Source of the DNA: an uncultured Alphaproteobacteria bacterium
Lineage (GTDB): Bacteria; Pseudomonadota; Alphaproteobacteria; HIMB59
Assembly: GCA_902522585.1 (NCBI GenBank)
Contig: CABYWI010000002.1
Location: forward strand, 1 to 51,310
Reading direction: 5' to 3'
DNA: 51,310 nucleotides
Shown here: piece by piece, positions 1 to 51,310 of the stretch
Numbering within the stretch: the stretch's first letter is position 1
Layout: the number at the start of each line of letters is the position of its first letter
The notes under the pieces: model-generated
Databases searched by the model: none
What the model was told of the DNA's origin: nothing
The model's input: only the letters and a program-made list of their open reading frames with translations
Translations under genes and position numbers: made by a program

Positions 1-25
1 CAACCGAAATATTTTTATCATATCC

Positions 26-55
26 TTGTAAACAATACTTGGTTCTAGTTATAAT
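26..55 (+). promoter_or_regulatory. Putative sigma70-type promoter of the carbohydrate operon
   Basis: A -35 hexamer TTGTAA (26-31) and a perfect -10 hexamer TATAAT (50-55) are separated by 18 bp. A strong ribosome-binding site GGAGGG (73-78) follows, 9 nt before the ATG at 88. This is the best-looking promoter in the window and it sits in front of a binding-protein gene, which is usually the most highly expressed gene of an ABC operon. The call is by inspection only. Confidence 0.55.
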
Positions 56-87
56 GATAACTGTATATATACGGAGGGAATAATCAT

Positions 88-1605
88 ATGCGCGATATGT
101 ATAGAAAAATGCATTTAGCAAACATCGTTGGCAAGTATGTTAATGGCAATATGAAGAGAAGAGATTTTCTTAAAAATGCCGGTATGCTTGGTCTTGGCGC
201 TGGTTGCTTAGGCTCAATGGGCTCCATGAGTAGAAAGTTTATCCCACAAGCTCATGCAGGCTCACACATTGAATGGAAAGGCGACATGATGGATTGGCTA
301 AGAGATGTCTCATCACCATTCAGAGGTCAAACAGTTTCTTTGGCAACTGAATCAACGCCTCCTTCAAACGCTATTAACTCTACATTGAAACCTTTTTTCG
401 AAGAGGTAACAGGAATTAAAGTTAATATCGAAGTTCTTCCACTAGAGCAGGTTTTACAAAAACTTACTCTCGACGTTGCATCTGGGTTAGGTACTTATGA
501 TACTTATTATCTAGATCAAAGTTGGATGGCTGCTTTTAGAGGCGATGCAGAAGATCCTCGTGATCTTTATGCTGCAAAGCCAGACCTAGCAATGCCGGGC
601 TATAACTTTGATGACTTCTTAGGTCCTCTTGTTGATGGTATCTCAATGTATGATGGAAGTATGGTCGGTGTTCCTTATGACATCCCTGTCTTCATCATGA
701 TGTACAGAGATGATGTTTATAAAGAGCTTGGACTAAGCGTTCCTAAAACATTTGACCAGTACATGGCGAATTCTCAAAAAATCCAGGCTGCTAGCTTAGG
801 TCACTTGAATCCAGACGGAAGACCAATTTATGGTACTAACGGACAGATGAAATCAGGTCACTATAGCTTAGAGTGTGACTGGACAATGTTTGCTTGGGCA
901 TTTGGTGGTTCAATTACGAATCCTGATGGTAGTTTTGCAGGTAATGATGCAAACGGTCTAGCAGGTATGGACTACTGGACAAAGCTAAAAGAATACATGC
1001 CTTCTGGTGTAACCAGTTGGACATGGGATGGTCAAGGTCAGGATATTTTACAAGGTGGCTCTGCACAGACTATCTCTTGGGGTGAATTCTTCCCATGGTG
1101 GGACTCTGATGAATCTTCTGTTCAAGGAAAAATGATGGCAGCAGCATGTCCTGCACCAGCAAGCCCATTAAGAGCTCCTGGTGATTGTGGCTATGGCGAA
1201 ATTCCTGGTGTTGCTCACCAAGGTGGATCTTCATTAGCTGTATCTAAGTACTCTAAGAACAAAGATGCTGCATGGTTATTTGCACAGTGGGCAACTAGCT
1301 ATGAGACTCAGGTCTACATTACTGCACTTGGAGGAGGCACAGGACCAACTAGAGCTTCTGTTTACGACGATGAACGCGTAAAAGCAAATAACAGAAGTGG
1401 TAATGGTACAACCCGTCACTTAGATGTTGTTAGAGATGCAATCTTTAATGACATGGGATCAGAGCCTGATCTTCCTGAATGGGCAGATATGTCAAGTAAC
1501 ATGATTCCTATTGAATTAGGAAGATACTGGGCTGGTGAATACGGTTCAGCAAAAGAATGCTTAGACACTATTGCTAAAAACTTCAACAAGACTGTTGGAG
1601 CTTAA
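88..1605 (+). CDS. Tat-exported ABC transporter substrate-binding protein (CUT1-like)
   Basis: 505 aa. This is a periplasmic solute-binding protein of extracellular solute-binding family 1, the type that serves sugar and polyol ABC importers. A twin-arginine motif (RRDFLK, about residues 24-29) is followed by a glycine-rich hydrophobic stretch and an AHA|GS cleavage site near residue 57, so export by Tat is likely. The mature part has the family's early strand-helix region (VTGIKVNIEV) and a hinge segment (VGVPYDIPVFIMMYR). ATG 88 is preferred because GGAGGG lies 9 nt upstream; ATG 151, just before the RR motif, is an alternative. The substrate is unknown. The downstream genes suggest a sugar or polyol. 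A hairpin after the stop may favour expression of this gene over the rest of the operon. Confidence 0.9.
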   Translation: MRDMYRKMHLANIVGKYVNGNMKRRDFLKNAGMLGLGAGCLGSMGSMSRKFIPQAHAGSHIEWKGDMMDWLRDVSSPFRGQTVSLATESTPPSNAINSTLKPFFEEVTGIKVNIEVLPLEQVLQKLTLDVASGLGTYDTYYLDQSWMAAFRGDAEDPRDLYAAKPDLAMPGYNFDDFLGPLVDGISMYDGSMVGVPYDIPVFIMMYRDDVYKELGLSVPKTFDQYMANSQKIQAASLGHLNPDGRPIYGTNGQMKSGHYSLECDWTMFAWAFGGSITNPDGSFAGNDANGLAGMDYWTKLKEYMPSGVTSWTWDGQGQDILQGGSAQTISWGEFFPWWDSDESSVQGKMMAAACPAPASPLRAPGDCGYGEIPGVAHQGGSSLAVSKYSKNKDAAWLFAQWATSYETQVYITALGGGTGPTRASVYDDERVKANNRSGNGTTRHLDVVRDAIFNDMGSEPDLPEWADMSSNMIPIELGRYWAGEYGSAKECLDTIAKNFNKTVGA

Positions 1606-1618
1606 TTAATGATATTCT

Positions 1619-1641
1619 AGGGCGATCACTAAGATCGCCCT
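1619..1641 (+). terminator. Hairpin after the binding-protein gene (partial terminator or mRNA stabiliser)
   Basis: AGGGCGATC (1619-1627) and GATCGCCCT (1633-1641) form a perfect 9-bp stem with a 5-nt loop. It begins 13 nt after the stop codon. The following bases (GGTTATAAAAAT) hold no real T-run, so a complete terminator is unlikely. In ABC operons such hairpins often attenuate read-through or protect the binding-protein mRNA. Confidence 0.6.
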
Positions 1642-1673
1642 GGTTATAAAAATAAGCTGAAAAAGAAAATACA

Positions 1674-2396
1674 ATGACAAAACCTTTAGCAGTGATAACC
1701 GGAGCAAGTAGCGGTATAGGAGAGGCTACTGCCAAAGTTTTTTCAGAAGCCGGTTACCCAACACTCCTTCTTGCAAGGCGCGTTGAAATCATGGAGTCAT
1801 TTAATCTAAAAAATTCTATTTGTAAAAAAGTTGATGTAAGAGATCGAGATGCATTAGTGGCAGCTGTACGCGAAGCAGAGGCCATTTATGGCCCAACTGA
1901 CATGATGTTTAATAACGCTGGTGTAGCTAGATTGGCTGATATCAGTACCCAAGATCCTAATGAATGGGATGAAATGATTGATGTAAATACTAAAGGTGTG
2001 ATGAATGGCATCTATGCTGTTATGAGCGATATGAAATCACGAAAGTCAGGTACGATAGTTAATATGAGTTCAATTGCAGGAAGAAAAGTTTATGAAGATC
2101 ATACTGTTTATTGTGGTACAAAATATTTTGTTCATGCCATTTCAGAGAGCATTAGAGGATACCTTTCACCCCACAATGTTCGAGTTATTGTGTTTTCACC
2201 AGGAAATATAGAAGCTGAAGTTTTAAACGGTATAACTGACCCTAATACTTTAGCTGCTTATAAAGCAAACATAGAGCGAATTGGTGGTCGAATTTCTCCG
2301 GACTATGTAGCCAAAATGATCCTTTTTGCATATGAAATGCCTCAAAATGTTATCATGCAAGAAGTTGTGGTTACACCAACTAAACAAGATTTTTAA
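1674..2396 (+). CDS. Short-chain dehydrogenase/reductase
   Basis: 240 aa, a classical SDR of normal length. It shows the cofactor motif TGASSGIG (9-16), the NNAG motif (80-83), the active-site Asn in DVN (105), the catalytic Ser in MSS (132-133) and YCGTK (Tyr146, Lys150). It is probably a cytoplasmic NAD(P)-dependent oxidoreductase acting on the sugar or polyol imported by the operon, for example oxidising an alcohol to a ketose before phosphorylation; that role is an inference from context. It starts 68 nt after the binding-protein gene, behind the hairpin, with only an A-rich, weak ribosome-binding site. The kinase gene follows after 3 nt. Confidence 0.88.
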   Translation: MTKPLAVITGASSGIGEATAKVFSEAGYPTLLLARRVEIMESFNLKNSICKKVDVRDRDALVAAVREAEAIYGPTDMMFNNAGVARLADISTQDPNEWDEMIDVNTKGVMNGIYAVMSDMKSRKSGTIVNMSSIAGRKVYEDHTVYCGTKYFVHAISESIRGYLSPHNVRVIVFSPGNIEAEVLNGITDPNTLAAYKANIERIGGRISPDYVAKMILFAYEMPQNVIMQEVVVTPTKQDF

Positions 2397-2399
2397 TTA

Positions 2400-3917
2400 A
2401 TGGGAAATATCGTCATTGGAGTAGACAGCTCTACCCAATCTACAAAAGCAATTGCATGGGATATTAATGGTAATGTCTTAGCTGAGGGTAGGTGTGATAT
2501 ACCTCTCAACAATCCCAGTTTAGAAAAGTTTGAGCAAAATGTAGAAGATTGGTGGAAAGCATTTTGTGTTTCTACACAAGAGCTTTGTAAGCAAATCGAC
2601 ATTGGCGAAGTAGATGGGATTGCCATCTCTAATCAAAGGGAAACATTAGCAAAATTAGACTCTGAGGGTAAAGCTGTTTATCCAGCAACAGTATGGATGG
2701 ATAAAAGATCGGTAAAAGAAGTTGAGGAGTTAAACTCAATAATGGGAGAAGGCCGTATACATGAAATCACGGGAAGACCCAAAGATCCTTGCCCATGTCT
2801 ATACCGAGTATTATGGATGAAAAACAATGAAAAGAATTTTTTTGATCAAGTAAAATGTTTTGCAGATGTTCAAGCTTTTTTAGTTCATCGTTTAAGTGGA
2901 GAGTTTAATACTGGTTGGATTAGTTCAGACCCTCATGGCATGTTTGATGTTGTTAATAAACGTTGGTCAAAGGAAATTTTAGATCATCTAGAAATTGATG
3001 AGTCAAGATTGCCTAAATCATTTAAACCTGGAAGTTTAATAGGTAAAATTAATAAAAATGCATCACAAGAAACTGGACTCAGAGAAGGAACGCCAATTTT
3101 TGCTGCAGGAGGAGACGGACAACTTGCAGGATTAGGAACAAACTGTACTAAATCTGATAGGGCTTATATTAATCTAGGAACTGCAGTCGTTTCAGGTGTT
3201 TGGTCTAAAGAATACAAAATCTCGAACAATTGGAGAACCGAGATAGCCGCCCACGGAGAGGGTTATATATTAGAAAATGTTTTATTATCTGGGGCTTTGT
3301 TGGTTAATTGGTTTGTCGACCAATTTATTACAGGAGATAGAAAAGACCCAAAGCTTTTTGAAAATTTAGAAATTGAACTTAAAAAAATTCCTATAGGTAG
3401 TGATGGTTTAGTATTTCAGCCTTATACAGGAGGAGTTATGGACCCTTATTGGGATCCTTATGCTAGAGGTGTGATAGCTGGATTAAGCATAAGCCATACA
3501 CCTTATCATATTTATAGAGCCATTTTAGAAGGTCTAACACTTGACTCTGTTTTTAGAACTCAAAATATTGAAAAAGAGACTGGCTTGAAAATTAAAGAGT
3601 ATTTAGCAATAGGCGGTGGAGCGAAAAGTTCTTCTTGGGTGCAAATGCTAGCAGACGCATCAGGAAAAAATGTATTGATAGCTGATACCATCGAAGCCTC
3701 CTCCTTAGGTGCAGCAATGATTGCAGCGTATGGGGCCGGATGGTTTAAAAGTATTTCAGAGTCTGCCGAAAACATGAGCGGTAAAACAAAATTAATCAAA
3801 CCTAATTTAGATAATTATAATAGATACCAAGATTTAATTAATATTTACCAGCATATTTATGACTCCAATAAATCAATTAACAAATCATTAGTTAAGTTTA
3901 CGGAAAATTATAAGTGA
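2400..3917 (+). CDS. FGGY-family carbohydrate kinase
   Basis: 505 aa, the usual length for the family. The N-terminal phosphate-binding loop reads GVDSSTQSTK (7-16), a second substrate-site motif ISNQRET lies at 76-82, the likely catalytic Asp is in GGDGQ (Asp239), and the C-terminal ATP-site motif IGGGAKSSSW is near residue 402. It should phosphorylate an open-chain sugar or polyol with ATP in the cytoplasm. The NQRET segment resembles glycerol kinases, whereas the overall pattern resembles xylulokinase-like members, so I do not assign a substrate. Its TGA overlaps the GTG start of the next gene by 4 nt, which indicates translational coupling. Confidence 0.88.
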   Translation: MGNIVIGVDSSTQSTKAIAWDINGNVLAEGRCDIPLNNPSLEKFEQNVEDWWKAFCVSTQELCKQIDIGEVDGIAISNQRETLAKLDSEGKAVYPATVWMDKRSVKEVEELNSIMGEGRIHEITGRPKDPCPCLYRVLWMKNNEKNFFDQVKCFADVQAFLVHRLSGEFNTGWISSDPHGMFDVVNKRWSKEILDHLEIDESRLPKSFKPGSLIGKINKNASQETGLREGTPIFAAGGDGQLAGLGTNCTKSDRAYINLGTAVVSGVWSKEYKISNNWRTEIAAHGEGYILENVLLSGALLVNWFVDQFITGDRKDPKLFENLEIELKKIPIGSDGLVFQPYTGGVMDPYWDPYARGVIAGLSISHTPYHIYRAILEGLTLDSVFRTQNIEKETGLKIKEYLAIGGGAKSSSWVQMLADASGKNVLIADTIEASSLGAAMIAAYGAGWFKSISESAENMSGKTKLIKPNLDNYNRYQDLINIYQHIYDSNKSINKSLVKFTENYK

Positions 3918-5227
3918 TTAGTGGAGACAAAAACTATAATGGTGTTATTGATGATTTGGTCAACGGCTCATGGATTAGCCAAACTGATAATAAACAGTAT
4001 GGAATTCCTATTAAGAATATTGAAATCAGAAAGACCTTAGATGGCAGAGAGTGTGATTTAATCGAAAGTCTTCATTCTAATCAAAATCTTTTAGTTGTGA
4101 GTGATCCCTTTACTCATAAAGCTATGGGTTCAAGAATATTTAATAATCTAAAAGCAAAAATTAATGTTGATGAATATATTTGGGAACAACCATCTTCAAG
4201 TATTGAAGGTGTTCAATTTTTAAGAACAAAATTAAAAGATTATGATGGAATTATAGCTGTAGGATCAGGCACAGTAAGTGATAGTATAAAGTATGCAACT
4301 TTTTTAGAAGATAAGGTCTATTCTGTTTTTGCAACAACTCCTATGAATGCTTACACCACTGGTACTGCCTCAATATCTTTTGATGGAATAAAAAAATCTT
4401 TGGTTGCTCATTATGCTCAAGGTGTTTTTTTTGATTTAGAGGTTTTAAGTAATTGCCCTAAGCGTTTAACAGCTGCTGCATTTGCAGATGTAATATGCAG
4501 GACTACAGCTCAAGTCGATTGGCTAATGTCACATAAACTACTTAATACAGATTATAAAACTACACCGTATGAGTTACTTGCTTTATATGAAATGGATATG
4601 ATCAATAATGCATCTGATATAGCTGCTGGAAAAATTGATTCATTAGCCTTATTAACATTAATTTCAGCAATCATGGGTTTAGGAACTTCATTTACGCAAA
4701 CTACTCATGTTGGAAGTATGGGTGAGCATGGTATATCACATTATATAGATATGTTTGCTGGAGATATGCACCCTGGTACTTCTCATGGTGAGCAAGTAGG
4801 AATTGCAACCATAAGTATGTCTAAGTTCCAAAATGCAATTCTTAAAAAAGATCAACCGCCAATCATTTGTCCTACTATTATTCCCGAAGAGGAGATTTCT
4901 CAAAAACTAGGAGAACCAATGTTAGAGACAATAAAAGAATCTATGGATCCTAAATCATTTGATCAAAAAAAAGCAGATACCACAAATGAGTATTTTTCAA
5001 AACATTGGTTAGAATTCGTAGAGCCATTAAGAGAAAAAATGTTGGACTATGATTTAATTTGGAATTCAATGGGAGAGTGTGGCGCTTTAAGAACACCAGA
5101 GGATGCCAAACTAGATAGTAATTTTTACAAAGATGCTTTAAGATATGGTAGATTTATAAGAGATCGCTATACCATTCTTGATTTAGCAGGTGATAGCAAT
5201 CAATTGGATAATTTGATTAATGTCTGA
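3914..5227 (+). CDS. Iron-type dehydrogenase, glycerol-1-phosphate dehydrogenase (AraM/EgsA)-like
   Basis: 437 aa. It belongs to the glycerol dehydrogenase / sn-glycerol-1-phosphate dehydrogenase branch of the iron-containing alcohol dehydrogenases. Visible are the nucleotide-binding motif GSGTVSD (117-123) and a candidate metal triad of Asp192, His272 (in GEHGISH) and His291 (in HPGTSHGEQ), with spacing close to that of glycerol dehydrogenase. The start is GTG at 3914, overlapping the kinase stop by 4 nt. It could reduce dihydroxyacetone phosphate or oxidise a phosphorylated polyol made by the neighbouring kinase; the direction and substrate are not visible. The next gene overlaps it by 8 nt. 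Confidence 0.82.
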   Translation: MISGDKNYNGVIDDLVNGSWISQTDNKQYGIPIKNIEIRKTLDGRECDLIESLHSNQNLLVVSDPFTHKAMGSRIFNNLKAKINVDEYIWEQPSSSIEGVQFLRTKLKDYDGIIAVGSGTVSDSIKYATFLEDKVYSVFATTPMNAYTTGTASISFDGIKKSLVAHYAQGVFFDLEVLSNCPKRLTAAAFADVICRTTAQVDWLMSHKLLNTDYKTTPYELLALYEMDMINNASDIAAGKIDSLALLTLISAIMGLGTSFTQTTHVGSMGEHGISHYIDMFAGDMHPGTSHGEQVGIATISMSKFQNAILKKDQPPIICPTIIPEEEISQKLGEPMLETIKESMDPKSFDQKKADTTNEYFSKHWLEFVEPLREKMLDYDLIWNSMGECGALRTPEDAKLDSNFYKDALRYGRFIRDRYTILDLAGDSNQLDNLINV

Positions 5228-6278
5228 AGTTCAATATAAAAATATAAAAAAAAATTTCGGTTCAGTTGAAGTCTTAAAAGACATCAATCTTAAAATTGAT
5301 AACCAAAAATTTGTTGTTTTATTAGGTCCTTCTGGTTGTGGTAAAACAACGTTACTTCGAATGACAGCAGGCTTAGAATCTATTTCGAGTGGAGAGATAT
5401 CCATTGAAGGAAACTTAATAAACAATGTACACCCTCGAGACAGAGATATTGCAATGGTTTTTCAAAATTATGCACTTTATCCCCAGATGAATGTTTTCGA
5501 CAATATTGCTTTCAGTCTACAAATTCGAAAACTAGAACTTCAAGAAATTAAAAAGAAAGTAGAATGGGCTGCCTCTGTATTAAATCTTACTGAATATCTA
5601 AAGCGCACTCCTAAAGAACTCTCTGGCGGTCAAAGACAACGTGTAGCAATGGGTAGGGCATTAGTCAGAGATCCAAAGGTTTTTTTGTTTGATGAACCTC
5701 TTTCCAATTTAGATGCGAAACTTCGTGCCCACATGAGATTAGAAATTCGAAAACTTCATAACCAACAAAATGCTACAACTATTTATGTAACCCATGATCA
5801 AATTGAAGCTATGACTATGGCTGATGAAATTGTCATAATGAACGGAGGTATTATTGAGCAAATCGCTTCACCCAACGAAATTTATGAAAAACCTAATAAT
5901 TTATTTGTAGCCGATTTTATTGGATCTCCTGCGATAAATTTAATTAAAGGAGAGGTTACTGATAAGGGGACGGTAAAATTAAAAAGCCAAGAATTACCTC
6001 ATCAAAAAAATAACTTATCACCAAATCAAAAAGTGGTTTACGGTATACGCCCCACTGACGTAAAAATAGTCGAAAACTCAAATGTAAAAGCTGAAGTTAT
6101 TCTTGTAGAAACAACGGGTTCTGAGACTCACATTATAGCTATGTTAGACGACAATGAGTTTAGAATTGTTCAAGCTGGTGGTAGGACATCCATTAAAAAT
6201 GGTGAAAAAGTTTCTTTAGAATTTGATGTCTCAAAAGCTCACACTTTTGATCAAACGACCACAAAAAGAATTGATTAA
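5220..6278 (+). CDS. ABC transporter ATP-binding protein, UgpC/MsmX type
   Basis: 352 aa. It is the ATPase of a sugar-type (CUT1) importer. Motifs in order are Walker A GPSGCGKT (36-43), the Q-loop Gln82, signature LSGGQ (134-138), Walker B FLFDE (155-159) and the switch His192 in VTHDQ. The C-terminal part from about residue 235 is the OB-fold/TOBE regulatory domain usual for this group. It overlaps the preceding dehydrogenase gene by 8 nt. It pairs logically with the binding protein at the head of the operon, but no membrane permease gene lies between them. ATPases of this type are often shared between several transporters. Confidence 0.93.
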   Translation: MSEVQYKNIKKNFGSVEVLKDINLKIDNQKFVVLLGPSGCGKTTLLRMTAGLESISSGEISIEGNLINNVHPRDRDIAMVFQNYALYPQMNVFDNIAFSLQIRKLELQEIKKKVEWAASVLNLTEYLKRTPKELSGGQRQRVAMGRALVRDPKVFLFDEPLSNLDAKLRAHMRLEIRKLHNQQNATTIYVTHDQIEAMTMADEIVIMNGGIIEQIASPNEIYEKPNNLFVADFIGSPAINLIKGEVTDKGTVKLKSQELPHQKNNLSPNQKVVYGIRPTDVKIVENSNVKAEVILVETTGSETHIIAMLDDNEFRIVQAGGRTSIKNGEKVSLEFDVSKAHTFDQTTTKRID

Positions 6279-6301
6279 AATATATCGATTAAGGAGTTCA
6301 A

Positions 6302-8332
6302 ATGAAAAGCAAGTATAGTGATAGTGAAGCAAAAAAATATATTTCAAATTATGCAAAAAGAAGAGTTAGTAAAGATCTTGCTCTTCGAATTTACACCACC
6401 CAACTATTAGGTAATGATCCTACTGTTGTACTTCATGGCGGAGGGAATACCTCAGTAAAATCCTCGATTAAAACACTGCTTGGTACCCAAGAAGAAATTA
6501 TTTACGTCAAAGGTAGTGGCAAAGATATGGGTAACATTGAAGAAGATGGCTTTCCTGCATTGGAAATGAAAAACCTTTTAAATATGCGATCCCTAAAAGA
6601 ATTAGATGATTTTCAAATGGTTAACTATCAACGCAAATATATGCTTGATACTTCTTTTCCTAACGCCTCTGTAGAGACTTTATTGCATGCCTTTTTACCA
6701 CATAAATTCGTTGATCACTCTCACTCTAACGCGATCCTTTCTTTAATTGATCAGCCAGATCCTATTAAAATTTGTAAAAAAGTATTTGGTGAGGAGATGG
6801 GTATTGTTCCTTACATTATGCCTGGTTTTCAACTAGCACAAAAAGCAGCTGAAGTTTTTGAACAAAATCCAAAAGTTAAAGGATTAATACTATTAAACCA
6901 CGGTATTTTTACTTTTGCAGATGATGCAAAAGAAAGCTATGAGTTGATGATAAAATATATTTCATTAGCAGAAAAAGAATTAAAACAAAAATCAAAATCT
7001 ATTCGAGTTAAGAAGTATCAAGAAAAAAAGATTACAGCATCGTTAATAGCAAATTTAATAAGACAGCAAATCAGTATAAAAGAAAATCAAAAAATTGATC
7101 GAAAAGTTGTTTACTTTCACAAACCCACTTTTTTAGATGAGTTTTTCTCGCATTCAAAATTAAAACAATTTACAACACAAGGTCCTGTAACGCCCGATCA
7201 TGTCATAAGGATTAAATCCAAACCTTTAGTGATAGATTTGAGTAGAGAAAAAACTGCTAACTTAGAGAGTAAAGTTATTAAAGCTATTCAAAAATATCAG
7301 GGAGATTATCAAAAATATTTTAAGCGAAATCATAAACACAATTTAAAGGCCAATATGCTAGATCCTTATCCAAGGTTAATTGTTGTCAAAGGTATAGGAA
7401 TATTTTCCACAGGACCCTCCTATAAAGATGCAAAAATTGCAATGGACGTAGGGCTTAACTCTTTATCGGTTATTTTAGAGGCTGCTAAATTTGGAGATTT
7501 TCGATCTATTCCAGAAAAAGAAATTTTTAAAATGGAATATTGGCCACTTGAACTTGCTAAAATTAAACCCTCAACTCAAAAACTCAAAGGTAACATTACA
7601 GTAATCACCGGAGGTTTAGGAGCGATAGGATATGCTACTGCCCAAAAATTTTTAAAAGAGGGGTCAGAGGTAATTTTATTAGATATTATTGATCCTAAAA
7701 AAGTTTCATCAGATCTTACTGGAATGACTTATTTTCAATGTGATATTACTAATGAAAATAAAGTGGAAGCAGTATTTGATCAAATTTCAAAAAAATTTGG
7801 TGGAGTTGATATCTTAATTTCTAATGCAGGTTTCGCGACCCAATCCTCCTTAGATAAATTAACTAAAAAACAATTAGACAGTAGTTTTGATTTAAACTTC
7901 TTTGCTCATCATTATTTTGCAAAACATGGAACCAAAATTATGAAAATACAAAATATGAAAGGTTCTGTTGTTTTTAATATATCTAAGCAGGCTGTCAATC
8001 CTGGTCCCAACTTTGGTGCTTACGGACTTCCCAAAGCAACACTTATGTTTTTAATGAAACAATATGTTGTTGAGTCCAGCAAATACGGCATAAGATTCAA
8101 TGGCATCAATGCAGATCGTATTCGTAGCGGACTATTAAATCCAGATATGATAGCAAAAAGAGCAAAATCCAGAGGTTTAACAATTGAACAATACATGGCC
8201 GGAAACCTTTTAAAAGAAGAGGTGAAGGCAAGTGATGTTGCAGATGCATTTTATCACCTATCAATTTCTTATCGAACTACAGCGAGTGTTATAACAGTAG
8301 ATGGTGGGAATATTGAGTCTTCTTTAAGATAA
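6302..8332 (+). CDS. Bifunctional class II aldolase / short-chain dehydrogenase
   Basis: 676 aa. The N-terminal half (to about residue 400) is a class II (AraD/FucA-like) aldolase with zinc-ligand candidates His139 and His141 (HSH) and His200 (NHG). The C-terminal part is an SDR with TGGLGAIG (436-443), a conserved SNAG and YGLPK (Tyr574, Lys578). The same architecture occurs in fused rhamnulose-1-phosphate aldolase/lactaldehyde dehydrogenase proteins, where the aldolase releases dihydroxyacetone phosphate plus an aldehyde that the SDR oxidises. No rhamnose isomerase or mutarotase is present here, so the substrate is open. A good ribosome-binding site AAGGAG (6291-6296) precedes the ATG by 5 nt. 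The gene ends 9 bp from a convergent gene. Confidence 0.88.
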   Translation: MKSKYSDSEAKKYISNYAKRRVSKDLALRIYTTQLLGNDPTVVLHGGGNTSVKSSIKTLLGTQEEIIYVKGSGKDMGNIEEDGFPALEMKNLLNMRSLKELDDFQMVNYQRKYMLDTSFPNASVETLLHAFLPHKFVDHSHSNAILSLIDQPDPIKICKKVFGEEMGIVPYIMPGFQLAQKAAEVFEQNPKVKGLILLNHGIFTFADDAKESYELMIKYISLAEKELKQKSKSIRVKKYQEKKITASLIANLIRQQISIKENQKIDRKVVYFHKPTFLDEFFSHSKLKQFTTQGPVTPDHVIRIKSKPLVIDLSREKTANLESKVIKAIQKYQGDYQKYFKRNHKHNLKANMLDPYPRLIVVKGIGIFSTGPSYKDAKIAMDVGLNSLSVILEAAKFGDFRSIPEKEIFKMEYWPLELAKIKPSTQKLKGNITVITGGLGAIGYATAQKFLKEGSEVILLDIIDPKKVSSDLTGMTYFQCDITNENKVEAVFDQISKKFGGVDILISNAGFATQSSLDKLTKKQLDSSFDLNFFAHHYFAKHGTKIMKIQNMKGSVVFNISKQAVNPGPNFGAYGLPKATLMFLMKQYVVESSKYGIRFNGINADRIRSGLLNPDMIAKRAKSRGLTIEQYMAGNLLKEEVKASDVADAFYHLSISYRTTASVITVDGGNIESSLR

Positions 8333-8341
8333 GCTTCAAAA

Positions 8342-8743
8342 TTACTGGTAGCTGCGTTTTAAATTTAAACCAAGTTTTTTAAATTTTTTCTTAAAGCTAT
8401 AAAATTCTTTGTTATGACGCGCAGAATTTTGTTTGAGAATGAGTTTTTGATAATAATGAACCATTTCATGACCAAGTATTTCAGCAAATTCTCTGAAATT
8501 TTTAAATTTATTATGTATTGTTATTTTATGACAGTGTCTAAGCGCATAAGGATTAAAATCAAACAATCCAAGTGCCCCATGCATTCTTCTAACCATGATT
8601 TTAGGCATTTTTTTTAATTGGTTTTTAAATATTTGTTGGTTTAGAATTTTATAAACCATAGGGATTTTACTTGAATTTGGCTTGTAACCACGTTCATCAC
8701 CGTAGTGTTCAATCAAGGCTGCGAGACTTCTTGTTCTTGGCAT
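8342..8743 (-). CDS. SprT-like zinc metallopeptidase domain protein
   Basis: 133 aa. HEMVH (92-96) is an HExxH zinc site, and His110 in RHNKEF fits the third ligand and following motif of SprT-like proteins. The protein is small, basic and cytoplasmic, with no signal peptide. SprT-like proteins include DNA-protein crosslink proteases, but many short bacterial members are uncharacterised, so only the fold is claimed. It is downstream of, and co-directional with, the small gene at 8794-9021 (gap 50 nt). Confidence 0.7.
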   Translation of the reverse strand: MPRTRSLAALIEHYGDERGYKPNSSKIPMVYKILNQQIFKNQLKKMPKIMVRRMHGALGLFDFNPYALRHCHKITIHNKFKNFREFAEILGHEMVHYYQKLILKQNSARHNKEFYSFKKKFKKLGLNLKRSYQ

Positions 8744-8793
8744 AATATTTAGCTAACAAATAATCTTAATTTTCAAAAAATCAAGCAATTTGA

Positions 8794-9021
8794 TTAATCA
8801 GGATTAGTTAGAAGAAAGTCGATAAAAAGTATAACCTCTTTATATTTTTCATCAGGAATATCTTTGTAGCTTAGTCCAAATTTTTCTTTGATACAAAGAG
8901 CGATGTGAGCGTAAGCATTTCTACCTTTAGGGTGAAAAGGAGAAGGTTTTAGGAGCGGTTGAAGCAAATCACCAGTAGATTGTATTTTCTTCCAAATAAC
9001 CTTTTTATTATCTTTGTTCAA
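8794..9021 (-). CDS. Small protein with resemblance to the phage antirepressor ORF6C domain
   Basis: 75 aa, read from a TTG at 9021; no ATG lies in frame nearby. The C-terminal half (GRNAYAHI, then EKFGLSYKDIP and a Tyr/Glu/Phe-rich helix) resembles the ORF6C domain at the end of some phage antirepressors. The resemblance is by eye and could be coincidental. No phage genes surround it. It probably heads a two-gene minus-strand unit with the SprT-like gene, and diverges from the secreted-protein gene at 9142. Confidence 0.45.
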   Translation of the reverse strand: MNKDNKKVIWKKIQSTGDLLQPLLKPSPFHPKGRNAYAHIALCIKEKFGLSYKDIPDEKYKEVILFIDFLLTNPD

Positions 9022-9141
9022 AATTAAAGACCATTAGGAAAAAATGACTCGAGAATGAGTCTAATAACAGCAAAACCAATTCCACAAAAGATTATTATAG
9101 TTATTAACTGTTTATTGATCATGATGTATAAAATAATTAAA

Positions 9142-9522
9142 ATGAAATTTTTTTCCATAATTATTTTACTGTTGCCTAATTTCCTTCATGCAGAGATAAT
9201 GGATAAATTTTCATTAGCTTGCATTTGTGACAAAACCATTAATGCACTTAAGTATTTTGACTGTAAACAAAAAGTATCAGGGACACAGTTAGATATCATA
9301 GATAGCCAAATTGAAACTCAAATTTACAGTACTTTCGATGAAAAAATATATCATATAAGCCCTCTTTCGAGCCAAAAATTGAATCTCATTTATGAAACTG
9401 AGGATTATATTTCTTCAATGATTATAAATCCAAATTTGGAAATGGTCTTATCCATTAATTATAAAGCTTATAATAAAAAATGGTCTTATGATTTGAAGTG
9501 TGTTTCTTTAAAAATAAAGTAA
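9142..9522 (+). CDS. Small secreted protein of unknown function
   Basis: 126 aa when started at ATG 9142. The frame is open from 9055, but the ATG at 9142 gives a clean Sec signal peptide: a Lys, a hydrophobic core and FLHA|EI cleavage after about residue 17. The mature part holds four cysteines (a CxC pair near its start, one in the FDCKQK stretch and one near the C terminus), which could form disulfides in the periplasm. I do not recognise the family. The EamA transporter gene begins 5 nt downstream, so they are probably co-transcribed. The 120 nt upstream (9022-9141) is AT-rich and must hold promoters for both divergent genes; I see no clear hexamers. Confidence 0.6.
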   Translation: MKFFSIIILLLPNFLHAEIMDKFSLACICDKTINALKYFDCKQKVSGTQLDIIDSQIETQIYSTFDEKIYHISPLSSQKLNLIYETEDYISSMIINPNLEMVLSINYKAYNKKWSYDLKCVSLKIK

Positions 9523-9527
9523 TTTAA

Positions 9528-10394
9528 ATGCTCAATAGAAACTACATCTTTCCCTTTTTTATTTCTTTAAGTGGCTATGTCTTTATGGTCTCAATGGATA
9601 CTGTTATTAAAGTCTTAGGGTCTGATTATCCCATCTTGCAACTTTTATTCTTAAACGCTCTTTTTTCTCTTATTCCATTAACATTCTTAATTGTCAAAAA
9701 TCATGGCATGCAATTTTATTTAAATCAAAATTACAAATTTCAACTAATTAGAGGAATTATACATTCTTTTGGATTCTTGTTTGTTCTTATGGGTGTACTA
9801 AAATTACCTTTATCTGTAGTCTATCCTGTTCTTTTCAGCTCTCCTCTAATGCTCTTAGTCATGTCTCATTTTTTTTTAGATGAAAATATTAATGTTACAA
9901 GAATCACTGCAATTTTCTTAGGTTTTTTAGGGGTTTTAATTTCAGCTGAAACGTTTGGCTCAAATGAAGTTTCTATAGCTGGGGTATTTTTTGTTTTTAT
10001 AGGTGCTTTTTGCATTGCTTTGACAAATTTAATAACTCGAAAATACTCAGCACTTTCATCTTCGTTCTCTGCTTCTTTTTTTAGTATGGTAGTGAGTGTA
10101 ATCGCATTTTTATTTGCCATGAGATTTTCATTTGTATCAATGACATTATCAGATCTTTTATTATCAATGTTTGGTGGAATAATTGCAGGTCTTGGAATTA
10201 GCTCAATTGTTTATGGCTCAAGGATGCTTCCAGCATCTATTTATGGTATGACAAGTTATTTTCAATTAATTTACGGAGTAATTTTAGGTTGGCTAGTGTT
10301 CCAGCAATTGCCAACTACTTTTAATTATATAGGAATTGTCTTAGTCTTCTCTGCTGCGATCATTTTATTTTATTTTGATAAGTATAAGACATGA
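9528..10394 (+). CDS. EamA/DMT-family transporter
   Basis: 288 aa, almost entirely hydrophobic, with about ten predicted membrane helices arranged as two repeats, as in the drug/metabolite transporter (EamA) family. Typical features are the short charged loop with QLIRGIIHSFGFLFV in the first half and the small-residue-rich final helices. It is an inner-membrane exporter or importer of a small metabolite; the substrate cannot be told. It starts 5 nt after the secreted-protein gene and overlaps the next gene by 4 nt (ATGA at 10391-10394). Confidence 0.82.
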   Translation: MLNRNYIFPFFISLSGYVFMVSMDTVIKVLGSDYPILQLLFLNALFSLIPLTFLIVKNHGMQFYLNQNYKFQLIRGIIHSFGFLFVLMGVLKLPLSVVYPVLFSSPLMLLVMSHFFLDENINVTRITAIFLGFLGVLISAETFGSNEVSIAGVFFVFIGAFCIALTNLITRKYSALSSSFSASFFSMVVSVIAFLFAMRFSFVSMTLSDLLLSMFGGIIAGLGISSIVYGSRMLPASIYGMTSYFQLIYGVILGWLVFQQLPTTFNYIGIVLVFSAAIILFYFDKYKT

Positions 10395-11440
10395 AACTTA
10401 GAATAATTATTTCTCTAACCATCCTTTTATTTTTTTCTTACCTAATTTTTGTATTTCCTTTTGAAAAAATAGCATCATGGTTAGGCAATACTACGTCTTA
10501 TCAAGAAACAATTTTATATACAGCCTTTGTATATTTGATTTGCCTTTATTATTTTCGGTCAAAAAGTAGCAACAAACTTATAAAGTTTTTTGTCTATGAG
10601 GGAATGGGGATTGGAACCATATCTCTTTTTATCGTTAGTTTTATATCAGTGACTTCATTGGCAATCACCATTAGTGATACCCAAAAAATTTTTATTTATT
10701 TTATTATCTTTTTTCCTTCAATTATTTATGGATTATTAAATGCCAAGAATGTTTGTGTAAAACAAATTAAATTTTCTCATTCAAAAATAAAAAAAAATCT
10801 AAGTTTTGTTTTTTTAAGTGATATTCATATTGGATCGAATAGCCCTAAAATCTTGAAGAAAATTGTTCTCTTAATCAATCAACAAAATCCAAGATTTGTT
10901 TTAATTGGAGGTGACTTAATTGATAGCAGTTCATTTAAAATTCATGATCTTGACGAAATCAAAAATATTAATGCCCCTACATATTTTGTAACAGGCAATC
11001 ATGAGTATTATATTGAAGATAGTCAAAAACATTTGAATAGTTTTAAGAGTCAAAATATTAAAATTCTTGATAATCAATGTGTACTGGAAGAACAAATCAA
11101 TATTATTGGCCTTTCAGATAATTTAAAAAAAGACGATAAAATAAATAAATTTGAAAACTTATTTAACCCAGATTATTTCAATTTATTACTTGTACATCAG
11201 CCTTCAATTTGGAATTCATTGAAAGAAAAAGCTAATTTAACTCTCTCTGGTCACACTCATAATGGTCAAATTTTTCCATTTAACTTCGTGGTAAAAATAC
11301 AATTTCCCCAAATTTATGGTGTTTATTCTTATTTAAAAAATTATTTATATGTAAGTTCAGGAGCGGCTACTTGGGGTCCAAAAATTAGAATTGGATCTAA
11401 GAATGAAATATTAAATATTGAATTATCTAATAATTCTTGA
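10391..11440 (+). CDS. Membrane-anchored calcineurin-like metallophosphoesterase
   Basis: 349 aa. Several hydrophobic segments occupy roughly residues 1-120, followed by a calcineurin-like phosphoesterase domain. The five metal-site blocks are visible: SDIH (Asp144, His146), GGDLID (173-178), GNHE (202-205), a VHQP segment and GHTHNG (287-292). This matches the YkuE-like group of membrane-linked phosphohydrolases, some of which act on lipid-linked or UDP-linked substrates. It overlaps the EamA gene by 4 nt. The IalB-like gene follows after about 40 nt if the GTG at 11481 is its start. Confidence 0.85.
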   Translation: MKLRIIISLTILLFFSYLIFVFPFEKIASWLGNTTSYQETILYTAFVYLICLYYFRSKSSNKLIKFFVYEGMGIGTISLFIVSFISVTSLAITISDTQKIFIYFIIFFPSIIYGLLNAKNVCVKQIKFSHSKIKKNLSFVFLSDIHIGSNSPKILKKIVLLINQQNPRFVLIGGDLIDSSSFKIHDLDEIKNINAPTYFVTGNHEYYIEDSQKHLNSFKSQNIKILDNQCVLEEQINIIGLSDNLKKDDKINKFENLFNPDYFNLLLVHQPSIWNSLKEKANLTLSGHTHNGQIFPFNFVVKIQFPQIYGVYSYLKNYLYVSSGAATWGPKIRIGSKNEILNIELSNNS

Positions 11441-11480
11441 TTATAGTTGGAAAATACCCTTCAATTGTTATTGTAACTTC

Positions 11481-11972
11481 GTGAAAATTTTAATTTTACT
11501 TTTTTGTTTTTGGGGATCCATACTTTTTGCTGATCAACACGTTTTAGAACAGGAAAATTTTGAGGCTTGGCAATTTGCGTGCGTAGAGGAACGTTCTCAA
11601 AAATTATGTGATCTTAGAGAATTAGTATTTGACTCTAATACAAATGAGGTTGTCAGTTATCTATCTATAACTATAAATCCTGAAGCTTTAACTCAAATGC
11701 AAATTGCTTTTCCTCATGCAGTAAATTTAAAAAGCCCTGTACAATTGCAAATTGATGACAAAGATCCATTAGAGTTGGGTTATTCATATTGTAATCAAAG
11801 CGCCTGTTTTATTGCTGAAATTATCGCTGAAAACTTTATTAACATGTTTAAGGAGGGAAATCAATTAACGCTCAAAGTATTATTACTTGATAACAGAGAA
11901 GCAACAATATCATATTCTCTAGCCGGGTTTACAGCTGGCTATGATCGTTTGAGTTCAGCTGTTAATAGCTAA
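11481..11972 (+). CDS. Invasion-associated locus B (IalB)-like periplasmic protein
   Basis: 163 aa from a GTG at 11481. The frame is open from 11418, but the GTG gives a proper Sec signal peptide (KILILLFCFWG core, cleavage near FA|DQ). The middle follows the IalB pattern: a substrate-strand segment ending LQIDD, a Tyr-x-x-Cys (GYSYC) and a second Cys (SACF). IalB homologues are widespread in alphaproteobacteria and poorly understood outside Bartonella. It closes the 9142-11972 unit. Its TAA (11970-11972) overlaps the TAG of the convergent AmpG-like gene. Confidence 0.7.
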   Translation: MKILILLFCFWGSILFADQHVLEQENFEAWQFACVEERSQKLCDLRELVFDSNTNEVVSYLSITINPEALTQMQIAFPHAVNLKSPVQLQIDDKDPLELGYSYCNQSACFIAEIIAENFINMFKEGNQLTLKVLLLDNREATISYSLAGFTAGYDRLSSAVNS

Positions 11973-13510
11973 TTAATTTTTTCAGATAAGTTTAGTTTAT
12001 TTCTAATCAGAGCCAGACAAACTAGCGAAGGAATAACCATCAGTGCCGTAATGATAAAGAATAAACCCCAATTACCTCCAAGTCCATCTACCATGGCACC
12101 CGAAGATGAGGCCAAGAGCGTTCTCCCTGCTGTTCCTACTGAGGCTAAAAGAGCATACTGAGTAGCAGTAAAACTTCTATCTACTAAAAGAGATATAAAA
12201 GTTACGAATGCTACTGTTGCGAATGCTGCAGCTAAATCATCGAGAATGACAGCTAAAGCAAATAAGCCCTTAGATGGACCTGCCCAAGCTAACACTGAAA
12301 ATAAAATATTGGTTGCTGCCATTGCTATTCCAGCAATGATTAATGTTTTTACTATTCCAGATCTCATCGCTATGGCGCCACCAATAAGAGTAAAGACAAT
12401 TGTTGTAACCCAACCTAAAGCCTTGGAAAAGATAGCAATATCGCCTTTTGAAAAACCAATTTCTTTATAAAAAACGAGACTCATTCTTCCTAAAAAAGCT
12501 TCTCCTATTTTAAATAAAAATACGAAAGTAAGAATCGCTATACCAATTTTAACTCCATTGTTTTTGAAAAAACTACTTAGTGGGTTTGCTAATACGTTAT
12601 TTAAATAAAAAAATAGTTGAGAGACAGAGTTGCTCTCACCAACTTTTTTAATATAAAGAGAGAAAACATAAAATGATCCTCCAATTATAACAAAGGTTAC
12701 ACCTCCATTAGTAAACCAAACCTTTCCAAAAAAAAGTCCAATTAAATAACACAAGGCACCTACTGCTGCAAAAAGATAACCAGCATTCATCAGACTTTGC
12801 GGACTTGTATTAGAGTTATCGACTTGTTCTATATTTTGAAAACGCTCTTTATTAGACTCGGGGATAAAGGTTAAGCCAATGTTACATAAAACAATTATTG
12901 CCATTAAGAATATAAATGTAACTTGCCAGTACTGATCAACACCTGTGTTTTGAAGTTTTTCAGCTATTTCTAGACAAATAAATCCTCCAAGCTTAAATCC
13001 TGTCCACCATCCCACAACTGCCATAGCAGCTCCGGCTGCCATACTTGAGGATTCTTCTTTGTTGATTTGCTCAATGCGAAGAGCATCAATTGTAATATCT
13101 TGTGTTGCAGATGAAATTGCTATAGCTAGTCCCACTCCAATGATTAATGCAAGATTTTGTGTTGGCTCTAAGGTACTCCATATAATTAAACCAATGAGAA
13201 TTACGGTTTGCATAAAAATAATAATAGATTTTCGATGACCAAGTTTATTAGTCAAAAATGGTAAGCGTAGACGATCAATAATTGGGGCCCATAAAAAGTT
13301 AAAGGCATAGACTCCAAAAATTAATCCAGCCCAACCAATAGTGCTTCGACTCAAACCCTCTTCTTTTAGCCATAAGGACAAAGCGCTGCCAATCAATACC
13401 CATGGGAAACCACTAATAATACCTAAAAGTAAGATGCGGAACATACGACGATCGTAGTATGCGCCAAATAAAGACTTTAATTTATTTGAGTCTACAGAAA
13501 CCGAATTCAT
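11969..13510 (-). CDS. AmpG-like MFS transporter (muropeptide permease family)
   Basis: 513 aa, with about 12-14 hydrophobic helices. The N-terminal blocks (GISGFPWVLIGSAL, FLWAPIIDRL, SATQDITIDALRI) are those of the AmpG/PAT branch of the major facilitator superfamily, which brings anhydro-muropeptides back into the cytoplasm for peptidoglycan recycling. The 'QDI-IDA' block is the most diagnostic. Other PAT-family substrates such as acetyl-CoA cannot be excluded. It lies 38 nt downstream of the cytochrome c gene on the same strand and ends tail-to-tail with the IalB-like gene. Confidence 0.78.
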   Translation of the reverse strand: MNSVSVDSNKLKSLFGAYYDRRMFRILLLGIISGFPWVLIGSALSLWLKEEGLSRSTIGWAGLIFGVYAFNFLWAPIIDRLRLPFLTNKLGHRKSIIIFMQTVILIGLIIWSTLEPTQNLALIIGVGLAIAISSATQDITIDALRIEQINKEESSSMAAGAAMAVVGWWTGFKLGGFICLEIAEKLQNTGVDQYWQVTFIFLMAIIVLCNIGLTFIPESNKERFQNIEQVDNSNTSPQSLMNAGYLFAAVGALCYLIGLFFGKVWFTNGGVTFVIIGGSFYVFSLYIKKVGESNSVSQLFFYLNNVLANPLSSFFKNNGVKIGIAILTFVFLFKIGEAFLGRMSLVFYKEIGFSKGDIAIFSKALGWVTTIVFTLIGGAIAMRSGIVKTLIIAGIAMAATNILFSVLAWAGPSKGLFALAVILDDLAAAFATVAFVTFISLLVDRSFTATQYALLASVGTAGRTLLASSSGAMVDGLGGNWGLFFIITALMVIPSLVCLALIRNKLNLSEKIN

Positions 13511-13548
13511 TTAAATTATGTTAATGATAAAAGTAAGAAAGAAAACTC

Positions 13549-14067
13549 TTAATCAGCTAGCGAGCTTAGGTATTTAATTAAATCAGCTCTATCTTGGTCT
13601 TTTTTGAGACCATTAAAATTCATTTTGGTCCCTTCTACGTATTTTTTAGGTTTTAGTAAGAATTTATTTAATTCCTCTACGCTCCAATCACCACCAAAAT
13701 TTGCTAACGCGCCAGAGTATGCAAAGCCTTCAGAGGCTGCTTTTGCCCTATCGACAATACTCCACATAGCGGGTCCAGTTTTGTTTTCACCACCTTTTTT
13801 ATATGTATGGCATGAAGCACACTTTTTAAAAAGTTTTTCTCCATTTCCTATATCTGCTGACGCAAGCAAAGGAGTAATTTCAGGAAGTACAGCAAAAATG
13901 TCTACGTCTTCAGCCTGGGCACCAGAAGCGCTAACTTCTGGGATATCAATTTGATATGCAAGCTCTTTAGGATACTCTGGATGTATGGCCATATCCGCAA
14001 TTTTTGAAAAAGCAGCAGCTAGCAATAACGCTAGTATAATTGCACCTAGAATTTTATTAGTTTCCAT
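13549..14067 (-). CDS. Membrane-anchored c-type cytochrome (CycM-like)
   Basis: 172 aa. An uncleaved N-terminal hydrophobic anchor (about residues 6-24) is followed by a linker and a class I cytochrome c domain with one haem site CASCH (83-87) and axial Met149 (TKMNF). Length and layout match CycM/cytochrome c552-type proteins that carry electrons from the bc1 complex to the terminal oxidase on the periplasmic face. It is divergent from kdsB, an arrangement common in alphaproteobacteria. The 60-nt divergent spacer must hold both promoters. Confidence 0.88.
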   Translation of the reverse strand: METNKILGAIILALLLAAAFSKIADMAIHPEYPKELAYQIDIPEVSASGAQAEDVDIFAVLPEITPLLASADIGNGEKLFKKCASCHTYKKGGENKTGPAMWSIVDRAKAASEGFAYSGALANFGGDWSVEELNKFLLKPKKYVEGTKMNFNGLKKDQDRADLIKYLSSLAD

Positions 14068-14127
14068 ATTAAAAGTTGAAGTTTATGTTTAAATATATAG
14101 CACTTAAAACGGATTTTTGTCGCATTG

Positions 14128-14853
14128 ATGAATGATACAGTTATTTTAATTCCTGTTCGATTACAGGCTACACGATTTCCTAATAAGCCATTTGCAAAAA
14201 TTGGCGACTTGCCGATGTTGCATTATGTATACAATTCAGCAGCTAATTATTTCTCTAATGTTTATTTAGCAATTTGCGATCAAGCCGTAGAGGAATATTG
14301 CATAGAACATAACATTCAATACATTATGACTGACTCTGACCATGTTTCTGGAAGTGATCGAATTGGTGAGGCAATTGAAATTATAGAAAATCAAAAAGAT
14401 TTTAAATATATTATCAATCTTCAAGGGGATATGCCTTTTATAAAGGAAGAATATATAAAAGCATTAAAAGAAAAACTCTTAACCTATGAAATGTCGACAC
14501 TAGCTTGTCCCTTTAAAGATCTACAAGAGGCCGTTAATGAATCTAAAGTTAAAGTGGAAATAGATGAGGGTGAAGAAACTGTTGCAAATGATTTTTATCG
14601 AGTGATTAAATCTAATAAAAAAATTAATAAGAATTTTTTTCATCATATTGGGGTTTACGGTTATCAAAAAGACTTTTTGAAAAAATTTATTTCCTTGCCT
14701 CCAACAAAAAGAGAAAAAGAAGAAAAACTAGAACAACTTAGAATTATTGATAAGACTAAAATCAGTATTGTTCATATAGAAAAAGAAATTTTGGGTGTTG
14801 ATACCAAAGAAGATTTAGATAGAGTAAACCAGCAAATTCAAAATCATGTCTAA
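14128..14853 (+). CDS. kdsB: 3-deoxy-manno-octulosonate cytidylyltransferase
   Basis: 241 aa from ATG 14128; a TTG three bases upstream is also in frame. The enzyme activates KDO with CTP to CMP-KDO for lipopolysaccharide core synthesis. The N-terminal nucleotide-binding region (IPVRLQATRFPNKP) and the metal-binding NLQGD-PFI segment identify the family; the usual first residues are IPARLxSTRLPxKP, so this copy is slightly divergent. It implies a KDO-containing LPS. It overlaps pheA by 8 nt. Confidence 0.9.
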   Translation: MNDTVILIPVRLQATRFPNKPFAKIGDLPMLHYVYNSAANYFSNVYLAICDQAVEEYCIEHNIQYIMTDSDHVSGSDRIGEAIEIIENQKDFKYIINLQGDMPFIKEEYIKALKEKLLTYEMSTLACPFKDLQEAVNESKVKVEIDEGEETVANDFYRVIKSNKKINKNFFHHIGVYGYQKDFLKKFISLPPTKREKEEKLEQLRIIDKTKISIVHIEKEILGVDTKEDLDRVNQQIQNHV

Positions 14854-15685
14854 AAAAATATCATTTCAAGGTGTCGAAGGAGCTTACAGTCATCTTGCTG
14901 TTCAAGAATTTTTCCCCAATGCCGAGGCTTTTCCGTGTAAAACTTTTGAACTGGCTATTACTGCAGCCGAGTCTGGCGATGTTGATTATGCAATGATCCC
15001 TATCGAGAATTCTGCTGCAGGGAGAGTAGCTGATATTCATCGATTATTACCTAAATCCGATTTGCATATCAATTTTGAGCACTTTCAAAAGGTTGAACAC
15101 AAGCTTTTAATTCACCCAGAAACTCAACAAGATCAAATTAAAAAAATTATCAGCCATGAACAGGCTTTAGCCCAATGCAGTGAAAAAATTCAACAACTTG
15201 ATTATGATATTTTGATAGGCGCTGATACGGCCGGATCAGCAAAATATATATCAGAGCAAAAAATATTAGATACAGCCGCAATTGCTTCAAGTCTTGCAGC
15301 AAAAATTTATGAATTAAAGACAGTTGATGAGAGTTTTGCTAATTCATCAAATAATATTACAAGATTTTACGTTATGTCAAAAAATGAAAATAAAGATTTT
15401 GATCCTGACAAAACATATATCTCTTCATTTTTATTTTCTGTCAATAATACACCAGGTTCTTTGTTTAAAGTCATGGGCGGGTTTGCTACCAATAATGTCA
15501 ACATGATTAAACTTGAAAGCTACAACTATGGTGCTGACTTTGTTATTACTCAATTTTATTGTGAAATTGAGGGGCATCCTGATCAAGAAAATACAAAATT
15601 TGCTCTTGATGATATGTACCACTATTGTTCAAAAGTAAGAAAATTAGGTGTTTTTGAAAAATCTACTTATCGCTCAAGACAATAA
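14846..15685 (+). CDS. pheA: Prephenate dehydratase
   Basis: 279 aa, monofunctional, without a chorismate mutase domain. It converts prephenate to phenylpyruvate in phenylalanine synthesis. The catalytic domain covers about residues 1-180 (FQGVEGAYSH, IPIENSAAGRV and the TRF active-site motif near residue 172). An ACT regulatory domain follows (VNNTPGSLFKV, then an N-x-x-x-I-x-LES stretch), where phenylalanine would act as feedback inhibitor. It overlaps kdsB by 8 nt. The SRP RNA promoter begins almost at its stop codon. Confidence 0.93.
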   Translation: MSKKISFQGVEGAYSHLAVQEFFPNAEAFPCKTFELAITAAESGDVDYAMIPIENSAAGRVADIHRLLPKSDLHINFEHFQKVEHKLLIHPETQQDQIKKIISHEQALAQCSEKIQQLDYDILIGADTAGSAKYISEQKILDTAAIASSLAAKIYELKTVDESFANSSNNITRFYVMSKNENKDFDPDKTYISSFLFSVNNTPGSLFKVMGGFATNNVNMIKLESYNYGADFVITQFYCEIEGHPDQENTKFALDDMYHYCSKVRKLGVFEKSTYRSRQ

Positions 15686-15686
15686 C

Positions 15687-15715
15687 TTCATATTTGATAT
15701 TATAACTGCTATAAA
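15687..15715 (+). promoter_or_regulatory. Putative promoter of the SRP RNA
   Basis: A -10 candidate TATAAA (15710-15715) lies 17 bp downstream of a weak -35 candidate TTCATA (15687-15692). Initiation about 6 nt downstream would coincide with the 5' end of the SRP RNA stem. It is supported mainly by this spacing. Confidence 0.4.
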
Positions 15716-15718
15716 GTA

Positions 15719-15814
15719 AGCCGAGAATTACATGGGCGGTTTTTTTTTGCTAATCCGGTCAGGTTCGAAAGAAAGCAGCCGTAACATAAAATATCGGGTC
15801 GTGTAATTCTCCTT
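15719..15814 (+). ncRNA. ffs: Signal recognition particle RNA (4.5S-type)
   Basis: The diagnostic domain IV core GGTCAGGTTCGAAAGAAAGC is present at 15757-15776, matching the universal GGUCAGG...GGAA/GAAA...AGCAGCC loop bound by Ffh. The outer ends GAGAATTACA (15723-15732) and TGTAATTCTC (15802-15811) pair perfectly over 10 bp, giving one long hairpin of about 95 nt. The RNA works with Ffh and FtsY in membrane-protein targeting. It lies directly upstream of dnaX, an alphaproteobacterial arrangement. Its 3' end is only about 5 nt from the dnaX start codon. The exact ends are approximate. Confidence 0.92.
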
Positions 15815-15819
15815 AAAAG

Positions 15820-17424
15820 ATGAAACATAAATCAGATATTCTAGCGCTAAAATACCGACCGTCTGATTTCAAAGATCTTATTGGTCAAGAATACCTTGTC
15901 GAAACAATTCAAAAATCTATTGAACTGAATAAAATACCTAATGCCTATATATTTACTGGGATCAGAGGTGTGGGGAAAACAACAACTGCTCGAATAGTAG
16001 CGAAGATGTTAAATTGCACAGCTTTTGATCAAAATAATAAACCTGATTTAAATAATTGTGATCAAGCTAAAGCCATAAGTGAAGATCGGCACCCAGATGT
16101 TATTGAAATAGATGCCGCTTCTAATACTAGTGTCGAAAATGCAAGAGAAATAATTGAAAATGTAAAATACAACCCTGTTTTAGGTAAGTATAAAGTCTAC
16201 ATCATAGATGAAGTTCACATGCTTTCTAAGAGCGCTTTCAATGCACTACTAAAAACATTAGAAGAACCTCCACCGCATTCTAAATTTATTTTTGCAACTA
16301 CTGAAATTTCAAAAGTACCAATTACAATTTTGTCTAGATGTCAGCGTTTTGATTTAAGACGCATAGATAAAAAAACCCTATTCTCCTTTTTAGAGGAAAT
16401 TGCTAAAAAAGAAAAAATTTCAATATCCAAAGAGGCACTAAATCTAATTGTCAGAGCCAGTGATGGCTCTGTTCGTGACTCCTTAAGCATACTAGATCAA
16501 TCAAATATTTTTAAATCCAAAGATGAAATTCAAGTCGAAGAGATAATTGATATGTTGGGCTTTGCAAAGCAAAGTGATTTATACAATTTATCAAAGTATA
16601 TTTTAGAAAATAATCTTCCAGAAATTATTAAAATGCTCAATGACATGTACCAACGAGGTTCCGAGACTTCAAAAATTATTGAGGATTTAATGAATATTGT
16701 TAATTGGTCTTGTAAATTAAAAATTGATAAAAATTTAATTAATGATGAATTTAATACAGAAGAGGATAATCAATTTGCCTCTTATGTTACTCAATATGAT
16801 CATGGGAAATTAAATATTTTCTGGCAAAGTTTAATGAAGGGCTATGATGAGATTAAAATTTCACCTCATCCTCATACTACTTTAGAAATGGTACTGTTAC
16901 GGTGTTCTTTTTTGCTCAATGATCAAAGTTCAGATGGATCTGACGAAAAAAAAAAGTCTGAAATAGCTCCAAGCCCATCGAAACCCTCTCCAATACTTGA
17001 TCAAGCTGTTCAAAATAAAATTGATTCCCATAAGTCGTTGTCATTAAAAGATCGAATAGCGTTGCACCAGAAATTTTTTCAATTTTATGGTCAGAATTTT
17101 TCTCCTTTGATGGCAGGTATTATTATTGAGAATTGTGAAGTAATTGATTTTTCAGAGAATGAAAAGAAACTAATGATACACGTCGTTAATGAAAATTTTG
17201 AGGGAGGCGAGGAGTTAAAAAATAATTTAAAGAATGAATTCCAGCTTTCTATTGTAGTCAAAGAAAATATCGATACTTTGGAGTCTATAAAAATGCTTTA
17301 CAAAAAGGAACTTATTGCAATTGAAACTCAATCAGAGGATTTTCAAAAAGTCCTTGCTAAATTTCCGAATGCAAAGATTATAGATATCGAAGAAGTAGAA
17401 AGAGGTGACCAAAATGATGGGTAA
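15820..17424 (+). CDS. dnaX: DNA polymerase III subunit tau/gamma
   Basis: 534 aa. It is the clamp-loader ATPase with Walker A GIRGVGKT (47-54), Walker B region IIDEVH (128-133) and the SRC sensor motif (172-174). The three clamp-loader domains extend to about residue 360, followed by a Ser/Pro/Lys-rich linker and the tau C-terminal domain that contacts the polymerase. Two features are odd. The zinc module keeps only Cys66 and Cys80 of the usual four cysteines. A run of ten A residues at 16946-16955 falls at the domain III/linker border, where a shorter gamma form could be made. There is no Shine-Dalgarno sequence; the SRP RNA ends just upstream. ybaB starts inside its last codons. Confidence 0.96.
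   Translation: MKHKSDILALKYRPSDFKDLIGQEYLVETIQKSIELNKIPNAYIFTGIRGVGKTTTARIVAKMLNCTAFDQNNKPDLNNCDQAKAISEDRHPDVIEIDAASNTSVENAREIIENVKYNPVLGKYKVYIIDEVHMLSKSAFNALLKTLEEPPPHSKFIFATTEISKVPITILSRCQRFDLRRIDKKTLFSFLEEIAKKEKISISKEALNLIVRASDGSVRDSLSILDQSNIFKSKDEIQVEEIIDMLGFAKQSDLYNLSKYILENNLPEIIKMLNDMYQRGSETSKIIEDLMNIVNWSCKLKIDKNLINDEFNTEEDNQFASYVTQYDHGKLNIFWQSLMKGYDEIKISPHPHTTLEMVLLRCSFLLNDQSSDGSDEKKKSEIAPSPSKPSPILDQAVQNKIDSHKSLSLKDRIALHQKFFQFYGQNFSPLMAGIIIENCEVIDFSENEKKLMIHVVNENFEGGEELKNNLKNEFQLSIVVKENIDTLESIKMLYKKELIAIETQSEDFQKVLAKFPNAKIIDIEEVERGDQNDG
16946..16956 (+). other. A10 slippery run in dnaX, candidate programmed frameshift site
   Basis: Ten consecutive A residues followed by G encode part of Glu376 and Lys377-379. 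A -1 shift, or insertion of one A by slipping RNA polymerase, gives one Val codon and then TGA (16959-16961), ending the protein at about 380 aa. Loss of one A reaches TAG at 16964-16966 after three codons. Truncation at 380 of 534 residues keeps all three clamp-loader domains, in proportion to E. coli gamma. No clear upstream SD-like enhancer or downstream hairpin is visible, so transcriptional slippage is as likely as ribosomal. Confidence 0.5.
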
Positions 17425-17740
17425 TATGGGCGGAATGATGAAAAAAGTCCAAGAAATGCAAGCAAAAATGCAGGAAATGCAAAAAGAATTAGAGAACAAA
17501 ACAGTTGAAGCAGAGTCTGGTGGCGGAATGGTAAAAGTAACAATGAATGGCAAACAGGTTGTCCAATCCATTAACATTGATTCTTCTTTATTATCTGAAG
17601 ACGAAAAAGAAGTTTTAGAAGACCTAATCAAAGCAGCTCTCAATCAAGCAAAAGAGAAAGTGGAAGAGATGTCTGCAGAAGAAATGAAAAAATTAACTGG
17701 AGGATTACCATTACCTCCTGGAATGAAGATGCCTTTTTAA
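17414..17740 (+). CDS. ybaB: YbaB/EbfC-family nucleoid-associated protein
   Basis: 108 aa. A Met/Gln/Lys-rich N-terminal coiled-coil helix (residues about 5-35) is followed by the conserved beta-sheet core with GGGMVKVTMNG and the C-terminal helix ending in a Gly/Pro-rich tail. These proteins form dimers that bind DNA. ATG 17414 is chosen because AGAGGTG (17401-17407) is well placed as its ribosome-binding site; the GTG inside that site is in frame but would lack one. It overlaps the dnaX 3' end by 11 nt and precedes recR, the standard dnaX-ybaB-recR order. Confidence 0.93.
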   Translation: MMGNMGGMMKKVQEMQAKMQEMQKELENKTVEAESGGGMVKVTMNGKQVVQSINIDSSLLSEDEKEVLEDLIKAALNQAKEKVEEMSAEEMKKLTGGLPLPPGMKMPF

Positions 17741-17741
17741 T

Positions 17742-18338
17742 TTGCCTCAAGACGAATTACAAAAACTTATAAATTTAATTTCACGGCTCCCTGGCATTGG
17801 CCAGAGATCTGCTCAAAGAATAGCATTATACTTAATTAAGAATAAGCAGGAATTAATGCTACCATTAGGAAGTAGTATAAAAGAAACAGCGGAGATGGTT
17901 CGAAAGTGTGAGATCTGTGGTATGCTGGATGTCAATCTTCCTTGTAAAATATGCTCTTCAGATAACAGAATTAAAAATACAATTTGTATTGTTGAAGATA
18001 TGGCAGATGTCTGGACATTTGAACGTTCTGGATTTTATAAAGGACAATATCAAGTCATCGGAGGTCTTTTATCAGCTTCAAAGAATTTTACTGAACAAGA
18101 TCTTCGCTTACATAAACTTAAAGAGAGAATTGAAAAAAATAAAGTAGAAGAGATTATTTTAGCCTTAAGTGCTACCATTGAAGGCCAAACTACAGCCTTA
18201 GTCATCCGAGACTATCTAGAAAAGATGAATTTAAAAATTACCCAGTTAGCATATGGCGTTCCTGTGGGAAGCGAAATTCATTATCTTGATGATAATACTT
18301 TAGGAGCCGCTTTGGAGTCGCGTAAAAATTTAAACTAA
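17742..18338 (+). CDS. recR: Recombination mediator RecR
   Basis: 198 aa, the normal length. An N-terminal helix-hairpin-helix (ISRLPGIGQRSAQRI) is followed by a four-cysteine zinc finger (CEIC and CKIC pairs, about residues 57-72) and a Toprim domain (CIVEDMADVW...GGLLS). RecR works with RecO and RecF to load RecA at gaps. The start is TTG at 17742, just 1 nt after the ybaB stop, so its translation probably depends on coupling. Its 3' end overlaps the convergent thioesterase gene by 9 nt. Confidence 0.94.
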   Translation: MPQDELQKLINLISRLPGIGQRSAQRIALYLIKNKQELMLPLGSSIKETAEMVRKCEICGMLDVNLPCKICSSDNRIKNTICIVEDMADVWTFERSGFYKGQYQVIGGLLSASKNFTEQDLRLHKLKERIEKNKVEEIILALSATIEGQTTALVIRDYLEKMNLKITQLAYGVPVGSEIHYLDDNTLGAALESRKNLN

Positions 18339-18794
18339 TTGCGTTGTAACTTTTTGTGAAAAAGTAATAGATTTTTTGGACTCAAGATCGACATTTAAAT
18401 TTAAAATTTTATAGTCTGCAATAGTTTCACTATTGGCATTTAACATTTTTAACCCAACTATTAATTTTTTTCTTTTACAAACTAATTCCTCAAGACAAAT
18501 AATGAAGTTTTCATGAAGGTTAATTTCTTTTCTATAATTAATTTCACATTTGATGACGAAAACACCTTTTTTTTCTTCAATTGCGTACCGATAACCCAAG
18601 TCCATGTGCTCTAAGAGAATGTCTGAGCTTTCCTCAAAACATTGAACATAATAAGCCATATTCATATGCCCGTTATAATCAATCCAACCTTCTTTTACAG
18701 CTCCTCTAGAGACTTTTACAGGCAAGCTGAGTTTTTGATTTTCTTCTAAAAGTTTGATTAAATTATTAAATATTTTCTCTTTTTTATTTCCCAT
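18330..18794 (-). CDS. Hotdog-fold thioesterase-like protein
   Basis: 154 aa. The segment VKEGWIDYNGHMNMAYYV (about residues 28-45) is the substrate and catalytic helix region of 4HBT-like acyl-CoA thioesterases; the Asp before NGHMN is the usual catalytic acid. It is cytoplasmic with no signal peptide. Related proteins include the thioesterase domain fused to carnitine dehydrogenase, but there is no such neighbour here. The substrate is unknown. It runs convergent to recR and divergent from def, with a 30-nt spacer. Confidence 0.72.
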   Translation of the reverse strand: MGNKKEKIFNNLIKLLEENQKLSLPVKVSRGAVKEGWIDYNGHMNMAYYVQCFEESSDILLEHMDLGYRYAIEEKKGVFVIKCEINYRKEINLHENFIICLEELVCKRKKLIVGLKMLNANSETIADYKILNLNVDLESKKSITFSQKVTTQLV

Positions 18795-18824
18795 ATTTTT
18801 TGTTTTTATCCTATATTACTTTTA

Positions 18825-19337
18825 ATGCTCAAACTAGTATACGCACCTGATCCTATTTTGAAGAGAGAATGCCAACCTCTTACACAAGTAGATGATCATC
18901 ATCGCATTTTAATTAAGGAGATGTATGAAGTGATGTATGGGGCCAATGGAGTAGGTTTAGCTGCTCCCCAAGTTGGTTTAGATATGAGAATTTTTATTGT
19001 AGATGCTGCAGCTCGTGAAGAAGAAAAAACACCTATTACAATGATTAACCCAAAAATCATTTCTATAGAAGATGATTTAGTTCCTTATGAGGAGGGTTGT
19101 TTATCATTTCCAGAACACTTTGCAGAAATCGATCGTCCGGATAAATTAAAGATAGAATACATAGATGAAAATAATAAAAAAAAAACACTTAACACAGATG
19201 GTTTCAACTCTCGTATTATCCAACATGAACTAGATCACTTAAATGGAATTTTATTTGTTGATCATTTGAGTCGTTTAAAAAGAGATGTCATTATTCGAAA
19301 GATGAAAAAGTTCAAAAAAGAAGAAAAAATTGTTTAA
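18825..19337 (+). CDS. def: Peptide deformylase
   Basis: 170 aa. It removes the formyl group from nascent protein N-termini. All three family motifs are present: GVGLAAPQVG (about 45-54), EEGCLSFP with the metal-binding Cys, and QHELDHLNG with the two metal-binding His and the catalytic Glu. A -10-like TATATT (18812-18817) lies so close to the ATG that the transcript may be nearly leaderless. Its TAA shares one base with the fmt ATG (19337), so def and fmt are translationally coupled, as is common. Confidence 0.96.
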   Translation: MLKLVYAPDPILKRECQPLTQVDDHHRILIKEMYEVMYGANGVGLAAPQVGLDMRIFIVDAAAREEEKTPITMINPKIISIEDDLVPYEEGCLSFPEHFAEIDRPDKLKIEYIDENNKKKTLNTDGFNSRIIQHELDHLNGILFVDHLSRLKRDVIIRKMKKFKKEEKIV

Positions 19338-20269
19338 TGAAAAAAAAACATCGTCTTATTTTCTTCGGTTCTCCTAATTTTGCCCTACCTCCATTAAAAA
19401 CATTATATTTAGGAGGATATGAGATAGTTGGTGTTTATACCCAAGAACCAAAGAAAAAATCCCGAGGCATGAAGGAATTAAAAACCCCCGTTCATCTTTG
19501 GGCAGAAAGTCAGTTATTGCCAGTTTATTTCCCTTCAAAGTTAGACAAACAATCGCTTGAGCAATTTGAATCACTGAAACCGGATGTAGCTATCTTATTT
19601 GCTTATGGAAAGATAATTCCTTCAGAATGGCTTAACATCCCCATTTTTGGTTTCATCAATATCCATGCATCGTTACTTCCTCGCTGGAGAGGTGCAGCAC
19701 CCGTTCAAAGAGCTATTGAAAATAATGATAAAACAAGTGGTATTACTATTATGAAAATGAATAGTGGTTTAGATGAAGGTCCTATTATTGCTAGCCAAGA
19801 GATAACTATAAATTCTGAGACTAATGGACAAACATTAATTGAACAGATCAGCCATGACTCCTGTTCTTTACTTTACAATAACTTAGAAAAATATCTTAAA
19901 GGATTACTTTCCCCTGTGGATCAAGACCACGAAAAAAGCACTTATGCCTCAAAAATAAATAAAGATGAGTCTAGATTAAATTGGAGCTTAGATGCTAATA
20001 TTTTAGAACAGAAAATTAGAGCATTTTACCCATATCCTGCAACTTGGTTTAGCTATAAAGGCAAAAGATATAAAGTATTAAAGGCTAAGGTATCACCCTT
20101 TGAAGGAAAGTCAGGAAAAATTTTGCAATCTCCATTGATTGTTGGATGTAAAAAAAATAGCTTAGAGATATTAGAGATACAAGTCGAAGGAAAAAAACCC
20201 CAAACGATAGATCAGTTCCTCTTAGGAAATAATTACTTTGAAATTAACTCTATAATAAAGAATGACTAA
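19337..20269 (+). CDS. fmt: Methionyl-tRNA formyltransferase
   Basis: 310 aa. It formylates initiator Met-tRNA using 10-formyl-tetrahydrofolate. The N-terminal formyltransferase domain shows FFGSPNFALPPL, the catalytic INIHASLLPRWRGAAP block (Asn, His) and SGLDEGPI with the catalytic Asp. The C-terminal OB-like domain starts near residue 205. It sits between def and truA, with a 1-nt overlap upstream and an 8-nt overlap downstream. Confidence 0.96.
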   Translation: MKKKHRLIFFGSPNFALPPLKTLYLGGYEIVGVYTQEPKKKSRGMKELKTPVHLWAESQLLPVYFPSKLDKQSLEQFESLKPDVAILFAYGKIIPSEWLNIPIFGFINIHASLLPRWRGAAPVQRAIENNDKTSGITIMKMNSGLDEGPIIASQEITINSETNGQTLIEQISHDSCSLLYNNLEKYLKGLLSPVDQDHEKSTYASKINKDESRLNWSLDANILEQKIRAFYPYPATWFSYKGKRYKVLKAKVSPFEGKSGKILQSPLIVGCKKNSLEILEIQVEGKKPQTIDQFLLGNNYFEINSIIKND

Positions 20270-20999
20270 TATAAAATTAACAATTGAATATCATGGTCTT
20301 CCATATTCTGGATGGCAGTCTCAAAAAAATGAAAAAACAGTTCAAGATGAAATTCAAAAAGCAATTTTTAAATTTTCAGGTGAAAAAAAAATTATTCAAG
20401 GCGCAGGGAGAACTGATGCAGGTGTCCATGCTTTAGCGCAGTGTGCTAATTTTACATTAGAAAAAGATTTTAGTGAGTATCAAATTTTAAGTGGTATTAA
20501 CTTTCATCTTGGAAACGAAAAAATCAAAATTATTCAGGTAGAAAAAGTAGATGATGATTTTAATGCAAGATTTACAGCGAAGCATAAAACTTATCACTAC
20601 CAAATTTATAATTCTATATCCCCATCAGTATTACAGGATGAGATTAGTGTCCATATAAGACAACCTCTTAATGTAGAAGCTATGAGAGAAGCAATTAAAA
20701 ATTTTATAGGTAAATATGATTTTAGCGCTTTTCGAGCAAGAGGTTGCCAAGCAAAAACACCTATTAGATCTATTAATAGGACTGACATAGAACAAGATGA
20801 TAAGAAAATAACCTTTATTTTCCAGGCACAATCCTTCCTTTATCAGCAAATAAGAATTATGGTAGGTAGTCTTCTAGAGATTGGTTTGAATAATCAAAAA
20901 CCCTCATGGATTGCTGAGTTATTAAATCAAAAAAATCGTTCTTTGTCTGGCCCAACCATGCCCTCTAAAGGACTTCTTCTTAAGGACATTCAGTATTGA
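20262..20999 (+). CDS. truA: tRNA pseudouridine(38-40) synthase
   Basis: 245 aa, normal length. It isomerises uridines 38-40 in the anticodon arm. The catalytic Asp is in GAGRTDAGVHA (about residues 46-56). The N-terminal YHGLPYSGWQ and the C-terminal FLYQQIRIMVGSLLEIG are also family hallmarks. It overlaps fmt by 8 nt, and its TGA overlaps the TTG start of the following glycosyltransferase gene, which makes a def-fmt-truA-glycosyltransferase unit. Confidence 0.96.
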   Translation: MTNIKLTIEYHGLPYSGWQSQKNEKTVQDEIQKAIFKFSGEKKIIQGAGRTDAGVHALAQCANFTLEKDFSEYQILSGINFHLGNEKIKIIQVEKVDDDFNARFTAKHKTYHYQIYNSISPSVLQDEISVHIRQPLNVEAMREAIKNFIGKYDFSAFRARGCQAKTPIRSINRTDIEQDDKKITFIFQAQSFLYQQIRIMVGSLLEIGLNNQKPSWIAELLNQKNRSLSGPTMPSKGLLLKDIQY

Positions 21000-22045
21000 A
21001 TATTTTAATATATACTCAGTGCTTTGCTCCAAAATTAGGGGGAATTGAGTCTGTGATGACAAATATTGCAACTCAATCTGGCAAAATAGGACATAGTGTT
21101 AACGTCTTAGCTGATGGATCAAAATCAAAGAGTTTAACTTTTGACAATCAACAAAATTTTGAGATCAAACGATTTGATCAAATTAAATTTTTTAGAAATA
21201 AGATAAAATCTAGTTTTGCTAACGATTTATTAAAAAATAAAAATTTTGATATAGTTTTTTTTGACAGCTGGAAATCAATAGAGCATTTTAATAATATAAC
21301 TCAAATTAAAAAAATATGCTTAATTCATGGTAATGAAATTCTCAATCTTAAAAAAAAGGAACGTATTATCAAATCTCTTCAAAAAGTTGATAAAATATTA
21401 TTTAACTCAAATTTTACAAAAAATTTATTTAATAAACAATTACCAGAGCTCAACGATTTACCTAATATGGTTATTTTTCCAGCTTTTGTTGAAAATATTA
21501 ATTATACAATTGATAAAAAGAAATATGATTTATGTACTATTGCCAGATTAGAATATCGTAAAGGGCATCATTTAGTTTTAGAAGCTTTAAAGAAATTAAA
21601 AAAAGAAAAAAATCTCATTTTAACTTATGCAATTCTAGGTGATGGTCCTGAGCTTTCAAAATTAAAAGACCTTGTAATTAAAAATAATTTACTTCATCAA
21701 GTTAATTTTATTGATAATGTAAATTCGTCAGATATTTATAAAAGTAGCAAAATTCATGTAATGCCAACTATTACTACACCTAACAGCATTGAAGGATTTG
21801 GGATTTCAAATGTGGAAGCTGCTTCTTTTGGCCTACCTTCAATAGTTAGCTCGAGCGGCGGGACACCTGAGTCAATTGATCAAAATGGGTATGTTATCAA
21901 TGAAAACGATATTGATGAGCTATCGAATAAGATTACATTAACACTTGAAAAATATCATGAATTATCAGAAAAAAGTTTAAATTTTGCTAAGAATTTTAAA
22001 AAAAATATAAAAATTAAAGAATATTTAAATTGTTTTACTGATTGA
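20996..22045 (+). CDS. Glycosyltransferase family 4 (GT-B) protein
   Basis: 349 aa from a TTG at 20996 that overlaps the truA stop. The N-terminal APKLGGIESVM loop, the central ARLEYRKGHHLVLEAL segment and the C-terminal donor-site region (ending EGFGISNVEAASFGLPSIV) show a retaining GT4 enzyme with the EX7E-like motif. Donor and acceptor are unknown; LPS, capsule or glycolipid synthesis is plausible. Its last 21 nt overlap the convergent peroxiredoxin gene. In many alphaproteobacteria dapE follows truA directly, so this pair appears to be an insertion in the usual order. Confidence 0.85.
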   Translation: MNILIYTQCFAPKLGGIESVMTNIATQSGKIGHSVNVLADGSKSKSLTFDNQQNFEIKRFDQIKFFRNKIKSSFANDLLKNKNFDIVFFDSWKSIEHFNNITQIKKICLIHGNEILNLKKKERIIKSLQKVDKILFNSNFTKNLFNKQLPELNDLPNMVIFPAFVENINYTIDKKKYDLCTIARLEYRKGHHLVLEALKKLKKEKNLILTYAILGDGPELSKLKDLVIKNNLLHQVNFIDNVNSSDIYKSSKIHVMPTITTPNSIEGFGISNVEAASFGLPSIVSSSGGTPESIDQNGYVINENDIDELSNKITLTLEKYHELSEKSLNFAKNFKKNIKIKEYLNCFTD

Positions 22046-22501
22046 CTCGTATGAGGTCTTATCCAGTTGACCTGGTTCATCAAGAATGAGTTTAGTAACT
22101 TTTAAATTGTCGATCAAAATAATTGATCGGATTAGGCGATTGCCCATAAAACTTTTCTTATGATTTCGAATTAACTCAGACACTTGAAGAAATTCCTGAT
22201 TACCATCAGATAAAAACTTAATTTTTGATTGACCTAATTCTTGTCTCCATAAGTCTAAAACAAAAGGATCGTTAGTTGTAATACAATAAATCATATCAAT
22301 TCCTTTTTCAGTCATCAGAGCCTCACAATTTTGTACGTATGGAGGTAAATGTTGATTATGACAGGTTGAAGTAAATGCTCCTGGAACACAAATAACTAAA
22401 ACTTTTTTATTTTGAAAGTGTTCAATTAAATTAAAATTTTGCATCCCATCAGAGTCAACGGAGCGTAGAGTAATGTTAGGAATTAAATCCCCTTCTTTCA
22501 T
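22025..22501 (-). CDS. Peroxiredoxin, Prx5 type
   Basis: 158 aa. It reduces hydrogen peroxide or alkyl hydroperoxides with a thiol. The peroxidatic Cys47 sits in VPGAFTSTCH, the Prx5 form of the active site, and the conserved Arg-containing strand near residue 119 is present. Several other cysteines occur (38, 63, 77), so a resolving Cys is possible. It overlaps dapE by 4 nt (ATGA) as last gene of the minus-strand block, and overlaps the glycosyltransferase gene tail-to-tail. Confidence 0.9.
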   Translation of the reverse strand: MKEGDLIPNITLRSVDSDGMQNFNLIEHFQNKKVLVICVPGAFTSTCHNQHLPPYVQNCEALMTEKGIDMIYCITTNDPFVLDLWRQELGQSKIKFLSDGNQEFLQVSELIRNHKKSFMGNRLIRSIILIDNLKVTKLILDEPGQLDKTSYESISKTI

Positions 22502-23661
22502 GATTGAAAAAAGTTTTTCAAGGTCTTGTAATAAATTTCCTCAGTTGTTTGCAGGTCGCTGATAGATACACACTCATTGACTTTGTGCAGAGTTTTATTA
22601 ATTGTACCAAACTCAAAAACAGGACAAATTCTTTGCATAAACCTAGCATCAGAAGTACCGCCACCTGTATCCTGTTCTGCTTCTAATCCAGTCACATCTT
22701 TAATCGCATTCAAACAATGTATAGTAAAAGGATCATTGAATGCTTGGAACGGAAGACCTCTGAAAGTTAATTTAAGTTTATACTGGCAATTATTTTCATC
22801 GCAGATGCGTGTAAGATGCTCGTTAAAATAGTCCTCAATTTTTTCTTTATCCCAATTATCATTAAAGCGCATATCGCCCACTGTGATTAATCTCTCTGGG
22901 ATAACATTCTTTGCCTTATTATTTAAGTTTACTTGGGTAAATTGAAGACTCGAAGGTTCAAAATATTCTGCACCTTTGTCGAGTATTTGGTCGTCAAAAA
23001 AAGAAATTATTTTTGATAAACAATGGACAGGATTTTGAGCTAGTTGAGGGTAGGCGGCATGACCTTGTTTGCCAATAACCTCAATTTGAACATCTACAGC
23101 TCCTTTTCTTCCTACTTTAATTTGATCGCCTATGACTTTTTCAGAGGATGACTCAGTTGCAATTGATCCATCGATTCGGATATTGTTTTCTTGAAGCCAA
23201 TTGACAACTTTATCTACGCCATTAATTGAGTCAGCCTCTTCATCTCCAGTAATAATAAAACTAATTGTTCCATTAAAATCTGGGGTATCTTTGATGAATT
23301 TAAATACACTGACCATACTAGCAGCAGTACAACCTTTCATATCTTCAGAACCACGACCATATAAGTAACCATCTTTAATCGTTGGTTCAAAAGGGTGGGT
23401 ATCCCAATCTTCAATATTACCTGGAGGAACTACATCTACATGACATAAAAAATTGAAATGTTTTCCATTAGTTTGAGTAGATCCATATGTAGCCATTAAG
23501 TTAATTACCTCATAGCTTCCATCTCCATCAAAGTTTAACTGCTTTGTATCAAAACCTTGTTCTTTAAAAGTTTTAATTAAAAAGTCAAAAATATCTTGTT
23601 TTGCTGGCGTAACTGAATCAAACTCAATTAGTTTTTTTGATAATTCAATTGTATCTAGCAT
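22498..23661 (-). CDS. dapE: Succinyl-diaminopimelate desuccinylase
   Basis: 387 aa. This M20-family metalloenzyme produces LL-diaminopimelate for lysine and peptidoglycan. Metal ligands are visible in LCHVDVVPPG (His), GRGSEDMKG (Asp), TGDEEADS (Glu-Glu, catalytic base) and the C-terminal GGGTSDARF region. A dimerisation domain covers roughly residues 180-295. It follows dapD with a 1-nt TAATG overlap, so the two lysine-pathway genes are coupled. Confidence 0.95.
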   Translation of the reverse strand: MLDTIELSKKLIEFDSVTPAKQDIFDFLIKTFKEQGFDTKQLNFDGDGSYEVINLMATYGSTQTNGKHFNFLCHVDVVPPGNIEDWDTHPFEPTIKDGYLYGRGSEDMKGCTAASMVSVFKFIKDTPDFNGTISFIITGDEEADSINGVDKVVNWLQENNIRIDGSIATESSSEKVIGDQIKVGRKGAVDVQIEVIGKQGHAAYPQLAQNPVHCLSKIISFFDDQILDKGAEYFEPSSLQFTQVNLNNKAKNVIPERLITVGDMRFNDNWDKEKIEDYFNEHLTRICDENNCQYKLKLTFRGLPFQAFNDPFTIHCLNAIKDVTGLEAEQDTGGGTSDARFMQRICPVFEFGTINKTLHKVNECVSISDLQTTEEIYYKTLKNFFQS

Positions 23662-24491
23662 TAATCTCTAAGTAATTCATTAACAGAAGTTTTTGATCTT
23701 GTTTTTTCATCAACAGTTTTTACAATCACAGCACAGTAAAGGGACACATTCCCTTTTGAGCTTGGCATGCTGCCAGGAACGACAACGGAGTAGGGGGGAA
23801 CTGATCCCATATGTACTTCTCCGGTCTCTCGGTTAATGATTTTAGTAGAGGCACCGATAAAGACTCCCATTGATAAAACTGACCCTTCTCCAACGATCAC
23901 TCCCTCTGCTACTTCTGATCTTGCACCAATAAAACAATTATCCTCAATGATTACAGGATTAGCTTGAAGGGGTTCTAAAACACCACCAATACCTGCGCCA
24001 CCAGAAATATGACAGTTTTTTCCCACTTGAGCACAAGAGCCGACAGTGGCCCAAGTGTCAACCATTGTCCCTTCATCCACGTAGGCTCCAAGATTGACAA
24101 AACAAGGCATCAAGACAGCACTTTTAGCGATAAACGCAGACCGACGAACAACACAATTAGGTACAGCACGAAAACCAGCGTTTTGAAAATCAACTTCTGT
24201 CCAGTTTTGAAATTTTGAAGGAACCTTATCCCACCAAGCAGTATTTCCTCCTTTGAGGGTCGGTCCATTATCAATTAATTCCATATCTTGGATACGAAAA
24301 CTTAAAAGAATAGCTTTTTTTAACCATTGATTAACATGCCACAGGTCATCTTTCTTTTCACAAACTCTAAGTTGACCTTTATCTAAAAGATTGAGTGCAT
24401 CAAGCACTGAATTTTTTGCCTCTTGATCATTTATAAAATCGATTTGATCTTTGTTATCCCAAAGTTTTTCTATTGTTTCTTGATTGCTCAT
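23661..24491 (-). CDS. dapD: 2,3,4,5-tetrahydropyridine-2,6-dicarboxylate N-succinyltransferase
   Basis: 276 aa, normal length. It succinylates tetrahydrodipicolinate in the succinylase branch of diaminopimelate synthesis. The centre is a left-handed beta-helix with hexapeptide repeats (for example [20 protein letters not shown] and the [21 protein letters not shown] region). A good ribosome-binding site AGGAGA (complement of 24495-24500) precedes the ATG. It is 7 nt downstream of the HAD phosphatase gene. Confidence 0.96.
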
Positions 24492-24498
24492 TATTCTC

Positions 24499-25182
24499 CT
24501 AGTTTATATTAATTAAAAAATTTTCTAAGTTATCTGTTACCTCAGTAATATAGCCATTTTCATCAATAATTTTTTGGATATCCTCTTGCTGATTAACATC
24601 TTTATTTAGATTATATTCAAGATTGTTTGTAACCCAGACAGTCTTCCATCCCATGGCATGAGGTTCTTTTAAGTTTATGTGTAAATCTTCAAACATTGCT
24701 GTTGCTGAATTATCTAAGTTAAATTTATTTTGAAAAGCATCATAAACTTCTTTATGAGGTTTAGGAAGATAATCACTTTCGGAGATATCAAAGCATCCAT
24801 CAAAGATATTATTCATCTTTAATTTATCTAAAACTTTTTCAACATGACCGTAATTAGCATTAGTAAAAATATATTTTTTTCCAGATAAATTTTTAATTGT
24901 TTCGCTTAGTATTTCATTAGGAGAAACAACATCATAATTAATTTGATGAACATAATCTAAGTAGTCATCAGGATCAATTTGGTGCTCCATCATCAGCCCT
25001 CGAAGAGTAGTTCCGTATTGATGATAGTATTTTGATCGAAGCGCTTGAGCTTCACCTGAGGCGAGTCCTAACTTTTCTTCAATATAGCGGCCCATTAAAA
25101 TATGAACCTTATCAAATAATCCACATTCTGCTTTATAGAGAGTGTTATCTAAGTCAAATACCCAATTAGATACATTATTCAT
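24499..25182 (-). CDS. HAD-superfamily pyrimidine 5'-nucleotidase-like phosphatase
   Basis: 227 aa. Motif I is FDLDNTLY (Asp10 nucleophile, Asp12), motif II lies in YIFTNA, and motif III/IV includes a Lys-Pro-His segment (PKPHKEV) and FEDLHINL. A helical cap sits between motifs I and II. This is the pyrimidine 5'-nucleotidase subgroup found next to dapD in many alphaproteobacteria. In Rhizobiales argB commonly lies between this gene and engB; here only 44 nt separate them. Confidence 0.85.
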
Positions 25183-25226
25183 AAGCGTGATAAAGTAATG
25201 CTTTCTCTGTTAAATTCAAAGTTAAA

Positions 25227-25799
25227 TTATAAAATTTCTATGATTTTTTTCTGAAGTTCAAAAATATTATCATTCGTTTTGGAACTGACGGTTAATTGAT
25301 CATAATCTGAAAGTTCATTTATATAGACTGACTTTTCTTTAATTTTTTTATCACTTTTCGTATAACAAATAAAAATTTTATCCTTAATATTCTGCATCGC
25401 GTCAATCATTTCAATATCAATTTTTTTTGCACCCAGCCCATTATCAATTAAGACAAAAATCTTTTTAAGATTTTCTCTTGTAGTTAGATATTGGGATACA
25501 AGGTCAGAAATTTTGAAGGCCTCTTTTTGAGATATTTTAGCAAATCCATATCCTGGTAAATCTACCACCATCATAGAGTCCCCATGATTAAAAAAATTTA
25601 TTTGGCGAGTTTTTCCTGGGGTATTTGAAATGTGAGCTAGTTTCTTCATAAAGACAGCGTTGATTAAACTAGACTTTCCTACATTAGACCTTCCAATAAA
25701 TGCAACTTCAGGAAAAACTACATTTGGATATTGTCTTGGTTGAGTTGCGCTTAAAAGAAAGTCTGTCTTTTTTTTGAAATAACTAGTTACGTTATTCAT
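25227..25799 (-). CDS. engB: Ribosome biogenesis GTP-binding protein EngB/YsxC
   Basis: 190 aa from ATG 25799 (a TTG one codon upstream is also in frame). G1 is GRSNVGKSS (36-44), G2 region TPGKTRQ, G3 DLPGYG, G4 TKSDK and G5 SSK. It is an essential GTPase in 50S subunit assembly. Its ATG overlaps the yidC stop by one base (TGATG), so translation is coupled to yidC. Confidence 0.94.
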   Translation of the reverse strand: MNNVTSYFKKKTDFLLSATQPRQYPNVVFPEVAFIGRSNVGKSSLINAVFMKKLAHISNTPGKTRQINFFNHGDSMMVVDLPGYGFAKISQKEAFKISDLVSQYLTTRENLKKIFVLIDNGLGAKKIDIEMIDAMQNIKDKIFICYTKSDKKIKEKSVYINELSDYDQLTVSSKTNDNIFELQKKIIEIL

Positions 25800-27484
25800 C
25801 AACTATTAATGATTTTTCTTTGGATCACATATTGTTGTGCCATCGATAAAACATTATTAGTTGTCCAATAGATTACTAATCCAGCTGCAAAACCACCCAA
25901 AACAAAGGTAAAGACAATTGGCAAAAACATAAATATTTTTGCTTGCATCTTATCTACTGGTGCTGGGTTTAATTTTTGTTGAAGGAACATTGAGATTCCC
26001 ATGAGAATTGGCCAAATACCAATATTAAATAATTGAAGAATTCCTGGAACATTCCAATCAACAAAACCAAAAAGAGTTAGAAGGCCAAGAGGGTCGGGTG
26101 CGGAGAGATCATGAACCCATCCAATAAATGGCGCATGCCTCATTTCAATTGTTACAAACAAAACTTTATACAAGGCAAAGAACACAGGTATTTGTAATAA
26201 AATAGGAAGACATCCTGCGATCGGATTAGCCTTTTCTCTTTTATATAAAGCCATCATTTCTTTTTGCATTCCGGCTCGATCATCACCATACTGCTCTTTT
26301 AATATTTTAAGTTCAGGTCCTAATTTTTTCATTTTGGCCATAGATTTGAATGATGCTTGAGCCAGCGGGAAGAAACATATTCTCATTAAGAGTGTGAAAA
26401 TAATAATGGCCCAACCAAAGTTGCCAACATATCCAAAAATAAATTCTAAAACATGGAAAATAGGTTTAGTTAAAAAGTAGAACCACCCAAAATCGACTGA
26501 GCGATCAAACTCTTGGACACCATACTCATCCATATATTGTTCAATTACACTAACTATCTTTGGACCAGCAAAAAGCTTGAGATTATGAGAAATATTATCA
26601 CCATTACCGATAACAATTTTAGCTCCCACTAAATCTGTTTGAAAATTATCAATATTTTCAACAAAACTATAGCTATAGGTTTGCTGAATAGGTTCATTTT
26701 GATTTGGGATGATAGCTGTCTGCCAATACTTATCTGTCATTCCTATCCATCCACCAACAGAATTTAATTTGATTTTTTGTTTTTCTTTTAAGTCATCATA
26801 ATCATATTCCTCTAACACCCCTTCAGTAACGGACATGGGACCTTCATGAAGAATAAAAAAGTTTTGCATTTCAGGAAGACCTTGTCTTTTTGATAAACCA
26901 TAAGGATATAAATCAAATGATTTATCAGAGTTATTAATGACCCTTTGATCAACACTAAATAGATAATGTTCATCAAGCATTATAATTTTTTCAAATATTA
27001 TATTTTGTGAATTGGTCCAAGTTATTTTTACAGGATCATTAATTCCAATAGACTTTTTATCTGCTGTCCATATAGACTTATTATCAGGTAATTCTATGGA
27101 GTTATCTGGACTTACCCAACCAGTATCAAGATAATAAGCATCTTCTGAGCCAAGAGGATTTAAGAAACCAATAAAATCTGAAGTCGGATCAAGTGTCTCT
27201 CTATATTCCTCTAGTATAAGGTCATCGATAAAGCCACCCTCTAAATTAATAGAACCTTTGATTTTAGAGTTATCAAATGTAACTCTCACTGTTTCTTCTA
27301 GAACTTGATTTCTATCAAGTAGAATAGTTGAATTGGTCTCTTGAATATCAAGACTAATAGATTCTTGTGTGTCGGTCTCTTCCGTTACTGGTGCTCTTTC
27401 TGGCTGAGGTACTAGAAGTTGAAATCCAAATATGATTGCCATAGAAATAATTATGGCTAGAAATAAGTTTTTTTGATTTTCCAT
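25799..27484 (-). CDS. yidC: Membrane protein insertase YidC
   Basis: 561 aa. An N-terminal membrane anchor (about 5-25) is followed by a large periplasmic domain (to about 340) and the conserved five-helix insertase core with the cytoplasmic hairpin (FKSMAKMKKLGPELKILKEQ) and IAGCLPILLQIPVFFALY. It inserts and folds inner-membrane proteins with or without SecYEG. It is preceded by yidD (1-nt gap) and rnpA, the classical rpmH-rnpA-yidD-yidC order. Confidence 0.97.
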   Translation of the reverse strand: MENQKNLFLAIIISMAIIFGFQLLVPQPERAPVTEETDTQESISLDIQETNSTILLDRNQVLEETVRVTFDNSKIKGSINLEGGFIDDLILEEYRETLDPTSDFIGFLNPLGSEDAYYLDTGWVSPDNSIELPDNKSIWTADKKSIGINDPVKITWTNSQNIIFEKIIMLDEHYLFSVDQRVINNSDKSFDLYPYGLSKRQGLPEMQNFFILHEGPMSVTEGVLEEYDYDDLKEKQKIKLNSVGGWIGMTDKYWQTAIIPNQNEPIQQTYSYSFVENIDNFQTDLVGAKIVIGNGDNISHNLKLFAGPKIVSVIEQYMDEYGVQEFDRSVDFGWFYFLTKPIFHVLEFIFGYVGNFGWAIIIFTLLMRICFFPLAQASFKSMAKMKKLGPELKILKEQYGDDRAGMQKEMMALYKREKANPIAGCLPILLQIPVFFALYKVLFVTIEMRHAPFIGWVHDLSAPDPLGLLTLFGFVDWNVPGILQLFNIGIWPILMGISMFLQQKLNPAPVDKMQAKIFMFLPIVFTFVLGGFAAGLVIYWTTNNVLSMAQQYVIQRKIINS

Positions 27485-27485
27485 T

Positions 27486-27722
27486 TTATTTTCTTATAGG
27501 GTCGTATCCTGATGAACCTAAAGGACTGCATCGAAGAATACGATATGTTCCCTTGAGAATTCCTTTTAAAACACCATGTGTGTTGATTGCCTCAATAGTA
27601 TATTCAGAACAAGTGGGTAAGTGTCGACAAGTATTAGGTAACATGGGAGAAATTAATAATTGATAAAACTTTATAGGGAGAATAAAAAGGCTTTTCCATA
27701 ATTTTACAAGGTGTCTACTCAT
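27486..27722 (-). CDS. yidD: Membrane protein insertion efficiency factor YidD
   Basis: 78 aa from ATG 27722; the in-frame TTG at 27740 would add six residues but overlaps rnpA more deeply. The family core is clear: a short amphipathic helix with a KFYQLLISP motif, CRHLPTCSEY with three cysteines including the end of the block, and a C-terminal GYDPI. YidD assists YidC-dependent insertion at the membrane. It overlaps rnpA by 8 nt. Confidence 0.93.
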   Translation of the reverse strand: MSRHLVKLWKSLFILPIKFYQLLISPMLPNTCRHLPTCSEYTIEAINTHGVLKGILKGTYRILRCSPLGSSGYDPIRK

Positions 27723-28041
27723 TTGATAAAAATTTTTCAATATCTTGTTTTAAATCAATAAAAGGTACTTTCAAGATTGTTTTTTTCAATATCAACACAA
27801 ATTTAACTTGATTAAGGGTGCTTATTAGAGCAGCTGTGCGAATTGCCTCACGAATTCGTCGTTTAGCACGATTTCTCTCTACTGCATTACCTAATCTTTT
27901 ACTGGCTACAATTCCTAAGAAAAATTTTTTAGTAGAGGGGTCTTTTAAGAGAAAACCGTTAAAGTTTGGGCTTTTATAGAAAGTTCCTTTATTTCGAATT
28001 TGAGAGAATTCAGAGGATTTTTTTAGGGTGGGAAGTCTCAA
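27715..28041 (-). CDS. rnpA: Ribonuclease P protein component
   Basis: 108 aa from TTG 28041, 3 nt after the rpmH stop. The small basic protein has the RNR signature NAVERNRAKRRIREAIR (about residues 55-71), which contacts the RNase P RNA, and an N-terminal LKKSSEFSQI start typical of the family. It processes tRNA 5' ends with the RNA subunit. The TTG start and short spacing suggest coupling to rpmH, which is usually much more highly expressed. Confidence 0.93.
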   Translation of the reverse strand: MRLPTLKKSSEFSQIRNKGTFYKSPNFNGFLLKDPSTKKFFLGIVASKRLGNAVERNRAKRRIREAIRTAALISTLNQVKFVLILKKTILKVPFIDLKQDIEKFLSNE

Positions 28042-28044
28042 AAA

Positions 28045-28179
28045 TTAAGCAGATAGTCTTGATCGACCTTTAGCTCTTCTGGCATTAATAACTTTGCGAC
28101 CACCAACAGTAGCCATTCTAGAGCGGAATCCATGTCTTCTTTTTCTAACAAGTTGACTTGGTTGATATGTTCTTTTCAT
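28045..28179 (-). CDS. rpmH: 50S ribosomal protein L34
   Basis: 44 aa, too short for a length-filtered gene call but unmistakable: [20 protein letters not shown], then a [14 protein letters not shown] segment and a short tail. L34 is among the smallest and most basic ribosomal proteins. It is first in the rpmH-rnpA-yidD-yidC-engB block. There is no strong Shine-Dalgarno sequence. Confidence 0.97.
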
Positions 28180-28208
28180 TATTATTAGCCTTTAAAAAAG
28201 TGTTCATA

Positions 28209-28236
28209 CATTTAACAATTATTGATATGAAGTCAA
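28209..28236 (-). promoter_or_regulatory. Possible rpmH promoter
   Basis: On the minus strand a good -35 hexamer TTGACT (complement of 28231-28236) lies about 52 nt upstream of the rpmH start. The best -10 at 16-bp spacing is only TAAATG (complement of 28209-28214), so this rests mainly on the -35. The same 73-nt gap must serve panC on the other strand. Confidence 0.33.
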
Positions 28237-28252
28237 TAAATAAAATACCAAT

Positions 28253-29077
28253 ATGTTGATAATCAAAGATATTTACAACCTTCAAACTTATCTAAATGCC
28301 TATAAGGATAAAGGGCACTCTATAGGATACATTCCTACAATGGGAGCTCTTCATGAGGGCCATGGATCTCTTATAGAAAAATCTAATAATGATAATCAAA
28401 AAACCATCATATCTATTTTTATTAATGAAAAGCAATTTAATGATAACCAAGATTTTGAAGCGTATCCAAGAAACAAAGGAGATGATTATAACTTTTGTGA
28501 GAACAACAAGGTTGATATAATTTTTGAGCCAAGCACACAAGAAATTTATCCCAAAGAATATAAATCTATTCAAAATTCTTATTTTCAAAATATTCTATGT
28601 GATCAATATCGACCTGGTCATTTTGATGGGGTTGTTACTGTTCTCAATCGATTATTTAGCATTATTGAAAGTGACAAAGTTTACTTTGGAGAAAAAGATT
28701 TTCAGCAATTAAAAATTGTTGAAAATTTAATTAACGAAAATTTTCCAAATTTAAAATTGGTTCCTGTTCCTACAGTTCGATCCAATGAAGGGATCGCCTT
28801 ATCATCTAGAAATAGAAAGTTCAGCAAGACGCAGATGGCAGATTTTATCTCATTTCAAAAAGAGGTTATCCAATTTATTTCTCATTTAGATAAAAAAATA
28901 GATTTAATCGAAGCTAATAAAAAAGCTGAAGAATTTATAAAATCTTATGAAAAATTTGATTATTTTGAATTTAGAAATGCATCTAATTTAAGTTTAGAGG
29001 GAAAATTAGCTGACTCTAGATTGTTCTACGCAATTTATAAAAGCGGAGTTCGGTTAATTGATAATCTAGAACTTTAG
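28253..29077 (+). CDS. panC: Pantothenate synthetase
   Basis: 274 aa. It condenses pantoate and beta-alanine with ATP to pantothenate, the coenzyme A precursor. Motifs are PTMGALHEGH (29-38; the ATP-binding HxGH), INEKQF in place of the usual NPxQF, RPGHFDGVVTVLNRLF, FGEKDFQQL and a C-terminal SSRN. Substitution of the NP in the NPxQF block is a mild oddity. panB is not adjacent. The stop lies 2 bp from the 3' end of the convergent tRNA gene. Confidence 0.94.
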   Translation: MLIIKDIYNLQTYLNAYKDKGHSIGYIPTMGALHEGHGSLIEKSNNDNQKTIISIFINEKQFNDNQDFEAYPRNKGDDYNFCENNKVDIIFEPSTQEIYPKEYKSIQNSYFQNILCDQYRPGHFDGVVTVLNRLFSIIESDKVYFGEKDFQQLKIVENLINENFPNLKLVPVPTVRSNEGIALSSRNRKFSKTQMADFISFQKEVIQFISHLDKKIDLIEANKKAEEFIKSYEKFDYFEFRNASNLSLEGKLADSRLFYAIYKSGVRLIDNLEL

Positions 29078-29079
29078 AA

Positions 29080-29154
29080 TGGCGGTTCTGCAAGGATTCG
29101 AACCCTGAATTCTTGATCCGTAGTCAAGTGTGATATCCGTTTCACCACAGAACC
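29080..29154 (-). tRNA. tRNA-Arg (anticodon ACG)
   Basis: The minus strand folds into a complete cloverleaf. The 7-bp acceptor stem is GGTTCTG (from 29154) with CAGAACC (ending 29084), the discriminator base is G, and CCA is encoded (29082-29080). The D-loop holds the GG pair, the anticodon stem CTTGA/TCAAG encloses loop CTACGGA with anticodon ACG (read as ICG), the variable loop is short and the T-loop is TTCGAAT. A TATAAA on the minus strand (complement of 29165-29170) ends 10 nt upstream and may be its -10 element. Confidence 0.95.
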
Positions 29155-29217
29155 ATTAACTTGATTTATATACTCTTTTTGTAAATAATAAACTCATATG
29201 GATATTCCTATTATGAA

Positions 29218-29421
29218 ATGAAAAATATCTTATATTTAATTTTCACTTTGTTTCTTTTAAGAGGTTTTTTTCAATTATATGAAGGTACTTCATGGACATT
29301 ATCTTTTGGTTCGATAATCGTCAGCATTCTGGGATTATTCTTTTTATATAATAGGTATGAAATGAGATATGTAAGCTCTTCTCTAATACCCTTGTTATTG
29401 ATATTTTTAATCAGCCACTAA
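29218..29421 (+). CDS. Small integral membrane protein of unknown function
   Basis: 67 aa with two or three hydrophobic segments (about residues 3-20, 27-44 and 55-65) separated by a short loop with Tyr/Arg residues (YNRYEMRY). There is no recognisable family. The hydrophobic pattern and ATG start make it plausible as a gene, but it is short and could be spurious. Its end overlaps the convergent glutamine amidotransferase gene by 11 nt. Confidence 0.5.
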   Translation: MKNILYLIFTLFLLRGFFQLYEGTSWTLSFGSIIVSILGLFFLYNRYEMRYVSSSLIPLLLIFLISH

Positions 29422-30136
29422 GAACTTTAAGAAAATTTTGATAAAGCATTTTGCATTGATCTTGCATTGTGGAAATCTCAGCATTTACAGCATTTTTCAT
29501 TTCTGGAAGCGCCTCAGACCCAAGAGACTGTTCTAAAGCATTTTTATATTCTGGAACTGCTGCCCAATCATCAACAGTAGTGTTACGTATTTCAAAATGA
29601 AATTGAATTCCATAGGCGAATTTTTTGTATCCAAAAATTTGATATTTAGTTGTGGGCGATGACCCTAAAACAGAGACATCCTTATTATTTTCTAATGCAG
29701 CAACTTCATAGGAATGCCATTGTAAAGCTTTAAAAGATTGAGGTAAAAAATTAAAAACAGGATCTATCTTGATATCTTCTTGAGAATGAATATCTAACAC
29801 CCCAATTTCTGAAGGATTTGATTTTACTACTTGCCCTCCAAGCACCTCACCTAATAATTGACAACCCAAGCAAAATCCCAAAAAAGGTTTTTCTAAATTT
29901 AAAATATATTCTCCTATTGCTTTTTTTTCAGGCACTAACCAAGGATATTCTTTTTCCATATGCGTATCCATTGGACCTCCCATGCAAAGCATGGCATCAA
30001 ATTCATCTAAATTGGAAGGAATATTATCGCCTTCATCAAGTTGAATTGTAGTTAGGGAATGACCATCATCTAAAAGGAAATCTTTAAATGTTCCTGGATC
30101 TTCTATTGCGATGTGTTGAAGTGATAAGAATTTCAA
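29411..30136 (-). CDS. Class I glutamine amidotransferase-like protein
   Basis: 241 aa from TTG 30136. The nucleophile elbow GFCLGC (Cys89) and the His180/Glu182 pair in QFHFE form a class I amidotransferase triad; QFHPE is more usual. It is a stand-alone domain like the GMP-synthase-related YfeJ group or the gamma-glutamyl hydrolases of polyamine breakdown, with no fused synthetase. Candidate roles are hydrolysis of glutamine or gamma-glutamyl compounds. The TTG start, only 2 nt after an upstream small frame, suggests coupling to the small genes at 30139-30425. Confidence 0.8.
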   Translation of the reverse strand: MKFLSLQHIAIEDPGTFKDFLLDDGHSLTTIQLDEGDNIPSNLDEFDAMLCMGGPMDTHMEKEYPWLVPEKKAIGEYILNLEKPFLGFCLGCQLLGEVLGGQVVKSNPSEIGVLDIHSQEDIKIDPVFNFLPQSFKALQWHSYEVAALENNKDVSVLGSSPTTKYQIFGYKKFAYGIQFHFEIRNTTVDDWAAVPEYKNALEQSLGSEALPEMKNAVNAEISTMQDQCKMLYQNFLKVLSG

Positions 30137-30138
30137 TG

Positions 30139-30261
30139 TTAAATAAAAAAATAATTAAAGCCAATTATTCCTAATACTAAGACTATTAGAAAAAGGTTAA
30201 TGCCTATAATGAACCTTACCCCATTTCCATTTTGTGGATATTTGGAATTTTCGCTAACTAT
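30139..30261 (-). CDS. Possible tiny membrane protein without a canonical start codon
   Basis: An open frame ending in TAA (complement of 30139-30141) encodes about 40 residues: a polar start (SENSKYPQNGNG) and then a single hydrophobic segment of some 20 residues ending NYFFI. That is what a one-helix membrane protein looks like. In frame, however, only ATA codons (30261, 30267) precede it after an upstream stop, with no ATG, GTG or TTG. It may use a rare start, contain a sequence variant, or not be translated. Confidence 0.35.
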   Translation of the reverse strand: MVSENSKYPQNGNGVRFIIGINLFLIVLVLGIIGFNYFFI

Positions 30262-30263
30262 GC

Positions 30264-30425
30264 TTATTCTTTATCGCCACCAGTAACTGCATTTTTAACG
30301 GAGTTATAACCTTTTGAAACACCACCAGCTACAAAATCATATGCACTGTTAGCCTTTTCACTTACGGTTGCGCATCCAGTAAATAAAAATGAAGAAATAA
30401 TTAAAATAATAATTTTTTTTGACAT
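30264..30425 (-). CDS. Small lipoprotein
   Basis: 53 aa. It has a perfect lipoprotein signal: MSKK, a hydrophobic run, then lipobox FTG|C with Cys18 as the lipidation site. The mature part is only 36 residues, alternating small and charged residues (SEKANSAYDFVAGGVSKG), reminiscent in style of entericidin-like mini-lipoproteins, although I cannot place it in a family. It is probably anchored in the outer or inner membrane. It is co-directional with the small frame and amidotransferase gene downstream. Confidence 0.7.
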   Translation of the reverse strand: MSKKIIILIISSFLFTGCATVSEKANSAYDFVAGGVSKGYNSVKNAVTGGDKE

Positions 30426-30494
30426 GCATGATTATCAAAAATCTGCTCCAAAATGTCAATTTATTTAGTTGAATTATTAGAATAAAATTTTTTT

Positions 30495-30674
30495 ATGAAA
30501 AAAAGAGATTTAATTTTTCTTGATCAAATGATTAGAAAATTAGCCTCTCCTTATTTTGTAGAGAATGATCTTTATGAGTATGATCGTCTTCAATGGGCCA
30601 CAGGCGTTACTAAAGATGATTTATATCAAGCCGTAAAGCTCATTGAAAATCAATATAAAAAAAGCAAAGATTAG
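30495..30674 (+). CDS. Small conserved-looking hypothetical protein
   Basis: 59 aa: a basic N terminus, then amphipathic helices (LDQMIRKLASPYFV, DDLYQAVKLIENQY). It is cytoplasmic and highly charged, with no signal peptide. The ATG lies at 30495; the following PhyH gene starts 16 nt after its stop on the same strand, so the two may be co-transcribed. Codon use and the composition of the predicted protein look natural. No function can be assigned. Confidence 0.6.
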   Translation: MKKRDLIFLDQMIRKLASPYFVENDLYEYDRLQWATGVTKDDLYQAVKLIENQYKKSKD

Positions 30675-30690
30675 GGAGATCTGAGGTTTC

Positions 30691-31530
30691 ATGATTACAA
30701 TTGATCTGACAGAAGATTTCAAGAAAGATTTTCAAGAGGATGGCTTCTTGATTTTAGAAAACTTTCTAGATAACCAATTTATTCCAAATTTAAATGAAAA
30801 ATTTCCTAAACTTTTCTCTGGTGAGTTTGAAACAGGAATTGAGCCAGATGAGTGGAATTGGAGACAAGGACGAGATCCAAAAAATGTTACACGTCAAATT
30901 TGTAATGCATGGAAATCCGATAATTCAATCAAAGACCTAGTATGTCATGAAGTTTTAGGAAAAGCTTGCGCTGAACTCATGAATTGGAATGGCTCAAGAT
31001 TACTTCAAGATAATGTTTTGTGGAAACCTCCAGGGGGAAATACTTTAGCATACCATCAAGATGCTGCTTATGATGATTGGATATCTCCACAAACAATGAT
31101 GACTTGTTGGATTCCATTAGATGACGTATCTCAAAAGAAAGGCACATTAGAATATGTTAAAGGTTCTCACTTATGGGGGTTAACTCCTCCCCGAGGACAA
31201 TTTCATTCACCCGATGATTACAAAAAAGAATTAACAAATTTTGCAAAAAAAAATGATAAGACTATAGAGATACAATATGTAGAGGTTCCCGCAGGCGGGG
31301 TCGCTTTTCATCATGGATATACTTGGCATGGATCTGGAATTAACAACAGTCAAGACAATCGAAGAGCAGTAGTTGCTCACTGTGTACCTTCAGATGCAGA
31401 ATTTCATCCAACCAATGTTGGAGGAACTGCTAAAATTTATAAAAAATATAAAAAATTAAATTCAAATGAATTAGAGGAAAGTTTTTTTCCTATTTTGTGG
31501 ACAAAGAAAGGATATCGAACAAATGTTTGA
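30691..31530 (+). CDS. Phytanoyl-CoA dioxygenase (PhyH) family protein
   Basis: 279 aa, an Fe(II)/2-oxoglutarate-dependent oxygenase. The facial triad is visible as His122-x-Asp124 (YHQDAAY) and His213 (TWHGSG), with Arg224/225 positioned to bind 2-oxoglutarate. GTLEYVKGSHLWG is also typical of the family. Such enzymes hydroxylate small molecules such as ectoine, phosphonates or lipid derivatives; the substrate here is unknown. A GGGAG sequence (30674-30678) and GAGG nearer the start provide ribosome binding. It overlaps the DUF1192 gene by 8 nt. Confidence 0.9.
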   Translation: MITIDLTEDFKKDFQEDGFLILENFLDNQFIPNLNEKFPKLFSGEFETGIEPDEWNWRQGRDPKNVTRQICNAWKSDNSIKDLVCHEVLGKACAELMNWNGSRLLQDNVLWKPPGGNTLAYHQDAAYDDWISPQTMMTCWIPLDDVSQKKGTLEYVKGSHLWGLTPPRGQFHSPDDYKKELTNFAKKNDKTIEIQYVEVPAGGVAFHHGYTWHGSGINNSQDNRRAVVAHCVPSDAEFHPTNVGGTAKIYKKYKKLNSNELEESFFPILWTKKGYRTNV

Positions 31531-31702
31531 TGAAGAAGAACCAAAAAAAGAAAAGCCTATTGATTTAGATGATCTCAGTGTTGAAGAAATTGAGAAAATG
31601 ATCAAGGGTCATCAACAAGAAATTGAGATGCTTGAATCACTTTTAAAGAAGAAAAAAGTAAAATTAAAACTAGCAGATAATTTTTTTAAGAAAAGTCAGT
31701 AG
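31523..31702 (+). CDS. DUF1192-family small protein
   Basis: 59 aa. It matches the short alphaproteobacterial DUF1192 pattern: an acidic and Lys/Pro-rich start (MFDEEEPKKEKPIDLDDLS), a helix with VEEIEKMI...QQEIEML likely to form a coiled coil, and a basic C terminus with ADNFFK. The function is unknown. The ATG is within the PhyH 3' end (8-nt overlap). Its stop overlaps the convergent DUF1330 gene by 7 nt. Confidence 0.8.
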   Translation: MFDEEEPKKEKPIDLDDLSVEEIEKMIKGHQQEIEMLESLLKKKKVKLKLADNFFKKSQ

Positions 31703-31986
31703 CCTTCAATCAAAATGAAATCTGTTTCAGCACTCTTTTGTCTGACATTTTTTGCCTCGTTATACTCAAGAGAGTTATAAAATTCTTTAGCTTTTTCGAA
31801 ACTTTCAAATTCCACAACCGTTGTTCTCTCAGCAGGCCACTCACCCTCGACAACATCAAACGTTCCTCCGCGAATTAAGTACTTTCCACCAAATTTTTCT
31901 ACTGCTTTAGTGGATAAAGGGGGATATTGCTGAAATAATTCAGCATTTTTAATGATTATTCTAACAATAAGATAGCCTTTTTTCAT
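31696..31986 (-). CDS. DUF1330-family protein
   Basis: 96 aa when started at ATG 31986, which gives the family's normal N terminus (KKGYLIVRI). An in-frame GTG at 32028 would add 14 atypical Lys/Ser-rich residues and run into the DnaA-box region, so it is not preferred. Core motifs are KYLIRGGTFDVVEGEWP, TTVVEFESFEKAKEFYNS and a C-terminal FILIEGY. It has a ferredoxin-like dimeric alpha/beta-barrel fold; the function is not established. Confidence 0.88.
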   Translation of the reverse strand: MKKGYLIVRIIIKNAELFQQYPPLSTKAVEKFGGKYLIRGGTFDVVEGEWPAERTTVVEFESFEKAKEFYNSLEYNEAKNVRQKSAETDFILIEGY

Positions 31987-32008
31987 ATTTTGAAACTTAC
32001 TTTTAGAC

Positions 32009-32205
32009 TTTTTCACAGAGTTATCCACAGTAATGTATAGATTTTCTATATCTTATTTTGGATATGTAAAAATACAATTTGACTTTTTGATCTAGAATTT
32101 AGATTTATAGCGATAATTTATAAAATTTTGAAATAATCATTCACAATTTAAAACTTTCAGTTCATATTTGAGAAAAAAGTAATAATCTCGTACAAGTTAT
32201 GCACA
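32009..32205 (+). other. Cluster of DnaA-box-like 9-mers (possible replication origin or DnaA-regulated promoter)
   Basis: Within the largest intergenic gap (31987-32198), same-strand 9-mers match the DnaA box TTWTNCACA: TTTTTCACA (32009-32017), a perfect TTATCCACA (32021-32029) and TTATGCACA (32197-32205), plus a one-mismatch TCATTCACA (32137-32145). The sequence between them is very AT-rich and could unwind. No dnaA, hemE or parAB gene is near. Direction of the atp operon and the rpmH block is compatible with forks leaving this point, but other genes run against it. The last box includes the start codon of the next gene. Confidence 0.4.
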
Positions 32206-32639
32206 GTTTTACCGCATTATCTCTAAAACTTATAATTTTTATTATTTTTCAATACTTTTTTGTTATAAAAACCTCATATAGTAGTCACTTAGAGGTTAAA
32301 GTTACAGGCTTTGATAATGCTACAAGTCCTATCTATGTATGGGGATATGATCGAAAATTCTATTTTGATGATAAATCAGCACCATTATTCATGGTGCAAG
32401 AAATTGACGTAAATAGCTTTCTTAATATCAGCCTAAAAGCGTTTCCTCATATTGTTGTCGGTTTATTTGTCTTCCAAGATACAGATGGGAATGGTGAATT
32501 TACTTTAGACTTTAAGGGAGAACCTTTAGAACCCTATGGATTTTCTCTTAATCCAAAAAAAAATTATCAAGATACAATCTTTGAGGATATCGCTTTCGAT
32601 ATGCAAAAATTCGAGCTTGTAGAGATTAAACTTAAGTAA
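32199..32639 (+). CDS. DUF2141-family exported protein
   Basis: 146 aa. A long N-terminal signal sequence (residues about 8-30) precedes a beta-sandwich domain with the family marks FQDTDGNGEFTLDF, a Glu-Pro-x-x-x-Tyr-Gly-Phe segment (EPYGF) and FEDIAFDM. It is probably periplasmic or surface-located; the function is unknown. The ATG overlaps a DnaA-box-like 9-mer. The gene ends with an 8-nt overlap with the convergent cysN/C gene. Confidence 0.8.
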   Translation: MHSFTALSLKLIIFIIFQYFFVIKTSYSSHLEVKVTGFDNATSPIYVWGYDRKFYFDDKSAPLFMVQEIDVNSFLNISLKAFPHIVVGLFVFQDTDGNGEFTLDFKGEPLEPYGFSLNPKKNYQDTIFEDIAFDMQKFELVEIKLK

Positions 32640-34497
32640 TTATTCCCAAAATTTTCTTTAAGCTTTGAGTTAGGGAAGTTTTTGAAGTATCGATAGTTAA
32701 TTCTGGATTTAAAGGTTTTTCATAGGGGCTATTGATACCAGTAAAGTTTGGAATTTCTCCATTTCGAGCTTTTTTATACAAACCTTTAGGGTCTCGTTGC
32801 TCTGCAATTTTTAAAGGAGTTGAGATAAATATTTCTTTAAATTCTTCAGATTGAAATAATGAGCGTGCCATTTCTCTTTCTATGCGAAAAGGTGAAATAA
32901 AAGCAGTGATAACAATTAAACCCGCATCACACATTAATTTTGCTACCTCAGCTACACGTCGAATATTTTCAACTCGATCTTTATCTGTAAAACCAAGGTC
33001 CTTGTTAAGACCATGACGGATATTATCACCATCAAGTACATATGTTTTTTTTCCTTCGGCATACAGTTGTTTCTCTAAAGCATCTGCAATTGTAGATTTG
33101 CCAGAACCCGACAGTCCAGTGAGCCAAAGTACTTGCCCTTTATGCCCATTCATTTTTTCTCTTAATTCTTTTGTAATGCTCAGTGATTGTAAGTGAATAT
33201 TTTGTGCACGTCGTAATGCAAAATTGATCATCCCAACGCCTATAGTTTGATTGCTGATTGGATCAATAATAATCATTGAACCCATATTTTTATTTTCTTG
33301 ATAAGACATGAAAGGAACATTTTTATTTAGGGAAACAGTTACTTCCGCAACATCATTTAAGTCTAATTGTTTACCGGGGGAGTGCTCCAAGGTATTGACG
33401 TTATAGATTTTTTTGATGTCTAATATTTTGATACTGCTGGAGTTATTATGAATTTTGGCAATGTAAGATCTTCCAGAAAAACAATTTTCCTCAGACATCC
33501 AAATCATATTGATATTAAATTGATCAGCGCTCTCAACAATCGAGTCTTTTTTACAAATAATATCTCCACGCGAAATATCGATTTCTTTATTTAAAGTTAG
33601 GGTAATGCTATGTCTATTGGAGGATGATTTTATTGATTTATCGCCAATAAATATATCTTTTACTTTAGCTTTCTGATTGGAAGGAACTGTTCGAATTTCT
33701 TCTCCAACCTTGATATTTCCAGAGACAATGGTCCCTGAGTATCCACGAAAATCTAAATTAGGTCGGTTTACTTTTTGAACAGGTAAAATAAATTTAGAAG
33801 ACTTTGATGCAGTTACTTTAACAGTTTCTAAGTAACTAAAGAGAGTCTTTTCAGAGTACCACTTCATCATTTTGGACTTTTCATAAACGTTATCACCTTT
33901 GAGTGCAGAGATAGGAATACTTTGAATATTTTCAAAATTTAAATTTTCTGCAAAGCTTCGATAATTTCGATCAATTTGTTGATAGGTTTTTTGATCAAAA
34001 TCAACCAAATCCATTTTATTAATAGCTAAGATTACTTTTTTAATTCCTAGAAGAGATACAATAAAAGAATGACGTTTGGTTTGGGTCATTACACCGTTTC
34101 GAGCATCCACCAATAAGATTGCCAAGTCAGCTGTGGAGGCACCAGTGGCCATATTACGGGTGTATTGCTCATGACCAGGGGTATCTGCCACAATAAACTT
34201 TCTTTTACTACTAGAAAAAAAACGATAGGCAACATCAATAGTAATTCCTTGTTCTCGTTCTGCTGATAAACCATCTACAAGTAAAGCGAAGTCAATCTCT
34301 TCACCTTGAGTGCCATGTTTTTGTGAGTCTTTTTTTAAAGAAGTGACTTGATCATCAAAAATCATTTGAGACTCATAAAGCATTCTTCCAATAAGAGTAC
34401 TCTTTCCATCATCCACAGATCCACAAGTTATAAAACGAAGAAGATCAAGTGATGCTTGTTCTTTGAGATATTGATTAATGACACTTGAATTTTTCAT
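32632..34497 (-). CDS. cysNC: Fused sulfate adenylyltransferase large subunit / adenylylsulfate kinase
   Basis: 621 aa. Residues 1 to about 440 are CysN, an elongation-factor-like GTPase with GSVDDGKS (26-33), DTPGHEQY and NKMD, which drives APS formation together with CysD. From about 445 the protein is CysC, with P-loop GLSGSGKST (461-469) and VLDGDNIRHGLN, which phosphorylates APS to PAPS. It overlaps the cysD stop by 1 nt at 34497, so a 1:1 complex is likely. cysQ, on the opposite side of cysD, removes PAP. No cysH, cysI or sulfotransferase gene is in the window. Confidence 0.95.
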   Translation of the reverse strand: MKNSSVINQYLKEQASLDLLRFITCGSVDDGKSTLIGRMLYESQMIFDDQVTSLKKDSQKHGTQGEEIDFALLVDGLSAEREQGITIDVAYRFFSSSKRKFIVADTPGHEQYTRNMATGASTADLAILLVDARNGVMTQTKRHSFIVSLLGIKKVILAINKMDLVDFDQKTYQQIDRNYRSFAENLNFENIQSIPISALKGDNVYEKSKMMKWYSEKTLFSYLETVKVTASKSSKFILPVQKVNRPNLDFRGYSGTIVSGNIKVGEEIRTVPSNQKAKVKDIFIGDKSIKSSSNRHSITLTLNKEIDISRGDIICKKDSIVESADQFNINMIWMSEENCFSGRSYIAKIHNNSSSIKILDIKKIYNVNTLEHSPGKQLDLNDVAEVTVSLNKNVPFMSYQENKNMGSMIIIDPISNQTIGVGMINFALRRAQNIHLQSLSITKELREKMNGHKGQVLWLTGLSGSGKSTIADALEKQLYAEGKKTYVLDGDNIRHGLNKDLGFTDKDRVENIRRVAEVAKLMCDAGLIVITAFISPFRIEREMARSLFQSEEFKEIFISTPLKIAEQRDPKGLYKKARNGEIPNFTGINSPYEKPLNPELTIDTSKTSLTQSLKKILGIIT

Positions 34498-35957
34498 TAA
34501 AAATAACCCTCTAGTTTTTTCTTTTCCATCGAATTACTAGAATCTGCATCAATTGCTCTTCCTTGACGCTCAGAGGTTTTAGATTGAAGTAATTCTAAGA
34601 CAATACTCTCTAAGCTATCTGCTTCAGACTCAATCGCACCAGTTAAGGGATAACAACCCAATGTTCGAAAACGTATTTTTTTTAATTCAATTTTTTCATG
34701 GGGCTGTAAGTTTAGTCGATCGTCATCCACCATAATGAGCATCCCGTCTCTATTTATTACTGGCCTTGTTTTGGCAAAATAAAGCGGAACAATGGGGATT
34801 TGTTCTTGATAGATATATTGCCAAATATCTAATTCAGTCCAATTGGATAAGGGAAATACTCGAATACTCTCAGATTTATTGACTTTTGCGTTATATAAAT
34901 TCCAAAGTTCTGGTCGCTGATTTTTGGGATCCCATTGATGAGAAGCAGTTCGAAAGGAAAAAATTCTCTCTTTGGCTCGAGATTTTTCCTCATCTCGACG
35001 AGCACCACCAAAAGCAGCATCAAATTGATACTGATTTAAAGCTTGTTTGAGGCCTTGTGTCTTCATGATATCAGTATGAACAGACGATCCATGATCAAAA
35101 GGATTAATATTTGATTTAACTCCTTCGGGGTTAATATGAGTTATTAGTTTCATATTAGATTTTTTAGCCACCCAATTTCGAAACAAATACATTTCTCTGA
35201 ATTTCCATCTTGTATCTACATGTATTAATGGAAATGGAGGAGGGCTAGGGTAAAAAGCTTTCTGAGATAAATGAAGCATCACTGAGCTATCTTTACCAAC
35301 TGAATACAACATCACTGGGTTTTTGGTTTCACTTACAACTTCTCTTATTATATGAATACTTTCTGCTTCTAAATCTGAGAGATAACTATTTTGTTTCAGA
35401 CTAAAACTTTTAGTGAATGTAGTTTTTGTAGGGTCAACTTCTGTGGTTTGAAAAATATGATTAGGAAATTCTAATTGATATTTATTTTTAGGTGAAGGAA
35501 ATTTAAAGTCTTGAAATTTTTTAAGTAATTCTTGATTGGGAAAAAGTACAATATTTTTTTTTCGAAGTTTCGATAAGTATTTTATTCCTTCATATATATC
35601 CTTCATTTGATTGGTCTTCACTTTTACCCAAAGTCTTCCTTTTCGGCGGTCATTAGCAAAAATAAATTTATTATTTTTAATTTCAAAGAATTGAATAAAT
35701 AAAATTAATTTTCTTTGTCTTTCATACTCTTGAATAAAATAATTTTGAATTAAGGGATTAATTTTTTCATTCATAGTTTTATTAAAATTTTTAAGATCGA
35801 TATTATCAGGAAGGAAGCTTTCTTTTTCTACCCATCTTTCATATGAGCGTTTTGTTTTAAAAATTTTTTTTTGAGATAAATATTTAAAATGACTATCTGT
35901 ATCCCAAGCAGGATGTTTTAATGATGGGTTATTGTTATAAAATAAAGTAGGATTCAT
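34497..35957 (-). CDS. cysD: Sulfate adenylyltransferase small subunit with a large N-terminal extension
   Basis: 486 aa against about 300 for ordinary CysD. The C-terminal 295 residues (from [15 protein letters not shown], about 192) are a complete CysD: PP-loop YSVGKDSS (218-225), [24 protein letters not shown] and the C-terminal QGRAIDAD region. Residues 1-190 are an extra basic, aromatic-rich domain (for example [18 protein letters not shown]) with no signal peptide or membrane segment, and I do not recognise it. It is in frame with no internal stop and has neighbouring codon use. The extension might bind the CysN/C partner, a regulator or nucleic acid. The start is ATG 35957. Confidence 0.9.
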
Positions 35958-36041
35958 AGTAATAAAACTTTATGACGTATTTTCGCAAATTTACTAAAAT
36001 TTATTCAAATGTATATAAAAAAATCATTAATATAATTGAAA

Positions 36042-36803
36042 ATGGAAATATTTAACAAATTACGACATTTTGAATTAGTTGATCAAATCATCCCTTGTTT
36101 AGAGCATTGTGGTCAAAAAATTATGGAAATTTATGGTGATTTTAATGTCGATGTGCAAATTAAAGATGATAATAGCCCATTAACTAAAGCCGATTTAGCT
36201 TCCAATCAGATTATTAGCGAGTGTCTTTTATCTTCTACCTACCCAACAATATCTGAGGAGTCTGATGATATTTATACAAAAGCATCAAAATATTGGTTAG
36301 TTGATCCTCTGGATGGGACGAAGGAATTTATTAAAAAGAATGGTGAATTTACTATCAATATTGCTTTAATTGAAAATCGATATCCCATTGAGGGCTATGT
36401 ATATTCACCCACCATGAAATCTCTATACGTTGGAGGCATTAACAAAAATTCTTATAAAATAAAAGACTCAATTTTAGAACAGATACAAACTTCTCCAATT
36501 TCTGATCCTATCCGAATAGTTGCTAGTCGAAGTCATTTAAATGAAGAGACAAAAAAGTATATGTCTCAATTTCCTAAATATGAATTATTACGGTCAGGCA
36601 GTTCTATAAAACTCTGTATGGTCGCAGAGGGAAGGGCTGATGTTTATCCTCGTTTTGCTCCTACCTCAGAATGGGATACTGCCGCTGCTCAAGCAGTCGT
36701 TGAAGGTGCAGGAGGATCAGTGCTAGATATCAATGGTGATAGGCTGATTTATCAAAAAGATAATATTTTAAATCCTCATTTTATTGTTAAAGGAAATGAG
36801 TAA
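36042..36803 (+). CDS. cysQ: 3'(2'),5'-bisphosphate nucleotidase
   Basis: 253 aa from ATG 36042 (an in-frame TTG lies 6 nt upstream). It belongs to the inositol-monophosphatase-like family: DDNSPLTKAD (about 43-52), EES motif, DPLDGTKEF (the metal-binding DPLDGT) and a C-terminal SEWDTAAAQAVVEGAGG. It hydrolyses PAP, the by-product of PAPS use, to AMP. It is divergent from cysD-cysNC across an 84-nt gap, forming a compact PAPS-making and PAP-recycling locus. Confidence 0.92.
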   Translation: MEIFNKLRHFELVDQIIPCLEHCGQKIMEIYGDFNVDVQIKDDNSPLTKADLASNQIISECLLSSTYPTISEESDDIYTKASKYWLVDPLDGTKEFIKKNGEFTINIALIENRYPIEGYVYSPTMKSLYVGGINKNSYKIKDSILEQIQTSPISDPIRIVASRSHLNEETKKYMSQFPKYELLRSGSSIKLCMVAEGRADVYPRFAPTSEWDTAAAQAVVEGAGGSVLDINGDRLIYQKDNILNPHFIVKGNE

Positions 36804-36804
36804 A

Positions 36805-37785
36805 TTACTTACTAGGATTTTTTTTTCGATAAGTTTTCTCTAAACTAACATCATCGACTTCTGTATATATTTGAGTTGTCGATAAAGAACCGTGTCCTAA
36901 AAGCTCTTGAATTACTCGTAAGTCACCACCATTTTTAAGTAGGTGAGTTGCAAAACTATGTCGAAGTGCGTGAGGGGTTGTTGTATTAGGAAGCCCTAAA
37001 TTAATTCTAGCCTGTTTTAAGTCTCTTTGAAATGCCGATGCCTTCAAGGGTGCGCCTCGGTCTCCAACAAAGATAGGTTCATTAGGTTCCAAGTCGTAAG
37101 GTATCTCTTGTAAATAATTTTCGACTGAATGATAAACAATATTTAGCATAGGAATCATTCTTTCTTTATTACCTTTGCCCATTACTGTAATGGAGCCCTT
37201 TTCAGTTAAATGATTTTTTGTGATAGAAAGAGCTTCTGCAATTCGTAAACCACAACCATATAGCAAATAGAGAAGGGCTAGATTTCTTTTTTGCACCCAG
37301 CTTTTTTTGGATATTTTGACCAGTTCTTCCATGAGTTGATCAATTTGCTCCTCTGTAATGGGTTTGGGTAGAGATTTTGGAATTTTAGGATTTTTTAAAA
37401 GCTGTATTTCACTATAACCAAATTTGTAACCTTCAATTTTAGAAGAGGAAAATTTTAAAAAACTTTTTAAAGAGCTAATCGATCTACGTCGGGATCTTGC
37501 GGAGAGGGGTTTTTTGTAGACATTATTGTATTCTCGGGCTGTAGCCATATCAGCCACCCAGGCTCGAAATGTTTGAAGGTTCAAGTTTTGCAAAATTCCG
37601 TGAGATAAAGGTTCTTGATGATAGAATTGATAGAAGATTAAAAAATCACAAATATCATAACAGTACGATTGATAGGTATTCTCAGAGTAGCCTTTGATGT
37701 CTTTGAGGTGAAATAACCAACTTTCAAAATCATTGATCACAGACTTATCAACATTTGAATGTTCTAGGAGTTCTGTAAAATTCAT
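36805..37785 (-). CDS. xerC: Tyrosine recombinase, XerC-like
   Basis: 326 aa. An N-terminal SAM-like DNA-binding domain (residues about 15-115) is followed by the catalytic domain with Arg181 (GCGLRIAEA), a Lys in GKGNKER, His272-x-x-Arg275 (HALRHSFATHLL), His298 (LLGHGS) and the nucleophile Tyr307 (TQIYT). It resolves chromosome dimers at dif. Its place next to priA is usual for alphaproteobacterial xerC, and no phage or integron genes surround it. XerD cannot be excluded from sequence alone. Confidence 0.9.
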   Translation of the reverse strand: MNFTELLEHSNVDKSVINDFESWLFHLKDIKGYSENTYQSYCYDICDFLIFYQFYHQEPLSHGILQNLNLQTFRAWVADMATAREYNNVYKKPLSARSRRRSISSLKSFLKFSSSKIEGYKFGYSEIQLLKNPKIPKSLPKPITEEQIDQLMEELVKISKKSWVQKRNLALLYLLYGCGLRIAEALSITKNHLTEKGSITVMGKGNKERMIPMLNIVYHSVENYLQEIPYDLEPNEPIFVGDRGAPLKASAFQRDLKQARINLGLPNTTTPHALRHSFATHLLKNGGDLRVIQELLGHGSLSTTQIYTEVDDVSLEKTYRKKNPSK

Positions 37786-37820
37786 TTCATTATATTATAA
37801 GTAAGAATCGAATATAAAAA

Positions 37821-39893
37821 ATGCCTTATTATTATGAAGTTATCCCCCTAAGCCAGATTAATGAAGGTTTAACTTATCAATCAGATCAACAAATTTCTCT
37901 TGGGTCGATTGTTCAAATTCCCTTGAGAAAAAAATCTGCCGCGGGGGTTGTTTTATCTGAGACTAAACTTGAGGATATCACTTTTGATGTAAATAAAATT
38001 CTAAAAATTCACGAGACGTATGCTTACTTAATTAATCAAGAAAATTTAAATTTTTATCAATATCTCTCGAAACACTACTTTATCGATTTAGGGATGGTTT
38101 TTAAAATGGCTATTCAACAATATCCAGATACGCAACTAAAAAGTTTTTTGAGTTACAGAGGAAAAACTTTTTCATCTCAAAAAGATTTAACAAACACCTT
38201 CGAATTAAAACCTAAACAATTCAAAGAGCTTCTTAGCTCAAAAGAAATATCTTCGACTTCAAAAAACTTCCTTTTTCATCAAATGCAAAAAGAAATCAAA
38301 TTAAATCAAGAACAGCAAAAAATATTTGATGATATATGGCAGCATAAAAAACAAGGTTTTAAAACTCATTTGATTGATGGGGTAACGGGTTCTGGAAAAA
38401 CAGAATTATATCTAAAATTGATTGAAGAAACCTTAGTTCAAGGAGGTCAATCTCTAGTCTTGTTACCCGAAATAGCCCTCACTGAAGAATGGACAAAACG
38501 ATTTAAAAGTTATTTTGGATGTGAGCCTTTTGTATGGCATTCCAAACAAACTCGATCCCAAAAGAGTAGAATTTTACAATCTTTATTAAAAGGGGAGCCT
38601 TGTGTAGTCGTCGGTGCCCGATCCGCTGTCCTTTTACCTTTTGAAAACTTACAAATGTTGATTTGCGATGAAGAACATGACTCTTCTTATAAACAAGAAG
38701 AGGGACCTCGATATAATGCACGAGATATGGCGATTTATAAAGCCAAATGCTCTCAGAGTATCTGCACCTTGGTAAGCGCATCTCCCTCACTTGAGAGTTT
38801 GTATAATTCTGAAAATCAAAAAATTACCTCTCATCATTTAACTCAGCAGTTTCATCAAACGGCATTACCTCAAATTTCAATTATTGATATGAATGTCCAT
38901 AGGCCAAGTTCTAAAAGTTGGATTTCTAAAGAAATTTATGATGAGACGACTTCAGTTCTTAAAAGCAAAGGGCAAGTTTTATTTTTTTTAAATCGTCGAG
39001 GTTATTCTCCCACAAGAATTTGTTTGAGTTGTCACACAGCCATACAATGTCAACACTGTGCTGTGAATTTAGTTTATCATAAAAAAATTGACCGACTAAT
39101 TTGTCATCACTGTTCGAGTCTTTATGATCCTCAACAAATTTGTAAAATGTGCTCTGCTGATAAATTTGTTTCATTAGGCATTGGACTTGAGCGTCTTCAA
39201 GAAGAAGTGATGCGATTGTTTCCAGGATTTCAAAGCCAGGTTTTCTCTAGCGATACATTCAGCTCTAAAAAAAATAAAAAACTCATAATGAAAAAAATTT
39301 TCGATCAAGAAACTAATTTGCTCATTGGATCACAAATTATAGGTAAGTCATTTCATTTTCCCAATCTGAAGTTAGTCAATATTATCGATGGTGACTCGAG
39401 TTTATTTAGTCCTGATTTCCGAGCAATGGAGAAAACTTATCAATTACTTCAGCAGGTCGCTGGTCGATCTGGTAGAGAGGGCGAGAGAGGTAAGGTGCTC
39501 ATACAAACTTATAGTCCTCATCATCCAATTTTCCAAAGTATCAAAGATCAAAATAGAGATAATTTTATTAAAAATGAATTATCTCGAAGAAAACAAAGCC
39601 ATCTTCCTCCCTACGCTAAAATAGCCCAATTACAATTTATTCACCCTAACTACCCCGAGTTACGATCTATCTGTTTACAGGTCATAGAAACCTCTAAAAA
39701 GCTACAACTGGGAGTTCTTGGACCTACACCTTCTTTGATTCCATATAAAAAAAACCACTACCAAGAGAATTTTTACTTTAAAGAGACGTCTTATACTCAA
39801 TTAAGTAGCAAAATTTCAAAGTTATTATCTAAATTAAGCCCGAAAAATAAACGTTTTTTGCATATTGATATTGATCCCCTATCAATTGCTTGA
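37821..39893 (+). CDS. priA: Primosomal protein N' (replication restart helicase)
   Basis: 690 aa. An N-terminal 3'-binding domain (about 1-170) precedes the superfamily 2 helicase core: Walker A GVTGSGKTE (187-195), DEEH box (CDEEHDSSYKQEEGPRYNARD), and the later QVAGRSGR motif. Between the helicase lobes lies a zinc-binding region with paired cysteines from Cys401 (CLSC, CQHC, CHHC, CKMC). It reloads DnaB at collapsed forks. It is divergent from xerC (35-bp gap) and 64 nt upstream of atpH. Confidence 0.96.
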   Translation: MPYYYEVIPLSQINEGLTYQSDQQISLGSIVQIPLRKKSAAGVVLSETKLEDITFDVNKILKIHETYAYLINQENLNFYQYLSKHYFIDLGMVFKMAIQQYPDTQLKSFLSYRGKTFSSQKDLTNTFELKPKQFKELLSSKEISSTSKNFLFHQMQKEIKLNQEQQKIFDDIWQHKKQGFKTHLIDGVTGSGKTELYLKLIEETLVQGGQSLVLLPEIALTEEWTKRFKSYFGCEPFVWHSKQTRSQKSRILQSLLKGEPCVVVGARSAVLLPFENLQMLICDEEHDSSYKQEEGPRYNARDMAIYKAKCSQSICTLVSASPSLESLYNSENQKITSHHLTQQFHQTALPQISIIDMNVHRPSSKSWISKEIYDETTSVLKSKGQVLFFLNRRGYSPTRICLSCHTAIQCQHCAVNLVYHKKIDRLICHHCSSLYDPQQICKMCSADKFVSLGIGLERLQEEVMRLFPGFQSQVFSSDTFSSKKNKKLIMKKIFDQETNLLIGSQIIGKSFHFPNLKLVNIIDGDSSLFSPDFRAMEKTYQLLQQVAGRSGREGERGKVLIQTYSPHHPIFQSIKDQNRDNFIKNELSRRKQSHLPPYAKIAQLQFIHPNYPELRSICLQVIETSKKLQLGVLGPTPSLIPYKKNHYQENFYFKETSYTQLSSKISKLLSKLSPKNKRFLHIDIDPLSIA

Positions 39894-39957
39894 TGCGTCA
39901 TTTGTATGTTCTCATTCACTCGCATGATGTGATAAAAAAACCGGATTAATTAATAAT

Positions 39958-44355
<4,398 letters not shown>

Positions 44356-44357
44356 GA

Positions 44358-44723
44358 ATGATTAATCTAAAGGTCGTCTCTCCTCAAAAAGTTATTTTTG
44401 AAAAAGAAGTTGAAATGGCAGTTTTGCCAGGAGCGGAGGGTGATTTTGCAGCAATGGAAAATCACTCGCCCTTTATCAGCTCGTTACGACCTGGACAAAT
44501 GGCGATAATGGCCAATAATCAGCTACAGGAAAGCTTTTTTGTTTCTGGTGGTTTGGTCATGTTGAAAGATAAAACATGTGAGGTTCTTGTCGATCAAATT
44601 GAGTCTTTAGGTGAAATTAATAATTCGAACTATCAACAGACTAAAACCTATCAAGAATTAGATGGTAATGAAGCAGCTCAAGGCACCTTTGAGCAAGTCA
44701 TTAATTCCCCCTCTTATAAATAG
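44358..44723 (+). CDS. atpC: F1F0 ATP synthase subunit epsilon
   Basis: 121 aa. The N-terminal beta-sandwich (residues 1-85; VVSPQKVIFEKEVEMAVLPGAEGDF) is complete. Only about 36 residues follow and they do not look like the full two-helix C-terminal domain, so the inhibitory function of epsilon may be reduced. It ends the atp operon and overlaps the convergent rppH gene by 10 nt. Confidence 0.93.
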   Translation: MINLKVVSPQKVIFEKEVEMAVLPGAEGDFAAMENHSPFISSLRPGQMAIMANNQLQESFFVSGGLVMLKDKTCEVLVDQIESLGEINNSNYQQTKTYQELDGNEAAQGTFEQVINSPSYK

Positions 44724-45187
44724 TCTTTAAATTCTAACAAAAGTTTTTCATAAATTTTCTTTTTAAAAGAAACAATATTGGGTACTAAAAAATCTTTAGT
44801 AACCCATTTATAATCTGAGAACTCCGGATGCTTGGTATGAATATTGATATCCTTCTCTATTCCCTTAAATTTATATAAAAACCACTTTTGACGCTGGCCT
44901 TTGTATTTCCCCTTCCATAAAGTTTTCGCAAGATCCGAAGGAATAGAATAGTAATACCAGTCTTTGCTTTCGGTAAGAAGGTCGACCTTATCTTTTTTAA
45001 TTCCGACCTCTTCTTCCATTTCTCTTAAGGATGCGATAGAAGGAATTTCTTGAGCGTCAATCCCTCCTTGAGGCATTTGCCAAAAATTAGAGGGATGGTC
45101 TATTCTTTTTCCAACAAAAATTTCTTTTTTTTGATTGATGATCATCATTCCCACATTAGGGCGATAGTCTTTGGGATTAGATTTCAT
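44714..45187 (-). CDS. rppH: RNA pyrophosphohydrolase (Nudix)
   Basis: 157 aa. The Nudix box is GGIDAQEIPSIASLREMEEEVGI, matching Gx5Ex7REUxEExGU, near residues 42-64. PNVGMMIINQKKEIFVGKR and FWQMPQGG are typical of RppH/YgdP, which removes pyrophosphate from RNA 5' ends, here possibly also hydrolysing diadenosine polyphosphates. Its ATG overlaps the ctpA stop by one base (TAATG) and it is last in the minus-strand obgE-to-rppH block. Confidence 0.92.
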   Translation of the reverse strand: MKSNPKDYRPNVGMMIINQKKEIFVGKRIDHPSNFWQMPQGGIDAQEIPSIASLREMEEEVGIKKDKVDLLTESKDWYYYSIPSDLAKTLWKGKYKGQRQKWFLYKFKGIEKDINIHTKHPEFSDYKWVTKDFLVPNIVSFKKKIYEKLLLEFKDYL

Positions 45188-46413
45188 TAATTAAGAACAG
45201 CGATAGTCTTTACAGCATCTACGGCACGAGAGAGCTGATAGTCTTGTTCTAAAATATCCGTCGATGTAGCCTCTTCTTCATTTCCATCAGTGGTCTCGTT
45301 ATCTAACGCTTCTTTATAGTCAGACTCTCGGAAGGTGAAATAGTTATCAATGATATTTAATTCTGCTCGTGGAACCACCACGTCTGGTTCAATACCCACA
45401 GCTTGAATAGAGTCTCCGCTTGGGGTGTAGTATTTCGCTATAGTTAATCGTATTGCCCCACTATCAATTGGCACAATTGTTTGAACAGAACCTTTACCAA
45501 AGGATTTCATTCCCATGATTACAGCTCGATCGTGATCTTGGAGTGCGCCTGCCACAATTTCAGATGCGGATGCAGAACCTTCATTAATCAGTATTACTAA
45601 AGGTTTTTCGTTAATTAAATCACCTTTTTTCGCGGAAAACACTTGGACGTCATTTTTTTCTCTTCCTCGAACAGACACGATCTCACCCTGTTCTAAGAAA
45701 AGATCAGAAACTGATACAGACTCTGTTAATAAACCTCCTGGATTATTTCGAAGATCAAGCACATAACCGATCGGAGGATTTTCACTTTCCTCTAACTCTT
45801 TAATACTGTCTTTTAAGCCTGAAGTTGTTTGCTCATTAAATGTACTGACTCGAAGAACGCCCACATCATTTAAAATACGGTGCTTTACCGATGCCATTTT
45901 AATAGTGTCTCTTACAAGCTCTACATCGAAAGGTTCTTCAGCACCTCGAATGATGGTGATGGTAATAGGGGTCCCTACTTCACCTCGCATAATATCAATA
46001 GCTTCTTTTAAGTTCATATCAACGACAGACTCACCATTTAAGTGGGTGATATAATCTCCTGCTTGAATACCTGCTTTATCTGCAGGGGTATCATCAATAG
46101 GAGAGATAATTTTAATGAAACCTTTGTCTGTTGTAATTTCAATTCCAAGTCCACCAAAGGTGCCCGAAGTATCCATTTGCATTTCTTTATAGACTTCTTC
46201 ATTCATATAACTGGAATGAGGGTCAAGAGCTTGAAGCATTCCATTTAATGCTTTTTCAACTAACTCTTTATCGGTGAGTTCTTCGACATATTGATCTTTT
46301 ACTCTATTGTAAACTTCATTAAAAATACTTAGCTGGCGATACGTTTCTTTAGTATCAGCAAAACTTGAAGGAGCATGAAAGGCAAAAAGAAAAATTAAAA
46401 TATATTTAAACAT
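45187..46413 (-). CDS. ctpA: Carboxy-terminal processing protease (S41)
   Basis: 408 aa from ATG 46413, which gives a standard Sec signal peptide (MFKYILIFLFAFHAPSSFA|D); the longer open frame to 46497 lies within rsfS and adds no sensible sequence. A PDZ domain (GLGIEITTDKGFI to NGESVVDM) is followed by the S41 protease core with the serine motif GSASASE (Ser near 280-284) and the catalytic Lys in KSFGKGSVQ. It is a periplasmic tail-specific protease. It follows rsfS by 10 nt. The EnvC-like peptidase gene often upstream of ctpA is absent. Confidence 0.94.
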   Translation of the reverse strand: MFKYILIFLFAFHAPSSFADTKETYRQLSIFNEVYNRVKDQYVEELTDKELVEKALNGMLQALDPHSSYMNEEVYKEMQMDTSGTFGGLGIEITTDKGFIKIISPIDDTPADKAGIQAGDYITHLNGESVVDMNLKEAIDIMRGEVGTPITITIIRGAEEPFDVELVRDTIKMASVKHRILNDVGVLRVSTFNEQTTSGLKDSIKELEESENPPIGYVLDLRNNPGGLLTESVSVSDLFLEQGEIVSVRGREKNDVQVFSAKKGDLINEKPLVILINEGSASASEIVAGALQDHDRAVIMGMKSFGKGSVQTIVPIDSGAIRLTIAKYYTPSGDSIQAVGIEPDVVVPRAELNIIDNYFTFRESDYKEALDNETTDGNEEEATSTDILEQDYQLSRAVDAVKTIAVLN

Positions 46414-46423
46414 CGATTTAAAT

Positions 46424-46792
46424 TTAAGAGGCCGTGTTGATATTGGTAAAGTCTTCAGACCAAAGCTTTTCCAAATCGTAAACTTCTCTAACTTCATTTC
46501 TAAAAATATGTACTAAAACATGTCCCGCATCAATAACCGTCCAGTCGCAAAGAGGCTTCCCTTCAGGTTTATGCACAAAATGTTTTTGAGATTTTAAATC
46601 TCGGTAAACTTTCTCCGAGACGGAGTCCACATGCTTATTAGATCGACCTGAAGCCACAACCATGAACTCAGCAAATTCCGCTTTTCCTTTTAAAGGAATA
46701 ACGGTGACATTTTCAGCTTTATTGTCCTCAAGACTGTCGACTATAGCTTGAACGGCAGGGTCTTTGTGTTGATTAGGAATTTCGTAACTCAC
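46424..46792 (-). CDS. rsfS: Ribosomal silencing factor RsfS
   Basis: 122 aa from a GTG at 46792 inside the nadD 3' end. The family marks are VVASGRSNKHVDSVSEKV, LCDWTVIDAGHVLVHIF and the acidic DLEKLW ending. RsfS binds L14 and blocks subunit joining when nutrients are scarce. It is preceded by nadD (20-nt overlap). rlmH, its usual downstream partner, is missing. Confidence 0.94.
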   Translation of the reverse strand: MSYEIPNQHKDPAVQAIVDSLEDNKAENVTVIPLKGKAEFAEFMVVASGRSNKHVDSVSEKVYRDLKSQKHFVHKPEGKPLCDWTVIDAGHVLVHIFRNEVREVYDLEKLWSEDFTNINTAS

Positions 46793-47330
46793 TTGATGAT
46801 AAATCTACCCCTAGAAGGTTAAGAATATGCAAACAAGGTGTAGAATGGTTGATAAATTTAGTTAAATCAGACATGAATAAGTGGGGAAATTCCTTATGAA
46901 TGGGTGTATTTTCAATATATTCATCATATCGCGGTCTATTAATAACGCAAATACTAATATTTTGGATTATCCATTGATATTCCGACCAACGGTGAAATTG
47001 ACCTAATTGGTCTAATCCCACAATTAAATAAAATTGGTTCAAAGAGCATCGAGACTGAATTTTCTTTAATACCTCAGCTGTACATTTTGTTTGATGGCGA
47101 AATTCAAAATCTGAAATTTTAACCTTTGGTAGGGCTATCTTTGATCTCAGATGTTTAATTTGATCATATGGATTTAAGGAGTTGATATTCTCTTTTAAAG
47201 GATTATGAAAAGTTGGAAGGGTAATTAGTTTTTGGAGTTGAAGGTGCTCAAGGGAAGATTGAATGACATGAAGGTGCCCTAAATGAAAAGGATTAAAGAA
47301 CCCTCCATAAATACCAACAGTCCTTTTCAT
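46773..47330 (-). CDS. nadD: Nicotinate-nucleotide adenylyltransferase
   Basis: 185 aa. It makes nicotinate adenine dinucleotide in NAD synthesis. The N-terminal GIYGGFFNPFHLGHLHV contains the HxGH nucleotidyltransferase motif (17-20), and the C-terminal SSSELR matches the ISSTxIR motif. The first ATG overlaps the preceding ProA-like gene by 4 nt and its 3' end overlaps rsfS by 20 nt. Confidence 0.94.
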   Translation of the reverse strand: MKRTVGIYGGFFNPFHLGHLHVIQSSLEHLQLQKLITLPTFHNPLKENINSLNPYDQIKHLRSKIALPKVKISDFEFRHQTKCTAEVLKKIQSRCSLNQFYLIVGLDQLGQFHRWSEYQWIIQNISICVINRPRYDEYIENTPIHKEFPHLFMSDLTKFINHSTPCLHILNLLGVDLSSSELRNS

Positions 47331-47737
47331 TGAATTATGTTGATGAAATCACTCTTCAATTGATTTTCGCTTAATGTTTGAAGAAAGATCTCAAGTATTT
47401 CTGATTGTTGAGAATTTGAACCTCGGATAATAAGGGGGTTTCTCATTTTAAAATGATGACAAAGGGAAATAATAAAAGTTAAATCATCACTCTCTTGTAA
47501 GTAGACAGACCCAGCAAGAGGAAGACGCTCTTTGTTGTACTTAAAGTAAAGATTATTAAAAGGTTCGTTAGTGAGAACAGATAAATTTATTTTTTTTAAT
47601 TCTTCTTCTTGAAAAATTTTTTTCTGCTCTAAATGATAAATAACAGATTTAATTAAATGGGTGATGTCTTCTTTAGAGATTTCATTTAAATAGGCTCGAT
47701 GTTTTTCTAATTCGAGAACTTTTTGATTAAATTCCAT
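47327..47737 (-). CDS. ProA-like N-terminal fragment of unknown function
   Basis: 136 aa, with no family recognised at first sight. Comparison with the adjacent ProA (417 aa) shows a shared pattern without gaps over about 65 residues: this protein's 68-136 against ProA's 110-178, including the matching NKxxxP/SKxxxP, ES, the RN-x-x-I-x-RG / GN-x-x-I-x-RG turn and following helix. An N-terminal helical part also resembles ProA's. The catalytic cysteine domain is absent. The frame is intact and coupled to its neighbours by 1-nt (proA) and 4-nt (nadD) overlaps, so it appears to be retained rather than decaying. It may be a diverged partial duplication with a new role, or a ProA-binding regulator. 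Confidence 0.65.
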   Translation of the reverse strand: MEFNQKVLELEKHRAYLNEISKEDITHLIKSVIYHLEQKKIFQEEELKKINLSVLTNEPFNNLYFKYNKERLPLAGSVYLQESDDLTFIISLCHHFKMRNPLIIRGSNSQQSEILEIFLQTLSENQLKSDFINIIQ

Positions 47738-48990
47738 TAGGGTCTAATCGTATGATCGCCTGTTACTTGATATTTAAAAGTGGTGAGATGCTTTGCTCCA
47801 ACAGGCCCACGAACATGAAGCTTATCTGTTGAGATCCCTATCTCAGCTCCAAAGCCAAATTCTCCTCCGTCAGCAAATTGAGTGGAGGCATTATGCATGA
47901 GAATGGCACTTTTGCAGTTTTGAAAAAAGTATTGAATGGACTGGTTATTGTTTGTCAAACAGCTTTCAGTATGACCGCTAGCATATTGATTGACGTGATC
48001 GACTGATTCTTTAATATTATCAACAATTTTTACAGATATTTTTTTATCAAGATACTCCGTCGACCAGTCTTCCTCTTCTGCTGGACGATCAATGGAATAA
48101 AGTTGAGCTAGCCTCTCGCAGCCAATTATCTCACAGCCTTGCGACTTAAGATCATTTAAGACATACGCGATATCATCAGCTGAATGACTAGAATTAATGA
48201 GTAATGTTTCTGTAGCACCACATATTTCAGGTCTTCGAAGTTTTGCATTATGAACAATCGATTGTGCTTGCTCTTTAGGATATCCCTCATCCCAAATTGT
48301 ATGGCAAATACCCTCTAAATGTTTAATCGTAGGGACTCGGGAGTTGTCAGTGATCGTTTGAATGAGAGACTTTCCTCCACGTGGAATAATTACATCAACT
48401 TTCCCTTCGGCCTGAAGTAATTCTTGGACATAAGCACGATCTGTCTGCTCAACAAAACAAACAAGATAGGGGTTTAGCTGCAAATCTTTTAAGGCATCTT
48501 GAATACATTTATATAATTTTCGATTGGTCTCAATGCACTCGGAGCCTCCACGTAAGATAGAAACATTGCCCGAGCGAAGACATAAGCTTGCCGCATCAAT
48601 TGTGACATTAGGACGAGACTCATAAATAATTCCAATGACACCAATCGGTACGGAGACTTTGGAAAACTGTAGTCCATTCTTTGAGTTCGACCATTTTTCT
48701 AATTCTTGATTTAAAGGATCAGCCATTTGAGCAATTTTTTCTACATCTTGAGCGAGTTGATCAATTTTAGCATCTGTTAGAATTAATCGGTTGACCATGG
48801 GAGTGGATAGATTGTTTTGTTTGGCTCGATCCACATCCAATTGGTTGGCCTGTAAGATTTCTTGTTTTTGAGCAATTAAAAATTCAGAGATGTTCATTAA
48901 AATCTTACTACGATCATTGGCAGTTAATTTCGCAATATCAAAGGAAGCTTCTTTTGATTGGTCAAGAATTTGATCAAAGTAATCACTCAT
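47737..48990 (-). CDS. proA: Gamma-glutamyl phosphate reductase
   Basis: 417 aa, normal length. It reduces glutamyl-5-phosphate to the semialdehyde in proline synthesis. Characteristic blocks are VPIGVIGIIYESRPNVT, CLRSGNVSILRGGSE, the catalytic-Cys region HTESCLTNN and the C-terminal STDKLHVRGPVG. Its ATG overlaps the proB stop by 4 nt, coupling the two enzymes that hand on the labile phosphate intermediate. Confidence 0.97.
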   Translation of the reverse strand: MSDYFDQILDQSKEASFDIAKLTANDRSKILMNISEFLIAQKQEILQANQLDVDRAKQNNLSTPMVNRLILTDAKIDQLAQDVEKIAQMADPLNQELEKWSNSKNGLQFSKVSVPIGVIGIIYESRPNVTIDAASLCLRSGNVSILRGGSECIETNRKLYKCIQDALKDLQLNPYLVCFVEQTDRAYVQELLQAEGKVDVIIPRGGKSLIQTITDNSRVPTIKHLEGICHTIWDEGYPKEQAQSIVHNAKLRRPEICGATETLLINSSHSADDIAYVLNDLKSQGCEIIGCERLAQLYSIDRPAEEEDWSTEYLDKKISVKIVDNIKESVDHVNQYASGHTESCLTNNNQSIQYFFQNCKSAILMHNASTQFADGGEFGFGAEIGISTDKLHVRGPVGAKHLTTFKYQVTGDHTIRP

Positions 48991-50105
48991 CGAGAAGCCA
49001 CCAAGTTATCTTTATGAATAATTTCATCTTCACGCACAAAACCTAAGATAGTACTGATTTCATTGGATTTTTTCCCTTTAATTTGGTCCATTTCCTTAAA
49101 ATCATAATTAATTATTCCACGTGCCACTTCTTTTTTATTGTAGTGAATTGAAACTGTATCACCACGATAAAACCTTCCCTCAATATTTTTTACCCCAATG
49201 GCCAGCAAACTTGAATTTTTGCCTAAAGCCTTTGAGGCCCCTTCATCGATGTGAATAATCGCTTTTTGAATAGGTCTATTCCAAATCCATTGCTGGCGAC
49301 TAGTGAGAATATTCTTTGCTGGATGAAACCAAGTTGATTTCTCGGGATGGATTTGATCTATAGGGTTATCGACTAATCCGTTAGAGATAATCATCGTTGA
49401 TCCAGACTGCATACAAAGCTTTGCAGCATTAACTTTGGCAAGCATTCCCCCAGAGCCAAATTCACTTATATCTTGATCAACATACTTTTCAATTTTCAGA
49501 TCAATCTCTGAGACCGAAGTCAGCAACTTCGCTCCAGAAGACTTTTTAGGGTTACTTGTATAAAGCCCATTAACATCAGAAAGTAATATTAATAGTTCAG
49601 CGGATAGAGCATTTGCAATCATTGCAGAAAGTTTATCGTTATCTCCAAAACGAATTTCTTCTGTGGAGGTTGTATCATTTTCATTAATAATTGGAATAAC
49701 GTCGAGATCCATTAGTGAATAGATTGTGTTTCGAATATTTAAATATTTTCTTCTTTCATTGAGGTCTTCTGCAGTAATTAAAATTTGAGAGCTTTGAATT
49801 TTAGATCTAGCAAAGGCGCTCTGCCAATTCTGAGATAATTGAATTTGACCAATGGAGGCGGCGGCTTGTTTTTCATGAAGGTTAGTAAGTTTTTTCTTTT
49901 GTAAGACATCTCTTCCCAGCGCAATCGCCCCAGAGGAGACGATAATTATTTTAGAGCCTTTTTTTTGTAATTTTGCAACATCATCTACTAAGGAATTCAG
50001 CCATTTTTTGCGAAGTTTAAATTTCTCATTCACTAAGATGTTGGAGCCTACTTTGATTACAATGACTTTTGATTGTTTGGCTAGGTTTTGAAATGTTTTA
50101 TTCAT
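48987..50105 (-). CDS. proB: Glutamate 5-kinase with PUA domain
   Basis: 372 aa. The amino-acid-kinase domain (about 1-260) has IKVGSNILVN, SSGAIALGRD, INENDTTST and FGSGGMLAKVNAA; a C-terminal PUA domain follows (about 280-360, including SLLAIGVKNIEGRFYRGD). It catalyses the first step of proline synthesis and is normally feedback-inhibited by proline. It overlaps obgE by 8 nt and proA by 4 nt. Confidence 0.96.
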   Translation of the reverse strand: MNKTFQNLAKQSKVIVIKVGSNILVNEKFKLRKKWLNSLVDDVAKLQKKGSKIIIVSSGAIALGRDVLQKKKLTNLHEKQAAASIGQIQLSQNWQSAFARSKIQSSQILITAEDLNERRKYLNIRNTIYSLMDLDVIPIINENDTTSTEEIRFGDNDKLSAMIANALSAELLILLSDVNGLYTSNPKKSSGAKLLTSVSEIDLKIEKYVDQDISEFGSGGMLAKVNAAKLCMQSGSTMIISNGLVDNPIDQIHPEKSTWFHPAKNILTSRQQWIWNRPIQKAIIHIDEGASKALGKNSSLLAIGVKNIEGRFYRGDTVSIHYNKKEVARGIINYDFKEMDQIKGKKSNEISTILGFVREDEIIHKDNLVASR

Positions 50106-51084
50106 CTTGTAGATATTCTAAGCATAAATTTGTAAGTTGATCGAGGTGATATCCCGTAGCGGCAGAGATGGTAAAGATACGCCTATCCATTGAGGTGAAT
50201 TTTTCTTTTATTTGCTCAACTTCTCTTTCATCGAGCAGTTCGACTTTATTGAGAGCAATAATTTCTTTTTTACTCTCAATTTCAGCCTCATAATTCTCTA
50301 ATTCTTGACGGATAATTTGATAATTTTTGAAAGGATCAGCCACTGTTGTATCAATGACATGAATTAAGATCTTACATCGCTCTACATGAGAGAGGAAGGC
50401 ATGACCTAGGCCTTTTCCATCACTAGCATTTTCTATCAAACCTGGAATGTCGGCTAAGACGAATTCTAAATCTTCTTTTTGGACCATGCCAATATGAGGG
50501 TGAAGAGTCGTGAAAGCATAATCCGCTACTTTGGATTTTGCATTTGTGACAAAATTTAAAATAGAAGATTTTCCTGCATTAGGCATACCGACTAAACCTA
50601 CGTCAGCCAAAATCTTGAGTTTTAATCGAACTGTTGCTTCTTGGCCTTTTTCTCCTTGTTGAAACTTACGAGGGGCACGATTAGTGGAGCTTTTAAAGTG
50701 AGCATTTCCTTTACCTCCTTGGCCACCACGAAGAAAGTGGTAGGTTTGCTCATCATCAAGAATTTCATGTAACTTGATACTCATATCCTCATTATAAATT
50801 TCCGTTCCACAAGGGACGTCTAAGATAAGATCTTTTCCGCTGGATCCTGTTTTTAGTTGACCAGCACCGCCCATACCATTTTGAGCTTTATGGTGTTGAT
50901 TGAATCTATAACGTTGAAGAGTATTAATTCCTTTATTACCTCGGAAAATAACATTGCCTCCTTTCCCTCCATTACCGCCATTGGGACCACCATATTCAAT
51001 AAACTTTTCTCGGCGAAAACTTAAAGCTCCATGACCACCGTTACCAGATTTGATATAAATTTTTGCTTTATCGATGAATGCCAT
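50098..51084 (-). CDS. obgE: GTPase Obg (CgtA)
   Basis: 328 aa. The glycine-rich N-terminal Obg domain (about 1-155; GGNGGKGGNVIFRG) is followed by the G domain with GMPNAGKSS (166-174), DIPGLIENAS, an NKVE-type G4 (LNKVEL) and SAATG. The variable C-terminal OCT domain is absent, as in many alphaproteobacteria. It acts in 50S assembly and growth control. Together with rpmA upstream it forms the conserved rpmA-obgE pair. Confidence 0.96.
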   Translation of the reverse strand: MAFIDKAKIYIKSGNGGHGALSFRREKFIEYGGPNGGNGGKGGNVIFRGNKGINTLQRYRFNQHHKAQNGMGGAGQLKTGSSGKDLILDVPCGTEIYNEDMSIKLHEILDDEQTYHFLRGGQGGKGNAHFKSSTNRAPRKFQQGEKGQEATVRLKLKILADVGLVGMPNAGKSSILNFVTNAKSKVADYAFTTLHPHIGMVQKEDLEFVLADIPGLIENASDGKGLGHAFLSHVERCKILIHVIDTTVADPFKNYQIIRQELENYEAEIESKKEIIALNKVELLDEREVEQIKEKFTSMDRRIFTISAATGYHLDQLTNLCLEYLQDE

Positions 51085-51115
51085 AACAGATATAGATGTG
51101 AGAGGTTAGGAAATT

Positions 51116-51310
51116 TTAGTGGACGGAAACAAATTGTCTGTTACGGGATTTTTTGAACTGCACTTTTCCCTCAGCTTTGGAGAAAAGAGTGTGATCTTTC
51201 CCAATTCCGACATTGTCACCCGGGTAAAATTTAGTACCACGCTGACGAACTAAAATGTTTCCAGGGATAACGTGTTCTCCGCCAAACTTCTTGACACCCA
51301 GCCTTCTACC
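51116..51310 (-). CDS. rpmA: 50S ribosomal protein L27 (3' part; runs off the window)
   Basis: 64 codons are visible, ending at TAA (complement of 51116-51118). The sequence shows [30 protein letters not shown] and a C-terminal [12 protein letters not shown], unmistakably L27, which lies near the peptidyl-transferase centre. About 20 N-terminal residues lie beyond position 51310. obgE starts 31 nt downstream. Confidence 0.96.

Follow-up and report, generated by a model that had tools for sequence, protein, structure and literature searches.

A conserved run of ten adenines in dnaX of HIMB59 Alphaproteobacteria is a probable recoding site for a short DnaX, with transcriptional slippage as the favored route

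A run of ten adenines (A10) in the gene of a marine alphaproteobacterium for DnaX, a clamp-loader subunit used in DNA replication, is probably a programmed recoding site, at which two DnaX proteins would be made from one gene, mainly through transcriptional slippage. The window, by which we mean the whole stretch of 51,310 nucleotides analyzed here, belongs to HIMB59, a marine alphaproteobacterial group also known as the AEGEAN-169 clade (PMC10308909). Judging from sequence comparisons, it is very likely that HIMB59 makes a short DnaX, and by analogy this protein would act as gamma does elsewhere. In the proposed switch, the zero frame would encode tau (534 aa), a shift by one base at the A10 would lead into the -1 frame and an immediate stop, and messages short of one A would lead into the +1 frame, again with an immediate stop. 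The product would be a gamma-like protein of about 380 aa that retains the three clamp-loader domains and lacks the tau tail. RNA polymerase slipping on the A-run in the manner of Thermus, to yield messages with extra or missing A's, would be the main source of the shift, and ribosomal slippage on A_AAA_AAG may contribute; we lean, with some reserve, toward this Thermus-type route over the E. coli type.

The window gene is a dnaX orthologue with clamp-loader domains I to III. In profile searches its product matched TIGR02397 dnaX_nterm at 425 bits, against a cut-off of 250, and the Pfam families DNA_pol3_delta2, DNAX_ATPase_lid and DNA_pol3_gamma3, and it was the sole match within its own genome. 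The C-terminal end of the protein (...KFPNAKIIDIEEVE) resembles the ...FPGT... termini of DnaX from other Alphaproteobacteria, and the open reading frames downstream are presumably YbaB and RecR. The features on which the argument draws are as follows.

15723-15814, + strand: gene for the bacterial small SRP RNA, adjoining dnaX on its upstream side (46.1 bits; gathering cut-off, 40)
15820..17424, + strand: dnaX, encoding a full-length, tau-like DnaX in the zero frame (534 aa, 61.1 kDa)
16945..16956, + strand: putative slip site GAA AAA AAA AAG, Glu376-Lys379, with A10 at 16946-16955 followed by G at 16956
16957..17421, + strand: tau-only part of DnaX, comprising the Ser/Pro/Lys linker and C-terminal domain, with the zero frame open past the run
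16959..16961, + strand: -1-frame stop TGA, one codon (GTC) past the run, the frame reading AAA GTC TGA
16964..16966, + strand: +1-frame stop TAG, three codons past the run, the frame reading AGT CTG AAA TAG

The slip site stands in the context GAA AAA AAA AAG TCT GAA ATA G, and holds the heptamer A_AAA_AAG in frame. The first-pass annotation had assigned the A10 and the following G to Glu376-Lys379 and had placed the -1 TGA one codon, and the +1 TAG three codons, beyond them, all of which is exact; its claim that the cut would fall just past the three clamp-loader domains also agrees with the Pfam match to domain III (DNA_pol3_gamma3), which spans residues 238-364 and thus ends about 14 residues before the predicted cut. 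It had further anticipated a short DnaX of about 380 aa and 42 kDa; the length stands, as the product terminated by the -1 stop (...DEKKKV) is computed at 380 aa, but the mass needs correction to 43.6 kDa. The +1 product, a route for transcripts one A short, would end ...EKKSLK after 381 aa. The zero frame does not end at the slip site and continues to codon 534, and the tau-only part of the protein is predicted to be missing from the short form.

Counted as a bare run, the A10 is unexceptional: two such runs occur in the open reading frames of the window, against 2.3 expected under synonymous shuffling, and this frequency, which is not significant, was dropped as an argument, as was a scan of A8 runs. 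Rather, sequence comparison indicates that the dnaX A10 exceeds chance through its conservation. The genus and family sets comprise the same 52 genomes, among which 43 dnaX copies span the site. The run is A10-G in 42 of these copies and A11 in one, always at codons 376-379, such that a conserved A-run of at least nine, which is expected of a Thermus-type site, is present in 43/43; the in-frame A_AAA_AAG is present in 42/43. The annotation had named mixed AAA/AAG lysine codons among relatives as evidence against a switch, and these were not found: every copy has AAA at both codon 377 and codon 378, and 42 of the 43 have AAG at codon 379. A -1 stop lies exactly one codon past the run in every copy (TGA in 40, TAA in three), despite codons 380 and 381 encoding Ser-Glu, Pro-Glu, Ser-Lys or Leu-Lys in different members, which indicates retention of the stop itself in the face of changing residues. 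Stops thus occur near the run in both non-zero frames, but that in the +1 frame is only loosely kept, at two codons off in 31/43 copies and at six to 16 in the rest. Hence the alignment of relatives, specified beforehand, strongly upheld the expectation that the run and the -1 stop would persist while synonymous sites vary, but not that of a +1 stop at a fixed place. When 39 full-length dnaX genes from the genus were placed on a codon tree (tree length 4.0), codons 376-381 had undergone a single third-position change, whereas six-codon windows averaged 28, and this stretch ranked lowest in the gene; the residues flanking the slip site vary freely. In almost every copy the slip-site run is the only A-run of nine or more, and GA10GTCTGA occurs once, in dnaX, among the matches listed for the nearest complete genome of the genus, a single contig of 1.41 Mb (G001). 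As a control, the other coding A10 of the window, in def (19176-19185), varies between five and ten A's among relatives. In two dnaX genes, L118 (G007) and L027 (G038), a one-base insertion and a TAA, respectively, fall at the same place (codons ~125-127, KYKVYIIDE); these coinciding disruptions are probably sequencing errors or pseudogenes.

Could such a site arise without recoding? A lysine-rich peptide kept for protein function, with the A10 as a by-product of AT-rich codon usage, would be in keeping with the preferences of these genes, in which AAA accounts for 81% of Lys codons and GAA for 72% of Glu codons, and with the ordinary number of A10 runs in the window. It is at odds with the fixation of AAG, rather than the preferred AAA, at codon 379, and with codons 380 and 381, which change between S, P and L and between E and K, respectively, while the former always ends in T and the -1 stop is always formed. 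Moreover, none of the 11 other Glu-Lys-Lys-Lys (EKKK) motifs in 686 kb of open reading frames from G001 is coded GAAAAAAAAAAG, A10 runs are avoided genome-wide (see below), and the run in def decays. Site conservation, the decay in def and the coding of EKKK elsewhere together mean that codon usage alone fails to explain the site; this account is disfavored, and we regard it as improbable. Homopolymers are error-prone, and an artefact of sequencing or assembly could produce a run of this kind; it is refuted by conservation, the same A10 being found in the dnaX of 42 genomes, including the single-contig genome, with nearly all zero-frame reading frames intact, and its probability is negligible. 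Proteolysis offers a different path to a short DnaX, with the A10 incidental: Caulobacter, likewise an alphaproteobacterium, makes gamma1 and gamma2 from tau by ClpXP (PMC5422525). As this would leave both the conserved run and the out-of-frame stop unexplained, a Caulobacter-like mechanism seems very improbable as the source of a short DnaX in HIMB59.

A separate question is which machinery slips. An E. coli-type -1 ribosomal frameshift could act alone, with tRNA-Lys(UUU) slipping on A_AAA_AAG, termination at the -1 TGA and no real role for the polymerase. The near-universal heptamer, the retention of the rarer AAG and the strict -1 stop all speak for it, as does the complete genome G001, in which a single tRNA-Lys, with anticodon UUU, is found among 35 tRNAs, as in E. 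coli, where this renders A_AAA_AAG prone to shifting (PMC5009743). Two of these observations count against transcriptional slippage: AAG is fixed at codon 379 despite the preference for AAA, which a role for the ribosomal heptamer would predict, and only the -1 stop is strict, which is awkward given that slippage should feed both frames. In E. coli, however, frameshifting at A_AAA_AAG relies on two stimulators, a stem-loop and a Shine-Dalgarno-like element (PMC3711429, PMC5009743), and neither was found among 13 genus members, in which the upstream sequence has at most 5/7 matches to AAGGAGG and no conserved purine block, and downstream 60-nt folds lie near shuffled energy (z from -1 to +1.2, with one exception at -2.9). 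Further, whereas E. coli shows a marked deficit of the heptamer (PMC4066793), the HIMB59 genome does not avoid it, in-frame A_AAA_AAG occurring at 1.27-1.29x expectation. Seven bases would suffice for the ribosome, yet ten A's are kept, among them the third position of codon 376. We consider ribosomal frameshifting alone to be a less likely, though plausible, explanation.

Transcriptional slippage, the reading that we favor, is supported by the genome-wide distribution of A-runs, since avoidance of runs of threshold length is a criterion for this mechanism (PMC1088944). In 671 open reading frames from 800 kb of G001, compared with synonymous codon shuffles, runs of A6 to A9 are found at about their expected frequency or above it (A9 at 0.95x), A10 runs number 15 against 36 expected (0.42x), and runs of A11 or longer number zero against 18. 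Avoidance thus starts at A10 rather than A9, and the dnaX run has exactly the threshold length of HIMB59. In the same reading frames (L281-L320, 800 kb), T-runs are avoided from length nine (0.49x) and A-runs only from ten, a difference between strands. Avoidance of long A-runs could also reflect slippage in replication, rather than by RNA polymerase, which weakens the argument, yet leaves the run kept in dnaX unexplained.

Other Alphaproteobacteria bear on the same question. In a family of 15 genomes with 43-51% GC (f6, L251-L265; e.g., G281:C1:3880-5400), a reversed dnaX is found in 15/15: NNA AAA AAA AAG is separated from a zero-frame stop by a single codon (by three in one gene), giving a product of 398-429 aa, and the tau tail is encoded in the -1 frame. 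Because the zero frame ends at this site and tau lies in the -1 frame, a shift is needed for tau. The A9-10-G again sits at the boundary between domain III and the linker, and is essentially one base apart from that of HIMB59 (TCT TAA vs TCT GAA); the codon before the lysines may be GAA, TTA, GTA, TCA or CTA, its third base being A throughout, so that at least A9 is kept. In one genome of this family (G281; 287 open reading frames from 400 kb), there is a single run of A9 or longer against about 27 expected; this near absence suggests a threshold of A9 in f6, whose dnaX genes carry A9 or A10.

Among 103 other alphaproteobacterial dnaX genes, seven of the 11 A-runs of at least nine lie within 11 codons past domain III, against 0.2 expected were they evenly spread, and three of the seven are in genomes of 46-58% GC, although related species are included and the seven are not all independent. 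At the same place, A9 occurs as NTA AAA AAA AAC in L213, L220 and L250 (f76), in L247-L249 (f38), and in L210, L043 and L044, with immediate closure in the +1 frame in f76 and in the -1 frame in f38. As this sequence would make a poor heptamer, and the closing frames differ between the two families, it would suit slippage over ribosomal frameshifting. The arrangement is not general: when the same site was sought in the sister family f2, five of the 20 genes examined had a run of A9 or more 43-50 codons past the anchor, with no single shared site, and the scarcity of such runs in f2 implies that not every member of the order has a short form, or reaches it by way of an A-run. Two SAR11 genes (L039 and L054, Pelagibacteraceae), with ybaB immediately downstream, encode in a single frame a DnaX that is naturally short, at about 425 aa; these two proteins seem to lack most of the tau tail and to retain only a short C-terminal FPGT motif.

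Whether bacteria need a short DnaX is debated, and the best-studied alphaproteobacterium makes its short form by proteolysis. In this context, the retention of such a site across 43 genomes from an abundant marine group, and its mirror image in f6, argue that a two-length DnaX is under selection in the class. We tentatively propose, as a possibility that goes well beyond the case of HIMB59, that Alphaproteobacteria have an ancient, or repeatedly regained, tau/gamma switch that works by slippage at the end of domain III; that the length of the run tracks the slippage threshold of each lineage's polymerase (A10 in HIMB59, A9 in f6); that a single base past the run determines which of the two proteins, gamma or tau, requires the shift; and that proteolysis took over in lineages such as Caulobacter. 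More broadly, a match between the length of the dnaX run and the length at which a genome begins to avoid such runs constitutes a simple sequence test of slippage vs ribosomal frameshifting, which is applicable elsewhere.

Set against known systems, the HIMB59 site parallels in layout that of Thermus thermophilus, in which dnaX undergoes transcriptional slippage at A9 (PMC1088944, PMC5009743): in both, a long A-run lies within one dnaX reading frame with tau in the zero frame, and nearby stops in both other frames give (in HIMB59, are predicted to give) a shorter gamma. They differ in the length of the run (A10 in HIMB59), in the pairing of a strict -1 with a loose +1 stop in HIMB59, and in that slippage in HIMB59 is proposed from sequence. 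With dnaX of E. coli, the HIMB59 gene shares the in-frame A_AAA_AAG, a -1 stop one codon on and a single tRNA-Lys(UUU), but departs from it in lacking stimulators, in conserving three extra upstream A's and in a heptamer that is unavoided genome-wide. Reversed dnaX genes, in which the zero frame encodes gamma and the shifted frame tau, form a GeneTack cluster in which 9/17 members have ten A's, and have been reported from 12 other genera, Chlorobium among them (PMC3711429); a single change can reverse the tau and gamma roles (PMC5009743). In these genes, too, a long A-run marks the switch point, but HIMB59 has the opposite polarity, with tau in the zero frame and gamma in the shifted one. Lastly, Caulobacter crescentus likewise has DnaX of two or more lengths, as predicted for HIMB59, in an alphaproteobacterium, but arrives at them through ClpXP proteolysis rather than recoding (PMC5422525).
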